Made by a program: the position numbers and the translations under genes | The notes under the pieces: generated by a model | Told to the model about the DNA's origin: nothing | What the model saw: the letters and a program-made list of their open reading frames with translations, nothing else | The model's database searches: none | Assembly: GCA_944372055.1 (NCBI GenBank) | Contig: CALVYF010000006.1 | Span: forward strand, 1-52,962 | Reading direction: 5' to 3' | DNA length: 52,962 bases | Source of the DNA: an uncultured Bacilli bacterium | GTDB taxonomy: Bacteria > Bacillota_I > Bacilli_A > RF39 > UBA660 | Shown here: positions 1 through 52,962 of the stretch, piece by piece | Layout of the letters: every line of letters starts with the position of its first letter | Position numbering within the stretch: position 1 is the stretch's first letter

Positions 1-840
1 GTATCTATTAGAAAAAAAGAATCAGATCCGTTTGGTACGAAAGCAGAAATTAAAAATATCGGTTCTATTTCTAATGTAAAACTAAGTATTGATAAAGAAA
101 TAGAACGTCAAACAAATCTATATGATAATGGTGAGACATTTTTACCACAGACAAGGCGTTTTGATTCTAAACTAAATGATACAGTGTTAATGCGTGTCAA
201 AGAAACGGGAAATGATTATCGTTATTTTCCAGAGCCTGATATTCCATATGTTTATGTAACAGAAGAACAAATAGAAGAGGTAAGAAAAACAATTCCAATG
301 TTACCAGATGAAAGAAGAGAAAAATATCAAACTCTTGGTATTAGTGAAGTAAATGCAAAAAAACTAGTACAGAATAGATCTTTAAGTGATTACTTAAATG
401 AACTATTAGAAGAAAAAATAGATTTCAAAACAGCATCTAATTTATTATTAGGAGACATTTCTGCATATTTAAACAAAAATGAAACAGAAATTACAAAAAC
501 TTATCTTACAACAGAAAAGTTTATTGAGTTAACTAATAATATAAGCGATGGAACATTAACTAGTAAAAATCTAAAAGAAATACTAGATACCATCATGGAA
601 AGTGATAAAACAATAAAAGAGATTATTAAAGAGGCAGGAATAAAAAATATTACAGATGATTCAGCAATCAAAGAAATGATTAGTAAAGTAATCAGCGAAA
701 ACCCAGATAGTGTGGCAGATTATAAAGCAGGAAAAGACCGTGCTATAAAATATTTGATGGGACAAGTAATGAAAGAAAGTAAAGGTACACTAAACCCTAA
801 AATGGCTATGGACATTTTAATAGAAGAGTTAAACAAGTAA
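1..840 (+). CDS. gatB: Asp/Glu-tRNA amidotransferase subunit B, 3' part
   Basis: The frame is open from base 1 and ends at TAA 838-840, giving about 279 codons; the 5' end lies outside the window. The in-frame ATG at 184 is not the start, because conserved GatB sequence (FGTKAEIKNIGSISNV) precedes it. RYFPEPDIP is another GatB core motif. The last 150 or so residues are the helical GatB/YqeY tail domain that contacts tRNA. In the family, GatCAB converts misacylated Glu-tRNA(Gln) or Asp-tRNA(Asn) to the correct amide form in the cytoplasm. gatC and gatA are expected just upstream but cannot be seen. No terminator is obvious; the next promoter starts at the base after the stop codon. Confidence 0.95.
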   Translation, partial: VSIRKKESDPFGTKAEIKNIGSISNVKLSIDKEIERQTNLYDNGETFLPQTRRFDSKLNDTVLMRVKETGNDYRYFPEPDIPYVYVTEEQIEEVRKTIPMLPDERREKYQTLGISEVNAKKLVQNRSLSDYLNELLEEKIDFKTASNLLLGDISAYLNKNETEITKTYLTTEKFIELTNNISDGTLTSKNLKEILDTIMESDKTIKEIIKEAGIKNITDDSAIKEMISKVISENPDSVADYKAGKDRAIKYLMGQVMKESKGTLNPKMAMDILIEELNK

Positions 841-869
841 TTGAAAAAGCAATATACATAGTGTATAAT
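841..869 (+). promoter_or_regulatory. SigA-type promoter
   Basis: TTGAAA at 841-846, a 17-nt spacer and TATAAT at 864-869. It lies directly after the gatB stop and 24 bp before the start at 894, so it should drive the 894-4774 gene group. Confidence 0.75.
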
Positions 870-893
870 TAAAATACTAGGATGTGATGATAA

Positions 894-1355
894 ATGAGTT
901 TTATAAGAAAAAATAAATTTGTAATTATAGCAATAGGAGTATTTTTAATATTAGTAGTTCTAGTCTTCCAAATAGCAACTATGTTTTTTCCAGAGGAAGG
1001 AACAGCATTATATGGAGATCGTCTAGATGGAATTGAAGAAGTAGAACTTTCCAATAGTAAATTAACAAAAATTGAATCAAATTTAAAATCAGATGGAGCA
1101 GTAAAAGAAGCAGAAGTAAGTGTTGCCGGCAAGATCGTAGAAGTAATTATTACAGTGCAAGATGACACCTCTGTAGATACTGCAAAAGCATTAAATACGA
1201 AAGTATTAGATTCCTTAAGTGATAAAGAGAAAAAATTTTATGATATTCAAATCTTTGTAAAAAAGGATAGCGAAGCAACTGATTTTCCTATTATCGGTTA
1301 TAAGCACCACGCAAAAGATACATTCTCATGGACCAAAGATAGGGGCGCAGAATAA
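894..1355 (+). CDS. small single-pass membrane protein, unknown
   Basis: 153 residues. A short basic N-terminus is followed by one hydrophobic segment (about residues 8-31) and an extracellular-type soluble domain rich in Lys, Asp and Val. No family is recognised. The region around VSVAGKIVEVIITVQDD has alternating hydrophobic residues like a small alpha/beta fold of the kind seen in Asp23/YhcN-type envelope proteins, but this is only a resemblance. The stop overlaps the next start (TAATG at 1353-1357), so the two genes are probably translationally coupled and may work together at the membrane. Confidence 0.7.
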   Translation: MSFIRKNKFVIIAIGVFLILVVLVFQIATMFFPEEGTALYGDRLDGIEEVELSNSKLTKIESNLKSDGAVKEAEVSVAGKIVEVIITVQDDTSVDTAKALNTKVLDSLSDKEKKFYDIQIFVKKDSEATDFPIIGYKHHAKDTFSWTKDRGAE

Positions 1356-3394
1356 TGAAAAAGAAACTAATTATAATTATTCCTATTATAATAGCGATAG
1401 TTACATTTGTCTTTGTTTACCGTTATTACAATAAGGAAGATGAGACAACAACCCTAACGGTACGAGAAAAACAATGGGTACAAGAACATGCCGATCAAAC
1501 TTATGACTTCGAAGTAGTAAACAATTATCCTTTATATGGAACAAACGGAAGTGGAGTTATCTTCAGCTTCCTAGATGATTTTGAAGAAAATATTGGATTA
1601 GAATTCAATAGAATTCCATATCTAAAAGAATCTAAGACTTCAATTGATGGTTTTAGAATTAGAATATTAAATAATAATACTAAATTAACAGATAACGATT
1701 TACCATTATTTAATGATAATTATGTTGCTGTTGGAAAAACATATCAAAGAATCAATAATATCAAAGACTTTAAAAATGTCACTTTTGGTGTATTTAAAGA
1801 TGATTCTAGTGATATTAGTTATTATTTAAAAAGTGGAACCAATTTATCATTTAAGACTTATGATGAAATTGAAGATATATATAAAGCATTAGATAATGAT
1901 GAAGTTGATATGGTAATTGTACCAAACATTATGTATTTAAATTACACCATTGATAATGATAAATATTCAATTAATTATTTCTTTACAGAAATGCAAAAAC
2001 AAATTGTATTAACATTAAGTAAAGATAATGAAGAATTAAATAAGATTGTTACAAAATACTATAATAAATGGAGACAGACAAAGTATGTCCAAGAATATAA
2101 TGATGCATATTTAGATTATTATTTAGAAGAAAATGATTTAAATGCCAAAACAAAAGCAGAATTAATTTCTAAAAATTATACATATGGATACGTAGAAAAT
2201 CCTCCATATGAACAATTAGTAAATGGTAAAGTAGCTGGAATTGCTGGAGAATATGTAGATAGAGTAGCAAGACTTTCAGGAATTAACTTTAAATATAAAA
2301 AGTATGATACTGTAGAAGATTTAGAAAAAGCTATCGATAAAGGGGAAATAGATTTATATTTTGATTATTATAATTACAACAATAATAAATATAAATCAAC
2401 CCTATCAACATTTATTGAACAATATGTAGTATTAGGAAAAGAAGAAGATAATCATATCGTAACTTCTTTTGAAAGTATGAAAGATGAACCTCTAGCGATG
2501 CTAGGAAATGATTCTTTATATAATTATTTTTCAAATAATGCTAGAGCAAAAATCAAAACCTACGATAATATTGATGATTTAGTAAAAGAAAGTGGTAACC
2601 GCTTAATTGTTGTGGACCGAGAAATCTATACTCATTATCAAACTACAAAATTTAAAAAATTAAAATTATTGTATAATGATACAATGATGAATGATTATAA
2701 ATTTATGGTAAAGAATAATAATGAAGCATTCTATGATTTATTTAACTATATCATTAATACTAATTCTTACTATAATTACAGAAATAGTGGTATTACTAAT
2801 TTACATGCGTCTATATTAGAAAACTCTACTTTAGAGCAAGTATATACAATAGTTTTAACCATTATCTTTGTACCATTAATTATTCTATTAGCTGTTTATT
2901 TAATTATAAAGAAGAAAAAACAGATTAAGAAAGTAAAAGCCAGTGATAGACACAAATATACTGATATGCTTACTTCTTTAAAAAATAGAAATTATCTAAA
3001 TGCTAAAATGCCTGAATGGGAAGAATCCAAAGTATTCCCACAAGCAATAGTAATGGTAGATTTAAATAATGTTAAATACATTAATGATAATTATGGTCAT
3101 GAAGAAGGAGATGACCTAATTATCAAAGCTGCTGGTGTCTTAGTAAATACACAATTAGAGAATAGTGAAATTATACGTACAGATGGTAACGAGTTTTTGA
3201 TTTACCTAGTTGGTTATAGTGAAAGACAAGTTTCTACTTATGTAAAAAAACTAGGAAAAGAAATGAAGAATTTACCTCATGAATTTGGTGCTGCTATCGG
3301 TTACAGTATGATTACAGATGAAATTAAAACATTAGATGATGCTATCAATGAAGCAACATTAGAAATGATAACAGCAAAAGAAGAAATGAAGTAA
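1355..3394 (+). CDS. two-SBP-domain membrane sensor with degenerate GGDEF domain
   Basis: 679 residues. There is an N-terminal anchor (about 3-22), then two solute-binding-protein type 3-like lobes outside the cell. The first opens with LTVREKQWVQEH, resembling the entry to SBP domains of EvgS-type sensors; the second starts near residue 270. A second membrane helix follows (about 490-515), then a cytoplasmic GGDEF-fold domain (about 535-679). The signature is DGNEF at residues 610-614 instead of GGDEF, so the first Gly and the metal-binding Asp are replaced; upstream DLNNVKYINDNYGHEEGDD is well preserved. In the family GGDEF makes cyclic di-GMP. Here the domain may be inactive and act as a nucleotide-binding or signalling module; that is inference. 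No EAL or HD-GYP partner is in the window. Confidence 0.8.
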   Translation: MKKKLIIIIPIIIAIVTFVFVYRYYNKEDETTTLTVREKQWVQEHADQTYDFEVVNNYPLYGTNGSGVIFSFLDDFEENIGLEFNRIPYLKESKTSIDGFRIRILNNNTKLTDNDLPLFNDNYVAVGKTYQRINNIKDFKNVTFGVFKDDSSDISYYLKSGTNLSFKTYDEIEDIYKALDNDEVDMVIVPNIMYLNYTIDNDKYSINYFFTEMQKQIVLTLSKDNEELNKIVTKYYNKWRQTKYVQEYNDAYLDYYLEENDLNAKTKAELISKNYTYGYVENPPYEQLVNGKVAGIAGEYVDRVARLSGINFKYKKYDTVEDLEKAIDKGEIDLYFDYYNYNNNKYKSTLSTFIEQYVVLGKEEDNHIVTSFESMKDEPLAMLGNDSLYNYFSNNARAKIKTYDNIDDLVKESGNRLIVVDREIYTHYQTTKFKKLKLLYNDTMMNDYKFMVKNNNEAFYDLFNYIINTNSYYNYRNSGITNLHASILENSTLEQVYTIVLTIIFVPLIILLAVYLIIKKKKQIKKVKASDRHKYTDMLTSLKNRNYLNAKMPEWEESKVFPQAIVMVDLNNVKYINDNYGHEEGDDLIIKAAGVLVNTQLENSEIIRTDGNEFLIYLVGYSERQVSTYVKKLGKEMKNLPHEFGAAIGYSMITDEIKTLDDAINEATLEMITAKEEMK

Positions 3395-3409
3395 AAGGGA
3401 TGAAGAAAT

Positions 3410-4255
3410 ATGGAGCAAGTAACAGGATTTTTCAAAAAAGTCATTTCAATTATTACAAAACCTGAAATGAGAGTACTTCCTGGACAACTTGCTTTTTTCT
3501 TTGTACTCTCAATTATTCCTTTAGTTGCATTAATAGGTGCAATTGCTTCCAGGTTTTCAATACCAATGGAAGCATTAGATGAATATTTATTATCGGCTTT
3601 GCCAGGATCTGTAGCGGAGCTATTTACAAATGCAGTAACAAGAGATAGTATTAACTTCAATATTGTAGTATTTTTCTTTTCTGCTTTCCTTCTAGCTTCT
3701 AACGGAACACATTCAATGATTATAACTTCCAATGAAATATATAAAATAAAATCAGATAATATATTAAAAAGAAGACTAAAAGCAATAGGCATGACTTCAA
3801 TTTTACTTGGAATATTTCTATTCTTGATACTCGTTCCAGTTTGCGGAGACAATATTTTTGAAATCATAAAAGAGACATCAAATAATGAAGGATTTATCAA
3901 TTTTATTTATCGAGTATATCAAATTATAAAGTATCCAATTTCAATATTAGTTGTATACTTTAATATCAAATTATTATATGTATTAGCTCCTGATAAAAAG
4001 ATAAGAAGTAAAACAACAACAAAAGGAGCACTATTTACAACAATTAGTTGGATTTTAGCAACAGAGATATATACCTTCTATATAGGAACCTTCTCTAGCT
4101 ATGACGTATTTTATGGAAGTATTTCTAATATTGTAATTTTACTATTATGGATTTATATTTTATCGTATATATTTGTCGTAGGAATGGCAATCAATGCAGG
4201 AAATACAAAAGAAGAAGATATTGAAAGAACGGGAATGTTACTTACTAAAAAATAA
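3410..4255 (+). CDS. YihY/BrkB family membrane protein
   Basis: 281 residues with about six membrane helices. The N-terminal LPGQLAFFFVLSIIPLVALI is typical of the YihY/virulence factor BrkB family, once misnamed ribonuclease BN. The cellular role of the family is not settled; transport or envelope functions have been suggested. Length agrees with the family (about 280-300). It begins 15 bp after the GGDEF gene stop, with GGGATGAAG-type spacing upstream, and is probably in the same transcript. Confidence 0.85.
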   Translation: MEQVTGFFKKVISIITKPEMRVLPGQLAFFFVLSIIPLVALIGAIASRFSIPMEALDEYLLSALPGSVAELFTNAVTRDSINFNIVVFFFSAFLLASNGTHSMIITSNEIYKIKSDNILKRRLKAIGMTSILLGIFLFLILVPVCGDNIFEIIKETSNNEGFINFIYRVYQIIKYPISILVVYFNIKLLYVLAPDKKIRSKTTTKGALFTTISWILATEIYTFYIGTFSSYDVFYGSISNIVILLLWIYILSYIFVVGMAINAGNTKEEDIERTGMLLTKK

Positions 4256-4276
4256 TTTTTATAAGGAGAAGTATTA

Positions 4277-4774
4277 ATGATAATAGCAGGGCAAATTTTA
4301 GGTTTTATATATTTAATAATTTTTGTTATTAGTTTTCAATTTAAAAAATTAGAAACTTTAATGAAAATTAGAATAGTGTCCAAAATAATAGCAACCTTGC
4401 ATTATTTGTTTTTAAGTGCTTATTCCGGAGCAGTTTCTCAATTTATTAGCATCTTCCCAAACTATTTTTCTTATAAATATCAAGGTCAAAAGAAAAACAA
4501 GATAATCGCTTTTCTATTTATTATAATATTTTTTATTTCAGGAATTATCACCTATCAAAATATATATGACACCCTTCCAATAATAGGATCGATATTAACT
4601 GTTATTGCAATATTTCAAACAAATACGAAATATGTTAGAGCATTTCAATTAATTATCTCACCATTCTTTTTAGTTTATAATATAGTCAGTCATTCTTATG
4701 CTGGAATCATTATGGAAATATTAGTAGTTATTTCATGTTTGATAGGAATGGTGAGATTAGATAAAAGTAAATAA
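4277..4774 (+). CDS. YgjV family inner-membrane protein
   Basis: 165 residues, almost entirely hydrophobic with five or six predicted helices. The opening (GQILGFIYLIIFVISFQFK) and the spacing of polar breaks match the YgjV family of small membrane proteins, whose function is unknown. A clear AAGGAGAAG ribosome binding site precedes the ATG. It ends the 894-4774 gene group, being followed by a strong terminator. Confidence 0.75.
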   Translation: MIIAGQILGFIYLIIFVISFQFKKLETLMKIRIVSKIIATLHYLFLSAYSGAVSQFISIFPNYFSYKYQGQKKNKIIAFLFIIIFFISGIITYQNIYDTLPIIGSILTVIAIFQTNTKYVRAFQLIISPFFLVYNIVSHSYAGIIMEILVVISCLIGMVRLDKSK

Positions 4775-4785
4775 GAAAGAAAATA

Positions 4786-4808
4786 AATACACTACGGTGT
4801 ATTTTTTT
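4786..4808 (+). terminator. Rho-independent terminator
   Basis: AATACAC (4786-4792), loop TACG, GTGTATT (4797-4803), running into a T tract. Perfect 7-bp stem. Confidence 0.85.
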
Positions 4809-4830
4809 GATTTAAAGATTTGCGAAGTAA

Positions 4831-4859
4831 TTGAAAAAGTATAATAATAATGCTATAAT
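4831..4859 (+). promoter_or_regulatory. SigA-type promoter with extended -10, for the LtaS-type gene
   Basis: TTGAAA at 4831-4836, a 17-nt spacer, TG-C, TATAAT at 4854-4859. It lies 47 bp upstream of the ATG at 4907. The ATGCTATAAT form recurs at 29258-29268 and 50798-50808. Confidence 0.85.
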
Positions 4860-4906
4860 GTAATAAGCAAAGTTCGAGATGAGAAACATAAAAGCGAGGT
4901 TGGACA

Positions 4907-6997
4907 ATGAAGAATTTAAAGAATAGTTGGAATAGACTGATAAAGTCGTTACAAAAGAATTTAAAACGAGTAAAAGAAGAACACTTAATTAGAGAATATA
5001 TAAAGAACAATAGCTTATTCTTAACCTTCGTAATTACTTGTGTTATTAACTCAACAATGCTAAGATTTTTCTGTATTAATTCTACAGAAAACTATTTAGC
5101 AATTGCACCAATATTAGCGGATTTATCCATTGTAACAGTCGTTGGTGGACTTGGATATTTATTAAAGCCAAAGAATCGATTTGGATACTATTTAGGGTTT
5201 AGTATTTTCTTTTCCGCAATATGTTTAATTAATTCAATATATTATACATACTACACATCTTTTGCTTCAGTTTCTATGCTATCTTTAACCCAATATGTAG
5301 GAGATGTAGGAGATGCTGTAGTAGAACAAGTAATTAATTTTAAGGACTTTTTATACATCTTAGGACCAGTAATATTAGTACTTGTAAATACTAGATTAAA
5401 AAAGAAAAATTACTATAAAAAAGTGGAAATAAAGTCAGATAGAAAGAAAAGAACTATTAAAACTGTAGCAGTTGGAGCTGTAATTGCTATTATATTTATT
5501 TTAACACTAACTCCAACAGACATGTCTAGACTAGTAAAACAATGGAATCGTGAATACATTGTTATGAAATATGGTATTTATATTTATCAAGCAAATGATG
5601 TAGTAGCATCCATCCAACCAAAAATAAATTCATTATTTGGTTATGATCAAGCAAAAAAATTGTTTAAAGATTACTTTAAGGACAAAGAAGAACATCAGGA
5701 TAACAAATATACCAATATTTTTGAAGGGAAAAATGTGATTGTAATTCATGGAGAAAGTTTGCAAACCAATTTAATGAGCCTATCATTTAATGGTGAAGAA
5801 GTAACGCCGAATTTAAATAAATTGGCAGAAGAGGGAATGTTCTTTTCGAATTTTTATTCTCCAGTAAGTGTTGGAACAAGTAGTGATGCAGAATTGATGT
5901 TTAATACTTCACTTTTACCAACGAAGAGTGGAACTGCTTTTGTGTCTTATTCGGATAGAACTTATAATGCCACTCCAAAATTATTAGGAGAAAAGGGGTA
6001 TTATACATTTAGTATGCATGGAAATAATGCCGATTTTTGGAATAGAAGGAATATGCATAACAGTTTAGGATATGACCGTTTCTATAGTAAAACAGATTAT
6101 AATGTAACAAAAGAAAATACAGTTGGACTTGGAATCAATGACTATGCATTTTTCGATCAATCTGTAGAGAAATTGAAAAAAATTGCTAAAAAACATGATA
6201 AATGGTATGGTATGATGATGATGCTATCAAATCATACTCCATTTTCAGAGGTAGATAAATATGGAGATTTCCCAGTAGACATCAAGGAAACAGTAACTAA
6301 TGAAGATGGAACAACAGAAGAAGTTACTTATCCATATATGGAAGGAACAAAATTAGGAAATTATTTTAAATCTGCTCATTATGCCGATGGAGCGATTGGA
6401 GAATTAATAGAGAGATTAGATGAGGAAGGATTACTAGAAAATACCATAGTCGTTATTTATGGAGACCATGATGCTAGACTCCCAAGAGCAGACTATAATA
6501 GATTATATAACTATGATAAAGAGACAGATTCTATATTAGATAAAGATGATCCTAATTATAAAGAATATGATTCTTACCAATATGAATTGGGTAGAAAGGT
6601 TCCTCTAATAATTTGGAGCAAAGATATGAAAGGAACTGATTTAAATAAGGAATACACAAATGTAATGAGTATGTATGATGTAGAGCCAACCCTTGGTAAT
6701 ATGTTGGGTTATTCTAATGAATACGCCTTAGGACATGATATTTTTGATATTAAAGATCAAAATATTGTAGTATTCCCTAATGGAAATTGGCTAACAAATG
6801 ATGTTTACTACAATAGTCAAAAAGAAGAATATTTATCATTAACAGATAAACCAGTAACAGAAGAAGAAATTAAAAAGAATAACGAATATGCAAGTAGTCT
6901 ACTAGATGTTTCTAATGATATAATAATATTTGACTTGTTAAAGAAAGATCAAACAGATGAAAATAAGGTAATAGAAGCACAAGAGAAAGGGGCCTAG
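4907..6997 (+). CDS. ltaS: LTA synthase-type sulfatase-fold phosphoglycerol transferase
   Basis: 696 residues. There are five membrane helices (about 36-55, 63-85, 92-117, 147-163 and 186-203) and an extracellular sulfatase-fold domain from about 275. Visible catalytic features: metal-ligand Glu in IHGES (E283), the nucleophile Thr in VGTSSDAE (T324), and later YGDHDAR with metal-binding Asp/His. In the family LtaS moves glycerol-phosphate from phosphatidylglycerol onto a lipid anchor to build lipoteichoic acid on the outer membrane face. It is preceded by its own promoter and followed after 3 bp by a partner gene. LtaS itself is the best guess; a primase-like or other polymer specificity cannot be excluded from sequence alone. 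Confidence 0.85.
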   Translation: MKNLKNSWNRLIKSLQKNLKRVKEEHLIREYIKNNSLFLTFVITCVINSTMLRFFCINSTENYLAIAPILADLSIVTVVGGLGYLLKPKNRFGYYLGFSIFFSAICLINSIYYTYYTSFASVSMLSLTQYVGDVGDAVVEQVINFKDFLYILGPVILVLVNTRLKKKNYYKKVEIKSDRKKRTIKTVAVGAVIAIIFILTLTPTDMSRLVKQWNREYIVMKYGIYIYQANDVVASIQPKINSLFGYDQAKKLFKDYFKDKEEHQDNKYTNIFEGKNVIVIHGESLQTNLMSLSFNGEEVTPNLNKLAEEGMFFSNFYSPVSVGTSSDAELMFNTSLLPTKSGTAFVSYSDRTYNATPKLLGEKGYYTFSMHGNNADFWNRRNMHNSLGYDRFYSKTDYNVTKENTVGLGINDYAFFDQSVEKLKKIAKKHDKWYGMMMMLSNHTPFSEVDKYGDFPVDIKETVTNEDGTTEEVTYPYMEGTKLGNYFKSAHYADGAIGELIERLDEEGLLENTIVVIYGDHDARLPRADYNRLYNYDKETDSILDKDDPNYKEYDSYQYELGRKVPLIIWSKDMKGTDLNKEYTNVMSMYDVEPTLGNMLGYSNEYALGHDIFDIKDQNIVVFPNGNWLTNDVYYNSQKEEYLSLTDKPVTEEEIKKNNEYASSLLDVSNDIIIFDLLKKDQTDENKVIEAQEKGA

Positions 6998-7000
6998 TCT

Positions 7001-7627
7001 ATGAAACTAAAGAAAAAACCAAAAAGAATCCTAATTACCATCCTAGTTTTGGCTGCTATAGCGGCAATCGCTTTTGTCGGATATAACGTATTTTTTGGTA
7101 AACAAGAAGTAAAAGAAGCAAAAGTATTAAAAACAATAAAAGAATACGGGTATACATTAAAAGACAATAAAACAAAAAGATATCAAGAAATGTTTGGAGA
7201 ATTAGATAAAATATTAAAGAAAGACCCAGTAGATGAAGAAGAATATGTAAAAAAAATAACAGAAATGTTTATTTATGACTTTTATAGCTTAAATGATAAA
7301 AGTACAAAAACAGATGTGGGGGGAACAGACTTTATCTATGGTAATATTCTAGAAAACTTTTTAAGTAATGCAGAAGATACCTATTATAAATATGTAGAAA
7401 GTAATATGTATAATGATAGAAAGCAAGAATTGCCTGTAGTAGACGAAATAAAAATCGATAGTGTAGAACAAACAGAGTTTGCTTATGGCGAAGAGACGGA
7501 TGAAGAGGCCTATGAAGTAACAGTATCATGGACTTATACTAATAAAGAGTTTAATGACTATCAAAAAGAAGCAACATTAATCTTTATTCACGATGGTATA
7601 AAACTTTCTCTAGTAGAGCTAAAATAG
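7001..7627 (+). CDS. membrane-anchored protein of unknown function paired with ltaS
   Basis: 208 residues: a basic N-terminus, one membrane helix (about 9-32), then an acidic/basic soluble extracellular domain ending in strands such as AYEVTVSWTYTNKEF. No recognised family. Only 3 bp separate it from ltaS, so it is co-transcribed and may support lipoteichoic acid synthesis or sit in the same envelope complex; that is inference from position. The stop codon lies inside the stem of the terminator. Confidence 0.7.
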   Translation: MKLKKKPKRILITILVLAAIAAIAFVGYNVFFGKQEVKEAKVLKTIKEYGYTLKDNKTKRYQEMFGELDKILKKDPVDEEEYVKKITEMFIYDFYSLNDKSTKTDVGGTDFIYGNILENFLSNAEDTYYKYVESNMYNDRKQELPVVDEIKIDSVEQTEFAYGEETDEEAYEVTVSWTYTNKEFNDYQKEATLIFIHDGIKLSLVELK

Positions 7628-7648
7628 AAGCATTGCTTCTATTTTCTT
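7623..7648 (+). terminator. Rho-independent terminator
   Basis: AATAGAAGC (7623-7631), loop ATT, GCTTCTATT (7635-7643), then a T-rich run. The stop codon TAG (7625-7627) is part of the stem. Confidence 0.8.
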
Positions 7649-7684
7649 TTTGCTTTATAATAAAGGTAGCGATGAAAATCGCTA
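7634..7684 (+). promoter_or_regulatory. promoter plus 5'-terminal GNRA hairpin for redox operon
   Basis: TTGCTT (7634-7639), 16-nt spacer, TATAAT (7656-7661), overlapping the preceding terminator. The predicted transcript would begin near 7667, at a perfect 7-bp hairpin: TAGCGAT, GAAA tetraloop, ATCGCTA (7667-7684). Such a hairpin may protect the mRNA 5' end; that role is inference. Confidence 0.65.
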
Positions 7685-7702
7685 TAGAAAGGATAGAATA
7701 AA

Positions 7703-8065
7703 ATGATTTTAATTGAATATCCCAAATGCTCAACTTGTAAAAAAGCAAAGAAATATTTAGAAGATAATTCTATAAAATATATAGATAGAAATATAATAAT
7801 GGAGACACCAACAAAAGAAGAGCTAAAAGAGTGGATAGAAAGATTCTCTTTTCCACTAGATAGACTATATAATACTAGTGGAATGAAGTATAGAGAATTA
7901 AACTTAAAAGAAAAAAGAAAAACAATGACTCTAGAGGAACAATTAGAGTTATTATCATCCGATGGGATGTTACTAAAAAGACCAATCCTAATAACAGAAA
8001 ATAAAATGGTAACAGGATTTAGAGAATTAGAATGGAATAAAGTAATTGAGGAGGAAAGAAAATGA
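7703..8065 (+). CDS. ArsC/Spx-family thioredoxin-fold protein
   Basis: 120 residues, the usual length for the ArsC-like family (YffB, MgsR, Spx, arsenate reductase). The redox motif CSTCKKA is near the N-terminus (C10 and C13), and KRPILIT near residue 92 is the family's conserved RP loop. With a CxxC rather than a single Cys, it could be an Spx/MgsR-like transcription regulator or a thiol reductase. Co-transcription with a superoxide reductase and a rubredoxin fusion favours a role in oxidative stress over arsenic resistance. The stop overlaps the next start (ATGA). Confidence 0.8.
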   Translation: MILIEYPKCSTCKKAKKYLEDNSIKYIDRNIIMETPTKEELKEWIERFSFPLDRLYNTSGMKYRELNLKEKRKTMTLEEQLELLSSDGMLLKRPILITENKMVTGFRELEWNKVIEEERK

Positions 8066-8430
8066 AAGAATTAGTTTTAAAAAGATGTAAAAAATGTGGA
8101 GCACTAGTAAAAGTGTTAGAGGAAGGTGCTGGAAAATATATTTGTTGTGGAGAAGAAATGGAAATATTAAAAGCAAATAGTACAGATGCAGCATTTGAAA
8201 AACATGTGCCAACATATGAAAAGGAAGGAGAAAATATTCATATAAAAGTAAACCATGTAATGGAAGAAGAGCACTATATTGAATGGATTTTAGTAAAAAT
8301 GGAAAAAGAAAATAGAGAAGTATTACTACAGCCAGGAGATACACCAGAAATGATAGTACCATATGAAAAAGGAGCTTTAATCTATGCTTACTGCAATAAG
8401 CATGGTTTGTGGAAAACGGAGGTAGAATAA
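8062..8430 (+). CDS. dfx: desulfoferrodoxin (class I superoxide reductase)
   Basis: 122 residues. The N-terminal desulforedoxin centre has C9, C12, C28 and C29, the exact spacing of the rubredoxin-like Fe(SCys)4 site. The catalytic non-haem iron site is complete: EKHVP (E46, K47, H48), H65 and H71 around EEEHYIEW, and C111/H114 in YCNKHGLW. In the family the enzyme reduces superoxide to hydrogen peroxide without making oxygen, taking electrons from rubredoxin, in the cytoplasm of anaerobes. The gene directly downstream encodes a flavin reductase-rubredoxin fusion, a natural electron donor. Confidence 0.95.
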
Positions 8431-9080
8431 TGAGTTTAGAAGCCTTAAACAACCTTAGCTATGGAATGTATATTGTCACTACAAAGCAAAACAATAAAAA
8501 TGTAGGTTGTTTCATTAATACAGCAATGCAAATCACTTCAAAAAATCCTATCATAGCAATTAGCTTAAATAAAGAAAATTATACAAATCAAGTACTAAAA
8601 GAAACAAGAAAGTGTGCGATATCTGTATTGACAGAAAAAGCAAGTCAAGAATTAATATCTAAATTTGGTTTTTTTTCATCAAGAGAAATTAATAAGTTTG
8701 AAGATAGAAATTTTCAATATGTAGAAGAACTACCAGTAATTTTAGAAGATACATGTAGTTATATCATAGGAGAAGTAATAAGAGTAATAGATGTAGAAAC
8801 TCACGATATATTCTTAATTCGTGTATTACAAGCAGAAAATGTATTAGATGATACACCAATGACATATAGATTTTACCATGAAAATTTAAAGGGAAAGGCT
8901 CCAAAGAAAGCACCAACGTATCAAGAAGAAAAAGTAGAAAATAAGGGTAATAAATACCAATGTGCTATCTGCGGATATATTTATGATGACAGTAAAGAAG
9001 ATATTAAGTTCGAAGATTTACCAGATGATTGGACCTGTCCAATGTGTGGAGTAGGAAAAGATAAATTTATAAAGTTATAA
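8430..9080 (+). CDS. flavin reductase-rubredoxin fusion (high-molecular-weight rubredoxin type)
   Basis: 216 residues from the ATG at 8430, which overlaps the dfx stop as TAATG and is preceded by GGAGG at 8418-8422. An upstream in-frame ATG at 8409 lies within dfx and has no comparable binding site. Residues 1 to about 150 are a flavodoxin-reductase-like FMN-binding split barrel; after a linker, residues about 165-216 are a rubredoxin with both Cys pairs ([10 protein letters not shown] and WTCPMCGVG). The architecture matches Hrb of Moorella, which feeds electrons to flavodiiron proteins. Here it probably supplies electrons to the adjacent superoxide reductase; that pairing is inference. Confidence 0.9.
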
Positions 9081-9088
9081 GAGGTAAA

Positions 9089-9595
9089 ATGATAAAACCA
9101 GAAGAAGTAATGAAGACAATGGATGAAATATCGTATGGCTGGTTAGATATTTATGATAGGAAGCACATAAATACCATAGATAAACTAACAGAGCTATATA
9201 GAGTATCTTCTCCAGAAGAGGTATTGAAAAATAAAATAGGTATCTGCTTTGACCAAGTAGAGTTAGAAAGAAAACTATTTGAATTAGAGTATGAAACAAA
9301 ATCATATGCAATATTTACAAGTCTAATAGCTCATAGCTTTTTAATATTACATAACGATGAAACCTATATCTATTTTGAGCATTCATCACCTATGAGTAAA
9401 GGAATTTATTACTTTTCTACAGAAGAAGAAGCTATAGCTGATGCTACAAGAAGATTCAGAGAAAATCATCATATTAAAGACAGCAAAAAAGTCGAATTAA
9501 TATCATATCCACCTCTGGAGCAAGGAACTACATTTTCAGAAATCAAAGATATTGTATATAAAGAAAAAGAAAAAAGAGAAGGCAATAAAATATAA
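9089..9595 (+). CDS. putative transglutaminase-like protein
   Basis: 168 residues, cytoplasmic, with no signal or membrane helix. GICFDQVELER (C53), AHSFL (H82) and YIYFEHS (E97 or H98) are spaced like the Cys-His-Asp/Glu triad of transglutaminase-like folds. The family assignment is moderate and substrate unknown. It begins 8 bp after the rubredoxin fusion and closes the redox operon. What a cysteine-dependent enzyme does beside a superoxide reductase is not clear. Confidence 0.55.
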   Translation: MIKPEEVMKTMDEISYGWLDIYDRKHINTIDKLTELYRVSSPEEVLKNKIGICFDQVELERKLFELEYETKSYAIFTSLIAHSFLILHNDETYIYFEHSSPMSKGIYYFSTEEEAIADATRRFRENHHIKDSKKVELISYPPLEQGTTFSEIKDIVYKEKEKREGNKI

Positions 9596-9608
9596 CCTTC
9601 TTTTTTTT
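9577..9608 (+). terminator. Rho-independent terminator of redox operon
   Basis: AGAAGG (9577-9582), 13-nt loop, CCTTCT (9596-9601), then a run of T to 9608. The stem starts inside the last codons of the 9089-9595 gene. Confidence 0.65.
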
Positions 9609-9612
9609 GTAT

Positions 9613-9637
9613 AAAAAAAGCAAGCATTTCAGCTTGC
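9613..9637 (-). terminator. Rho-independent terminator of LCP gene
   Basis: Read on the minus strand: GCAAGC (9632-9637), loop TGAAAT, GCTTGC (9620-9625), then seven T (9613-9619). It lies 8 bp after the LCP stop. Confidence 0.85.
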
Positions 9638-9644
9638 ACATAAT

Positions 9645-11678
9645 TTATCCAGTGGGATCTTCTACATCAGTAGGTGGAGTGGGTTCAGGTTCTGGCTCAG
9701 GTTCTGGTTCAGGTTCAGGTTCAGGTTCTGGTTCTTCAGGGTCTTTTATGCAAATTCCCTTAGAACTATCCCATGTATAACCATCTTGGCATTCTTTAGG
9801 AAGAGTTGTATTGCTATCTTCTTCCTCACTGTCGTCTTGACTTGCTTGACTACCACCTAAAGTCAATGTCACACTTCCACGAATTTTGTCGATTCTTTTG
9901 CCAGCAGGATACTCCTGATTGATAACATAACCGTTACCACCAACAAAAGTAACACTGATACCTAAACGGCTAGCAGTAGCTCTAGCTTGTGCCTCACTAT
10001 CACCAGTAAAATCAGGAAGTAGAGTATAAGCACTACCAGACTTATAAGGACCATATCCAATAACTTCTTTTTCATATGGTTCATTGATAGAGAAACTAAA
10101 TTCTTTAATTACTTTATGTTCTACCAAACCAAGATTTTCTTTCATTGCTCTAACAACATCTTTTTTACTTTGTTCATTAGGTACATAATTATATAAAACC
10201 ATTCTCATACGTTCATCATAAATCATTTGACCTTGACCTTGTAAATATAATTGCTGAATATTAATTAAATTAGAGGCTTCTTTAGAAGCACTACGCTTAA
10301 TAATATCTTTACCTACATTATAGAAAGATAAGATTTGCTTTGTTGTTAAATTAGTATCTAAACTATTTGAAATGGTATCTAAAATATCCATAAAACTAGA
10401 TACTTTAGTAATATTTTTCATTTTATCAAGTAATGCCATAACAATTTCTTGTTGATGTAGACCACGTCCAAAGTCTCCATTGACTAGCTGTTTTCTATTT
10501 CTTGCATAAACTAAAGCCTGTTCTCCGTTTAATGTTTGTAATCCGGGCTCAATACATACTTGGCTACCTCTAGATGAATCATCAGTACATAATGTTTGAG
10601 AAGCATCTACATTAACTTCAACTCCACCAACAGCATCAACCAATTTAACTAACCCTTTAAAGTTAATCTTAGCATAATAATCAATATTAATACCAAAATA
10701 GTTTTCAATAGTTTGCATCATACAATCAGTACCGTATCCAGCAGCATGAGTAATTTTATTTTCTGCCTTATCACTCCAGCAAGCAATTGGTACATAACTA
10801 TCACGTGGAATAGAAATCATAGTAGCATTTAATGTTTTAGGATTAAATGTAATTAATATTAAAGTGTCTCCATTAGCAATTGCATTTTTTTCTAGTACTT
10901 CATCAGTAGAATCAATTCCCATAAGTAACATAGTAAATGGTTCGGTAATAGATTTACCACTAGAGCTCAACTCTTCATCAGAAGTATCAGATTTCTTCAT
11001 TTTTTTATCTTTAGAAAGAATAATTTTTGTATCCGTTCCTACATCTTCATAACCAGTAACATTAGAAAACATATCTACATAGTTATCAGTGATAAAAATT
11101 GCATCAACATCTCCAGCATATAAGTCCACTAACATAGTAGAATAATCATCATATTTCTTGATTTCATTATCATCTTCTAATTTATTTTCTTTAATCATCT
11201 CCTGTGGAATAATATAGCCATCAGGAGAATCTTTATCATTTAAAATTCCAATAGTATAATCTTTAATATCATCAATTTTATTAGCTTCATTATCACTCAT
11301 AACAACAAGATCAGAAGTATAAGTAACATATTTTTTATTTAAACTGCTTAATTGCCCATAAGCATAGGCAATAACAAGACCAACAGCAAAACAAATAAGG
11401 GAATAAAGTAACATAAAACTTATTAATCCAATACGTTTACTTCGCTTTTTCTTTCTCTTTTTAGAAGCGATACGAACTTTAAGAAATAATATCAAATCGA
11501 TAAATATTAAGACTCCAATAACAATATATCGTATTAAAGTTTCAATAGAACTAAGTAAAAATATTTCATAAATAGCAAATCCACTACACGCAAGTGCTAT
11601 TATCAGAAATATAGATAACACAATTTTAATTTTTGATTTTTTTTCTCTCGTTTCATTTTCTAACTCATGTTTAGCCAT
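9645..11678 (-). CDS. LytR-CpsA-Psr family ligase with extra SBP-like and PASTA domains
   Basis: 677 residues. Three N-terminal membrane helices (about 18-39, 50-66 and 84-108) are followed by an extracellular SBP-like segment (about 117-225; DYSTMLVDLYAGDVDAIFI is typical). The LCP catalytic domain (about 247-440) has MGIDSTD, the conserved Arg in SIPRDSYVPI (R292) and a YARNRKQ motif. Further out is a PASTA domain (about 555-620; YTLLPDFTGDSEAQARA) and a low-complexity Pro-Glu tail. LCP enzymes attach wall teichoic acids or capsular polymers from undecaprenyl carriers to peptidoglycan. The PASTA domain would bind peptidoglycan or lipid II. The large polysaccharide locus starting at 18077 is a plausible source of substrate. 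Conserved Arg after DFGR is followed by GLHQQ rather than the usual Arg-rich spacing. Confidence 0.9.
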   Translation of the reverse strand: MAKHELENETREKKSKIKIVLSIFLIIALACSGFAIYEIFLLSSIETLIRYIVIGVLIFIDLILFLKVRIASKKRKKKRSKRIGLISFMLLYSLICFAVGLVIAYAYGQLSSLNKKYVTYTSDLVVMSDNEANKIDDIKDYTIGILNDKDSPDGYIIPQEMIKENKLEDDNEIKKYDDYSTMLVDLYAGDVDAIFITDNYVDMFSNVTGYEDVGTDTKIILSKDKKMKKSDTSDEELSSSGKSITEPFTMLLMGIDSTDEVLEKNAIANGDTLILITFNPKTLNATMISIPRDSYVPIACWSDKAENKITHAAGYGTDCMMQTIENYFGINIDYYAKINFKGLVKLVDAVGGVEVNVDASQTLCTDDSSRGSQVCIEPGLQTLNGEQALVYARNRKQLVNGDFGRGLHQQEIVMALLDKMKNITKVSSFMDILDTISNSLDTNLTTKQILSFYNVGKDIIKRSASKEASNLINIQQLYLQGQGQMIYDERMRMVLYNYVPNEQSKKDVVRAMKENLGLVEHKVIKEFSFSINEPYEKEVIGYGPYKSGSAYTLLPDFTGDSEAQARATASRLGISVTFVGGNGYVINQEYPAGKRIDKIRGSVTLTLGGSQASQDDSEEEDSNTTLPKECQDGYTWDSSKGICIKDPEEPEPEPEPEPEPEPEPEPTPPTDVEDPTG
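9681..9740 (-). repeat. Pro-Glu codon repeat in LCP tail
   Basis: A run of alternating Pro and Glu codons (about ten PE units) encoded by a 6-bp near-repeat. It is likely a rigid extended wall-spanning or cell-surface tail, and prone to length change by slippage. Confidence 0.8.
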
Positions 11679-11716
11679 AATTACCTCCCAAGAAATCTTA
11701 TCATCTAGCTTTTACT

Positions 11717-11745
11717 ATTATACCTAAATTTAACTATTTTATCAA
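11717..11745 (-). promoter_or_regulatory. SigA-type promoter of LCP gene
   Basis: On the minus strand: TTGATA (11740-11745), a 17-nt spacer, TATAAT (11717-11722). A GGGAGG ribosome binding site follows just before the ATG. Confidence 0.85.
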
Positions 11746-11847
11746 CCCAGTAGAAAGGAATTCAATAATAAAAAAAATAGATTGTAAAATAATGTAAAAA
11801 CTAGTCGAAAAAAGTAGTTTTATGAAAAAAGTATTACCTAGATATTG

Positions 11848-11853
11848 TATAAT
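11848..11853 (+). promoter_or_regulatory. probable -10 box of GH73 gene
   Basis: TATAAT directly preceded by TG, 29 bp upstream of the ATG at 11882. No convincing -35 hexamer at normal spacing. Confidence 0.45.
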
Positions 11854-11881
11854 ATAATTGAGAAACTATAAGGAGGGGAAT

Positions 11882-14800
11882 ATGAAAAAGAAACTTTTAC
11901 TTTTAAGTCTAATTGTTTTAGGAATCATACTTTATCCAAAAGAGACATATGCATTCTCCTCTGAAGATTATAAAAATAAATCTTTATGTGGTACTTATGA
12001 AGTGGCAGGAATGCATGCTGACGGAGTAATTGATCCTGTTGCTTGCTTTAGTGGATTTGAAGATGCTCAAGCCTGGATGAGAAATAATGGAGCAGAAGAC
12101 TTAGTAATCTTTCATAGATTGAATGGGAAAACGGTAATATTAGATGCGAATATGGCTTTAGTAGATTTATCTGTTCATTCTGGAACATTAAATTTTTATA
12201 CAACGAAAGAAACTGCAGATGCTTATACTTACATGAATAATGAATCTACTTATGGTGGAACTGATGGAGCATTTATTGAAGCAGCATATTCAAATCTACG
12301 TCAAATATTTATGGCAAAGGTAAAAATTGCTAACTTCACAGGATGGGTTGCAGTAGATAATTATGAGATTGTTCCAATCACCTGGGTAAAGTCATCTAGC
12401 AGTTATACAGTAACCGAGGAAAGTATTCGTCACAACTATGTAACCAAAGTCCAAAACTCTTATAACGGAAATTCTGGCAATACAATAGGGCCAAAACCAG
12501 ACATGTTATCAACTGGTACTTATTACAGTTATGATGGGCATTTTTTCTATAAAGATAGAAAGACAATGTTAAAAGACTATAAGAATAATACGCACAATAA
12601 TGCTGTAAATAAAAATGATGAGTATTATAACTATTATATGTACTTATCAAATCATACAAGAACAAACTATTCTAGTCAAAATATAGATGAATATATTAGA
12701 AATAACATGGGCTATTATAGAGAAGTATTTGGAAATGCTGCATCTTCTGGAGCATCACGTCTATATGGAAAAGGACAATTTTTCTATTATGCACAAGAAA
12801 AACATGGAGTAAATGCTGTTTTATCTCTAAGCTTAAGTAGAAATGAAACAAGAAATGGAACAAGTAATTTATCCATTAACAAAAATAATGGATTTGGATT
12901 AGATGCAGTCGATAGTAGTCCAACAAACAGTGCAGATTGGTATGCTACATTTACAGAAAGTATCTTAGAATATGCCTCTCATTGGATTACCCAACGTTAT
13001 GCAGATGTTACACAATGGCACTACTTTGGTCCACAATTTGGAAACAAAGGTATTGGTATGAATGTAAAATATGCATCAGACCCATACTGGAGCGAAAAGA
13101 TGGCTGCAAATTATTATTCTCTAGATAAATCCAAAGGTTTACAAGATTACAATTACTACCAATTAGGAGTATTAAAACAAGGAGCTGTTATTGCTAGAAG
13201 TGATGCTAAAAATTCTGCGAAAGAAGTATATAAATTTCCAGAAGCAGAAGATGCAGTTGTCATTGTAGGTGAAAAAGAGGGAGATGTCGTAAATGGTGAT
13301 GCTACTTGGTATGAATTAGTAAGCGACTTAAACTTAGATGATAATTACAATGAACAAGCTGATGGAAAAGATTATAATTGGAATAAAACTGTGTATGTTC
13401 CTGCAACATATATTAAAAAGATAAATAAAGGTAAAAATGGTTATATTTCTCCAAATTCTGTAACTAAGTATCAAGATAGTGAATATGAATACGATTTATA
13501 TGTCGAAGATACTACTTTGAAACCAAAAGTTGCAAAAAGTGTAAAAGAAACAAGTTTTTATTATGATTCAGCATTAACAACAAAAAAAGATCAAAAACTA
13601 GTAAATAACCGTTATGTAATGGTTTATAGTGCAGCTTATGATAAAAATGGAGTAGCTGTATCTTACTTAGTAACATCAGATTATTGGCATGATCAAAAAG
13701 AATGGGTACCAGCGAATAGTATTACTTTTGTAACCAGTGATTATGGTAAATTCTCTGTAACGGCATCAGGTAACCAATATACCTGGGTAAATAGTAATAC
13801 ACAAGATATAGAAGCAACAAAGATTAGTGGACAATATCATAATTCATATGCTCCAATATTAGAAGAAAAAGTAGTAGATGGACAAACTTGGTATAGAGTA
13901 CCAGTAGATATCTCTGGAACAACAAATGAATTTGGTTGGACATTAGCTAGTGCACCAAATGTTTATGTAGAAAAGAGAAATGCCAAAGCGGAAAACACAG
14001 CACCAATCATTACTGCTAGCAACAAAACTATAGTACAAGGAACAAAATTTGATTATAAAGCTGGTGTAACTGCTACAGATAATGAAGATGGACCACTAAC
14101 AGACAAAATAGAAGTTGTAGAAGAAACAGTAAAAATAGATGTGGTTGGTTCTTATCAAGTAACTTATAAAGTAACAGATAAGAATAATGCAACAACAACG
14201 AAAACAATTACTGTAACAGTAACAGAAAATCAAAAACCAGTAATTAACGCAGAAGATAAAGAAGTAATTCAATATAGAGAACTAGATGAGTTAGATGGTG
14301 TAAGTGCAACAGATCCTGAAGATGGAAAAGTTGAAGTAAAGGTAAAAGAATCAACGGTTAAATTAGAGGAGCCAGGTACTTATGAAATTACTTATGAAGC
14401 AACAGACTCTTATAAACAGACAACAACAAAAACAATTAAAGTAACAGTAATCAAAGACGAAGCTCCAGTAATTAATGCAGAAGATAAAACAATTACTCAA
14501 GGAACGAAATTTAAACCATTAGAAGGAGTAACTGCAACAGATAAAGAAGAAGGAGAAATCAAAGACATTGAGGTAATTAAAAATGATGTCAATGAAAAAG
14601 TAATCGATACCTATGAAGTTACATATAAAGCTGTAGATAGTTACAAAAATGAAACGACAAAAACAATTAAAGTAACAGTAGTAGAAAACCAAAAACCAGT
14701 AATTAACGCAGAAGATAAAACAATCTATCTAAATGAAGAATTTGATCCATTAGAAGGAGTAACCGCAGAAGATCCTGAAGATGGTAAAATTAAAGAGATT

Positions 14801-15856
14801 GAAGTAGTAGAAAATAATGTTAAGACAGATGAAGTAGGAGAATATACTGTAATTTATAAGGTAGAAGACTCTTTCGGAAATGTTGTTGAAAAAGAAATCA
14901 CAGTTACTGTAGAAGAAAAGAAATTAGAGGAAAAAGATGGAACTTTCTATTTTGAATATTTAAAGAAAGTAAATGGAAAGTTGCAGATAAAAGGATACAA
15001 CGCTATAAAAGGTATTGATCATACTTTAGATACAGATATTTCATTCTATATAGTTTTTCAAGACTTAAAGACAGGAAAAGAGTATACACAAGAATTAACA
15101 AGAATCACTGATAAAGAAGAAATAACAAGACCTGTATATAGTACAGATGGTAAAGACTATACATATTCATGGTTTAAAGGAAACTTAGATATTGATAGCT
15201 TACCAGACGGAGATTATAATTTATACATAGTAACAGAAAGCAAAGATTACTATGCTAAATCAAAAGTAAATAATAAAGTATTAAAAGAGCAAGTAGCAGA
15301 ATATACTAGTGAAAAAACAGTAACAACAAGAAATGATTATAGAGATGTTGAGATGCCTTTACAATTTGTAATTAGAACAGAAAAAATAGCAGAAAAAACT
15401 GCAGACAGTTTATATAATCAATATACACAATATCGTACGTTCGCTATTGAAAATAACAAATTACATATAAAAGGTACTGCATATTCTATGGGAATGAATT
15501 TATCAACCAGTCAAAAAGTAACAAGAGAAATTATTTTTGAAAATCAAGATAATTATAAAACTTATAGTTATGATTTAGGAAGTATAACAAACGGTCTTTA
15601 TGAAGTAGGATCAGCTCTAAATGATGGATTAGATAAGACAAGAGCATGGTTTGATAAGACAATAGATATTAGTAATATTCCTACAGGAACATATACAATT
15701 TATATTGCAACTCAAAGTAATGTAAATGACTATAGTGAACTAACAGAGTTACTTTCTAGAAATCTAGATGATGTAATATTAGAAATCAACGGAAAAACTT
15801 ATAGTTTTACAATTGATACCAATGAAAGATTTAGAATTGAAATGAATGTAGAATAA
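11882..15856 (+). CDS. large secreted GH73 glucosaminidase with Ig-like repeats
   Basis: 1324 residues from ATG 11882, chosen because AAGGAGGGG lies just upstream; a TTG 24 bp earlier is unlikely. A signal peptide (about 1-25, ending near ETYAFSS) is followed by an N-terminal region, then a GH73-type N-acetylglucosaminidase domain (about 249-430), with the probable catalytic Glu near residue 322 in SRNETRNGTS and the NNGFGLDAVD segment typical of the family. SH3-like segments follow, then four Ig-like (DUF5011/HYR-type) repeats, about 703-1012, each with a TATD/TAEDPEDG motif and an EITVTV-type end. Two related C-terminal modules close the protein (about 1017-1324). The enzyme should cut the glycan strands of peptidoglycan outside the cell; no membrane anchor or LPXTG sorting signal is seen. 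It lies between two PASTA genes on the opposite strand. Confidence 0.85.
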   Translation: MKKKLLLLSLIVLGIILYPKETYAFSSEDYKNKSLCGTYEVAGMHADGVIDPVACFSGFEDAQAWMRNNGAEDLVIFHRLNGKTVILDANMALVDLSVHSGTLNFYTTKETADAYTYMNNESTYGGTDGAFIEAAYSNLRQIFMAKVKIANFTGWVAVDNYEIVPITWVKSSSSYTVTEESIRHNYVTKVQNSYNGNSGNTIGPKPDMLSTGTYYSYDGHFFYKDRKTMLKDYKNNTHNNAVNKNDEYYNYYMYLSNHTRTNYSSQNIDEYIRNNMGYYREVFGNAASSGASRLYGKGQFFYYAQEKHGVNAVLSLSLSRNETRNGTSNLSINKNNGFGLDAVDSSPTNSADWYATFTESILEYASHWITQRYADVTQWHYFGPQFGNKGIGMNVKYASDPYWSEKMAANYYSLDKSKGLQDYNYYQLGVLKQGAVIARSDAKNSAKEVYKFPEAEDAVVIVGEKEGDVVNGDATWYELVSDLNLDDNYNEQADGKDYNWNKTVYVPATYIKKINKGKNGYISPNSVTKYQDSEYEYDLYVEDTTLKPKVAKSVKETSFYYDSALTTKKDQKLVNNRYVMVYSAAYDKNGVAVSYLVTSDYWHDQKEWVPANSITFVTSDYGKFSVTASGNQYTWVNSNTQDIEATKISGQYHNSYAPILEEKVVDGQTWYRVPVDISGTTNEFGWTLASAPNVYVEKRNAKAENTAPIITASNKTIVQGTKFDYKAGVTATDNEDGPLTDKIEVVEETVKIDVVGSYQVTYKVTDKNNATTTKTITVTVTENQKPVINAEDKEVIQYRELDELDGVSATDPEDGKVEVKVKESTVKLEEPGTYEITYEATDSYKQTTTKTIKVTVIKDEAPVINAEDKTITQGTKFKPLEGVTATDKEEGEIKDIEVIKNDVNEKVIDTYEVTYKAVDSYKNETTKTIKVTVVENQKPVINAEDKTIYLNEEFDPLEGVTAEDPEDGKIKEIEVVENNVKTDEVGEYTVIYKVEDSFGNVVEKEITVTVEEKKLEEKDGTFYFEYLKKVNGKLQIKGYNAIKGIDHTLDTDISFYIVFQDLKTGKEYTQELTRITDKEEITRPVYSTDGKDYTYSWFKGNLDIDSLPDGDYNLYIVTESKDYYAKSKVNNKVLKEQVAEYTSEKTVTTRNDYRDVEMPLQFVIRTEKIAEKTADSLYNQYTQYRTFAIENNKLHIKGTAYSMGMNLSTSQKVTREIIFENQDNYKTYSYDLGSITNGLYEVGSALNDGLDKTRAWFDKTIDISNIPTGTYTIYIATQSNVNDYSELTELLSRNLDDVILEINGKTYSFTIDTNERFRIEMNVE

Positions 15857-15876
15857 AGCCTCAAATGAGGCTTTCT
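15857..15876 (+). terminator. hairpin after GH73 gene
   Basis: AGCCTC (15857-15862), loop AAAT, GAGGCT (15867-15872), followed by only a short T run. It may work together with the bidirectional terminator at 15894. Confidence 0.55.
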
Positions 15877-15893
15877 ACATACTAGTTTGAGAC

Positions 15894-15925
15894 AAAAAAA
15901 GCAATCCAAAACGGATTGTTTTTTT
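15894..15925. terminator. bidirectional Rho-independent terminator
   Basis: Seven A, GCAATCC, loop AAAAC, GGATTGT, then T run. The A and T runs let it act for the GH73 gene (plus) and the six-PASTA gene (minus), which converge here. Confidence 0.85.
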
Positions 15926-17945
15926 AACCTTTATTAATCTTTAAAACATAAGTATCACAATGATTTAATTCATGTCCATCAATATCATCACTATTAACAA
16001 CTAATCCAATACCAGGACCATTAGATACATAACTACAACTAAAATGAACACTAGAATACTTATTTTTTATATTATTACATGTAGTATTAGGATCATTAGA
16101 AATCAAATCTGGATAAATCCATACTGTAGTTGTAATACTTTTATCGCAAGTTGGAGTAGGAGCAGGAGTAGGGTTGCTACTACCGCCAGATGAACTAGAA
16201 TTTGAACTTCCTGAACTGGAACTTCCAGAAGAGCTAGAATGACTAGAACTGCTGTTATCTTCGCGATATTCTGTCTGTTTTCCACTACTTATTGTAATAG
16301 TAATAGTAGTGCCACTACTAACTTTACTACCAGCACTAATAGATTGTTTAATAACAGTATTTTTTGATTTAGAACTACTTTGTGTTACAAAGTTATAATT
16401 AAGTCCAGCCTCTTCCAATGCTTCTGTAGCCTCTTTTTTACTCATACCAACGACATCAGGAACCTTACATTCTTTTCCATCTGAAATAGTAATAATAATG
16501 CTATCGCCATTCTTTATAGTGTCGCCTTTTTTATGAGAGTAAGAAATAACTTCTCCCTGAGGAACATCTTCACTGAATTCATGCTTTTCTTCATAAGCAA
16601 TACCATACTTATCGGCCCATGCTTTAAATTCATCTAAAGACTTAAATTTTTCCATCACTAATTTACCCTTAGAAATAACAACTTTAACAGTAGAGCCTTG
16701 TTCTATTTTATCACCTTTATCATAATTAGCAGAAATAACACAATTTTCTTTTATAGAATCATCATATTGGTTAGTAAACTCTAACTTTAATTTATTTTCT
16801 ATTACCCAGTTTGTAATTTCAACCATGCTCATATCTTTTAGATTAGGTACTTTAATACTTTTTCCTTTACTAATTGTAACAACAACTTTATCTTCATCAC
16901 TATTAACTTTTACCATAGTATTAGGTTGAATACTTTGATTAGAAACATTTCCACGTTCAATTTTATTAGAAAAATCTTTTTTGATTTCATATTTAATTTG
17001 ATGTTGTTTTAAATATAAAGTAGCAGCAAATTCACTCATATCAGTTAAATCAACAAGTTTAACATCACTAGTATCTGCTTCTTCTCCTAAAGAAAAAGTA
17101 AGTTCTAGTTTTTCACTTCGCCTCATAGAACCAGAATCACTTTGTTCAATTACAGTATCTTGTGGACTAATAGATTCTCTAAAGCTAACCTCTACATTAT
17201 TCAAATAATTATCTTCAACATAATTAATAACTCTCTCGGTATCCCAACCATTCATCTCTGGAACAATAATTTCTTTATCAGGATTAGGACCTTCACTAAC
17301 AGAGACAGTTAATTCATTGATGTCTTTTACTTTTGTACCTTGTTCCATATCTTGTGAAATAATGCTGTAGGCTGGAACCATATCGCTATACTCATAATCT
17401 TGATTTAATGTAATATCATTCTTTTCTGCCCAGCGAACAACTTCCGTTAAGCTTTTTCCCTGAAAATCAGCAACTTGTCCGATAGAAGGAACACTAACAA
17501 TCCCCAATGTAGTAAGCCCTCCAAATAAATTAAATAGTAATAAGAAAAAACTTCCCAAAAAGATAGTCCCTTTCTTACGATTAGGATTCGTAACACAAAT
17601 TGCTATAAACAAAATAGAAAATATTACTAAAAGAACACTATTGATTAAAGAACGAAAGAAATTAACACTATTTGATCCCGTCCATAGAGTAATACCAAAA
17701 TAAGCTAGGCTACTAACAAGAGTTAGAAATAAGAAAAAGTTAACAATAGGATGCTTCTTTTTCTTTTGAGACTCTCCCTTTTCTAAGGTAGAATTGTGAT
17801 TAATTTCCCTAGTAATTTCTTTTGCTACAGTATCTCTATTATCTTTTACATAGTCACGTTTTCTACTTTGATTGTGATTATGACTATGATTATAATTATT
17901 ATTTCGATAATTATTTTTATTATAATTATTTTTCTTCTGTGCCAT
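15924..17945 (-). CDS. orphan six-PASTA membrane protein
   Basis: 673 residues. The cytoplasmic N-terminus (1-60) is very rich in Asn, His, Tyr and Lys. Three hydrophobic segments lie at about 66-87, 95-117 and 124-148. Outside, six PASTA-type repeats run from about 150 to 565; repeats 4 and 6 (KVPNLKDMSMVEITNWV and KVPDVVGMSKKEATEAL) are the clearest. A Ser/Gly linker and a small C-terminal domain with four Cys follow. PASTA domains bind peptidoglycan fragments or lipid II and usually belong to Stk/PrkC kinases or PBP2x. Here there is no kinase or transpeptidase domain, so it may be a wall-sensing scaffold or decoy; that is inference. The LCP gene at 9645 also carries PASTA. Confidence 0.85.
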   Translation of the reverse strand: MAQKKNNYNKNNYRNNNYNHSHNHNQSRKRDYVKDNRDTVAKEITREINHNSTLEKGESQKKKKHPIVNFFLFLTLVSSLAYFGITLWTGSNSVNFFRSLINSVLLVIFSILFIAICVTNPNRKKGTIFLGSFFLLLFNLFGGLTTLGIVSVPSIGQVADFQGKSLTEVVRWAEKNDITLNQDYEYSDMVPAYSIISQDMEQGTKVKDINELTVSVSEGPNPDKEIIVPEMNGWDTERVINYVEDNYLNNVEVSFRESISPQDTVIEQSDSGSMRRSEKLELTFSLGEEADTSDVKLVDLTDMSEFAATLYLKQHQIKYEIKKDFSNKIERGNVSNQSIQPNTMVKVNSDEDKVVVTISKGKSIKVPNLKDMSMVEITNWVIENKLKLEFTNQYDDSIKENCVISANYDKGDKIEQGSTVKVVISKGKLVMEKFKSLDEFKAWADKYGIAYEEKHEFSEDVPQGEVISYSHKKGDTIKNGDSIIITISDGKECKVPDVVGMSKKEATEALEEAGLNYNFVTQSSSKSKNTVIKQSISAGSKVSSGTTITITISSGKQTEYREDNSSSSHSSSSGSSSSGSSNSSSSGGSSNPTPAPTPTCDKSITTTVWIYPDLISNDPNTTCNNIKNKYSSVHFSCSYVSNGPGIGLVVNSDDIDGHELNHCDTYVLKINKG

Positions 17946-18076
17946 TATATCACCTCATTATCTTATATATACATTATATAATATCAAAAAAGAAATAGAA
18001 ACAAATTACAAAAACTAGACTGTAAAGTATACAAAAAAAGTAGAGTATGATAAAATAAAAAAGGAAAGGTGAAAAT

Positions 18077-20392
18077 ATGAATGCTTGGTTAAAAAAGAAT
18101 TTCAATACATTATTAATTATTTTTATTTTATTGCAACCAATATTAGATTTAATTACCGGATTTGGAATCCATATATGGAAAATGGATATAACAATAGGAA
18201 TTATTATTAGAATGATATTTCTATTAGTTATTTTATATAGTGTGATGTTTGTCTACAAGAAAAAACAAAATTGGCTATATTATGGAATACTAATTGTTTA
18301 CGGACTCCTTTATGTATTAGGAATAATATTATTTAAAGATGGAGTAGGGCTATTCTCTGAAATACAAGGATTATGCCGAGTATTCTATTTTCCAGTATTA
18401 CTAATTGCTTTATATAGTATAAAAGATAAAATTAAAATTAGTAAAATGACTTTAATGGTAGTATTAGTTACATATTTAGTATGTATATTAGTACCAAATT
18501 GTCTAAATTTAGGTTTTGAAACTTACGAGATAACAAAAGCAGGAACCTTAGGATTCTTTAATTCAGCAAATGAAATTAGTGGTATCATTTCACTACTTAC
18601 ACCAATTATGATTTTAATATTTGTAAGCAGTAAAAAAATAATACCAGCAGTTATCATTTCGTGTATATATTTGTATGTAATTTTAACAATCGGTACGAAA
18701 ACGCCACTATTATCGTTAGGAATTACTATATTCTTTACTTATTTATGGTTTATTTATAATGCAGTAAAAGTAAAAAAATATAAAAGAATTGGAATTAGTT
18801 TAATAGCTTTAGTCTTATTTACAACAGCTTTAATCTTAATTTTACCAAAAACTACATTCTATAAAAATATTGAAACCCATCTAAATTATCTAAAACTAGA
18901 TAACGTAACAGAAGTGTTTGAAGATGAAAAATTAGTAGATCACTTTATCTTTAGTTCTAGACTAAAATTCATGAAGGAAAGACAACAAGATTATATGGAT
19001 GGAAATATTTATCAAAAACTATTTGGCATAGGATACCTAAATAATCAAAAAGAAGCAAAAGCTGTAGAAATGGATTATTTTGATATTTATTACAATCATG
19101 GAATAATAGGATTTATATTATTCTTTGGAATATATGGATATTTCTTCTACTTAATCATGAAAGAAAGACGAAAATTAGATTTTGAACAGTATATGCTATA
19201 CATCAGTATTTTACTAAGTATCTTTCTATCATTCTTCACTGGCCATATCATAACAGCACCAGCAGTCAGTATTTTAGTAACAGTCCTACTTTTAATGCTA
19301 GTAAAACAAAAGAAAAAAAGATTACTATTTACTGCTCATAGCTTAAATGTAGGAGGAATAGAAACTGCTTTAATAAATTTAGTAAATAGAATTAATTTGG
19401 AAAAATATCAAGTAGATATTTTATTAGAAAAAAAAGAAGGCATTTTCTTAGATAAAGTAAAAGAGGAGATTACAGTAAGAGAATTTAAAGTTTATAATAA
19501 TAAAAATGTAATCATAAGAAAAATATTAAACTTATCTAAACGATTAATTTATACAGCAACAGATTATCATACTTATGACTTTAGCTGCTGCTACGCTACA
19601 TACAGTTTAAGTGGAAGCAAACTATCTAAAATAGCATCAGTAAATAACAGTATATATATTCATAGTAATTATGAACATCTATATACAAAAGAAAAAGATT
19701 TTAGAGAATTTTTTGATAATCGAGATATAAGAAACTTCAAACATATTATCTTTGTATCTAATCAAGCTAAAGATTCATTCTTAAAGTATTATAAGGAAGA
19801 AGAAACAAAATGCTTAGTACTAAATAACTTTATTAATACAAAAGAAATAGAAGAAAAGAAAAAAGTAAAAATAGAAGAAAAAAAACCAAAAGATAAAACA
19901 TTATTTATGTTTATAGGTAGATTAGATGACACTTCTAAAAAGTTAGGAAGAGCAATTCATCTAATAAAAGAAATAAAGAAAGCAGAGTTATGGATTATAG
20001 GCGATGGAAAAGATAAAGATAAATATCAAGAAATGGTAAAAAAAGAAAAACTAGAAAATAGAATAAAGTTTTTAGGAGCAAAAAAGAATCCTTTTCCATA
20101 TATGAATATAGCAGACTATATTATCCTAACATCTGATTATGAAGGATTCCCTGTAACTTATTTAGAAGCAATAACTCTACATAAACCATTAATAACAACA
20201 ATAGATGTAAGTGATGATAAACTGGATATTGGAAAAGACTATGCATTTATCATTTCAAAAGATCAACAAGAAATGGTAAACCAAGTAAAAGAGATTTTAA
20301 AAGAAAATAAAAAGCCAAAGAAAATTGATGTTGAAAAACTACAATCTACCAGAATAGATGACTTTGAAAAATTATTTGACGGGGTGATATAA
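18077..20392 (+). CDS. O-antigen ligase/polymerase-like membrane domain fused to GT4 glycosyltransferase
   Basis: 771 residues. Residues 1 to about 410 form a polytopic domain of about 11 helices with a large extracellular loop (about 265-345), laid out like Wzy/WaaL O-antigen polymerases and ligases. From about residue 414 (LLFTAHSLNVGGIETALINL) it is a GT-B glycosyltransferase with the acceptor-side GGIETA loop and a C-terminal donor-site motif near DYEGFPVTYLEA. In the family the first half joins undecaprenyl-linked glycans outside the cell and the second adds a sugar inside. No frameshift is seen between the halves; the fusion is continuous. It opens the polysaccharide locus and overlaps the next start by 1 bp. 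Start ATG 18077 has a GAAAGGTG binding site. Confidence 0.8.
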   Translation: MNAWLKKNFNTLLIIFILLQPILDLITGFGIHIWKMDITIGIIIRMIFLLVILYSVMFVYKKKQNWLYYGILIVYGLLYVLGIILFKDGVGLFSEIQGLCRVFYFPVLLIALYSIKDKIKISKMTLMVVLVTYLVCILVPNCLNLGFETYEITKAGTLGFFNSANEISGIISLLTPIMILIFVSSKKIIPAVIISCIYLYVILTIGTKTPLLSLGITIFFTYLWFIYNAVKVKKYKRIGISLIALVLFTTALILILPKTTFYKNIETHLNYLKLDNVTEVFEDEKLVDHFIFSSRLKFMKERQQDYMDGNIYQKLFGIGYLNNQKEAKAVEMDYFDIYYNHGIIGFILFFGIYGYFFYLIMKERRKLDFEQYMLYISILLSIFLSFFTGHIITAPAVSILVTVLLLMLVKQKKKRLLFTAHSLNVGGIETALINLVNRINLEKYQVDILLEKKEGIFLDKVKEEITVREFKVYNNKNVIIRKILNLSKRLIYTATDYHTYDFSCCYATYSLSGSKLSKIASVNNSIYIHSNYEHLYTKEKDFREFFDNRDIRNFKHIIFVSNQAKDSFLKYYKEEETKCLVLNNFINTKEIEEKKKVKIEEKKPKDKTLFMFIGRLDDTSKKLGRAIHLIKEIKKAELWIIGDGKDKDKYQEMVKKEKLENRIKFLGAKKNPFPYMNIADYIILTSDYEGFPVTYLEAITLHKPLITTIDVSDDKLDIGKDYAFIISKDQQEMVNQVKEILKENKKPKKIDVEKLQSTRIDDFEKLFDGVI

Positions 20393-21300
20393 TGCCAAAA
20401 TTTAGTATTGTAATACCAGTTCATAATGTTGAAAAATATTTAAAAAGAACTTTAGATAGTGTGTTTAATCAAACATATCAAGACTTTGAAGTGATTGTAG
20501 TAAATGATGGTTGCACAGATAAAAGTATGGAAATTGCTAAAAAATACAAAACAAAGATAATAGACCATAAACAAGTAGGAGTAAGTGAAGCCAGAAACAT
20601 AGGAGAAAAAGAGGCAAAAGGAGAATACTTACTCTTCTTGGATAGTGATGATTACTGGGATAAAGAACTGTTGGAAAAGATAAACGATAACTTAGATAAT
20701 AAGCCGGATTTAGTAAGGTTCCAAGTAAGAACAGTACAAGATACAGGAGAAGAAATGGATTACCCTGAAGTAGAATTTACAGGATTAAAGGGTGTAGAGG
20801 CATTTAATAAGATTGTAAACTTTCATTTTATAGAGAGTATATGGTGTTATGCTATTAAAAGGGAGTTTTATGAACATGCAAAATTTAAATTTAAAAAAGA
20901 TATGATACATGAGGACTTTGGATTAACACCACTAATTGTAATAAAAGCCAGTAAGGTAAACTCAATATCGTATATAGGATATAATTATTATAGAAGATCC
21001 GGAAGCATCATGAATACACCAGACTATAGTTGGACACAAAAAAAAGTGCATGATTTCTATTATCACTATAATTATTTAAGAAAAGAAATAGAAAAAGTAA
21101 AAGGGGACACATCAATATTTAAAAGTTATATAGCGAATAGTATGTTAAAAAAAATATGTGAATTAAATAAAGAGGATTATAAAAAGTATAAAAAAAGAGT
21201 AAAAAAGGACAAAGTAGCAACAGATTTATTAACAGATACATTACCAAGAAAAATAAAAAAGGTAATAGTATCTATAAGTCCAAGGTTATATTATAAATAG
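20392..21300 (+). CDS. family 2 glycosyltransferase
   Basis: 302 residues. N-terminal GT-A domain: FSIVIPVHNVEKYLKRTLDS, then VVNDGCTDKS, and the DxD-type LFLDSDDYWD, all typical of GT2 enzymes such as EpsH/CpsJ. No membrane helix. It transfers a sugar from a nucleotide donor to a lipid-linked acceptor in the cytoplasm; sugar unknown. The start overlaps the polymerase-GT4 stop (ATAATG). Confidence 0.88.
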   Translation: MPKFSIVIPVHNVEKYLKRTLDSVFNQTYQDFEVIVVNDGCTDKSMEIAKKYKTKIIDHKQVGVSEARNIGEKEAKGEYLLFLDSDDYWDKELLEKINDNLDNKPDLVRFQVRTVQDTGEEMDYPEVEFTGLKGVEAFNKIVNFHFIESIWCYAIKREFYEHAKFKFKKDMIHEDFGLTPLIVIKASKVNSISYIGYNYYRRSGSIMNTPDYSWTQKKVHDFYYHYNYLRKEIEKVKGDTSIFKSYIANSMLKKICELNKEDYKKYKKRVKKDKVATDLLTDTLPRKIKKVIVSISPRLYYK

Positions 21301-21315
21301 AAGTAGAGGTGTCTT

Positions 21316-22311
21316 ATGAAAAAGGAAAATAAAAAAGAAGTAAAAGTAACAAATGAAAAGAAAGAAAAAATATCTATTATAGTTCCATGCTATAACGAAC
21401 AAGAATCATTGCCAATTTTTTATGAGGAAATCACAAAGATTGCCAAAGAAATGAAAAACCAAGAATTTGAATTTTTGTTTATCAATGATGGTAGTAAAGA
21501 TAATACTTTAAAAATATTAAAAGATTTAGCCAAAAAAGATGATAGGGTAAGATTTATATCTTTCTCTAGAAACTTCGGAAAAGAAGGGGGAATGTATGCC
21601 GGTCTAGAAAATGCAACGGGTGATTATGTCGCAATTATGGATGCCGATATGCAAGACCCACCATCAATGATTAAAACAATGTATCAAGATATTAAAGAAG
21701 AGGGATTTGATTGTGTCGCATTATGCAGTCCTAGTCATAAAGGTTATGGTATCGTACGAAAGTTCTTTACTAATTGTTGGTATAAATTAATCGGTAAAAT
21801 ATCATCAACTCCACAAGTGCCAGGAGCAAGAGATTTCCGTTTAATGAAAAGAAAAATGGTAGATGCTATCGTAAATATGAAAGAATATAATAGATATTCA
21901 AAAGGAATATTTAGCTTCGTAGGATTTAATACAAAATGGATAGAATATGAAGCACCAGATAGAGTAGCAGGAACATCTAAATTTAATTTCTGGAAGTTAT
22001 TTAAATATGCTCTAGAAGGAATATTAGCATTCTCAACTACACCATTAGTAATGGCTGCAATCATCGGATTGATTTTCTGTTTAATCGCTTTTATCGCAAT
22101 CATTGTAATTATTATAAAAACATTAGCCTTTGGAGACCCAGTAGGAGGATGGCCATCACTTGCATGTATGATAATGTTTGTTAGTGGAGTACAATTATTC
22201 TTCTTAGGAATATTTGGAATGTATATGTCAAAACTATATCTAGAAGTAAAGAAAAGACCAATCTATATTCCATCTGAAACAGAAAAAGATGTAAAGGAAG
22301 AAGAAAAATAA
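21316..22311 (+). CDS. GtrB/DPM1-type polyprenyl-phosphate glycosyltransferase
   Basis: 331 residues. A charged N-terminus (1-15) is followed by a GT2 domain (about 17-235) with ISIIVPCYNEQESLPIFYEE, FINDGSKDNT and the MDADMQDPPS motif of the DPM1/GtrB group, then two membrane helices (about 245-275 and 283-308) joined by a short loop. Family members put a hexose on undecaprenyl phosphate, making donors for GT-C enzymes that work outside. That fits the several GT-C-like membrane proteins at 23281, 24672 and 27536. Ends in a Lys/Glu tail. Confidence 0.88.
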   Translation: MKKENKKEVKVTNEKKEKISIIVPCYNEQESLPIFYEEITKIAKEMKNQEFEFLFINDGSKDNTLKILKDLAKKDDRVRFISFSRNFGKEGGMYAGLENATGDYVAIMDADMQDPPSMIKTMYQDIKEEGFDCVALCSPSHKGYGIVRKFFTNCWYKLIGKISSTPQVPGARDFRLMKRKMVDAIVNMKEYNRYSKGIFSFVGFNTKWIEYEAPDRVAGTSKFNFWKLFKYALEGILAFSTTPLVMAAIIGLIFCLIAFIAIIVIIIKTLAFGDPVGGWPSLACMIMFVSGVQLFFLGIFGMYMSKLYLEVKKRPIYIPSETEKDVKEEEK

Positions 22312-22312
22312 T

Positions 22313-23263
22313 ATGATAGATATCAGTATTATTGTACCAATATATAATGCCGAGAGATATTTAAATAGATGTATAAAATCATTAATTAATCAAACAAAAG
22401 AAAACATAGAATTCATTTTAGTAAATGATGGATCAACAGACTCCTCTGAGGAAATAATAAAAAGTTATAAAGATAAAAGAATCAAATACTTTAAAAATAA
22501 AAATCAAGGTATTGGAAAAACTAGAAATTTTGGGATGAAAAAAGCAACAGGAAAATATATTATGTTCTTAGACAGTGATGATTATCTAGCAACCAATGCA
22601 TGTGAAGAATTATTTAATAAAGCAGAAAAAGATAACTTAGACTTAGTAATAAATAATTTTTATAGAGTAGAAGAAGAAACAGAAAAGAAAGTTGAAGTAA
22701 TTATTCCAGAATTTAAGAATACTACTTTAAAAGAAAATAAAAGGTTATTACTAGATGTTAACTTGGCCCCATGGAATAAACTATATAAAAGTGAGCTTCT
22801 AAAGGAAAATAAAATACAGTTTGTAGAAGATTTAAAATATGAAGATGCTCCATTTGTAGTAGAAGCTATGGATAAAGCTAAAAAAATAGGCTACATAAAA
22901 AAATTCTTAAATTATTATGTAATCCATAAAAATAGTGAAACAACAGTTAGAGATGAAAAAATATTTGATATTATAGAAATTGTTGATAAAATGAGAAAGT
23001 ATTTTTCTAAAAGAAAAGAATTCACAGAAACTGTGGATAAACTATCTGTAAGAATACTAACTAACTATACAATCCAACAAAGAGTGCAACAGGACAAAGA
23101 AGTAGGAATGCAATTTATTGATAGAGCTTTCCAATATATGAAAGAAAACATATCAGATTATAAAGATAACAAATATTATGAAAATAGAGGCTTTTTGCGA
23201 AGAACGATTGAAAAAAATCAATTCTTAACAAAGGTTTATTGCAAACATTACAAAAGCAGATAA
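22313..23263 (+). CDS. family 2 glycosyltransferase
   Basis: 316 residues. GT2 motifs ISIIVPIYNAERYLNRCIKS, LVNDGSTDSSEE and MFLDSDDYL. The acceptor half contains LAPWNKLYKSELL, common in EpsH/WcaA-like enzymes. Cytoplasmic. It starts 1 bp after the upstream GtrB-like gene, so it is certainly in the same operon. Specificity cannot be read. Confidence 0.88.
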   Translation: MIDISIIVPIYNAERYLNRCIKSLINQTKENIEFILVNDGSTDSSEEIIKSYKDKRIKYFKNKNQGIGKTRNFGMKKATGKYIMFLDSDDYLATNACEELFNKAEKDNLDLVINNFYRVEEETEKKVEVIIPEFKNTTLKENKRLLLDVNLAPWNKLYKSELLKENKIQFVEDLKYEDAPFVVEAMDKAKKIGYIKKFLNYYVIHKNSETTVRDEKIFDIIEIVDKMRKYFSKRKEFTETVDKLSVRILTNYTIQQRVQQDKEVGMQFIDRAFQYMKENISDYKDNKYYENRGFLRRTIEKNQFLTKVYCKHYKSR

Positions 23264-23280
23264 AGAATAGAGGTACTAGT

Positions 23281-24609
23281 ATGATAAAAAAAATAAAAAA
23301 CATAAAATTATCAAAGAAACAGCAAACTATTATCATTTTAGCAGCAATATTTATCATGATGTTAGTATTAAATTTATTAACTCCATTATTAGCTGATGAT
23401 TATTCTTATGGGATAGGTCTAGATAAGACGAGAATCGACAGTATAATAGATATTATTAACTTTCAGGTAAATCATTATTTAACGTGGGGAGGAAGAACAG
23501 TTGCTCATACAATTGCACAATGCTTCCTTCTTTTCCCTAAATGGATTTTTAGTATTGCCAATACATTTATTTATGTTGCACTAATATATTTAATATATTT
23601 ACATGCAAAGGGAGATAATACCAAGGATAAACCTTTACTATTATTATTAATTCATCTTGCATTGTGGTATTTATTGCCAGTATTTGGCCAAACCTGCTTA
23701 TGGTTGGTTGGATCATGTAATTACCTTTGGACAACAGTAATTATTTTATTTTTATTATTGCAGTATAGAAAGGACAATAATAAAAACAACTCACTAAAAA
23801 AAGCAGTAGCGATATTCTTATTAGGAATACTAGCTGCTTGGACCAACGAAAACACTTCTGTTGGTTTGTTAGTAGTAATTATAGGATTATTAGTTATAAA
23901 GAAATTAAAACATCAAAAGTTAAAAAAGTGGGAAATTAGCGGATTAGCTGGTTCTATACTAGGCTTTTTAATTTTAATATTAGCTCCAGGTAATTTTGTT
24001 AGGTCTGAAAGCTTTGAAGATAATACATTTATATTGGTAAAGTTAATAAAACGAGTAATAGAAGATACAACAGCAATGCTTAATTATACTATGCCGCTAT
24101 TGATATTAGGAGTGATATTAATTACTATCTATATTTACAATAGAAAAAAAATCAAGTCCGAAGTATTCGTATATATTTTAGCAGGCTTCTTAACAACTTA
24201 TGCTATGGTTTTATCTCCAACATTTCCAGCAAGAGCATGGACAGGAGTGTTTGTTTTTTGGATAATCGCTTGCCTACAATTAATATACAATTTAGATGAT
24301 ATAAATAAAATATTTAATCCTATAATAACAGATACTATTATAATTTTATCGCTTTTTTATATAATCCCATTTATAAACACAACAAGAGATGTATTGAATT
24401 TAAATAGAGTTTGGACATCTAGAGTGGAATATATAGAAAAAGAAAAGTCCAAAGGAAACAAAGATATAGAAGTAGAAGCTTATTATAACGGTGGAAATCA
24501 CAGTCCTAATTATGATGTGGCTGACATTGGAAGCTCAAAAAAAGGATGGCCTAATGAAGATGTTGCACATTATTTTAATATTAAATCAATCAAATCAATT
24601 AGCGAATAA
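23281..24609 (+). CDS. DUF6056-type polytopic membrane protein, probable GT-C
   Basis: 442 residues from ATG 23281, preceded by AGAGG at 23268-23272; the longer frame from 23239 would overlap the GT2 gene without a ribosome binding site. Around ten membrane helices. LTPLLADDYSYGIG and WGGRTVAHTIAQCF near the N-terminus are typical of the DUF6056 membrane family; ADDY sits on an external loop like the catalytic Asp of GT-C enzymes. A role in adding sugars to an exported polymer is likely but not proved. Confidence 0.75.
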   Translation: MIKKIKNIKLSKKQQTIIILAAIFIMMLVLNLLTPLLADDYSYGIGLDKTRIDSIIDIINFQVNHYLTWGGRTVAHTIAQCFLLFPKWIFSIANTFIYVALIYLIYLHAKGDNTKDKPLLLLLIHLALWYLLPVFGQTCLWLVGSCNYLWTTVIILFLLLQYRKDNNKNNSLKKAVAIFLLGILAAWTNENTSVGLLVVIIGLLVIKKLKHQKLKKWEISGLAGSILGFLILILAPGNFVRSESFEDNTFILVKLIKRVIEDTTAMLNYTMPLLILGVILITIYIYNRKKIKSEVFVYILAGFLTTYAMVLSPTFPARAWTGVFVFWIIACLQLIYNLDDINKIFNPIITDTIIILSLFYIIPFINTTRDVLNLNRVWTSRVEYIEKEKSKGNKDIEVEAYYNGGNHSPNYDVADIGSSKKGWPNEDVAHYFNIKSIKSISE

Positions 24610-24638
24610 TTATGTAGATTAAAAATAGAAAGGTATCA

Positions 24639-24662
24639 ATGATAAACAACAAATATCATTGA
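24639..24662 (+). promoter_or_regulatory. possible 7-codon leader peptide in a hairpin
   Basis: A short frame MINNKYH* lies behind an AGAAAGG-like site. The stretch 24636-24662 forms a 9-bp stem (TCAATGATA with TATCATTGA, 9-nt loop) that ends within the GAGGTG binding site of the next gene. It may couple or modulate translation of the 24672 gene. Speculative. Confidence 0.3.
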
Positions 24663-24671
24663 GGTGAAAAA

Positions 24672-26429
24672 ATGAAAAAAAAGAAAAATAATAAAGATTG
24701 GAACAATATATGGAATGTATTTCAAGAATCATCACTTTTTTTATTAATAACAATTACACTAACATTAATTATAACCAATTTATTATTTGTTTTTAATATA
24801 ACAATTACCAAATTTCATTTACCAATTATATACATTCTTTCATCAATCAGTTATATAATTTGGAAGAGAAAGGAATGGAAGAAATCTATTGTTGTTATAT
24901 TAATTGCATCGATTGTATTTGTTGGATGTGCATACATTGCTACAGCAACATATGATGGAACTCCGGATGGTAACACGTATCATAAATTATCGGTAGGTGC
25001 TCTAAAAAATGGATGGAACCCACTTTATGAAAGTGTGGGGGATTTTAATAAAAAAGAAGGAAACCCATTTGATATTTATAAAGACAATGTAAACGTAAAT
25101 TGGGCAGATCACTATGCAAGGGGAACAGAAACATTCGGTGCAGTGGTTTATGCATTTAGTGGAAATATAGAAACAGGAAAAATGTTTAATCTATTGTGGA
25201 TTTATATAGGATTATTTATTATATTTGGATTGCTAAAACAAATGAATTTAAATACTTGGAAAAGTCTACTAGTAGCAATAATTCTAGCATTTAATCCTAT
25301 TATCTTAGTACAGATAGCTAACTATTATTTAGATGGTGTTTTAGCAATTAGTCTATTTATTATTATATTATGTTGTCTATTGCAATTTAAAAAGTTATCA
25401 AAAGAAGAAGAAAAAAACAACTATCTTATTTTAGCAATGTCAATTATATGGTGTTGCAATGCTAAATTTACTGGTCTAGCTTTTGCAGCAGTATTTTGTG
25501 GTATATATTATCTATACAAGCATATTAGAAACTACATAAGAAATAAAGATAGTTTTAAAAAAATATTTATTAAAGATACATTATTTTATATAGTTACCGT
25601 AATAATTGCTATTGTAGTGGTAGGAGGATCAACTTATACAAAAAATTTAATTGATCATGGGAATCCACTTTATCCATTATACGGAAAAGGTCATGTTGAT
25701 AATATGGTAATGATGGAAATTCCAAAATCATTACAAAAAGAAAATAGATTAACAATATTCTTAACAAGTATTTTTGCAAAAGGAGAAAATGTTTCGCCAA
25801 GTTACTCTAACGAAGGAAACGAACCGGATATAAAAATCCCATTAACTTTTTCTCAAAAAGAACTAGATAATTATTCTATACCAGATATTAGAATGGGTGG
25901 ATTTGGACCATTATTTAGTGCAATATTTATTCTAGGAATAATTGGCACCGTAATAATAGTTATAGAATATATTAGAAAAAAAGATTGGAACCAATTAATC
26001 CCTTATGGCATTACATTGGTATTGATTACGTGCTTAATTTTACTTTTAGATGGAGGATATTGGGCAAGGTATATACCATATTTCTACTTAGTTCCTGTAT
26101 TTGTATTAATTCATTACTTTCAAAAAGAATTTAAATTAAGTAAGGCTGCCAATATTTTTGCATTGATAATTGCTTTCATCTTCATAATAAATTCTGGTCT
26201 AATTTTAAGAACACAATATCACAGTATTACTAATAACAATTCATATGTTCAAATTAGATTAGATGAATTTCAAACATATGCAAAAGAAAACAAAAATAAA
26301 GAAATCTTAATTAATCTACAACATCATGGTATTCAAGGTGTGCAATATAATATTGATGATTTAGGAATTAAAAACTATAAATTAACAGATAAAAAACAGA
26401 AAAATGATGCTTATATGTTTACTTATTAA
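24672..26429 (+). CDS. polytopic membrane protein, GT-C-like
   Basis: 585 residues, about 11 or 12 helices. In the first external loop TATYDGTPDGNTYHKLSVGA and NGWNPLYES resemble the acidic catalytic loop of GT39/PMT-type enzymes that use polyprenyl-phosphate sugars. A short C-terminal soluble domain follows the last helix. A GtrB-like donor synthase is encoded at 21316. No named family is recognised with certainty; an alternative is a polymer-modifying or flippase role. Confidence 0.65.
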   Translation: MKKKKNNKDWNNIWNVFQESSLFLLITITLTLIITNLLFVFNITITKFHLPIIYILSSISYIIWKRKEWKKSIVVILIASIVFVGCAYIATATYDGTPDGNTYHKLSVGALKNGWNPLYESVGDFNKKEGNPFDIYKDNVNVNWADHYARGTETFGAVVYAFSGNIETGKMFNLLWIYIGLFIIFGLLKQMNLNTWKSLLVAIILAFNPIILVQIANYYLDGVLAISLFIIILCCLLQFKKLSKEEEKNNYLILAMSIIWCCNAKFTGLAFAAVFCGIYYLYKHIRNYIRNKDSFKKIFIKDTLFYIVTVIIAIVVVGGSTYTKNLIDHGNPLYPLYGKGHVDNMVMMEIPKSLQKENRLTIFLTSIFAKGENVSPSYSNEGNEPDIKIPLTFSQKELDNYSIPDIRMGGFGPLFSAIFILGIIGTVIIVIEYIRKKDWNQLIPYGITLVLITCLILLLDGGYWARYIPYFYLVPVFVLIHYFQKEFKLSKAANIFALIIAFIFIINSGLILRTQYHSITNNNSYVQIRLDEFQTYAKENKNKEILINLQHHGIQGVQYNIDDLGIKNYKLTDKKQKNDAYMFTY

Positions 26430-26448
26430 AATCCGAAGGAGGTAAAAG

Positions 26449-27546
26449 ATGAAAAAAGAAAGATTGCAATATTGTGATGCACTCAAGACAATTGCCATAT
26501 TTTTAATAGTAGCAATTCATGTTCTTGCCTTCTTCAGGGATACTTATGTTTCTACTAATAGATTATATTATACATTAATTACTTTTGTAGACGCTTTGAC
26601 TAGAGTGGGTGTTCCAATATTTTTTATGATTACAGGAACATTCATGCTTTCAAAAAAACGAGAAGAAAAATATTCGACATATTTATTAAAAAGATTACCA
26701 AAATTAGTGATACCTTTCTTTCTAATTTCTATTATTTATTATCTATATGAAAATAATAAAAATGGTATGACAGGCAGCTTACTAAACTTTTTGCAAGTAT
26801 TTACTTCATCTGGTGGAGTCAAATATCATTTTTGGTTTATGTATATTATTATAATGATATACATATTTATTCCATTTCTAAGAGTATTAGTACAGAATTT
26901 AAAGAAAAAAGAATTAAGAAATTTGATAATTATAATCTTTGTTTTAGGTAATGTTTTAAAAACAATTAATTACTATTTAGGAAATTATAATTATAATTTA
27001 TTTCGTGGCTTTTGTCTAAGTGATTTGGTAACATATATAAACTATGTTTTATTAGGATATTATTTATATACATATGAAGTTAATACAACTCTTAGAAAAA
27101 AAATTTATATATTAGGAATAATCTTTATTTTAATTCTACCATTTGCAGATATGCTATATATCGATAATGCTCGAAATGATGCTATGCTTACCTGTGTTTC
27201 TATTTTCCCATTTATTCCATCTATCGCATTTTATTTACTATTTAAGTATAATTATAATCAGTGGAAAGTACCAGCAATTATAACAAAAATAATTAATATA
27301 ATTGCTCCTGTCACTTTGTATATTTATCTACTTCATGTAATTATTATGGAAGTAGTCATGAAATTAATTAACAAATTTTGGTTTCCACAAAATATATTTG
27401 AAAATGCCATATATTACTTTGGTGTATATATAGTTACATTCGTTATAACAAGTATATTAGCTATCATATGCAATCGTACATATAATTTTTGTGAAACTAA
27501 GGTAAATGGAATAATCAAAAAGAAGGAGTCCGCAAATGAAAAATAA
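26449..27546 (+). CDS. acyltransferase family 3 membrane protein
   Basis: 365 residues with about ten helices. The opening LQYCDALKTIAIFLIVAIHV is the acyltransferase-3 signature with the catalytic His (H24 region), and GVPIFFMITGTFMLSKK is the next conserved block. Family members such as OafA acetylate sugars of surface polymers across the membrane. A clear GAAGGAGG site precedes it. It overlaps the next gene by 11 bp. Confidence 0.88.
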   Translation: MKKERLQYCDALKTIAIFLIVAIHVLAFFRDTYVSTNRLYYTLITFVDALTRVGVPIFFMITGTFMLSKKREEKYSTYLLKRLPKLVIPFFLISIIYYLYENNKNGMTGSLLNFLQVFTSSGGVKYHFWFMYIIIMIYIFIPFLRVLVQNLKKKELRNLIIIIFVLGNVLKTINYYLGNYNYNLFRGFCLSDLVTYINYVLLGYYLYTYEVNTTLRKKIYILGIIFILILPFADMLYIDNARNDAMLTCVSIFPFIPSIAFYLLFKYNYNQWKVPAIITKIINIIAPVTLYIYLLHVIIMEVVMKLINKFWFPQNIFENAIYYFGVYIVTFVITSILAIICNRTYNFCETKVNGIIKKKESANEK

Positions 27547-29245
27547 AGCGATTAAATGGTTTAAAGAATATAAATGGATTATAATTGTAGGGACATTTCT
27601 CTCTATGCCAATGATTGCTAAACATTTTGTATTAGGACACGACAGCTTATATCATGTGGCTAATATTGATACTTTATCAACTGCAATTAAAGATTTGAAC
27701 TTTTCCAAAATCTCCCCAGTTATTGCGGGTAATTTAGGGTATGGAGGAGCAATATTTTATCCTAAATTACCACATTTTTTCTTAGCGATAATCACTGCAA
27801 TACTATCATGTTTTAATCTTGGCGCCTCAACAGCAGTTAATATAGGGTACATGATAATAATCATTCTATCTGGAATTTTTATGTTTAAATTATTAAAAAT
27901 TCTTTTTAAGAAAAAAAACATGGCCTTATTAGGAAGTGCAATATATATTACTATGCCGTATTTCTTAAGCGAAATGTTTGTTCGTTCCGCTTTAAATGAA
28001 GCGGCTTTGTATATTTTTATGCCACTGGTGTTTATTGGACTGTTATACTTAAAAGACTTAGACATTAAAAAGTTTTATATTTATTTCATTATAGGGTATT
28101 TTGGAATAATAAATTCTCATTTAGTCCTTGCAGTATATTTTACTATAGTTGTATCTCTATATTTGTTAATAAACATAAAAGATTATATTGCAAAAGAAAG
28201 GTTAAAGCATTTATTTATCAGTGCTGGTATACTACTTATTTTATCATTACCAACATTTGTACTAATGTTAGAACATAAAGCCACAGGAATATATGCAGTA
28301 TTCAATTCAGAAATAATGGGAAGTACAGTAGAAAATGTAAAGGCATATAGCTTAAATATAAATAGTTACCTAAATATGGATTTATTAACCGAAAATGTGA
28401 TTCATTACTTTATAAATATTGTAGTAATAGTTTTATCAATCATGGGAATTATATATCTTATATTTAAAGAAAAAAATAAAGACACTAAGATAAAAATTTA
28501 TGGATTTTTAGGAATACTAATTTTATCCTTAATCATGGCAAGTAGATTATTTCCATACGAATATATTCCTGAATTATTATTGTCAATTCAATTTGCTTGT
28601 AGAATAGAAACATTTATTTGTTTTGTATTAAGTATCATTGCAGCCTATAGCCTAAAGTGGATAACATCAAAAGTAACATTAACCAATATTGTAATAATAG
28701 TAACAATCTCATTTTCTTGTCTAATTGCAGCAGTAATCATAAACGGAGCACCATTTGCCTCAAATATATCATGGGATAAATATGCAGGGATGGGATTTCA
28801 AAAAGAATATTTAACAATGAATGGATTAAAAAACTTAGATTATATTGATAAGAGGGATACAGATATTAAAATTTTGTCAAAGGATAGTAACGTAAAAATA
28901 ACAAATATAAATAATCATATACCATATTTGTCATTTGACATATCCAAAAAGGAAGACAAGGAAACACTAAATTTAGAATTACCAAGGCTATACTATTTAG
29001 GATATAAAATCACACTAACAACAAAAAATGGAGAAAAAATAAATTTGAATTACAAAAATAATAAATATGGATTTATTAAAATAACAGTTCCAGAAAATGG
29101 CCATATAGAAATGAAATATACGGGAACTTTACTATATCAAGTGTTCTCATGGATTCGAAATATAACAATATTAATATTTATTGTTGTCGTGATAAAATAT
29201 AAATATAATCAGAAAAAAGAAAAGAGATTATCTAATAATTTGTAG
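27536..29245 (+). CDS. PTPS-related polytopic membrane protein, probable GT-C
   Basis: 569 residues, 10-12 helices. GHDSLYHVANIDTLSTAIKD followed by NLGYGGAIFYPKL is the motif pattern of the PTPS-related (PF10131-like) membrane family, which has a GT-C-like layout. The C-terminus has a beta-rich segment (about 440-535) and a final helix. The likely role is transfer of a lipid-linked sugar on the outer face; donor and acceptor unknown. It starts inside the acyltransferase gene, so the two are translationally coupled. Confidence 0.72.
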   Translation: MKNKAIKWFKEYKWIIIVGTFLSMPMIAKHFVLGHDSLYHVANIDTLSTAIKDLNFSKISPVIAGNLGYGGAIFYPKLPHFFLAIITAILSCFNLGASTAVNIGYMIIIILSGIFMFKLLKILFKKKNMALLGSAIYITMPYFLSEMFVRSALNEAALYIFMPLVFIGLLYLKDLDIKKFYIYFIIGYFGIINSHLVLAVYFTIVVSLYLLINIKDYIAKERLKHLFISAGILLILSLPTFVLMLEHKATGIYAVFNSEIMGSTVENVKAYSLNINSYLNMDLLTENVIHYFINIVVIVLSIMGIIYLIFKEKNKDTKIKIYGFLGILILSLIMASRLFPYEYIPELLLSIQFACRIETFICFVLSIIAAYSLKWITSKVTLTNIVIIVTISFSCLIAAVIINGAPFASNISWDKYAGMGFQKEYLTMNGLKNLDYIDKRDTDIKILSKDSNVKITNINNHIPYLSFDISKKEDKETLNLELPRLYYLGYKITLTTKNGEKINLNYKNNKYGFIKITVPENGHIEMKYTGTLLYQVFSWIRNITILIFIVVVIKYKYNQKKEKRLSNNL

Positions 29246-29268
29246 AAAAAAAGTTTATATGCTATAAT
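29240..29268 (+). promoter_or_regulatory. SigA-type promoter with extended -10, for the ABC exporter
   Basis: TTGTAG (29240-29245), a 17-nt spacer, TG-C, TATAAT (29263-29268). It is the first convincing promoter inside the polysaccharide locus, so the exporter genes can be transcribed apart from the upstream glycosyltransferases. Confidence 0.75.
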
Positions 29269-29321
29269 GTAGTAGCAAACAAAAATAGCACAGTAATATA
29301 TTGGAGAAACGAGGTATTGAT

Positions 29322-30065
29322 GTGGAAAAAGATATTGCAATCAAAGTAACACATGTGTCAAAGACATTTAAGCTTTACTATGATAAAGCGAATACATTAA
29401 AAGAAAAAATATTATTCTTTTCAAAAAAAAGTAAAAGTAAAGATTCTATTTTACATGTGTTAAATGATATTAATCTAACCATAAAAAAAGGAGAAAGTGT
29501 TGCTCTAATCGGAACAAATGGTAGTGGTAAATCAACGTTATTAAAATTAATGACAAAAATTATTTATCCAAACAAAGGTAAAATAACTACTAATGGAAAA
29601 TTAACTTCACTTTTAGAATTAGGTGCTGGATTTCATGATGATTTTACAGGAAGAGAAAATATCTACTTTAATGCATCAATTTTTGGATTAACAAGAAAAC
29701 AAATTGATGAAAAAATTGATGAAATTATTGAATTTTCAGAATTACATGATTTTATTGATAACCCAGTAAGAACATATTCCTCAGGAATGTATATGAGATT
29801 AGCCTTTTCGGTAGCAATCAATGTACAAGCAGATATTCTTTTAATCGACGAAATATTAGCGGTTGGAGATCAACACTTCCAAGAAAAATGTTTCAATAAA
29901 CTAAAGGAATTAAAAAAAGAAGGAAAAACAATTGTTATTGTTACTCATAGTATGAATCAAGTCAAACAATTCTGCGATAGAGCTGTATGGTTATATAAAG
30001 GTGAAGTTAGAATGGACGGAAAAGTAGATAATGTATTAGAAGAGTACTTGAAGGTGTGTGGATAA
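29322..30065 (+). CDS. tagH: polysaccharide/teichoic acid ABC exporter ATPase
   Basis: 247 residues if started at GTG 29322, with GAGG at 29311-29314 at good spacing; a TTG at 29301 lacks a binding site, and an overlapping ATG at 29320 is out of frame. Walker A (GTNGSGKST), signature (TYSSGMYMRL), Walker B (ILLIDEILAVGD) and the switch His (IVTHS) are all present. The sequence groups with TagH/Wzt proteins. It lacks the long C-terminal O-antigen-binding domain of some Wzt, so export is probably not chain-length gated by this protein. Partner permease follows after 1 bp. Confidence 0.92.
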   Translation: MEKDIAIKVTHVSKTFKLYYDKANTLKEKILFFSKKSKSKDSILHVLNDINLTIKKGESVALIGTNGSGKSTLLKLMTKIIYPNKGKITTNGKLTSLLELGAGFHDDFTGRENIYFNASIFGLTRKQIDEKIDEIIEFSELHDFIDNPVRTYSSGMYMRLAFSVAINVQADILLIDEILAVGDQHFQEKCFNKLKELKKEGKTIVIVTHSMNQVKQFCDRAVWLYKGEVRMDGKVDNVLEEYLKVCG

Positions 30066-30066
30066 A

Positions 30067-30840
30067 ATGAAAGTATTTAAAGAGTTATATAATTATAGAG
30101 AATTATTAAAAACTAATATTAAGAAAGAGATTCGTGGTAAATACAAAGGATCTTGGCTAGGAGTTTTATGGACTTTCTTAAATCCATTATTAATGTTAGC
30201 TGTATATTCGTTTGTATTTCCATATATCTTAAGAGTAAATGTAGAAAACTATACAATTTTTATGATTGTAGCTTTAATCCCATGGAACTTCTTTACTGCT
30301 GCAATCCAAATGGGAACCGGTAGTGTAGTAGCCAATGGAGCAATCTTAAAGAAAGTATATTTTCCTAGAGAAATTATTCCAATCTCAATCACAACAAGTC
30401 AATTAGTAAACTTTTTAATAACTTGTATTATCATGTTTGCCTTTATTATTTTTAGTGGAGTAGGATTTTCAATTCATTTATTACTATTCCCAGTATTAGT
30501 ATTAATTCAATACCTTATTACACTAGCATTAACATTTATTTTATCAGCTATAACAGTCTTTGTTAGAGATATTGATCATTTTGTAAGTGTAATATTAATG
30601 CTTGGATTTTATGCAACACCTATTGTATATCAAGCTAATATGTTACCAGAAAAATTTCAATGGATATTAAACTTAAATCCAATGGCACAGTTAGTAGAAG
30701 CATATAGAGATATTCTTTATTATCATCAAATGCCTCATTGGTCAATATTAGGAATTTGGGGAGTATTAAGTATAGTATTGGTAATAATTGGATATTTAAT
30801 ATTTAAAAAGCTAGAAAAGAGCTTTGTAGAAGAACTATAA
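30067..30840 (+). CDS. tagG: polysaccharide/teichoic acid ABC exporter permease
   Basis: 257 residues from ATG 30067; the longer GTG frame would sit on the AAGGTG binding site. Six membrane helices. RGKYKGSWLGVLWTFLNPLL and the late LNPMAQLVEAYRDILYY are hallmarks of ABC-2 polysaccharide permeases (TagG, Wzm, RfbA). With the ATPase it should flip an undecaprenyl-linked polymer to the outer face. Confidence 0.92.
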   Translation: MKVFKELYNYRELLKTNIKKEIRGKYKGSWLGVLWTFLNPLLMLAVYSFVFPYILRVNVENYTIFMIVALIPWNFFTAAIQMGTGSVVANGAILKKVYFPREIIPISITTSQLVNFLITCIIMFAFIIFSGVGFSIHLLLFPVLVLIQYLITLALTFILSAITVFVRDIDHFVSVILMLGFYATPIVYQANMLPEKFQWILNLNPMAQLVEAYRDILYYHQMPHWSILGIWGVLSIVLVIIGYLIFKKLEKSFVEEL

Positions 30841-30860
30841 ACAACCGATAGGTTGTTTTT
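30840..30860 (+). terminator. Rho-independent terminator
   Basis: AACAACC (30840-30846), loop GATA, GGTTGTT (30851-30857), then T run. Ends the exporter operon. Confidence 0.85.
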
Positions 30861-30862
30861 AT

Positions 30863-30901
30863 TTGTTTTTGTATTTTAAACATGTTACAATATTATTGTA
30901 A
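30863..30901 (+). promoter_or_regulatory. promoter with overlapping palindromic operator
   Basis: TTGTTT (30863-30868), 17-nt spacer, TG-T, TACAAT (30886-30891). A perfect inverted repeat TTACAATA-T-TATTGTAA (30885-30901) covers the -10 box, so a repressor bound there would block the lysozyme gene. Confidence 0.6.
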
Positions 30902-30964
30902 AAATAGAAAGCTAAGAAAAAGAAAATCAAAAAAGTGAATATGTATATATTGAAAGGAGAACAT

Positions 30965-33262
30965 ATGAAAAAGAAATCAATTTTTTTATTACTACTATTA
31001 TTATCACCAACAATTTCTGTATCAGCTGAAGAGATAGATACATCATCAGTGGTGGAAGATTATACAGAAATAAAAGAAACTATGCCCCCTACAGAATCAA
31101 CATCTCAAATAGTTAATGAAGAACAGAAAATAAAGCAATCAAAGGAAGCAACACAAACAGGATGGGTTGAAGAAAACGGCAAAAAATATTATTTGGAAAA
31201 TGGTTCTAAGGTAACAGGGTTTAAAAAAATCAACGAAAAGGTATACTTTTTTTCAAGGGATAATACTCAATATGGAGTAATGAGAACAGGAAAGTTTCAG
31301 ATAGGTAATTTTTATTACTGTTTCGATAATACAACAGGAGCAATGTTTACCGGATTATTTGAATATAATAATCAAAAATATTATGCAAATAATAATGGAG
31401 AACTACAGCTTGGATATCAAAGCGTAGATGGAAAAACATATTTCTTTTCAAGAGATAAAACAATGTATGGAGCTCTAAAAACAGGAAAGTTCGAAGTAGA
31501 TGGACAATATCGAATTTTCAATGAATACCTACAAACCGGATTATTTGAATATAATGGTCAAAAATATTATGCAGATGATGAAGGAAATCTTCAACTAGGA
31601 TTCCAAAATATAGAGGGAAAGAAATATTTCTTTTCAAGGGATAATACTCAATATGGAGTAATGAGAACAGGAAAGTTTCAGATAGGTGATTTTTATTACT
31701 GTTTCGATAATACAACAGGAGCAATGTTTACCGGATTATTTGAATATAATAATCAAAAATATTATGCAAATAATAATGGAGAACTACAGCTTGGATATCA
31801 AAGCGTAGATGGAAAAACATATTTCTTTTCAAGAGATAAAACAATGTATGGAGCTCTAAAAACAGGAAAGTTCGAAGTAGATGGACAATATCGAATTTTC
31901 AATGAATACCTACAAACCGGATTATTTGAATATAATGGTCAAAAATATTATGCAGATGATGAAGGAAATCTTCAACTAGGATTCCAAAATATAGAGGGAA
32001 AGAAATATTTCTTTTCAAGGGATAATACTCAATATGGAGTAATGAGAACAGGAAAGTTTCAGATAGGTGATTTTTATTACTGTTTCGATAATACAACAGG
32101 AGCAATGTTTACCGGATTATTTGAATATAATAATCAAAAATATTATGCAAATAATAATGGAGAACTACAGCTTGGATATCAAAGCGTAGATGGAAAAACA
32201 TATTTCTTTTCAAGAGATAAAACAATATATGGAGCTCTAAAAACAGGAAAGTTCGAAGTAGATGGAAAGTATCAAATTTTCAATGAATACCTACAAATTG
32301 GATTATTTGAATTTGAAGGAAACAAATACTATGCTAACAGTAAAGGAGTTTTACAAACGGGATTTCACACAATTAATGGAAAAAGATATTTCTTTTCTGG
32401 AGATAAAATTAGATTTGGAGTTATGAGATATGGTTGGATTCAATATAATGGGTATAGATATTATTTGGATTCAGATGGAACTGTAGTAACTGGTTATAAA
32501 AAAATTGACGGCCGTGAATACATGTTTGATGATCAGGGAAGAATGAACACCGGTTTTGTAACAATTAATGGAAATACATATTATTACTATGCTGATGGAA
32601 CATTTGCTAATGACTGGCTACAAATTGGAAATAAAAAATATTTTTTCAATTCCCTAGGAGTACAAATAGGAGCAAATGTAAAAAAAGTAATAGATGTTTC
32701 TTATCATCAAGGCATAATAGATTGGGATAAGGTTATAGCAGAAGGAAGCGTAGATGGTGTAATATTAAGGATTGCAGCCGGCTGTGAAGAAGAAGACACA
32801 CAGTTAGCTAGAAATATATCAGAATTAAAAAGGTTGGGAATCCCTTATGGTATTTATATTTACAGTTATGCAGAAAACTATAATGAAGGTAGATTATATG
32901 CTGAATTTACTGTAAATGTTATAAAAAAATATGGTATGAATCCAACTTTAGGAATATACTTAGACTTAGAATCAAATTCTGTAACTTCATATATGGGGGT
33001 TACTGAATATACAAATGTAGTAAATGGATATATGGATGTCATGAAAGCTAATGGTTATGGAAATAATACTAAAATATATACATATAAAAACTATGCAGAC
33101 ACAGCATTAAATAGTGAATATCTAAGGAGTCTAATCGCCTGGGTAGCACAATATAACCATTATTGTACATATACAGGAAGTTATGTTGGATGGCAATACT
33201 CTTCAACAGAAAAAATCCCAGGTATTAATACTAATGTTGATGTAAATGTATGGTTTAATTAA
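30965..33262 (+). CDS. secreted GH25 lysozyme with cell-wall-binding repeats
   Basis: 765 residues from ATG 30965, behind AAAGGAGA; the earlier ATG at 30935 has no site. A signal peptide (about 1-22, SVSAEE) is followed by a spacer and then an array of choline/glucan-binding-type repeats (about 60-560) of the YYFdn-GxxxTG kind. The repeats contain two to three near-identical 127-residue blocks. The C-terminal GH25 domain (about 572-765) has DVSYHQG and YLDLES with the acidic catalytic residues and ends in the VDVNVWF segment seen in GH25 muramidases. It should bind a wall polymer and hydrolyse MurNAc-GlcNAc bonds. Its place within the polymer locus suggests the repeats recognise that polymer; that is inference. 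Confidence 0.9.
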   Translation: MKKKSIFLLLLLLSPTISVSAEEIDTSSVVEDYTEIKETMPPTESTSQIVNEEQKIKQSKEATQTGWVEENGKKYYLENGSKVTGFKKINEKVYFFSRDNTQYGVMRTGKFQIGNFYYCFDNTTGAMFTGLFEYNNQKYYANNNGELQLGYQSVDGKTYFFSRDKTMYGALKTGKFEVDGQYRIFNEYLQTGLFEYNGQKYYADDEGNLQLGFQNIEGKKYFFSRDNTQYGVMRTGKFQIGDFYYCFDNTTGAMFTGLFEYNNQKYYANNNGELQLGYQSVDGKTYFFSRDKTMYGALKTGKFEVDGQYRIFNEYLQTGLFEYNGQKYYADDEGNLQLGFQNIEGKKYFFSRDNTQYGVMRTGKFQIGDFYYCFDNTTGAMFTGLFEYNNQKYYANNNGELQLGYQSVDGKTYFFSRDKTIYGALKTGKFEVDGKYQIFNEYLQIGLFEFEGNKYYANSKGVLQTGFHTINGKRYFFSGDKIRFGVMRYGWIQYNGYRYYLDSDGTVVTGYKKIDGREYMFDDQGRMNTGFVTINGNTYYYYADGTFANDWLQIGNKKYFFNSLGVQIGANVKKVIDVSYHQGIIDWDKVIAEGSVDGVILRIAAGCEEEDTQLARNISELKRLGIPYGIYIYSYAENYNEGRLYAEFTVNVIKKYGMNPTLGIYLDLESNSVTSYMGVTEYTNVVNGYMDVMKANGYGNNTKIYTYKNYADTALNSEYLRSLIAWVAQYNHYCTYTGSYVGWQYSSTEKIPGINTNVDVNVWFN
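31251..32300 (+). repeat. 381-bp tandem repeat within lysozyme gene
   Basis: The same sequence begins at 31251, 31632 and 32013 (period 381 bp = 127 codons), giving about 2.75 copies. By eye the first two units differ at about one base; the third stays identical until about 32225 and then drifts. This indicates recent duplication and probable copy-number variation. Confidence 0.9.
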
Positions 33263-33273
33263 GGGGGATAGCT

Positions 33274-34203
33274 ATGGAAAAAGAAAAGATTTCAGTTATT
33301 ATCACAACATATAACAGAAGAACGTTTTTAGAAAAAGCAATAGAGAGTGTTTTTTCTCAAACATATCAAAATATAGAAATAATTATTATTGACGATTGTT
33401 CTAAAGATGATACAGCAAGTTTTTGCGAAAACTTAAAAGACCAAAGAATTAAATTTTATAGAAATGAGCACAATCAAGGGTGTGGCCCTAATAGAAAGAA
33501 AGCCTTAGAAAAGTACGCAACAGGAAAATACATCATATTTTTAGATGATGATGATAGTTTTACCAATAAGGATTATTTCAAAGCGGCTATAAAAATGTTA
33601 GAGAAAAACCAAAAACTGTCTATGGTATGTGCACCACATATCGTCTACGACAAGATGCACAATACAAAAACGGAAAAGCAATTTCCTTATAAGCAAATAG
33701 TAGATAACAAAGACTTTTTTCTCCATTTTGGAAATGAAAAATATCCAAAGCCGATAATCAGTATAGCTATTATTAGAAAAAAAGCCTTGGAATTCGCAGG
33801 GTATCAAGAAATGAAAATATTAAATGATACTACAATCTTTTTAAGAGCACTAATATATGGACCAATGGGATTTATAGACAAAATATCAGCACAATATTTA
33901 GTTCACGGTAATAATATCTCTTTTTCTTGTACTACAGATTTTATTATCGATAATCTTGAAGAAAAATATAAAGTTTATTGCAAAATACCAGAAAGCTTTG
34001 GTTTAAATAGTGAAGAAAAGAAACAATGGCTGATAAATCAATGTGATATTACAATTATATATTTTATTAAAGGATCAAAACCAAATTATTTTCACTTCAG
34101 GAAATTATTAACTTGGGTAAAGAAAAGATTGAAGGACAAGGCACTTATCAAGAATTATAAGGATATATATAAAGGAAATAAAAAATTAGAAAAAAGTATA
34201 TAA
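33274..34203 (+). CDS. family 2 glycosyltransferase
   Basis: 309 residues. ISVIITTYNRRTFLEKAIES, IIDDCSKDDT and IFLDDDDSF are the GT2 nucleotide- and metal-binding motifs. The C-terminal third is basic and helical, with no membrane segment. It begins 11 bp after the lysozyme stop behind AGGGGGATAG, so the two may be co-transcribed. Sugar unknown. Confidence 0.88.
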   Translation: MEKEKISVIITTYNRRTFLEKAIESVFSQTYQNIEIIIIDDCSKDDTASFCENLKDQRIKFYRNEHNQGCGPNRKKALEKYATGKYIIFLDDDDSFTNKDYFKAAIKMLEKNQKLSMVCAPHIVYDKMHNTKTEKQFPYKQIVDNKDFFLHFGNEKYPKPIISIAIIRKKALEFAGYQEMKILNDTTIFLRALIYGPMGFIDKISAQYLVHGNNISFSCTTDFIIDNLEEKYKVYCKIPESFGLNSEEKKQWLINQCDITIIYFIKGSKPNYFHFRKLLTWVKKRLKDKALIKNYKDIYKGNKKLEKSI

Positions 34204-34234
34204 TCAAAGCAGGGCTGCAGTGCTCTGCTTTGAT
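34203..34234 (+). terminator. strong hairpin, probable terminator
   Basis: ATCAAAGCAG (34203-34212) pairs with CTGCTTTGAT (34225-34234), 12-nt loop. The stem is very stable but no long T run follows (ATATTTG), so it may be a weak terminator or an mRNA 3'-end protector. Confidence 0.5.
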
Positions 34235-34236
34235 AT

Positions 34237-34265
34237 TTGTAATAGTAATAAATATTTGATATAAT
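34237..34265 (+). promoter_or_regulatory. SigA-type promoter with extended -10
   Basis: TTGTAA (34237-34242), 17-nt spacer, TG-A, TATAAT (34260-34265), 48 bp before the ATG at 34314. Confidence 0.75.
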
Positions 34266-34313
34266 GAAAAGGAAGAATAAAAGGAACAGAATAATAATAA
34301 AAAGAGGTGGATT

Positions 34314-36644
34314 ATGGACTATAATTATCAAAAAAGACCTGGTAAAAAAATAGAATTAATAGGAGAAATAGAAAATAAAGAAAAACCAACTATCAGCATT
34401 GTTACCCCGTTTTATAATGGTGGAAAAACATTATTAGAAACTGCAAATAGTGTATTCAGTCAAACGTATCCATATTTTGAGTGGATAATTGTTGACGATG
34501 GTTCTAAAGATAAGGAATCGCTAAAAAAGCTAGATGAAGTAGCCAAGATGGATAAGAGAATTAAAGTATTTCATAAAGAAAATGGTGGACCATCAATTGC
34601 CAGAGATTATGGAATAGAGCATACTAGTAAAGATACGAAATATATATTTTTCCTAGACTGCGACGACATCTTAGATAAGACAATGTTAGAAGTTCTATAT
34701 TGGACATTAGAAACCCATCCAGAAGGTTCTTTTGCTTATACTACTATGGTGAATTTTGGAGAAAGAGAATTTTTGTGGGAAAGATATTTAACAGTAGATG
34801 ATCAAAAAGAAGAAAACCTAATTTGTATTAGTAGTATGGTAAGAAAAGAGGACCTACAAGAGGTTGGTGGTTTCGGCATTAAAGAAAAAGCAATGTATGA
34901 AGACTGGAATCTTTGGTTAAAATTATTGGAAAAGAAAAAAGTACCAATTCGAGTTAATTCACCAATTTTTTGGTATCGTACTAGTAACTCTGGAGAATTT
35001 TCTAGAGCAAATAAAAATAAAGAACAAGCAATGCGATATGTAAATGAGACAGCAAGTAGAATAACCGAAGATGTAGATATTATTCAATTCCCTAGAGAAG
35101 GAAAAAAATATGATACAGTAAAAGCACATCTTCAAATGGTACTGCCAAAATATAAAAAAAATAAAAAGACAAAAATTCTATTTATTATTCCCTGGGCGGT
35201 AACAGGAGGGGCTGATTTCTTTAATTTGGACTTAATAAAAAGATTAGATAAAGAAAAATATGAAGTAACTCTGTTAATGACAACACCAAGTGAAAATCCT
35301 ATTAGACAACAATTCGAAGAAGTTTGCTCTACAGTATATGATATGTCAACATTCCTAGAACGAAGTGACTATTTAAATTTTGCAGATTATATTATGGAAT
35401 CAAGAAATATAGATTTAGTTTTTGTAAGTAATACCCCATATGGATATTACATGATACCATATCTAAAGAGAAAATATCCAACTGTTCCATTTATTGATTA
35501 TATTCATTCTGTAGATTTAAGGGATCCAAGGGAAAGCTTTGGCAGATGCTCTATGGACGTAGATAGTTATTTAACCAAAACATATTGTTGTAATAATTTT
35601 ACAAAAAATCAATTGGAAAAAGATTACCATAGAACAAATGTAGAAACATTATATATTGGAACAGATGCTGATAAATTTAATCCAAAAAATTATGATAAAT
35701 ATGAAATGCGCAAAAAATATCATATTCCACAAGATAAAATAGTAATTTCATTTATCGCAAGATTATCTGAAGAAAAACGTCCAGAAATGTTTATAGAAAT
35801 CGGTAAGCGTTTATTGCAAAATAATCCAAATTTATTCTTTGTAATTGCAGGTGATGGATATTTATATAATCCTGTTAGCAGTAAAATAGATGAGAATTTT
35901 ACAATGCTAGGAATGGTTACAAGTGAAGATACAGTAGAAGTATATACTTTAAGTGACATGACATTAAACTGTTCATCATTAGAAGGATTAGCATTAACAT
36001 CATATGAATCATTAGCTATGGGAGTACCAGTAGTATCAACTGATGTTGGCGGTCAAACAGAACTAATTGATGATACAGTAGGAGGGATAGTTCATTATCA
36101 TAAAGATGCAACAGAAGAAGAATATGAAGAAGAGATTAATAATTATGTAAAAGAAACAGAAAGAGTAATAGAAAATTTAGACAAAATAAAAAGTAATTGT
36201 CGTAAAAAGATTTTAGATGGCTTTACCTTAAATATAATGGCAAATAAATTTGATAAAATATTTACAGAAAGCATAAAAAAAGAGAAAAATAAAAAGACTA
36301 CTTATCCAATAAATGATTATATGGAGTATAATTTAGCAATAGAAAGTCTATATACAGATTATTTCTTTACTGTAAAAAATTACTTGGAAACAAAATTTGA
36401 TATCTATTATGATCCAGACAGAAAGCCAAGAAAGAAAGGTAGAATTTACTATCTTAAAAGAAGATTATCCAAAGTTTTAAATAGAGCTCATGCTAAACAA
36501 GAAGCATTAAAAATTGCAAATGCTATAAGATGTCTATATAAGGTGTTTTATAATTTAGCATATTTCTTAAAATTCTTTATTTTATCGATACCAGCAGCTT
36601 TTGTATTATTTTATAAATTATTAATGAGAAATAGAAACAATTAA
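34314..36644 (+). CDS. two-domain glycosyltransferase (GT2 + GT4)
   Basis: 776 residues. A GT2 domain fills residues about 25-270 (ISIVTPFYNGGKTLLETANS, WIIVDDGSKD, FFLDCDDILD). A GT-B/GT4 domain starts near residue 285 (ILFIIPWAVTGGADFFNLDL), with SFIARLSEEKRPEMFIE and the donor-binding Glu region LEGLALTSYESLAMGVPVVS. The C-terminal 100 residues are basic, with a hydrophobic segment at the very end (about 740-770), suggesting membrane contact. One polypeptide can thus add two sugars in turn. It has its own promoter and is followed by the pyruvyltransferase. Confidence 0.88.
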   Translation: MDYNYQKRPGKKIELIGEIENKEKPTISIVTPFYNGGKTLLETANSVFSQTYPYFEWIIVDDGSKDKESLKKLDEVAKMDKRIKVFHKENGGPSIARDYGIEHTSKDTKYIFFLDCDDILDKTMLEVLYWTLETHPEGSFAYTTMVNFGEREFLWERYLTVDDQKEENLICISSMVRKEDLQEVGGFGIKEKAMYEDWNLWLKLLEKKKVPIRVNSPIFWYRTSNSGEFSRANKNKEQAMRYVNETASRITEDVDIIQFPREGKKYDTVKAHLQMVLPKYKKNKKTKILFIIPWAVTGGADFFNLDLIKRLDKEKYEVTLLMTTPSENPIRQQFEEVCSTVYDMSTFLERSDYLNFADYIMESRNIDLVFVSNTPYGYYMIPYLKRKYPTVPFIDYIHSVDLRDPRESFGRCSMDVDSYLTKTYCCNNFTKNQLEKDYHRTNVETLYIGTDADKFNPKNYDKYEMRKKYHIPQDKIVISFIARLSEEKRPEMFIEIGKRLLQNNPNLFFVIAGDGYLYNPVSSKIDENFTMLGMVTSEDTVEVYTLSDMTLNCSSLEGLALTSYESLAMGVPVVSTDVGGQTELIDDTVGGIVHYHKDATEEEYEEEINNYVKETERVIENLDKIKSNCRKKILDGFTLNIMANKFDKIFTESIKKEKNKKTTYPINDYMEYNLAIESLYTDYFFTVKNYLETKFDIYYDPDRKPRKKGRIYYLKRRLSKVLNRAHAKQEALKIANAIRCLYKVFYNLAYFLKFFILSIPAAFVLFYKLLMRNRNN

Positions 36645-36661
36645 TTAGAAAGTGTGGTTTT

Positions 36662-37765
36662 ATGAAACGAAAGAGTTGTCTAGTAATAGGATATATGAAC
36701 TTAAATTTTGGAGATGATCTTTTTTTCTATATTTTATTTAAAAGATATCCACAAGTAGATTTTTACATGTATCCACCATCTGTATTATTGGATAAATATA
36801 AAAAATGTTATAAAAAGTTCAAAAATGTTAAATTTTATGAAGAAGAAGAGTATTATATTAATGTTAGAAAAGACATAGTAGATAAAAATACTGCTATTAA
36901 TTTATTTCCAATGATATGCGAAAGAGCAAAAAAAGTAGATTTTTACATCAATATTGGTGGAAGTATTTTTATTCAAAATGATAATTGGAAAAACGATGAC
37001 AGATTTATTTTAAAAGACTTATTAAATGATAAAAAATCATTTATCATTGGATGTAATTTTGGACCAGGGGATGATGAATTTACAGAATTTTATAAAAACT
37101 GGTTTGCTAAATTTGATGATGTGTGTTTTAGAGATAACAAATCTTATGAAATTTTTAAAGAATTGCCAAATACTAGAAAAGCTACGGATATCGTACTATC
37201 AAATTGTAAAAAGAATTTAATATCTAATGCATTATATAAAAAGAATATCGCAATATCAGTAATTGATATTACAAATAATAAAAATTTAAAAGACTACGTA
37301 GATTGTTATTATGAGTGGCATATAAAAGTAATAAAAAATTATATACATAGAGGATATAATATAAATTTATTTTCCTTCTGTACAACTGATGGCGATTTAA
37401 AAGCCATTAATGAAATTTTAAAAGGAATTAATGAAGAAGATAAAAAGCATATAAAAGTAATACAATATAATGGTTCAATATCTCGATTTTTAAATAAATT
37501 CAAAAGAAATAAATATGTTATTGGCACAAGATTTCATTCAATCATTTTAGCCATTATGAATAATCAAGAATTCATCCCAATTTCTTATAGCAAAAAGACT
37601 GACAACTTTTTAAAAGATTTAGAATCTAGTATAAAAGCAGTACAAATAAAGGACTTAAATAAAAAATCAAAAAAGAATTTAAAATTTTATCATGTAATAC
37701 AAGATTTTGACGCAGAAAAGCAATTTGAGAAAATAGATCAATATATAAAAAATAAGACACATTAG
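36662..37765 (+). CDS. polysaccharide pyruvyltransferase family protein
   Basis: 367 residues. The N-terminal LNFGDDLFFYILF (substrate-binding GD), FYINIGGSIFIQ and the C-terminal GTRFHSIILAIMNNQEFIPI with the conserved Arg-His pair mark the CsaB/polysaccharide pyruvyltransferase family. Members attach ketal pyruvate from phosphoenolpyruvate to sugars of secondary wall polymers, giving negative charge and S-layer binding sites. It lies 17 bp after the GT2/GT4 gene and ends the locus. Confidence 0.85.
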   Translation: MKRKSCLVIGYMNLNFGDDLFFYILFKRYPQVDFYMYPPSVLLDKYKKCYKKFKNVKFYEEEEYYINVRKDIVDKNTAINLFPMICERAKKVDFYINIGGSIFIQNDNWKNDDRFILKDLLNDKKSFIIGCNFGPGDDEFTEFYKNWFAKFDDVCFRDNKSYEIFKELPNTRKATDIVLSNCKKNLISNALYKKNIAISVIDITNNKNLKDYVDCYYEWHIKVIKNYIHRGYNINLFSFCTTDGDLKAINEILKGINEEDKKHIKVIQYNGSISRFLNKFKRNKYVIGTRFHSIILAIMNNQEFIPISYSKKTDNFLKDLESSIKAVQIKDLNKKSKKNLKFYHVIQDFDAEKQFEKIDQYIKNKTH

Positions 37766-37779
37766 ATATGTGTCTTATT
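37751..37779. terminator. bidirectional terminator between convergent genes
   Basis: AATAAGACACAT, loop TAGAT, ATGTGTCTTATT: perfect 12-bp stem, with T runs on both strands at least partly. Stem arms include the stop codons of both genes. Confidence 0.8.
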
Positions 37780-39373
37780 TACATTTTCCTAGATTAACAC
37801 AAGAATCATAATAAGTTGAGCGTTTTTTTAGTTCTTTATCTATATAACTATTACCATATATTTCACTTAACGTTTTTTTATTACTGAATAAATTAGTACC
37901 TAATCCTAATCTATCACCTTTAATTTTTACACCTAAAGCTGCTAGAGCAGTAGGATAATAATCAAATGTAGTAAAATCACGATTTTTAGTATGATCTGTT
38001 TCAACCGCAGAATTTAAATAAACATTATAGACTCGTCTTTCATAGTCATCGGGTAAGTTATTAAATGAACTAGTATTCATACTAAGATGATCACCAGCTA
38101 AAATGACGGTTGTATTATCATAAAAATCTTGATCTTGAATCCACTCAACAAATTCTCCAAGTTGTCTATCAGAACAATAAATAGCATTTAAATAAGGATT
38201 ACTAGAATAATTTGGACAAAAATCACTTTCATACCCGTCAGGCATATGGGTGTCTACTGTTAACATAGTAAAATTGAATGGTTCATCACTGTCAGCAACT
38301 TTTTCTAATTCCTGTTTTGCATATTCATATAATATTTCATCTTCATATCCCCAGAAAACATAATAGTCATCAGGAATAATGCCATCCTCTTTGGCAGTAT
38401 AAAGGTCAAAGACCTGATAATCGCCATGTCTTTTATAATAGACTCTTCTACCACCAAAGGATAAGTCAGACCCCACCATAATAGATTGATGATATCCTTC
38501 TTCGGCCAATATATCACCAATTGCAGTAGCACCATTAACAAGTCCATTTTTATAATTTTTCTCTTGATTAGCATCATCTGCAATAAATGGTGTTTTTATA
38601 GGAATTCCAGCAGTAGCTGCCACCATACCACCCATCGTCCAAGAAGCACCAAAAGGCATATGAGCACCACCAACACCATCTGTATTAGAAAAATTAATAT
38701 AATCTTCAGCTAACTCTGTAAGATTTGGAATATAGTTATATGGATAACCACCACCACTTTCATAATCAGCATAAGTAGATTCCATAGATTCTAAATAGAT
38801 ATAAATTAAATTTCTTTTTTTCTTAGGAAATTCCAGTTTTACATCTGCAGGATTTACATATTCTTCTTCGAAAAAAGTAGAACTTTTTGCATTAGCTTCA
38901 ATATATTCATTTATATATAACTCATCCATTGCGTAAACAACGGAATCAGTCAAAGTATAGATTGGTATAAGACAAGCGATTAAGAAAATAAAAACTGCAA
39001 TATTAAATTTAATATGAAATTGTTTTTTTAATATAGTAACCTGTAACTGAATCTTACTATTCCTAAAGAAAACTCTATAAATAATATAAATAACAATAAA
39101 AAGTCCAAGTAAAATTAAAGTTGTTTGCAATGGAGGATAAATATTAGATTTAAAGAAGTCGTCTAATATATCCTTACTAGCAGTAGTAACAGAAGTACCT
39201 AAAGTATATAAAATTTCATCAAATGAAGTGAAACTATAATTCTCTATTGCCCAGTTTGTTCCAAGACGCAATGCCATGGAAAGAAAGATAGCTAAGAAAA
39301 ATAGTATAACAAAAAGAAGACTAATGCTTCCTTTTATAATCTGCACTATGATTTTTAGAACTTTTTTTAACAT
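37775..39373 (-). CDS. OpgB/MdoB-type sulfatase-fold phosphoglycerol transferase
   Basis: 532 residues. Three or four N-terminal helices (about 15-36, 82-100 and 125-147) are followed by an extracellular sulfatase domain from about 187. IYLESMEST gives the metal-ligand Glu (E195); GASWTMGGMVAATAGIPI carries the Thr nucleophile (T246). This block resembles OpgB of Gram-negatives (SWTIAGMVASQ) much more than the LtaS block seen at 4907. TVDTHMPDG and LAGDHLSM hold further metal ligands. It likely transfers phosphoglycerol, or another phospho-alcohol, to a surface polymer or glycolipid outside the cell. It lies beside the polysaccharide locus, on the opposite strand. Its start overlaps the preceding gene by 53 bp. 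Confidence 0.85.
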   Translation of the reverse strand: MLKKVLKIIVQIIKGSISLLFVILFFLAIFLSMALRLGTNWAIENYSFTSFDEILYTLGTSVTTASKDILDDFFKSNIYPPLQTTLILLGLFIVIYIIYRVFFRNSKIQLQVTILKKQFHIKFNIAVFIFLIACLIPIYTLTDSVVYAMDELYINEYIEANAKSSTFFEEEYVNPADVKLEFPKKKRNLIYIYLESMESTYADYESGGGYPYNYIPNLTELAEDYINFSNTDGVGGAHMPFGASWTMGGMVAATAGIPIKTPFIADDANQEKNYKNGLVNGATAIGDILAEEGYHQSIMVGSDLSFGGRRVYYKRHGDYQVFDLYTAKEDGIIPDDYYVFWGYEDEILYEYAKQELEKVADSDEPFNFTMLTVDTHMPDGYESDFCPNYSSNPYLNAIYCSDRQLGEFVEWIQDQDFYDNTTVILAGDHLSMNTSSFNNLPDDYERRVYNVYLNSAVETDHTKNRDFTTFDYYPTALAALGVKIKGDRLGLGTNLFSNKKTLSEIYGNSYIDKELKKRSTYYDSCVNLGKCK

Positions 39374-39692
39374 CCTTTTTACGTTCCTTTACATCAATAT
39401 TAATCTGTACTACTTTAGATATAATAAATAATAGACAACTAATTGCAATCGCAACAGCAAAACTTATTAACATGTATTGCATAGTAAAATCGATAGTAAA
39501 TAATTTAGAACTATACCAATTAATTTTACCAGTATGAATAAAATGATAAATAATAGTCATAATTAAATTAATAATAAAAGTATAACCAAGATAAGGAATA
39601 ACTAATTCATTAAGCTTTCTTTTTTCCTTTCTTAACTTTTCACTTACCAAGATAGAAATACTAGCAGGTAAGAATAAACACAAATATAACAT
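39321..39692 (-). CDS. small polytopic membrane protein of unknown function
   Basis: 123 residues: three helices (about 1-15, 33-50 and 71-93) and a basic C-terminal tail. No family recognised. Its 3' end overlaps the sulfatase start by 53 bp, and the AAAAGGAAG-rich end lies inside the sulfatase frame, so translation is likely coupled. It may assemble with the sulfatase. A promoter lies just upstream. Confidence 0.65.
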   Translation of the reverse strand: MLYLCLFLPASISILVSEKLRKEKRKLNELVIPYLGYTFIINLIMTIIYHFIHTGKINWYSSKLFTIDFTMQYMLISFAVAIAISCLLFIISKVVQINIDVKERKKDVKKSSKNHSADYKRKH

Positions 39693-39742
39693 ACTGCACC
39701 TTCCTCATTATAATCTATCTTATGGATAGATAAAACAACAAA

Positions 39743-39771
39743 ATTATATCAAAAAACTAGTGGAAAATCAA
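39743..39771 (-). promoter_or_regulatory. SigA-type promoter for membrane protein-sulfatase pair
   Basis: On the minus strand: TTGATT (39766-39771), a 17-nt spacer, TG-A, TATAAT (39743-39748). A 7-bp hairpin (39713-39731) lies in the 5' leader. Confidence 0.7.
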
Positions 39772-39836
39772 TGAAAATTGTATGAAATATAATATCTTTA
39801 ACAAAATATAATAAAATGTACTAAAATAAAAGAATA

Positions 39837-39845
39837 TGTTATAAT
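39837..39845 (+). promoter_or_regulatory. extended -10 promoter for lipid kinase
   Basis: TG-T, TATAAT (39840-39845), 24 bp upstream of the ATG; no good -35. Confidence 0.55.
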
Positions 39846-39868
39846 ATAGCTATCAAGGAGCGAAGACT

Positions 39869-40789
39869 ATGAAAAAATGTATCATTATTATGAATCCTGA
39901 AAGTGGTAAAGTCAAAAGTTTAAGTACGAAAAATGAATTTTATGATGTCTTAAGAAAACATGGTTATGATGCAGAAATTAAATATACTAAGGGACCAAAA
40001 GATGCCACTAGAATTGTAGAAGAACTAGAAGATGATGTGGATTTAGTAATCAGTGCCGGAGGAGATGGTACGTTGAATGAAGTAGTAACCGGAAATCTTC
40101 GCCGCGAAAAGAAACTTGTTTTAGCGAACCTCCCTATGGGAACAACGAATGATGTTGCCAATATGTATGGATATACAAAAGATTATCAAAAAAACTTGGA
40201 ATTACTATTAAACGGAGTAAGAAAAAAAGTAGATGTTTGCTATATTGATAATACGCCTTTTGTCTATGTCGCATGTCTAGGAGATTATATTGATATGGCC
40301 TATAATACTCCAAGAAATTTAAAAAAGAAATATGGTAAAATTGCTTATATTTTATATGGCTTAAGACAGTTACAAAATAAAATTCATAAGTATCATGTAA
40401 AATACAAAGTAGATGGAGTAGAACATGAAGGAGAATATTCATTTTTCTTTATTACTAACTCATCACGTGTAGCAGGTGTAGATGATATTTACTATGATGT
40501 AAAAATGGATGACAATATGTTTGAAGTGGCTCTCGCTAATCCAAAAACGAAACCAGATATTTTAAGAATGTTAGTTCAAGTAACTATGAAAGATGTAAAA
40601 GAAGTTCCAGGAATTACCTATTATCAAACCAACGATTTTGAAATAGAATTCTTAGACAAACCAAAAACTTCTTGGTGTATTGATGGCGAAGAATATGAAA
40701 CAAATAAAACTAAATATGAATTTAAAGTAAACCAAAGCATAAAAATGTTAATACCAAGAACAAATGCAAAGAAGTTATTTAATAAGTAA
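39869..40789 (+). CDS. diacylglycerol kinase-family lipid kinase (DgkB/YegS type)
   Basis: 306 residues, full family length. IIMNPESGK is the first conserved strand, ISAGGDGTLNEVVTG the GGDGT nucleotide site, and LPMGTTNDVANM the second glycine-rich motif; SWCIDGEEY near the end is also conserved. Family members phosphorylate diacylglycerol; in LTA-making Firmicutes DgkB recycles the diacylglycerol released by LtaS into phospholipid. An LtaS-type gene is present at 4907, which makes that role attractive, though other lipid substrates are possible. Confidence 0.88.
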   Translation: MKKCIIIMNPESGKVKSLSTKNEFYDVLRKHGYDAEIKYTKGPKDATRIVEELEDDVDLVISAGGDGTLNEVVTGNLRREKKLVLANLPMGTTNDVANMYGYTKDYQKNLELLLNGVRKKVDVCYIDNTPFVYVACLGDYIDMAYNTPRNLKKKYGKIAYILYGLRQLQNKIHKYHVKYKVDGVEHEGEYSFFFITNSSRVAGVDDIYYDVKMDDNMFEVALANPKTKPDILRMLVQVTMKDVKEVPGITYYQTNDFEIEFLDKPKTSWCIDGEEYETNKTKYEFKVNQSIKMLIPRTNAKKLFNK

Positions 40790-40798
40790 GGTGAAGTT

Positions 40799-41593
40799 AT
40801 GGCAAAAGAAAATAAAAAAGAAAAACGTCAATTAAAAATTAATATTGTTGTATATTTAGTACTAAGATTTTTAGTAATCGTATGTATGGTAGAGCAATCT
40901 TTAAAAGGGAACTGGCATAGTGTGGCACTATGTTTTCTAACATTAATATTGTTTACTCTACCAACAATTGCATCAAAAACTTTTAAAGTAAAATTACCAA
41001 CGACACTAGAAATTATCATTTATTTATTTATCTTTGGAGCAGAAATACTAGGAGAAATTCAAAACTTTTATGGAGTATTTAAACACTGGGATACTATGTT
41101 ACATACACTAAATGGTTTTCTATCAGCAGCAATTGGATTCTCACTAATCGATATTTTAAATAGAACAGAAAGATTTCATATCAAGATGACACCATTATTC
41201 GTAGCGCTAGTAGCTTTTTGTTTTTCTATGACAATCGGAGTATTATGGGAATTCTTTGAATTCACTGCAGATCGCTATTTTAATACGGACATGCAAAAAG
41301 ATAGAATTGTAGAAAAAATACAATCAGTAGAATTAAATAAAGAGAATAAGAATGATCCACTTATCATAGACGATATTAATAAAACCATTATCTATAGTGA
41401 TAACAATAAAAAAACGACAATTGAAGGTGGGTATTTAGATATAGGTATTATTGATACTATGAAAGATTTAATAGTCAATTTTATTGGTGCACTAGTGTTT
41501 TCCATTTTAGGTTTTTTATATATTAAAGACCGTGATGAATATAAGTTCATTGAAAGATTCTTACCAGTAATGAAGAAATTTAAAGAAGAATAG
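40799..41593 (+). CDS. YjdF/DUF2238-like membrane protein
   Basis: 264 residues with six helices. HWDTMLHTLNGFLSAAIGFS and GVLWEFFEFTADRYFNTDMQ are the typical paired histidine/acidic membrane motifs of the YjdF (DUF2238-like) family. An insertion of about 50 charged residues sits between helices 5 and 6. Function unknown. It follows the lipid kinase by 9 bp and probably shares its transcript. Confidence 0.65.
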   Translation: MAKENKKEKRQLKINIVVYLVLRFLVIVCMVEQSLKGNWHSVALCFLTLILFTLPTIASKTFKVKLPTTLEIIIYLFIFGAEILGEIQNFYGVFKHWDTMLHTLNGFLSAAIGFSLIDILNRTERFHIKMTPLFVALVAFCFSMTIGVLWEFFEFTADRYFNTDMQKDRIVEKIQSVELNKENKNDPLIIDDINKTIIYSDNNKKTTIEGGYLDIGIIDTMKDLIVNFIGALVFSILGFLYIKDRDEYKFIERFLPVMKKFKEE

Positions 41594-41613
41594 CCTAGGG
41601 TTATTTTTTTTTG
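41589..41613 (+). terminator. Rho-independent terminator
   Basis: AATAGCC, loop TAG, GGTTATT (one G-T pair), then a run of about nine T. It overlaps the stop codon of the YjdF-like gene. Confidence 0.75.
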
Positions 41614-41629
41614 AAATTTTTAAGGAAGA

Positions 41630-41664
41630 CTCCTACTTTTTTCGAATAATAAAGTAGGAGGTGA
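41630..41664 (+). promoter_or_regulatory. hairpin hiding the ribosome binding site of the PD-(D/E)XK gene
   Basis: CTCCTACTTT (41630-41639) pairs perfectly with AAAGTAGGAG (41651-41660), loop of 11 nt. AGGAGGTGA (41656-41664) is the Shine-Dalgarno of the gene that starts at 41669, so its 5' half is closed in the stem. Confidence 0.75.
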
Positions 41665-41668
41665 AATT

Positions 41669-42565
41669 ATTAAAAAATTTTATACATGCCGCTATGATAG
41701 AGCATTTAAAGAAGTATTCATGAACGAATCAAACAAAGACTTGTTAATTTATTTATTAGAAGGAATTCTAAAACTAAAAATAAATAACGTGGAATATCTC
41801 AATTTAGAACAAAATGTAGGAAATATCTACGTAAAAAGAAAACACTTCGATTTATTTTTAAAAACAGATATTGGAAATATCCAAGTAGAAGTAAATGCTT
41901 CTAATCTAAATTATGTAAAACCAAGAAATATGTCTTATATATGTGCAATATATTCTAACCATGTATTAAAAGGACAAAATTATAATCAAGATACTAAGAT
42001 TATACAAATTAATTTTAGTTATGGACTAGAAGATTCAGAAGAGAAAAGAGTATATTATGTACAAGATCAAAGTAATAAAAAATATGTGGAAAATTTTACC
42101 ATTTATGAAATCAATATGGAAAAATATATAAACTATTGGTATACTAAAAACAAAGAAAAAATAGAAGAAAATAAAGAAATAATTATGCTAGATTTAGAAT
42201 TAGAAGAATTAAAGCTTCTGTCAAAAGAAGATAGGATGGTGAAAAAATATATGAGTGAAATGGAAAAAATCAATAGTAATCCTGAATTTTTTGAATATAT
42301 GAGCGCAGAAGAAGATAATCGAAAGATAGAAAATTCTATTAGAAGAGAAATGATAGAAAGAGGATTAAAAGAGGGTTTAGAGCAAGGACTAGAGCAAGGT
42401 CTGGAACAAGGTCTGGAACAAGGTCTAGAGCAAGGTTTAGAGCGAGGACTAGAACAAGCAAAAATTGATATTGCTCATAATATGCTAAAAGATGGATTAG
42501 ATATTGTTACAATAGCTAAGTATACTGGTTTAGCTAAAGAAACAATCCAAGAAATGTCCAAATAG
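41669..42565 (+). CDS. PD-(D/E)XK nuclease family transposase (Rpn-like), ATT start
   Basis: 298 residues if started at ATT 41669, 281 from the ATG at 41720. ATT is preferred: the strong AGGAGGTGA ends 4 nt before it, no ATG, GTG or TTG lies in frame back to the TAA at 41621, and the segment it adds (YDRAFKEVF) is the conserved N-terminus of the family. The nuclease core shows HFDLFLKTDIGNIQVEVN with Asp and Glu in PD-(D/E)XK positions. The C-terminus has seven GLEQ-type units and a short helical end. Family members (PDDEXK_2, Rpn) are DNA nucleases that promote recombination and are often mobile. No terminal inverted repeats or target duplication were seen. No good promoter is visible between the upstream terminator and the gene. 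Confidence 0.8.
   Translation: MKKFYTCRYDRAFKEVFMNESNKDLLIYLLEGILKLKINNVEYLNLEQNVGNIYVKRKHFDLFLKTDIGNIQVEVNASNLNYVKPRNMSYICAIYSNHVLKGQNYNQDTKIIQINFSYGLEDSEEKRVYYVQDQSNKKYVENFTIYEINMEKYINYWYTKNKEKIEENKEIIMLDLELEELKLLSKEDRMVKKYMSEMEKINSNPEFFEYMSAEEDNRKIENSIRREMIERGLKEGLEQGLEQGLEQGLEQGLEQGLERGLEQAKIDIAHNMLKDGLDIVTIAKYTGLAKETIQEMSK
42374..42457 (+). repeat. seven 12-bp GLEQ codon repeats
   Basis: GLEQ in seven tandem units (one reads GLER), 84 bp in all. Common in PDDEXK_2/Rpn proteins, where it forms a helical linker and can change length by slippage. Confidence 0.9.
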
Positions 42566-42583
42566 TGATAAAAGAGATTAAAA

Positions 42584-42617
42584 AAATAAAGTAAAATAAG
42601 CTTACTTTATTTTTTTG
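42584..42617 (+). terminator. Rho-independent terminator
   Basis: AAATAAAGTAA (42584-42594), 7-nt loop, TTACTTTATTT (42602-42612), T run to 42616. Confidence 0.85.
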
Positions 42618-42678
42618 TCGATTTTTGTCATACGAAACATTTGTCATGTTTTGTCGAAATGCTAGAAAATATTTTCTA
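42614..42678 (+). promoter_or_regulatory. four phased TTTGTC repeats and a 16-bp palindrome upstream of the STAS-sigma operon
   Basis: TTTGTC starts at 42614, 42624, 42640 and 42650: two pairs, each spaced 10 bp (one helix turn), pairs 26 bp apart. A perfect palindrome, TAGAAAATATTTTCTA, follows at 42663-42678. The layout looks like a regulator-binding site. No convincing SigA promoter is seen; TATAGT at 42686 lies too close to the binding site. Confidence 0.55.
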
Positions 42679-42709
42679 TTTGTTTTATAGTGCAAATAGA
42701 GGTGAAGAC

Positions 42710-43048
42710 ATGCTAACAGTATCACGACAAGTAAACAGAGGAATCATATTTATTAGATTGGAGGGAGAACTAACTGCAAATAACTTCTATAAAGTGGCAG
42801 AAGAAATTAACTATTTATTATATAACCAAGGAATTTTAGTTTATGTATTTAACTTAGAAGACGTAAATAAAATAGATAAAGGCATATTGGAAAGTATTCA
42901 AAATAAGTTAACAGAAATCTTTTTAAAATGTGGTAGTGTTGCTATCTGTGGTATATCAACAAAATTAAGAAAAATGTTAGGAGAAAGAAAAAACGAATTA
43001 TTTTATGTAACAGAAGAAAAAGAAGTATTTCAATATATTAGTATTTAA
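42710..43048 (+). CDS. STAS-domain anti-anti-sigma factor-like protein lacking the phosphorylation Ser
   Basis: 112 residues from ATG 42710, preceded by GAGGTG; the longer frame from 42641 runs over the regulatory repeats. A single STAS domain of SpoIIAA/RsbV length. NLEDVNKIDKGIL aligns with the SpoIIAA loop DLSFMDSSGL, so the phosphorylated Ser is Lys57 and the next residue Gly58. In the family the unphosphorylated protein binds the anti-sigma kinase and frees the sigma factor; phosphorylation switches it off. A Ser-less form could not be switched this way. It lies 11 bp before a sigma-factor gene. Confidence 0.8.
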   Translation: MLTVSRQVNRGIIFIRLEGELTANNFYKVAEEINYLLYNQGILVYVFNLEDVNKIDKGILESIQNKLTEIFLKCGSVAICGISTKLRKMLGERKNELFYVTEEKEVFQYISI

Positions 43049-43059
43049 AAGGAGAGAAT

Positions 43060-43695
43060 ATGGACAGCATATTGGAATATGAAGATATGATTTATAAAAT
43101 GATTGGTAGATACCGAAACTTTGATAAAGAAGACCTATATCAAGTAGCGATGCTTGGTTTAATGAATGCTAAAAAAAATTATAATCCAAATGAAAATACA
43201 AAGTTTTCAACTTATGCTTATTATTATATTTTAGGAGAAATTAATGCTTATATTAGAGCAAGTAATCCTGTAAAGATAAGTAGAGACCTTCTTCGACTGA
43301 ACAAAAGCTTAGAGCATGCAAAAGAAGTGATGGCACAAAGATTAAAAAGGGAACCAACAACAGAAGAGCTATCTATCTTTTTAGAAGTTCCCATAGAAAA
43401 AATAGAAGAAGCAACACTTGCAACTAGACAGGTAGAGAGTCTAGATTACACCTATAGTGATGAAGAAAGTGATTTATATAATTCTTTTGGACAAGAAGAA
43501 ACACAAATGACCGAAGACTTCTTAGATCTAAAAGATGCCATAAAAAATCTCCCAAGAGAAGAACAACAGTTAATTATTGCGAGATATTATACGGGACTAA
43601 CACAACAAGAAACAAGCGAGTCTCTAGGAATATCTCAAGTACAAGTATCAAGAAAAGAATCAAAAATATTACAAAAGCTAAAGACAACTCTATAA
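43060..43695 (+). CDS. SigB/SigF/SigG-type RNA polymerase sigma factor
   Basis: 211 residues. Region 2: DLYQVAMLGLMNAKKNYNP and KFSTYAYYYILGEINAYIRA, like the FSTYAVPMIIGEI block of SigF. Region 3: PVKISRDLLRLNKSLEHAKE and RLKREPTTEELS. Region 4: the HTH in GLTQQETSESLGISQVQVSR. Short for the group (SigF about 255). The preceding STAS gene gives a spoIIA- or sigB-like arrangement with the anti-sigma kinase gene missing. It might be a forespore or stress sigma; SpoVA genes lie 3 kb downstream. A ribosome binding site (AAAGGAGAG) precedes the ATG. Confidence 0.9.
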   Translation: MDSILEYEDMIYKMIGRYRNFDKEDLYQVAMLGLMNAKKNYNPNENTKFSTYAYYYILGEINAYIRASNPVKISRDLLRLNKSLEHAKEVMAQRLKREPTTEELSIFLEVPIEKIEEATLATRQVESLDYTYSDEESDLYNSFGQEETQMTEDFLDLKDAIKNLPREEQQLIIARYYTGLTQQETSESLGISQVQVSRKESKILQKLKTTL

Positions 43696-43710
43696 AATAG
43701 AGTTTTTTTT
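43686..43710 (+). terminator. Rho-independent terminator
   Basis: AACTCTA (43686-43692), loop TAAAA, TAGAGTT (43698-43704), T run. The stem begins in the last codons of the sigma gene. Confidence 0.85.
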
Positions 43711-43719
43711 ATGAAAAAA

Positions 43720-43847
43720 TGATATAATAAGGCTAGAAACATTCCATTGTGAGTGGTCGAGGAGGTGTTGAGAAGGAAGATGTGTTAAAAAGGGGGAAGT
43801 CTATATGAATAAATAATTTCATATAATGAAAAGAAGGAGTGTAAAAG
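43720..43847 (+). promoter_or_regulatory. extended -10 promoter and purine-rich leader
   Basis: TG-A, TATAAT (43723-43728) without a clear -35. The following leader of about 110 nt is purine-rich, with three Shine-Dalgarno-like stretches (GAGGAGG, GAAGGAAG, GGGGGAAG) that lead only to tiny frames, and an 8-bp hairpin (43802-43825). No known riboswitch is recognised. Confidence 0.45.
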
Positions 43848-45104
43848 ATGTATTGTAGTGAGTGCGGTGCAAAGAATGAAAAAGATGCTCTATTTTGTGA
43901 AGAATGCGGTGCAAAGTTAGAGCAACCAAAAGAGGATAAAACCCCTAAGAAAAAAACATCAAAAAAGAAAAGTACAAAAAAATTAAATAAAAAACAATGG
44001 ATTATAATCGGTATTATGATAGCTGTAGTAGTAATCTTATTTATCGTATTTCAAGTGTTAAAAACACAGACATCACCATCTAAGATTGTAGAAAATTATA
44101 TTGAAGCAATAAATAATAAAGATTATGAAAAGTTATATGATTATGCAAATTATACTGGAGACCAAACATTTATTAGTAAAAAAGCTTATACAGAGGCTGT
44201 AAAAGAAAAATTAGAAGGAAAAAGTACCATTAACAATTTTGTAGTTGGAACAACAACTTATGAAAACGGAGGACTTACAGCAGTAGTCACAGTAAATGCT
44301 GCTATGAGACTAGGAACCAGTACAACAACAGATTCATCATTTGAAATCAAATTAACAAAAGAAAAGGAAAAAGCATTTTTATTCTTTCCAAAATGGACAA
44401 TGGCAGATGATGAGTTATTAGGGATGAACACAACAGAAAATTATAATATTACAGTACCAAAAGATACAGAAATAACTTATGCAGGAGTCAAAGTAACAGA
44501 TAAATATCTTGATAAAAAAGAAAAAGAAGACTATACAGAAACATATATTCTACCACAAGTATTAACGACTTCTACAAATGTAGAATTCAAGTTACCTGGT
44601 GGATTAGAAATAGAAAAAGAGATTACCCCATCAAGTTATAGTAAAAGATATAGCTTAAGTATTACAAGTAGTGATCTTACGGATAAAACCAAAGAAAAAC
44701 TAACAAAAGAAGCAACAGAAACAATGGAGACAACGATGAAGGGAATTATGGATAATAAGAGTTTTGATGACATAAAATCTGTATTAGCTGAAAAACCAGA
44801 TTCTGAATATTATAAAGATTTTGCAGAAGAATATGCAGATTATTTAAAAGATGTTCAAGAAGATAGTAAAAAATTAACATCTTTCGATGTGGAAAGCATG
44901 ACAGTTTCATCCATCGGCTTTACAAGAGATTATGAGTTAAGCTTAAGAGTAAGAATGAGTTATTCTTGGACAGAGACAGAAAATGGTAAAGAAGAAGATG
45001 ATGATAGATATAATTATGTTACTTTCTATATGATTCCAGAAGAAGATAATTATAAAGTAGTAGGTATTTCTTCATTCCCTGCAACAGTTTCTTATTTATG
45101 GTAA
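43848..45104 (+). CDS. zinc-ribbon membrane protein, TcaA-like layout
   Basis: 418 residues. N-terminal zinc ribbon with two CxxC pairs (MYCSECGAK and LFCEECGAK), a Lys/Thr-rich linker, one membrane helix (about 50-70), then a large extracellular part with an NTF2-like region (SPSKIVENYIEAINNKDYEKLYDY) and beta-rich modules. This layout is shared with TcaA/YvlC-type envelope proteins. The exact family and role are unknown. It heads a three-gene set, all with an N-terminal zinc ribbon. Confidence 0.75.
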   Translation: MYCSECGAKNEKDALFCEECGAKLEQPKEDKTPKKKTSKKKSTKKLNKKQWIIIGIMIAVVVILFIVFQVLKTQTSPSKIVENYIEAINNKDYEKLYDYANYTGDQTFISKKAYTEAVKEKLEGKSTINNFVVGTTTYENGGLTAVVTVNAAMRLGTSTTTDSSFEIKLTKEKEKAFLFFPKWTMADDELLGMNTTENYNITVPKDTEITYAGVKVTDKYLDKKEKEDYTETYILPQVLTTSTNVEFKLPGGLEIEKEITPSSYSKRYSLSITSSDLTDKTKEKLTKEATETMETTMKGIMDNKSFDDIKSVLAEKPDSEYYKDFAEEYADYLKDVQEDSKKLTSFDVESMTVSSIGFTRDYELSLRVRMSYSWTETENGKEEDDDRYNYVTFYMIPEEDNYKVVGISSFPATVSYLW

Positions 45105-45119
45105 AGAGAGGAGTAAACA

Positions 45120-45914
45120 ATGGCAAAATTTTGTAACAAATGCGGAAAACCATTAGTAGATGGCAAATGCTCACATTGTGAGCAAACTGAAAAAGAAGTA
45201 GTAGAGGCTACTTCTGAAGAAAATTTATTTATCGAATATCTTAATGTATTAAAAGGAATGTTCACCCATCCAGTTGCAACAATAAAAAAAGAGGCAACAG
45301 CAAAAAATCTTCCATTAGGAATTGTATCAATGGTAATTTGTGCAATATTATTTGGAATTTTCATACATGTATTATTAAGTAATATATTCTCATCTGTAGG
45401 TATGGATTTATCAGTAATCAGTACTATGATGGAACAATTAAATACCCAAATAGCAGCAACAGGATTGTCATTACCATCACTTTCAAATGTAGGAATAAAA
45501 ATGGCAATCATGTTTGCCATAGCATCAGTAATTATGGCAGGATTAATCTACTTAATGCATGCTGTAATATTTAAAAAGAAATTAGATTTTAAGAAAATAA
45601 TTTCTATGATAGGAATAATTGAAGTATCCTTTAGTGTACTTCTTTTAGCAGCAACCATATTATCATTTATTCATTATGTACTAGGTTTAATTATATTGAT
45701 ATTGGCAATAGCCTTCTTATTAGTACACTTACATCAAGGAATTTTAGTAATTTCCACAACAACTAAAACTCAAACAATTTATACAATTGCATTATGTGTA
45801 GGTATTGCGATTATCGCATTTACTTTATCATTAGTAACAGTACTAATATCTAGTATATTAGCACTAAGTCTTCAAACCACTAGTACCTCAATTAGTAGTG
45901 GACTAGGACTATAG
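45120..45914 (+). CDS. zinc-ribbon polytopic membrane protein (paralogue 1)
   Basis: 264 residues. Zinc ribbon FCNKCGKPLVDGKCSHCE, then a cytoplasmic segment (FIEYLNVLKGMFTHPVATIK) and five or six membrane helices, in the manner of the Yip1/DUF1282-like group. About 35-40% similar by eye to the next gene at the N-terminus, so the pair arose by duplication. Function unknown. AGAGAGGAG binding site. Confidence 0.75.
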   Translation: MAKFCNKCGKPLVDGKCSHCEQTEKEVVEATSEENLFIEYLNVLKGMFTHPVATIKKEATAKNLPLGIVSMVICAILFGIFIHVLLSNIFSSVGMDLSVISTMMEQLNTQIAATGLSLPSLSNVGIKMAIMFAIASVIMAGLIYLMHAVIFKKKLDFKKIISMIGIIEVSFSVLLLAATILSFIHYVLGLIILILAIAFLLVHLHQGILVISTTTKTQTIYTIALCVGIAIIAFTLSLVTVLISSILALSLQTTSTSISSGLGL

Positions 45915-45927
45915 AAAGGAGTAAACA

Positions 45928-46698
45928 ATGGCAAAGTTTTGTAATAAATGTGGAAAAGCATTAGTCGATGGAATTTGTCCTGATTGTTCTAAAAAAGAAG
46001 AAGTAAAAGAAGAACAAACAACAACAAGCAATTTAGGAAATGACTTATTAGATATTATAAAAAATATTTGGAAAAAGCCTATTGAAACAATAGAAAAATA
46101 TGTAAAAAAAGAAAATCTTCCATTATCATTTATTCTTTTAGGAATTGGTGTATTAGTAGGTGGAATATTCACATACTGTTATACAGATAGCATTGTAACT
46201 GGAATAGTTACACAAATAAATAATAAAATGGCAGGTATTGCTTCTATGATGGGGCAGTCTTATACTGCAACAACACCAATCACAACTATTCCATTTTTCC
46301 AATTGTTCTTATCAGGAATTTTAACTACAGCATTAGCCTATACATTCTTTATTCTTTTATCAAAACTATTTGTAGGAATTATCTTTAAAGGAAAAGCTAG
46401 TCTAAAACAATTTACTACAGCAGTTGCAACTGCTAGTGTATTTCCAACTCTATTTACATTAGTAGGGATTTTAACAAGTTTTATTTCATATCAATTGACA
46501 TCATTCGTTTATTTAATAGGTTTAATATTATTTATTGTAGTAGTTGTACAAAGTTTTATGGATGTATTAAAAGCAAAAGAAGAAAGATTAAGCTATGCAG
46601 TACCATTAACAGTTATTATCACTTATGTAGGTATTATTGTAATTAATATTATTGTTTTAGCCATAATCACATCAAGTCAAGTAACACCAATATATTAA
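45928..46698 (+). CDS. zinc-ribbon polytopic membrane protein (paralogue 2)
   Basis: 256 residues. Starts MAKFCNKCGKALVDGICPDC, nearly the same as paralogue 1, then DLLDIIKNIWKKPIETIEKY followed by a five- or six-helix membrane part. The N-terminal ribbon is the most conserved section; the membrane part has drifted. It is the last gene of the set, ending in a strong terminator. Confidence 0.75.
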   Translation: MAKFCNKCGKALVDGICPDCSKKEEVKEEQTTTSNLGNDLLDIIKNIWKKPIETIEKYVKKENLPLSFILLGIGVLVGGIFTYCYTDSIVTGIVTQINNKMAGIASMMGQSYTATTPITTIPFFQLFLSGILTTALAYTFFILLSKLFVGIIFKGKASLKQFTTAVATASVFPTLFTLVGILTSFISYQLTSFVYLIGLILFIVVVVQSFMDVLKAKEERLSYAVPLTVIITYVGIIVINIIVLAIITSSQVTPIY

Positions 46699-46702
46699 AT
46701 TC

Positions 46703-46730
46703 AAAAGAAGTGATTTCTCACTTCTTTTTT
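46703..46730 (+). terminator. Rho-independent terminator
   Basis: AAAAGAAGTGA, loop TTTC, TCACTTCTTTT: perfect 11-bp stem and T run. Confidence 0.88.
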
Positions 46731-46774
46731 GTATGAAATAAAAAAAACAGCAAAGAATATAAATGGTGATATAA

Positions 46775-47218
46775 ATGAAACAAGAAAAATATGAAATGAT
46801 TGCAAAAGAACATAAAGCAAAGAATCCTAAACTACAAAATGCAATTGTTGCATTTTTAATAGGTGGAGTAATTGGAATGATAGGAGAAGGAATTATAGAA
46901 TTATTATGTAATATTTTTCATATGTCTAGAAATAATGCGGGGACGATTATGATAGTAATTATGATTTTTATAGCATCTCTTTCAACTGCTTTAGGATTTT
47001 TTGACAAATTAGTAACAAAATTTAAATGTGGTCTTTTAATACCAATCACTGGATTCGCTCATTCGATGACAAGTGCTGCACTAGATTATAAAAAAGAAGG
47101 CCCTATTTATGGAGTTGGAGCCAATATTTTTAAATTGGCAGGATCGGTAATTTTATATGGAATCGTGGCTGCATGGTTTTTTGGAATGATTCGTTATCTA
47201 TTAGGAGGTAGAATATGA
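46775..47218 (+). CDS. spoVAC: stage V sporulation protein AC
   Basis: 147 residues, near the usual 150. Four helices; LIGGVIGMIGEGI and the CGLLIPITGFAHSMTSAALD block with the pore-like pattern are typical. In the family SpoVAC is an inner-membrane channel protein needed for uptake of dipicolinic acid into spores and its release at germination. The stop overlaps spoVAD by 4 bp. The upstream stretch TGAAATA (46734-46740) and GAATATAA (46755-46762) loosely resembles a forespore-sigma promoter, which is weak evidence. Confidence 0.93.
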   Translation: MKQEKYEMIAKEHKAKNPKLQNAIVAFLIGGVIGMIGEGIIELLCNIFHMSRNNAGTIMIVIMIFIASLSTALGFFDKLVTKFKCGLLIPITGFAHSMTSAALDYKKEGPIYGVGANIFKLAGSVILYGIVAAWFFGMIRYLLGGRI

Positions 47219-48207
47219 CATTTACTTATAATGATGTATATGTAAAAGATACCGCAACGATTGCAGGTCCATATGAGAAGAAAGGTCCATTAAAAAAGTA
47301 TTTTGATAAAACTTTTGATGATTTATACTATGATGAGGACTCCTGGGAAAAAGCAGAAATAAAATCAGTAAAAGAAAGTCTAAAGTTATTACATAAGAAA
47401 GTTGGAATCAAAAGAAAAGAAGTAGATGTTATTTTAGGTGGAGATTTATTAAATCAGATAGCAGCGACTACCTATGGGGCATATAATTTTTCTAAATGTT
47501 TTCTAGGACTATATGGAGCTTGTTCCACTTCTGTAGAAGCAATGATACTAGGAAGTGTATTAATTGATGCAAAGAAAGTAAAAAATGCTATTGTAACTGT
47601 TTCCTCACACAATATGGCGGCCGAAAAACAATTCAGAAACCCAACGGAATATGGTGCACCAAAACCAAAAAGTGCTACCTTTACTGCAACAGGTAGTGCT
47701 TCCATGTTACTAACAAAAGAAAAAACAGACATTAAGGTAGAGTCTTCTACCATTGGACAAATTATAGACCTAAATCAAAATAATCCTAACGACATGGGAA
47801 AAGTGATGGCACCAGCTGCGATTGATACGATTAAAAGGCATTTAAAAGATTTAAATAGAAAACCAGACTACTATGATTTGATTGTAACTGGAGATTTGGG
47901 TTTATATGGGAAAGAAATATTAAAAGATTATATGTTAGAGGAATATGATTTAGATTTAAAAGATAATTACAATGACTGTGGAGTTATGCTATATGATTTA
48001 AAAGAACAAGAAGAGTGTCTTGCTGGAGGAAGTGGACCTGTCTGTAGTGCCTTAGTATCCTTTGGATATATCTATCATGAAATGAAAAAGAAAAATCTAA
48101 AAAGAGTACTAATCGTCGCAACAGGAGCCCTATTTTCTCCAACTATGGTTTATCAAAAAGAAAATATTTATTCAATTGCGAATGCAATTAGTTTGGAGGT
48201 AGTCTAA
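47215..48207 (+). CDS. spoVAD: stage V sporulation protein AD
   Basis: 330 residues, close to the 338 of B. subtilis. Thiolase-like fold with GLYGACSTSVEAMILG containing the position of the catalytic Cys, and ATFTATGSASMLL and GDLGLYGKEIL blocks. In the family SpoVAD binds dipicolinic acid rather than acting as a thiolase. The start overlaps spoVAC and the stop overlaps spoVAE (TAATG). Confidence 0.95.
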   Translation: MTFTYNDVYVKDTATIAGPYEKKGPLKKYFDKTFDDLYYDEDSWEKAEIKSVKESLKLLHKKVGIKRKEVDVILGGDLLNQIAATTYGAYNFSKCFLGLYGACSTSVEAMILGSVLIDAKKVKNAIVTVSSHNMAAEKQFRNPTEYGAPKPKSATFTATGSASMLLTKEKTDIKVESSTIGQIIDLNQNNPNDMGKVMAPAAIDTIKRHLKDLNRKPDYYDLIVTGDLGLYGKEILKDYMLEEYDLDLKDNYNDCGVMLYDLKEQEECLAGGSGPVCSALVSFGYIYHEMKKKNLKRVLIVATGALFSPTMVYQKENIYSIANAISLEVV

Positions 48208-48557
48208 TGTTACTTGTAAATTCATTTCTATTCTGCGGAATAGTATGTATGATTGCTCAAATTATATTAGATAATACAAAATTAACTCCTGGACATGTAA
48301 CTAGTATGTTTGTAGTATTTGGAGCTGTTTTAGATTCATTTAGTTTTTATGACAAAATTATAAAAGTAGTAGGGGGAGGAGCTTTATTACCAATAACTAG
48401 TTTTGGTCATTCTTTAATTCATGGAGCATTAGCCAAGGCAAACGAATATGGAATTCTAGGAATTCTGATGGGAATGTTTGATTTAACTGCAACAGGTATC
48501 ACAGCAGCAATCATCTTTTCCTTTATATTTACTTTAATATTTAAACCAAAAAACTAA
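48207..48557 (+). CDS. spoVAE: stage V sporulation protein AE (AEb type)
   Basis: 116 residues, exact family length. Four helices; LTPGHVTSMFVVFGAVLDSF and GGGALLPITSFGHSLIHGAL are characteristic. Together with spoVAC and spoVAD this is the minimal SpoVACDE set found in many clostridia and gut Firmicutes. No spoVAA, spoVAB or spoVAF is present next to it. Confidence 0.93.
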   Translation: MLLVNSFLFCGIVCMIAQIILDNTKLTPGHVTSMFVVFGAVLDSFSFYDKIIKVVGGGALLPITSFGHSLIHGALAKANEYGILGILMGMFDLTATGITAAIIFSFIFTLIFKPKN

Positions 48558-48588
48558 TAATCTATGATAAAATAGACTTGGTGATAGA

Positions 48589-49221
48589 ATGAAAGAAGAA
48601 GTAAGAAAAGTAATAGAAGAAGAAAGAGTAAAACCAAAAATAACTTATCAAAAACCATTTCTTATTTTATTAACAGGAAATGTAGGAAGTGGAAAGAGTT
48701 TAGTTTCACAAATATTATCCAAAGAATTAAATTTATATTTAATTAGTGGAGATTATATAAGAAATATAATAAAAAAGCGATATCCAGAAATAGATTTACA
48801 TAATGTAGAAGTCAGGCAAACGAATAATATAGTTTGCCTAGAAGAAATGAAATACTGTATAGATAATAAATATTCTATAATTCTAGACAGAAGCATATCG
48901 AATAAAAAGGATTTATCTACGATTACTGAAAGAGTAGATTTACCAATCATTTTGATTAAAATAATATCTTCTGAGGATGAAAATATAAAAAGAGTAAAAA
49001 ATAGACAAGAAGAAAAGGAAATGGTAATACCACACTATGGACATCAAGAATCAAAAAGCGGGGTAGTAACAGAAGAAGAATATAATAAGATAAAAGAAAG
49101 AAAAGTATATGATTTAGAGGATAGTATATATAATTATTTTATAAATACTAATACATCATTGGAAGAATTAAAAATAAATTTAAAGGATATGATAGAAGAT
49201 ATAAAGAAAAAATATAAATAA
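48589..49221 (+). CDS. P-loop kinase-like ATPase
   Basis: 210 residues. LLTGNVGSGKSLVSQILSKE is a clear Walker A motif, followed by LYLISGDYIRNIIKK, as in small-molecule kinases, and IILDRSISNK in the place of the Walker B/lid region. Resembles the AAA_33/zeta-toxin-like nucleotide or sugar kinases. Substrate unknown. No antitoxin-like gene stands beside it. It starts 31 bp after spoVAE and may be co-transcribed. Confidence 0.75.
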   Translation: MKEEVRKVIEEERVKPKITYQKPFLILLTGNVGSGKSLVSQILSKELNLYLISGDYIRNIIKKRYPEIDLHNVEVRQTNNIVCLEEMKYCIDNKYSIILDRSISNKKDLSTITERVDLPIILIKIISSEDENIKRVKNRQEEKEMVIPHYGHQESKSGVVTEEEYNKIKERKVYDLEDSIYNYFINTNTSLEELKINLKDMIEDIKKKYK

Positions 49222-49250
49222 AAAAGAAATTGCTATTGCAGTTTCTTTTT
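49221..49250. terminator. bidirectional terminator
   Basis: AAAAAGAAATTGC, loop TATT, GCAGTTTCTTTTT: a 13-bp stem with one G-T pair, flanked by A and T runs, between convergent genes. Confidence 0.75.
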
Positions 49251-49555
49251 TAATATTGATTAGATGAAAGTGAAATTATTAAATTCATATTATCGTCTTT
49301 AGCCATAATATTTTTATGATGTTCACCACATTTTTTACAATGATAAACAATTTTATAAGTATCCCTAAATTTTTCAATCCCAATTGGCTCTAAAATTCCT
49401 AAACAAGTATTTTGCCTATCTCCTGGCATAATATCAACATGCTTAGAACAAAGACAGAAAGGGCAATGATCTCTAGCGCTATATCCTAAAGGTAAGACTT
49501 TTTTACCACAAGCCTCACAAACAAATTCTTCATCTCTCATAGTAAATTTTTTCAT
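49250..49555 (-). CDS. RNHCP domain protein
   Basis: 101 residues. Two CxxC pairs near the ends (FVCEACGKK and YHCKKCGEHH) and the family motif ARDHCPFCLCSKHVD, with DH in place of the named RNH triplet. A small zinc-ribbon protein of unknown function. A binding site (AAGGAGAAA) lies 5' of the ATG. It follows the MerR gene by 9 bp. Confidence 0.85.
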   Translation of the reverse strand: MKKFTMRDEEFVCEACGKKVLPLGYSARDHCPFCLCSKHVDIMPGDRQNTCLGILEPIGIEKFRDTYKIVYHCKKCGEHHKNIMAKDDNMNLIISLSSNQY

Positions 49556-49564
49556 AATTTCTCC

Positions 49565-50701
49565 TTATTTAATTTTTTTGTAATAATATTTATATGGTCT
49601 AGAATTACTTTCTTTACGATTAATCAAAATATTCATATAAGTGGAGAAAGCTTTTTTATAAGGTTTATATAAATATGAATAAAAAATAACATTATCTTCT
49701 TTCATAATTAAATAATGATCTTTCCAACGAATATTTTCAAAATTTGTAGACCCATCTTTATATAATTCTATAAATTCATATTTACTATCAATTTTTGTAT
49801 GAATCTTTTTAGGATTAAATAAATATGGAGGCTCTATAATTTCTCCCATCAATTTCCATTTACCAATAAAATCTTTTGGATGTACATTAGCAATATGTTT
49901 ATCTAAGTACATACGATGAGCTAGTTCATCCTCATTTTCTTGATTTAAATCGTATGCTTCAACATATATATCTATTTTATCATTATTATAAACTTCTTGA
50001 AAAGAACCTCTGATTTGAATATTATTTTCCTTAGCATATTCAATAATTTTTTTATAAGAATCCAAAATAGTAGTTTCAACAGTAGTGTGTAAAACATTTT
50101 TAATTTTCTGACTATTAATGATTCTAATACCTTTTTTATTATAATTATGTAGAGAGTTAGGATTAGATAAAATATAATCAGGCAATATCCTTCCAATAAA
50201 ACATCTAGTGTTTTCTTGTGAAAATCCTTTCTCATAATTTTCTACAATAAAAGGATATTTACTAAATTGTTCTTGCTTAATTTTTTTATCAACGGTTTTA
50301 AGAACATGTTCAATATCAGCTCTAGATTTAATAGTAGTAGAAATACCAACAATTGTAAAATTAGGGTTAACAATAAATTCCACTTTTTGTTTTGTCATAT
50401 TATTTTTCAATTTTTGCAGTATCATTATTTTTTTTGAGCTTTCATCCTCAATTTTTTTGATTTGTTCGTTTAATTTTTCTTTCTTTTCATCTTGTAATAA
50501 ATCTTTAATTTCATCTAAAGAAAATCCTGAAAGTTGCAAATCTTTTATTTTTTTTAAAGTATTGATTTGTTTTTCACTATAGTATCTATACCCAGTTAGC
50601 GGATTAATTTTCACAGGCTTTAGTAAATTAATCTTATCGTAATACCTTAAAGTTTTTATTGTAGTTTCACATAAATATGAAAACTCTCCAATTTGATACA
50701 T
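49565..50701 (-). CDS. MerR family regulator with effector-binding domain
   Basis: 378 residues. N-terminal winged HTH: MYQIGEFSYLCETTIKTLRY then YYDKINLLKPVKINPLTGYR, the exact MerR pattern, and a coiled coil (about 75-115). Residues about 125-275 look like a GyrI/BmrR-type ligand domain, followed by an extra lipocalin-like C-terminal section (about 280-378, GKWKLMGEIIEPPYLF). BmrR/BltR relatives bind cationic drugs and switch on efflux pumps. No pump gene is nearby, so the target is probably its own transcript with the RNHCP gene. The promoter has the typical 19-bp spacer. Confidence 0.9.
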   Translation of the reverse strand: MYQIGEFSYLCETTIKTLRYYDKINLLKPVKINPLTGYRYYSEKQINTLKKIKDLQLSGFSLDEIKDLLQDEKKEKLNEQIKKIEDESSKKIMILQKLKNNMTKQKVEFIVNPNFTIVGISTTIKSRADIEHVLKTVDKKIKQEQFSKYPFIVENYEKGFSQENTRCFIGRILPDYILSNPNSLHNYNKKGIRIINSQKIKNVLHTTVETTILDSYKKIIEYAKENNIQIRGSFQEVYNNDKIDIYVEAYDLNQENEDELAHRMYLDKHIANVHPKDFIGKWKLMGEIIEPPYLFNPKKIHTKIDSKYEFIELYKDGSTNFENIRWKDHYLIMKEDNVIFYSYLYKPYKKAFSTYMNILINRKESNSRPYKYYYKKIK

Positions 50702-50724
50702 ACAAAATCTCCTTTCTTAATGAC

Positions 50725-50755
50725 AACTTATCACTCCCCATAAGGGGAGAGTCAA
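50725..50755 (-). promoter_or_regulatory. MerR-type promoter with operator in a 19-bp spacer
   Basis: On the minus strand: TTGACT (50750-50755), 19-bp spacer, TAAGTT (50725-50730). The spacer holds the dyad CTCCCC-TTAT-GGGGAG (50734-50749). This matches the classical MerR promoter, where the regulator untwists the overlong spacer when it binds its ligand. Confidence 0.85.
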
Positions 50756-50799
50756 CCCTTTTTTATTATAAGTTATTATAGCATACAAGAAAGGTTTTA

Positions 50800-50808
50800 T
50801 GCTATAAT
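50800..50808 (+). promoter_or_regulatory. extended -10 promoter for scpA-scpB
   Basis: TG-C, TATAAT (50803-50808), 31 bp upstream of the ATG at 50840. No good -35. Confidence 0.55.
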
Positions 50809-50839
50809 AGAAAAGAAAATGATAGACGGAAGTGATAAT

Positions 50840-51559
50840 ATGCAATTTAAAATTAACGAATTTGAAGGACCACTAGATTTATTGCTGCACTTAATTAAAG
50901 AAAATAAAATGGATATTATGAATATTGAAATAGAACGTATTACAGAACAATATATTTCATATTTAGATGAGCAAGAAAAAATGAATTTAGAAATTGCTAG
51001 TGAGTACTTAGTAATGGCTTCCGAATTAATTGAATTAAAATCAAAGTTATTACTTCCAAATCAAAAAAATGAAACAGAAGAAGAGGAAGAAGCAGATCCG
51101 AGAGAAGAATTAGTAAATAGACTTTTAGAATATCAAGCTTATAAAGAAATTACTAAAGTATTAAAAGAGAAAGAAGAATTACGAAAAGAAATTTATACTA
51201 AATCACCGGAAAGTGTAAAAAATTATGTAGATGAAAATGCCAAATTATCAAGTGATATTACTTTAGATGATTTAGTAGAGGCATTTAAAAAGTATCTAGA
51301 AAGAAAAAAAGAGACAAAGCCACTAAAAACAAAAGTGACAACAAATGAAATTAGTGTGTCTTCTAGAAGATTAGAAATAAAAAGCATTTTGAGAAGTAAA
51401 CCAAGAGTTTCATTCTTTGAATTATTTCCAGTTCTAAATAAAGAATATGTAGTTGCAACTTTTTTAGCAATTCTAGAGATGGCAAAAAATAAAGAATTAA
51501 AGATTACACAAGATAAAAATTTCGATGATATTATATGTGAGGTGCGGGATGAAAAATAA
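50840..51559 (+). CDS. scpA: segregation and condensation protein A
   Basis: 239 residues from ATG 50840 (GGAAGTGA just upstream; the earlier ATG at 50819 has no site). FKINEFEGPLDLLLHLIKEN and SELIELKSKLLLP are the N-terminal kleisin block that binds the Smc neck; VSFFELFPVLNKEYVVATFL AILEMAK at the C-terminus binds the Smc head. ScpA closes the Smc-ScpAB ring for chromosome compaction and segregation. It overlaps scpB by 11 bp. Confidence 0.95.
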   Translation: MQFKINEFEGPLDLLLHLIKENKMDIMNIEIERITEQYISYLDEQEKMNLEIASEYLVMASELIELKSKLLLPNQKNETEEEEEADPREELVNRLLEYQAYKEITKVLKEKEELRKEIYTKSPESVKNYVDENAKLSSDITLDDLVEAFKKYLERKKETKPLKTKVTTNEISVSSRRLEIKSILRSKPRVSFFELFPVLNKEYVVATFLAILEMAKNKELKITQDKNFDDIICEVRDEK

Positions 51560-52124
51560 AGCAGTATTAGAAGGATTATTATTTGTGGTAGGAGAAGATG
51601 GATTAACCCTAGATCAAATCGAAGAAGTATTAGAAATATCAGAAGATGAAGTAAAAGAACTAGTAAATGAATTAAAACATAGTTACGAAAAGGAAGACAG
51701 AGGACTAAGAATAGATTTTTTAGGGAATAGATTAAAACTAACTACGAAATTTGAACACAGAGAATATTATCAAAAATTATTAGAAAATCCTGAAACTAAT
51801 ATCTTGAGCCAAGCGGCTCTAGAAACATTAGCAATTATTGCTTATAATGAACCTCTTACCAGAATGCAAGTAGATAAAATAAGAGGGGTAAGTAGTGGTC
51901 AAATGATTCGTAAACTAGTTGCTAAAGGATTGATAAAAGAATCTGGTAGAAGTGATTTGCCAGGAAGGCCAATTCTTTATGAAACAACAAATGATTTTCT
52001 AGATTACTTTGGACTAAACAACATTCAAGAATTACCAGATATGGAAAAGTATATTGAAAAAGTAGAACAAGAACCGGATGATGAAAAAGATTTATACACA
52101 TCAAAATATAAAGAAGAAATGTAA
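51549..52124 (+). CDS. scpB: segregation and condensation protein B
   Basis: 191 residues from ATG 51549, with GAGGTGCGGG just before. Two winged-helix domains; ALETLAIIAYNEPLTRMQVD and GLIKESGRSDLPGRPILYET are conserved family blocks. ScpB dimers bind the middle of ScpA. Start at 51525 in the same frame is unlikely because it has no binding site. Confidence 0.95.
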   Translation: MKNKAVLEGLLFVVGEDGLTLDQIEEVLEISEDEVKELVNELKHSYEKEDRGLRIDFLGNRLKLTTKFEHREYYQKLLENPETNILSQAALETLAIIAYNEPLTRMQVDKIRGVSSGQMIRKLVAKGLIKESGRSDLPGRPILYETTNDFLDYFGLNNIQELPDMEKYIEKVEQEPDDEKDLYTSKYKEEM

Positions 52125-52138
52125 ATAGAGGTATAATT

Positions 52139-52424
52139 ATGAATATTTGTGGTGAGTATGCAATTGCCCAAATTTTAGATACTCTTAATTCAGTAGTAAG
52201 CACAATACAAATGGTAATATTTCTACAACAAAAAAAGAATTTTTGCCAATTATTATACTAAAGGATTATGATAAACCTACATTAAATCGAGAATTGGTAG
52301 CTGTAGTCAAAAAATATGGTAAAAAGTTGTCGGAGCAAATAAAAATAATAATGGATATAGTTTTGAACATATAGATATTATAGCAAAGAAAACAAAAGAT
52401 AAAATTATTAGATTGAACAAATAA
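52139..52424 (+). pseudogene. frameshifted remnant of a small gene
   Basis: Starts with a good site (AGAGGTATAATT) and ATG, reads 40 codons and stops (52259-52261). Sensible coding continues in the -1 frame (52189 to about 52325; KKEFLPIIILKDYDKPTLNR and ELVAVVKKYGKK) and then in a third frame (from 52326; VVGANKNNNGYSFEHIDII), ending at TAA 52422-52424. The combined reading would give about 93-95 residues. The second shift lies at an A5 run. No family recognised. Either a decayed gene or sequencing errors. Confidence 0.5.
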
Positions 52425-52427
52425 CTA

Positions 52428-52457
52428 ACTAGATAATGCACATATCTAGTTTTTTTC
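52428..52457 (+). terminator. Rho-independent terminator
   Basis: ACTAGATA, 7-nt loop, TATCTAGT (52443-52450), T run to 52457. Confidence 0.85.
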
Positions 52458-52492
52458 ATATATATCATATATATAAATATATAAAGTCAAAT

Positions 52493-52547
52493 AAAAGAGA
52501 TTCAATCGATAGTACTATTTAATAATACATCAATTGAATCTCTTTTT
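52493..52547. terminator. long hairpin, bidirectional terminator-like
   Basis: AAAAGAGATTCAAT (52493-52506) pairs with ATTGAATCTCTTTT (52533-52546), with A and T runs outside. Inner bases (GAT with ATC, GTA with TAC) can extend the stem past a mismatch. It is more elaborate than a plain terminator. Confidence 0.6.
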
Positions 52548-52748
52548 TATATATTTAAGATTCGTACTTTTAACACTACTTTTTTCTTATTCTAATTTTT
52601 CTATATAAACTCATAAAGTTCGAATATTTTCCAATAGTGCCATTGGAAAAGTTATTTACAGCTTGTTAACAATTTAATATAAGAAGCAATCACTATTTAA
52701 ATTATAACATACATTCTTAAAATTTTATCAAAAACATTTCTTGTTCGC
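52548..52748. other. AT-rich intergenic stretch without a gene
   Basis: No credible coding frame. It holds a 9-bp hairpin (TTTTCCAAT with ATTGGAAAA, 52627-52650) and, on the minus strand, an extended -10 (TG-T, TATAAT at 52701-52706) with TTGATA at 52726-52731 (19-nt spacer). A leftward transcript of about 200 nt would end at the 52493-52547 hairpin. Confidence 0.5.
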
Positions 52749-52777
52749 TTGTTTTATGAATATATTTATTATATAAT
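52749..52777 (+). promoter_or_regulatory. SigA-type promoter of small hydrophobic peptide gene
   Basis: TTGTTT (52749-52754), 17-nt spacer, TATAAT (52772-52777). The transcript should begin near 52784. Confidence 0.7.
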
Positions 52778-52798
52778 TCTAACAGGAACATTTGATGT

Positions 52799-52833
52799 GA
52801 GTGTCGTCCTCCAATCTTGAGAAAGAAAGGAGG
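52799..52833 (+). promoter_or_regulatory. 5' leader: long-range pairing heptamer and SD-sequestering hairpin
   Basis: GAGTGTC (52799-52805) can pair with GACACTC at 52932-52938. Next, CCTCC (52808-52812) pairs with GGAGG (52829-52833), an AA/AA internal loop, then TCTT with AAGA, capped by a GAGA tetraloop. The Shine-Dalgarno is in the closing stem. Confidence 0.7.
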
Positions 52834-52840
52834 GATAGAA

Positions 52841-52933
52841 ATGAAGAAAAGAACTTTTATAATAAAAGTCCTTCGTCTTATTGCTATCATTTTATTACTC
52901 CTTACCTTATTGGTAATAGCAATAAAAATATGA
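52841..52933 (+). CDS. 30-residue hydrophobic peptide, candidate type I toxin
   Basis: Thirty residues: basic N-terminus MKKRTFIIKVLR, then one membrane helix (LIAIILLLLTLLVIAI) and a Lys near the end. AAAGGAGGG lies 6 nt before the ATG. Size, charge pattern and hydrophobicity match type I toxins (TxpA, Fst and holin-like toxin groups), though the sequence itself is not assigned to one. The message has the control marks of such toxins: a sequestered ribosome binding site and competing 5'-3' and 3'-local pairings. The antitoxin RNA is not identified and may lie past the window edge. A harmless small membrane protein or a leader peptide are alternatives. Confidence 0.6.
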   Translation: MKKRTFIIKVLRLIAIILLLLTLLVIAIKI

Positions 52934-52960
52934 CACTCTCTCATCTCTGATTGAGTGTCA
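52931..52960 (+). terminator. 3' hairpin of the peptide gene, truncated by window edge
   Basis: TGACACTC (52931-52938), 14-nt loop, GAGTGTCA (52953-52960). The stop codon TGA is in the stem. The T tract, if any, lies outside the window. Confidence 0.6.
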
Positions 52961-52962
52961 AC

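Follow-up and report, generated by a model that had tools for sequence, protein, structure and literature searches.

A putative competence-type promoter box inside a Shine-Dalgarno hairpin in the leader of an Rpn-family nuclease gene from an uncultured Bacilli bacterium

The closest described counterpart of the gene treated here is the RpnL/RpnS pair of Escherichia coli, which, in the available part of its description, shares with it PF12784/TIGR01784 membership, four-residue repeats on the C-terminal side, a possible internal RpnS start, multiple copies and a patchy distribution (PMC10327210). A Shine-Dalgarno (SD) hairpin, an AUU/AUC start and a competence promoter, all predicted for rpn here, are not mentioned in that part of the source. 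Rpn-derived genes behind a ComX box are also known from pneumococcus, where rpn pseudogenes are ComX-induced, with SPV_2082 rising by 6.6 log2 at 3 min (PMC6560143). According to the excerpts of that study, the pneumococcal genes are pseudogenes, whereas those described here are open reading frames, present in many copies and combining a hairpin with AUH (AUU, AUC or AUA) starts. In the open-licence literature, Rpn under ComX was found as these pneumococcal pseudogenes only, and no description of AUU/AUC starts or SD hairpins in rpn was found.

The SigX/ComX box of late competence genes consists, according to the accessible parts of the reports, of TACGAATA and a T-stretch, and commonly lies some 20 nt upstream of the start (PMC6001120, PMC5167698). 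The published systems carry this box on comEA and radC, as the local form does here, but the local core, TTCGAATA or TTCTAATA followed by ATA, differs from the published TACGAATA. In the pneumococcal ComX motif, as excerpted, the 3' part reads YTHTTMCGAATADWNWRRD and is followed by the transcription start (PMC6560143). A comparable leader is the 5' UTR of Staphylococcus aureus sigH, in which a perfect inverted repeat hides the SD ahead of a weak start (TTG), again with a link to competence (PMC3486894, in part). However, that repeat controls the sigma factor itself, whereas in the present case the gene is a predicted sigma target and the promoter lies inside the hairpin. In S. aureus, infC, ccpN and cvfC1 likewise have an AUU/AUA start directed by an extended SD, that of infC being AUA, although, as far as the available text of PMC13009471 goes, these are not nuclease toxins, unlike rpn.

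The stretch of DNA analysed here, referred to as the window, comprises 52,962 nucleotides of an uncultured Bacilli bacterium (contig CALVYF010000006.1). At 41669-42565 (+) it contains the Rpn-family PD-(D/E)XK nuclease gene rpnL, encoding 298 aa, with the following features.

41585..41615, + strand: stop region of the upstream membrane-protein gene and terminator-like sequence GCCTAGGGTTATTTTTTTTT (sequence)
41623..41626, + strand: AGGA, a -35-like element 17 nt before GAAT (AGGA-N17-GAAT comparison)
41630..41639, + strand: hairpin 5' arm, in the spacer of the putative promoter (sequence, folding, shuffles, pair counts)
41637..41655, + strand: ComX/SigH-type promoter box TTTTTTCGAATAATAAAGT, with core TTCGAATA at 41641-41648 (fit to the published motif; similar boxes at comEA and radC)
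41651..41660, + strand: hairpin 3' arm, covering the SD (sequence, folding)
41656..41664, + strand: SD AGGAGGTGA, its first base being the predicted rpn transcription start (sequence; start inferred from the published motif)
41669..41671, + strand: ATT start codon of rpn, 7 nt past AGGAGG (sequence; ATT at the same place in genomes G005, G006 and G010)
42350..42565, + strand: candidate internal rpnS (antitoxin) from ATG 42350, including the GLEQ repeat helix (analogy with the available part of PMC10327210)
42580..42617, + strand: rpn terminator-like sequence, AAAGTAA...TTACTTTATTTTTTT (sequence)

The translated product of rpnL lies above the cut-offs of both PF12784 (E 1.7e-16, 61.1 bits, cut-off 27.4) and TIGR01784 (62.4 bits, cut-off 52.1). 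GLEQ four-residue repeats precede a small C-terminal domain, a trait of the Rpn family, the number and type of such repeats differing among Rpn relatives. The candidate rpnS start, ATG 42350, has no clear SD and is retained in the G005, G006 and G010 copies. The gene probably encodes a DNA-cutting enzyme, predicted to be toxic. One rpn copy is present in the window's genome (1.35 Mb in 63 contigs), while rpn matches occur in 12 of 16 metagenome-derived genomes of the genus, several of them with 5-10, and in 137 of 291 genomes and 82 of 150 genera of the family. The site between the membrane gene and a STAS-sigF pair is occupied by rpn in 4 of 16 genomes and by other genes in 5, and is empty in 7, the upstream gene not being found in G005 and G013. 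The terminator-like sequence at 41585-41615 was not listed by two scans; in the terminator scan, the stretch examined ended too soon past it.

The first-pass annotation had seen no promoter after the upstream terminator. This view had to be given up, as a ComX/SigH-type box is found inside the hairpin. A sigma-70 promoter scan found none at the leader, with sites no more frequent than in shuffles. Positions 41637-41655 fit the published pneumococcal ComX motif at 18 of 19 positions, the core being off by one base (T for M), and a score of 18 is reached at only two positions of the window when both strands are scanned (motif from the available part of PMC6560143). The 5' T-stretch of the motif has no match at the window box, and the distance from CGAATA to ATT is 20 nt, as in published boxes. 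From the motif, rpn transcription is predicted to begin at 41656, the first base of the SD. The arrangement AGGA-N17-GAAT before an SD occurs in 8 of 75 rpn leaders of other genera, 1 of 31 leaders of the genus and near relatives and 0 of 138 controls, the -35-like element of the genus copies mostly reading TGGA. We take the AGGA at 41623-41626 to resemble the -35 element of sigma-H. AGGA-N-CGAAT has eight sites in about 0.83 Mb, of which only the window site precedes a long gene, two other listed downstream frames (61 and 89 codons) looking like chance. An ECF-type -35 reading of GGAAC was dropped on spacing.

The box is shared with competence genes. The pattern [CT][GT]AATAAT stands before the SD in 12 of 31 rpn leaders of the genus and near relatives, in 8 of 75 of other genera and in 1 of 152 controls, the sole control being a DUF1016 gene, and the loop of rpn leaders is well conserved even where the hairpin arms are not. 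The exact form TTTTTTCKAATAATA has 38 sites in 14 of the 16 genus genomes (13 for the reversed-pattern control), 26 of them with an SD-bearing gene directly downstream and 12 without. The 26 genes are rpn (10), C39 peptide exporter (6), radC (3), BRO-N (3), comEA (2), a restriction enzyme (1) and DUF1016 (1). Ahead of the comEA SD, most genomes have an AATAATA-like box together with a T-run; the regions in G001 and G012 diverge, and the comEA start of the window's own genome lies off contig. The radC box is present in G006, G011 and G012. Among 20 loci of a class-wide sample in which an N-terminus was recognised, none showed a box ahead of rpn. All 16 genus genomes contain comEC and a match to the SigH model, none of these matches lying above the curated spore_sigH cut-off (0/16), and SigH is the best-matching family for the sigma gene product. 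Gene names read from translations give the order cysS-mrnC-rlmB-sigma-secE in G008, and mrnC and rlmB precede the sigma gene in G000, an arrangement that we take to be SigH-like synteny. As a side observation, the C39-peptidase peptide exporter with the box, in six genomes (L317, L321, L322, L327, L328, L341), is a possible pheromone or bacteriocin exporter. The box likewise precedes the BRO-N genes in G000:C5 (L329), G002 (L330) and G004 (L332), where a TTACCA stretch upstream is able to base-pair with the SD AAAGGTGGTAA.

The perfect 10-bp hairpin over the SD that had been noted in the leader is borne out, with CTCCTACTTT at 41630-41639 pairing with AAAGTAGGAG at 41651-41660. The predicted fold of 41621-41740 contains exactly this stem, at -18.5 kcal/mol compared to a shuffle mean of -13.1 (z -2.1; matched by 4 of 200 shuffles), and the predicted cost of opening the window SD, 10.0 kcal/mol, is reached by 0 of 60 upstream shuffles. 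The median opening cost is 6.0 kcal/mol in 31 leaders of the genus and near relatives and 3.7 in 75 leaders of other genera, compared to 2.3 in 138 control genes of G006 (P 8e-7 and 5e-4, respectively), values that are not strict probabilities because the leaders are related by descent. Across 25 selected leaders, the share of pairing cells is 82.8% and drops to 45.6-66.4% if the arms are slid by 1 to 3 columns. The covariation test that had been proposed gave a divided result: the score was reached by only 2 of 500 shuffles, but the number of double-change pairs was reached by 91 of 500, so that true covariation is no more than moderate. An SD is covered by a stem of different sequence, partly as judged by eye, in L039, L040, L015 and L043, while the hairpin is weak or lost in L005, L006, L007, L054, L019 and L026 and absent in the G010 copies. 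The earlier proposal that folded read-through RNA would block translation fits this anatomy, in which SD occlusion exceeds that of controls. An upstream mini-ORF (ATGGAA..., ending in TAG before the SD) was rejected as a sensor: by eye, it lacks an SD of its own, occurs in only some of the copies and is missing from the window. In L039, L041 and L045, Rpn relatives of another genus, a possible 10-bp hairpin lies over a first SD, which is followed by a very short open frame and then a second SD before ATG.

As the first-pass annotation had stated, the stretch between the TAA at 41621-41623 and ATG 41720 has no in-frame ATG, GTG or TTG but only two ATT codons, at 41666 and 41669. The spacing between AGGAGG and the second of these is 7 nt. 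The check on conservation that it had suggested shows a start kept in kind: among 34 same-genus leaders counted by hand (32 from the main set and two of G005), 28 offer only AUC (21) or AUU (7) at the proper distance from a near-perfect SD, so ATT at 41669 is not a chance mutation. The seven AUU leaders are that of the window and two each of G005, G006 and G010. The remaining leaders comprise one with TTG (G006, same locus as the window), two with ATG (G011) and three in G013 with an ATG very near a weak SD plus ATA at the usual distance. Scored automatically, 31 leaders (26 from the genus, 5 from near relatives) comprised 23 with a near-cognate, 7 with a canonical and 1 with a weak start. Among 90 rpn leaders of other genera, the start was canonical in 64, near-cognate in 12, weak in 11, borderline in 1 and lacking in 2. 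Of these 12, which come from about eight genera, L168 is by eye really ATG and the others are AUA or AUU, L153 showing an ATG within its SD. Canonically starting relatives that lack the hairpin had been named as a counter-case; canonical starts do exist (TTG in L015, ATG in L040), but the hairpins remain, with opening costs of 8.3 in L015 and, for a weaker hairpin, 4.6 in L040.

Beyond the genus, too, rpn genes repeatedly show near-cognate starts, which are seldom seen in genes of other kinds. In a background of about 0.85 Mb, made up of the window and 0.8 Mb of G006 and restricted to genes whose SD has six or more matched bases, 353 canonical starts stand against one genuine non-rpn near-cognate gene, an MvaI/BcnI restriction enzyme. 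Eight near-cognate candidates passed this filter, namely two rpn genes (the window and one of G006), the MvaI/BcnI gene and others that by eye look antisense or have a nearby ATG; the filter was strict, so that a second G006 rpn and radC, both near-cognate-looking, fell out. AUH initiation is plausible in this lineage, because infC reads AUA both in the genus, behind GGAGGTG (GGAGGTGTTAATT-ATA), and in S. aureus (PMC13009471, in part). The rpn start resembles that of infC in sequence (AUU/AUA/AUC, standard spacing, an extended SD and no usable canonical codon), from which ribosomes are predicted to use it. Gene finders will probably mis-start or break rpn genes because of these repeated AUU/AUC/AUA starts. 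Some further starts are of the same kind: the MvaI/BcnI gene (G006 L254:18020-18766) and radC (G006:C2, around 47793, - strand) have an rpn-type box and apparent AUU/AUA starts, radC also having AUU in G012 and an available ATG in G011. The infC loci L272-L285 have an in-frame ATG or GTG inside or beside the SD, like rpn, and a distant rpn subfamily (L195, L237, L212, L171 (G193)) has AUA starts.

Other starts have to be weighed against AUU/AUC. In the 21 AUC-type leaders an in-frame GTG precedes AUC by 9 nt, and annotation programs would probably pick it; if it were the true start in most copies, the window copy would be an allele damaged by a 1-nt deletion. We regard this as very unlikely, since the GTG sits inside the SD, within AGGAGGTG, with no SD upstream of it, since the 1-nt shorter AUU form, in which GTG is out of frame, recurs in 7 leaders of 4 genomes with the conserved N-terminus still encoded where readable, and since L043 has ATT and no GTG. 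That translation begins at ATG 41720, the first in-frame ATG, and that the stretch upstream is non-coding deserves next to no credence. The claim that the conserved N-terminus lies upstream of this ATG holds, as non-majority letters over 32 leaders and 15 codons number 27/6/97 at codon positions 1/2/3; FYTCRYDRAFKEVF is also encoded by relatives that do have an upstream ATG, and homologues do not start at the position of ATG 41720.

Three further explanations concern the inverted repeat. It might be a by-product, the T-rich box pairing with the AG-rich SD by composition while selection acts on promoter and SD only. Part of the SD occlusion does come with the box itself, as other genes with a T-rich box also have a raised median opening cost (4.55 kcal/mol, n=26, vs 6.0 in rpn, P 0.036), and the hairpin is lost in several rpn lineages. 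Nevertheless, composition-keeping upstream dinucleotide shuffles are beaten at p 0.05 by 12 of 31 leaders of the genus and near relatives and 16 of 75 of other genera, against 7 of 138 controls; by eye, changes in the 5' arm of hairpin-keeping leaders are nearly all C to T, preserving G-U pairs, and L039 and L040 carry a stem of different sequence over an SD, which makes the by-product unlikely as a full account. Alternatively, the repeat could be a site in DNA, such as a repressor operator around the promoter, considering that it is centred on the promoter box and that in most copies the adjoining GTGATARTTATCAC forms a palindrome spanning the start codon. This we judge quite improbable, since many copies retain G-U pairing only, so that DNA symmetry is broken and RNA pairing intact, and since, by eye, the upstream AAATCACC of L195 and L237 can pair with GGTGATTT, a shifted part of the ribosome site. 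In IS10, IS50 and IS200, the transcript from the element's own promoter lacks the 5' arm and read-through RNA is translationally blocked. The rpn leader is alike in its predicted read-through protection, and its predicted fold places the SD in a 5' hairpin as in IS200; unlike these elements, rpn here showed no element ends. The IS200 parallel drawn earlier thus stands for the mechanism but not for the role of transposase, which is rejected for Rpn in the available part of PMC10327210, where no evidence of autonomous rpn transposition is reported. An IS200-like mobile element with a hairpin-damped transposase would agree with the multiple copies in the genus, with near-identical leaders at different places, and with a site filled in some genomes and empty in others. 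However, it is highly improbable: no terminal repeats or target duplications were identified, and comparison of filled and empty sites gave T-run junctions only, those matching the upstream terminator-like sequence being present in the rpn-free loci of G001 and G015. A scan placed terminators before 18 of 30 genus rpn leaders and 15 of 86 control genes, but insertion after terminators was dropped as a signature of transposition because the T-runs that seem to mark the 5' end also belong to the promoter box, as in comEA.

We thus favour, with a probability of about 0.65, the reading that the leader controls a gene for a nuclease (toxin) of the Rpn family, which would be expressed from a competence-type (ComX/SigH) promoter and guarded against accidental expression. 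On this reading, what had looked like a blindly damped transposase gene becomes a nuclease gene of the competence type with several guards. The terminator of the upstream gene would stop most read-through, and whatever RNA reads through would contain both hairpin arms and stay silent with its SD hidden. An mRNA made with the competence-type sigma factor would begin at about 41656 and lack the 5' arm, because the promoter box sits in the hairpin loop, which would leave the ribosome site freer. This predicted transcript has a 13-nt leader (AGGAGGUGAAAUU-AUU), in which the opening cost falls from 10.0 to 3.5 kcal/mol; for the predicted own transcripts of 31 leaders the median falls from 6.0 to 3.3. 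The AUU start (AUC in most relatives) behind a near-perfect extended SD would then give only a fraction of the yield of AUG, about a tenth for AUU if results with S. aureus reporters carry over (PMC13009471, in part). RpnS, if started internally, would escape both the hairpin and the AUU limit. Of the earlier idea that two layers of damping indicate selection for very low expression, both layers stand, but with a competence-type box sitting inside the hairpin, the leader probably serves to make expression conditional and not just very low. Judging from the sequence, the window rpn may be made only during uptake of foreign DNA, that is, be induced in competence. The ComX-induced pneumococcal rpn pseudogenes are independent support for the competence-type reading. 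More tentatively, and at somewhat less than even odds, mobile or toxic DNA enzymes (Rpn, DUF1016, MvaI/BcnI, BRO-N) would have been recruited to the competence regulon in the genus and probably the wider family, with Rpn acting in DNA uptake and otherwise silenced by a terminator and a promoter-bypassed SD hairpin, and with AUU/AUC capping the yield and favouring the internal antitoxin.

The release of RpnL from its antitoxin is called unresolved in the available part of PMC10327210, where regulated expression is suspected, and a competence-type promoter on open rpn genes would offer a testable answer for one lineage. Such genes would also give the pneumococcal pseudogenes a plausible ancestral function, and if the reading is true, the name 'recombination-promoting nuclease' would be literally apt, for a part played in natural transformation or in protecting the competent state. 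The hairpin around the promoter would be a compact way to ensure that RNA is translated only if it has been started correctly. With regard to the surrounding locus, window 41594-42710 appears as a gene-exchange hot spot between the membrane gene and the STAS-sigF-like pair in the 16 genomes compared. At 42710-43695, the STAS (SpoIIAA-like) gene adjoins the SigF-like gene with no anti-sigma gene in between, and TGTCGAA words are repeated in the region upstream of these genes.

Follow-up and report, generated by a model that had tools for sequence, protein, structure and literature searches.

A candidate type I toxin–antitoxin family with an end-to-end mRNA lock and convergent antisense control in uncultured Bacilli

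Type I toxin–antitoxin systems are thought to be narrow in range and hard to find computationally. The AapA peptide is small and cationic, with about 30 amino acids (aa). In the Hok system, a mok reading frame is present and Sok targets the leader. AapA/IsoA of Helicobacter pylori is a multicopy chromosomal type I system with a very stable full-length toxin mRNA, in which a 5′–3′ long-distance interaction is combined with local hairpins that mask the Shine–Dalgarno (SD) sequence; the 3′ end itself masks the SD (aSD3), and 3′ truncation yields a translatable mRNA (PMC6733600). The full-length mRNA of Hok/Sok (plasmid R1) is inert, is paired end to end and requires 3′ processing (PMC6733600). 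In BsrG/SR4, TxpA/RatA and BsrE/SR5 of Bacillus subtilis, which encode short hydrophobic peptides, a convergent antisense RNA shares 100–140 bp with the 3′ end of the toxin mRNA; RNase III cuts the duplex in TxpA/RatA and BsrG/SR4, and SR4 also alters folding around the SD (PMC6562991). Fst and its RNA I–RNA II pair (par of pAD1) use convergent promoters, an mRNA of ~230 nt encoding a ~30-aa peptide, a 5′ stem-loop that masks the SD, a sequestered 5′ end, one shared bidirectional terminator and the direct repeats DRa and DRb; the peptide has a charged C-terminus with a conserved Trp and a PXXXG motif (PMC7472228). Convergent, overlapping toxin and antitoxin genes are also found in the CD2517.1–RCd8, CD2907.1–RCd9 and CD0956.2–RCd10 pairs of Clostridioides difficile, with small, hydrophobic toxins that lack homology to other families (PMC6563280).

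Here we analyzed a locus at the 3′ end of a 52,962-nt stretch of DNA (the window), which is the complete contig C6 of a 1.35-Mb assembly of 63 contigs from an uncultured Bacilli bacterium. A first-pass annotation of positions 52749–52962 had proposed a new type I toxin gene with a built-in RNA switch; the anatomy and conservation described below support such a gene, as far as sequence can tell, but the exact Hok/AapA switch logic is unsupported in silico. From sequence alone, we give a probability of roughly 85% that the locus is a type I toxin–antitoxin system in which an end-to-end mRNA lock is combined with a convergent 3′ antisense RNA. The best reading of the element is a new type I family that would unite the AapA/Hok-like end-to-end lock with Fst/BsrG-like convergent antisense control.

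Because the window is a whole contig and the locus runs off its end, this copy lacks the sense terminator and the antisense promoter, and its complete anatomy, with its own 3′ half missing, is reconstructed from relatives. The closest copies, from the congeners G004 and G009, are 97–98% identical across ~220 bp, go on past the C6 break and run through both the sense terminator and the antisense promoter. The assembly break at 52962 was probably caused by the repeat. The last 41 bases of the window match a covariance model of the 3′ module right up to the contig end, and the low score of this copy is explained by the presence of only the first 42 model positions. None of 200 dinucleotide shuffles folded as well as the truncated window transcript (z = −4.37), and complete transcripts from six relatives gave folding z values of −6.5 to −11. 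The last identified genes upstream of the element are scpA (50819–51559) and scpB (51525–52124). Just 5′ of the promoter, positions 52586–52740 are ~70% like the downstream tail of two other copies (L022 and L029), which points to an upstream tandem copy that has decayed. Elsewhere in the window, SpoVAC, SpoVAD and SpoVAEB-like genes lie in a row (46775–48557), placing sporulation genes in a 1.35-Mb uncultured Bacilli genome, and an adjoining paralogue pair (45120–46698; MAKFCNKCGK...) combines a zinc-ribbon-like start with weak Yip1-like membrane domains under the Pfam cut-off.

The predicted toxin-gene promoter occupies 52749–52777 on the forward strand (−35 TTGTTT at 52749–52754, 17-bp spacer and −10 TATAAT at 52772–52777), with the predicted transcription start of the toxin mRNA at about 52784–52785; spacing from the −10 element to the ATG is 61–75 bp in nearly all relatives. 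The 5′ leader (52785–52807, forward strand) consists of GGAACATTT (52785–52793) and GTGAGTGTCGT (52797–52807), contains the heptamer GAGTGTC at 52799–52805 and, as judged by covariation, duplex energy and folds, forms the 5′ strand of a long-distance interaction. It is followed by the SD hairpin (52808–52833, forward strand), in which CCTCC (52808–52812) pairs with GGAGG (52829–52833), and TCTT (52815–52818) with AAGA (52823–52826) around a GAGA loop (52819–52822). This hairpin is kept among relatives with changes on both sides, at a median of −9.7 kcal/mol when folded alone. The first-pass annotation had placed the promoter, leader heptamer, SD hairpin, 30-codon open reading frame (ORF) and GACACTC/GAGTGTC repeats correctly, as it had the additional match of GATG (52794–52797) with CATC (52942–52945), and the leader hairpin and heptamers turned out to be conserved among relatives with compensatory changes.

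In 5′-to-3′ order, the complete unit comprises the promoter, the leader AGGAACATTT with GAGTGTC, the SD hairpin, an ORF of 24–34 codons, a stop-codon hairpin, a linker and the sense terminator (for example, GAGGCGACATTCAC...AATGTTCCTC TTTTTT), and then a convergent promoter on the opposite strand. We parsed 71 complete units from exact-motif matches, and 65 distinct copies were used in the covariation alignment. The 3′ UTR of the window's toxin mRNA (52934–52962, forward strand) is cut by the contig end; its counterparts in G004 and G009 run on into the sense terminator. Folding energies of complete mRNAs range from −51 to −86 kcal/mol, their first 24 nt pair with the last 55 nt at a median probability of 0.95 and deletion of the last 50 nt removes ~27 kcal/mol of folding energy. 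The partners of the leader at 52785–52807 are the two arms of the sense terminator, located past the contig end and taken from relatives; the duplex of the window leader with the G009 terminator has an energy of −37.1 kcal/mol. The 5′–3′ pairing proposed at first pass is supported by covariation, but its main 3′ partner is this terminator rather than the heptamer at the stop codon.

Across the 65 copies, 92.0% of the cells in the 5′–3′ helix are paired (82.3% when shuffled), 14 of 22 pairs show changes on both sides, double-change cells number 180 (65.5 when shuffled) and the covariation score is 0.427 (0.250 when shuffled and at most 0.159 with slid partners). Since the shuffled control retains kinship between copies, we also relied on the slid control, on how well leaders match their own terminators and on the wobble bias. 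Many of the copies were chosen by exact match to a motif covering the terminator and antisense 5′ end, so that conservation of this motif is partly ascertainment. Leader, stop hairpin and terminator arm have one motif in common, and homogenized copies would thereby gain complementarity automatically; two terminators and an inverted duplication could then explain the leader/terminator match as a side effect, with no working mRNA fold. We consider this very unlikely. Irregular cells in the helix favor G-U over A-C (129 versus 25), pointing to selection on the sense RNA, and leaders bind their own terminators (−34.1 kcal/mol) better than those of other copies (−23.5 kcal/mol), with shuffled leaders at −10.8 kcal/mol. 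The helix also extends into a second, unrelated outer part, GGAACATT/AATGTTCC, which has its own double changes. A stable 5′–3′ long-distance interaction in the full-length mRNA is, thus, supported by both covariation and pairing probability.

End-to-end pairing in the full-length mRNA is shared with Hok, and the element also resembles AapA/IsoA in its multiple copies, end-to-end mRNA pairing, SD-masking hairpin and cationic peptide of ~30 aa. Unlike in AapA, the SD is masked by a hairpin of its own and is not freed by trimming in silico, with a median unpaired value of 0.24 in full-length RNA and 0.36 in 3′-trimmed RNA, which speaks against the AapA switch being simply reproduced here. Mutually exclusive 5′–3′ and 3′-local pairing had been envisaged as the control logic; mutual exclusion of the 5′–3′ pairing and the SD hairpin was rejected, as both are present in the predicted folds, stacked on each other. 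The 24-nt leader alone opens upon trimming (0.08 to 0.43 unpaired in silico). A ribosome standby site is known for TisB, and we speculate by analogy that the lock might take away such a site. No sequence similarity to AapA/IsoA was found through the family libraries and, given this and the behavior of the SD in silico, membership in the AapA family is not claimed. Further differences are a predicted convergent antisense RNA covering the 3′ UTR, in contrast to AapA/IsoA, and, in contrast to Hok/Sok, an antisense overlap with the 3′ UTR and no second frame seen.

At the toxin stop codon, the inverted repeat GACACTC (52932–52938)/GAGTGTC (52953–52959) is conserved with changes on both sides. GACACTC had been assigned two possible partners at first pass, in the leader and just downstream. 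Both complementarities are conserved, that of the leader with the stop-side arm at 89.4%, but the hairpin appears to serve mainly as the terminator of a predicted antisense RNA (52932–52959, reverse strand), although the same DNA also yields an mRNA hairpin at the stop codon. Its irregular pairs on the sense strand are A-C rather than G-U (31 versus 8), and it is more stable on the antisense strand in 44 of the 71 copies and on the sense strand in three. On the antisense strand, the sequence after the hairpin is complementary to the A-rich ORF end (CATATTTTTATT in the window), giving a T-run complementary to AATAAAAATAT (52921–52931). The A-C excess, which corresponds to G-U on the antisense strand, and the T-run together make an antisense terminator the best reading. 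Both arms of the hairpin carry one and the same motif, and leader pairing with the stop-side arm may have a role of its own, either within the trimmed mRNA (in cis) or with the antisense RNA (in trans).

The search for an antisense promoter beyond the window, which had been suggested as a check, was productive: complete copies contain a convergent promoter-like site, TTGnnA-17-TATTAT, at a fixed position, as they do the antisense terminator. When scored against TTGACA-17-TATAAT (maximum 12.5), a site reaching at least 9.5 lies on the opposite strand 28–31 bp past the sense U-run in 63 of 70 copies, compared to 1.5% of shuffled DNA, with information peaks at TTG..A, the TG before the −10 element and TATTAT. 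The window itself holds the 3′ part of the putative antitoxin (52922–52962, reverse strand), the promoter and 5′ half of which lie past the contig end and are read from relatives only (for example, L023 and L022). Predicted antisense RNAs are 117–132 nt long and fold into a small hairpin at the 5′ end, a structure complementary to the sense terminator and the terminator hairpin at the 3′ end. In sequence, their 5′ half resembles the mRNA leader, since the two share complementarity to one 3′ strand; an antisense RNA that bound there would have to displace the leader.

The two predicted transcription units are, thus, convergent and their overlap is confined to the 3′ end of the toxin mRNA, the arrangement that characterizes BsrG and TxpA. 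The overlap is ~90–110 bp here and the antisense RNA ends at the stop codon; a long 5′–3′ helix with the terminator arms has not been described for BsrG, TxpA or BsrE. The C. difficile RCd pairs share the convergent overlap and the small hydrophobic peptide but belong to a different host group, the sequence comparison being through family libraries only. With Fst, the element has in common convergent promoters, an mRNA of ~230 nt, a peptide of ~30 aa, a 5′ stem-loop over the SD and a sequestered 5′ end. Unlike Fst, it has two separate terminators, repeats that are inverted in the DNA and a peptide that is basic at the N-terminus.

The putative toxin ORF (52841–52933, forward strand; ATG at 52841 and TGA at 52931–52933) encodes the 30-aa peptide MKKRTFIIKVLRLIAIILLLLTLLVIAIKI with a GRAVY of 1.9. 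Peptides of the parsed copies are all 24–34 aa long, hydrophobic and basic, and ORF length, SD and start are preserved across the 71 copies. In-frame dN/dS is 0.47 among 42 sequences of the window's subfamily and its sister (0.86 and 1.09 in the other two frames) and 0.24 among 13 sequences of the KKKDLLI subfamily (0.51 and 2.39 in the other two frames). These ratios indicate that the peptide frame evolves under purifying selection, in agreement with the gene proposed at first pass. Several peptide subfamilies can be distinguished (KKRTFIIKVLRLIAIILLLLTLLVIAIKI, KTKTFIIKVLKLIAIILFLLIIMIVVIKK, KKKDLLISFLILIIILLIVSLMILCIKK, TKKDFLIFALIVIIILLILLLFK and HKKDFLIFALIIIIFLLIGLLFTLV), with the control RNA common to all; the peptide sequence diverges between subfamilies while the control RNA stays, and some decayed copies retain the terminator with the ORF gone.

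Searches of Pfam, NCBIfam, PHROGs and PADLOC with the peptides gave no credible match, consistent with the initial view that the peptide lies outside nameable families. The best library match, SecE (E = 0.035), was dismissed as a transmembrane-helix coincidence. No homology to BsrG, TxpA or YonT was detected in Pfam, NCBIfam and PHROGs, assuming that these libraries contain the families, and no Fst/Ldr match rose above noise in Pfam or NCBIfam. By inspection, the charged C-terminus with Trp and PXXXG of Fst/Ldr is absent from all parsed peptides; as the shared terminator and direct repeats are likewise missing, the element is, on these sequence features, outside Fst/Ldr. An Rfam scan of the window end and one complete copy returned chance matches below threshold only, and no account of the family was found in open-licence papers, which is weak evidence.

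When 60 relatives were searched at the DNA level, ~20 genomes belonging to the same family contained the unit at scattered sites, often with several copies each. In named genome records, the exact terminator-region motif matched at least 117 stretches, nearly all of them labelled as metagenome-assembled genomes (MAGs) of uncultured Bacilli, Bacillales, Erysipelotrichaceae, Tenericutes or Mycoplasma, among them Candidatus Onthousia and Ca. Ventrenecus. With the covariance model of the 3′ module, the element was found in 206 of 288 genomes of the order (~70%), representing 77 of 102 genera. In a class-wide sample, 30 of 346 genomes were positive and just one, G473, lies outside the window's family; its single strong match (L189, 7e-19) likely reflects transfer or MAG contamination. 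Genomes searched at full depth, 1.1–1.5 Mb in size, carry 11–18 copies each. Tandem copies, which the first-pass annotation had suggested looking for, commonly form arrays and are accompanied by dispersed ones; multiple and tandem copies are also a feature of other type I families. The genome that contains the window holds another copy, this one complete (L188; C43:4257–4364, reverse strand), with a different peptide, MKKDTIICLLFIIVFLLLAFLIIFMAKYKKRHST, and the full 5′–3′ fold. Phage records gave no match, the motif was absent from viral contigs and plasmids gave one weak 43-bp match; these searches provide no evidence of carriage by phages or plasmids.

Copies also differ in position between species. 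The near-identical copy of G009 is not beside scpB, and the scpB–tRNA-Leu locus is empty in G010, G011 and G001, whereas the element sits directly behind the tRNA in G005 and G006 (site downstream of scpB; L210, L211 and L212 empty, L215 and L216 occupied). Copies have, therefore, been gained or lost between congeners. The peptide might instead be a small regulated membrane peptide other than a toxin, such as a membrane-protein modulator, under antisense control. A housekeeping micropeptide could likewise show a frame under purifying selection and occur in most genomes of the order, but up to 18 copies in a genome of 1.1–1.5 Mb fit a selfish or addiction module better, and gain and loss between congeners, peptide divergence under a retained control RNA and decayed copies that keep the terminator without the ORF all speak against it; we judge a non-toxin role unlikely.

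Among 81 copies from the named records (L056–L135), 32 have a tRNA gene within 500 bp, compared to 9% of random positions in the same loci. In all 32, the tRNA is on the 3′ side of the element with its own 3′ end facing it, at a distance of 60–146 bp in 31 (mostly ~60 or ~90 bp); for example, L060:4918–5004 and L078:5945–6029. The adjoining tRNAs are Leu, Thr, Arg, Met and Ala, and by inspection the antisense −35 element lies inside the loop of a terminator-like hairpin in L056, L060 and L078, a hairpin that resembles the terminator of the tRNA unit. The multicopy, dispersed distribution and the single orientation beside tRNA 3′ ends would also be expected of a non-coding, hairpin-rich repeat spreading near tRNA genes with an incidental ORF. 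We consider such a repeat extremely unlikely, given an in-frame dN/dS of 0.24–0.47 (0.5–2.4 in the other frames) and an ORF length, SD and start kept in 71 parsed copies. For the preferred type I system, the ~40% of copies that lie 60–150 bp behind a tRNA would have their antisense RNA on the tRNA's strand. It is conceivable, though rather improbable, that antitoxin supply is tied to tRNA genes, with spread by 3′-end insertion and an antisense level that follows tRNA transcription; if true, toxin would be released when stable-RNA synthesis drops.

In the type I model, the sigma-70-type promoter would produce an mRNA of ~230 nt encoding a membrane peptide of 30 residues that is basic at both ends. 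When the mRNA is complete, its leader would pair with both arms of the 3′ terminator, stacked on the local hairpin that hides the SD, and the full-length message would thereby be stable and poorly translated. From the convergent promoter just beyond the sense terminator, an antisense RNA of ~120 nt, complementary to the entire 3′ UTR and ending at the toxin stop codon, would be transcribed. It would bind the 3′ UTR and displace the leader, and the duplex would be cleaved and decay, probably through RNase III by analogy with TxpA/RatA and BsrG/SR4. Once the antisense RNA is exhausted, surviving messages would shed the lock by 3′ processing, a step that may be needed for translation as it is for AapA, and would undergo slow translation past the weak hairpin. 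The peptide would then insert into the membrane, and its presumed toxicity would consist of membrane harm.

If this model is correct, the element joins two control designs known separately, the end-to-end mRNA lock and the convergent 3′ antisense RNA, and the 5′ half of its predicted antisense RNA mimics the very leader that it would displace. Roughly 70% of the genomes sampled from an entire order of uncultured Bacilli with reduced genomes carry the element, some in as many as 18 copies, and the hundreds of copies amount to a natural covariation data set. Because both peptide and pairing motif diverge from copy to copy, cross-talk and toxin diversification would be directly testable.
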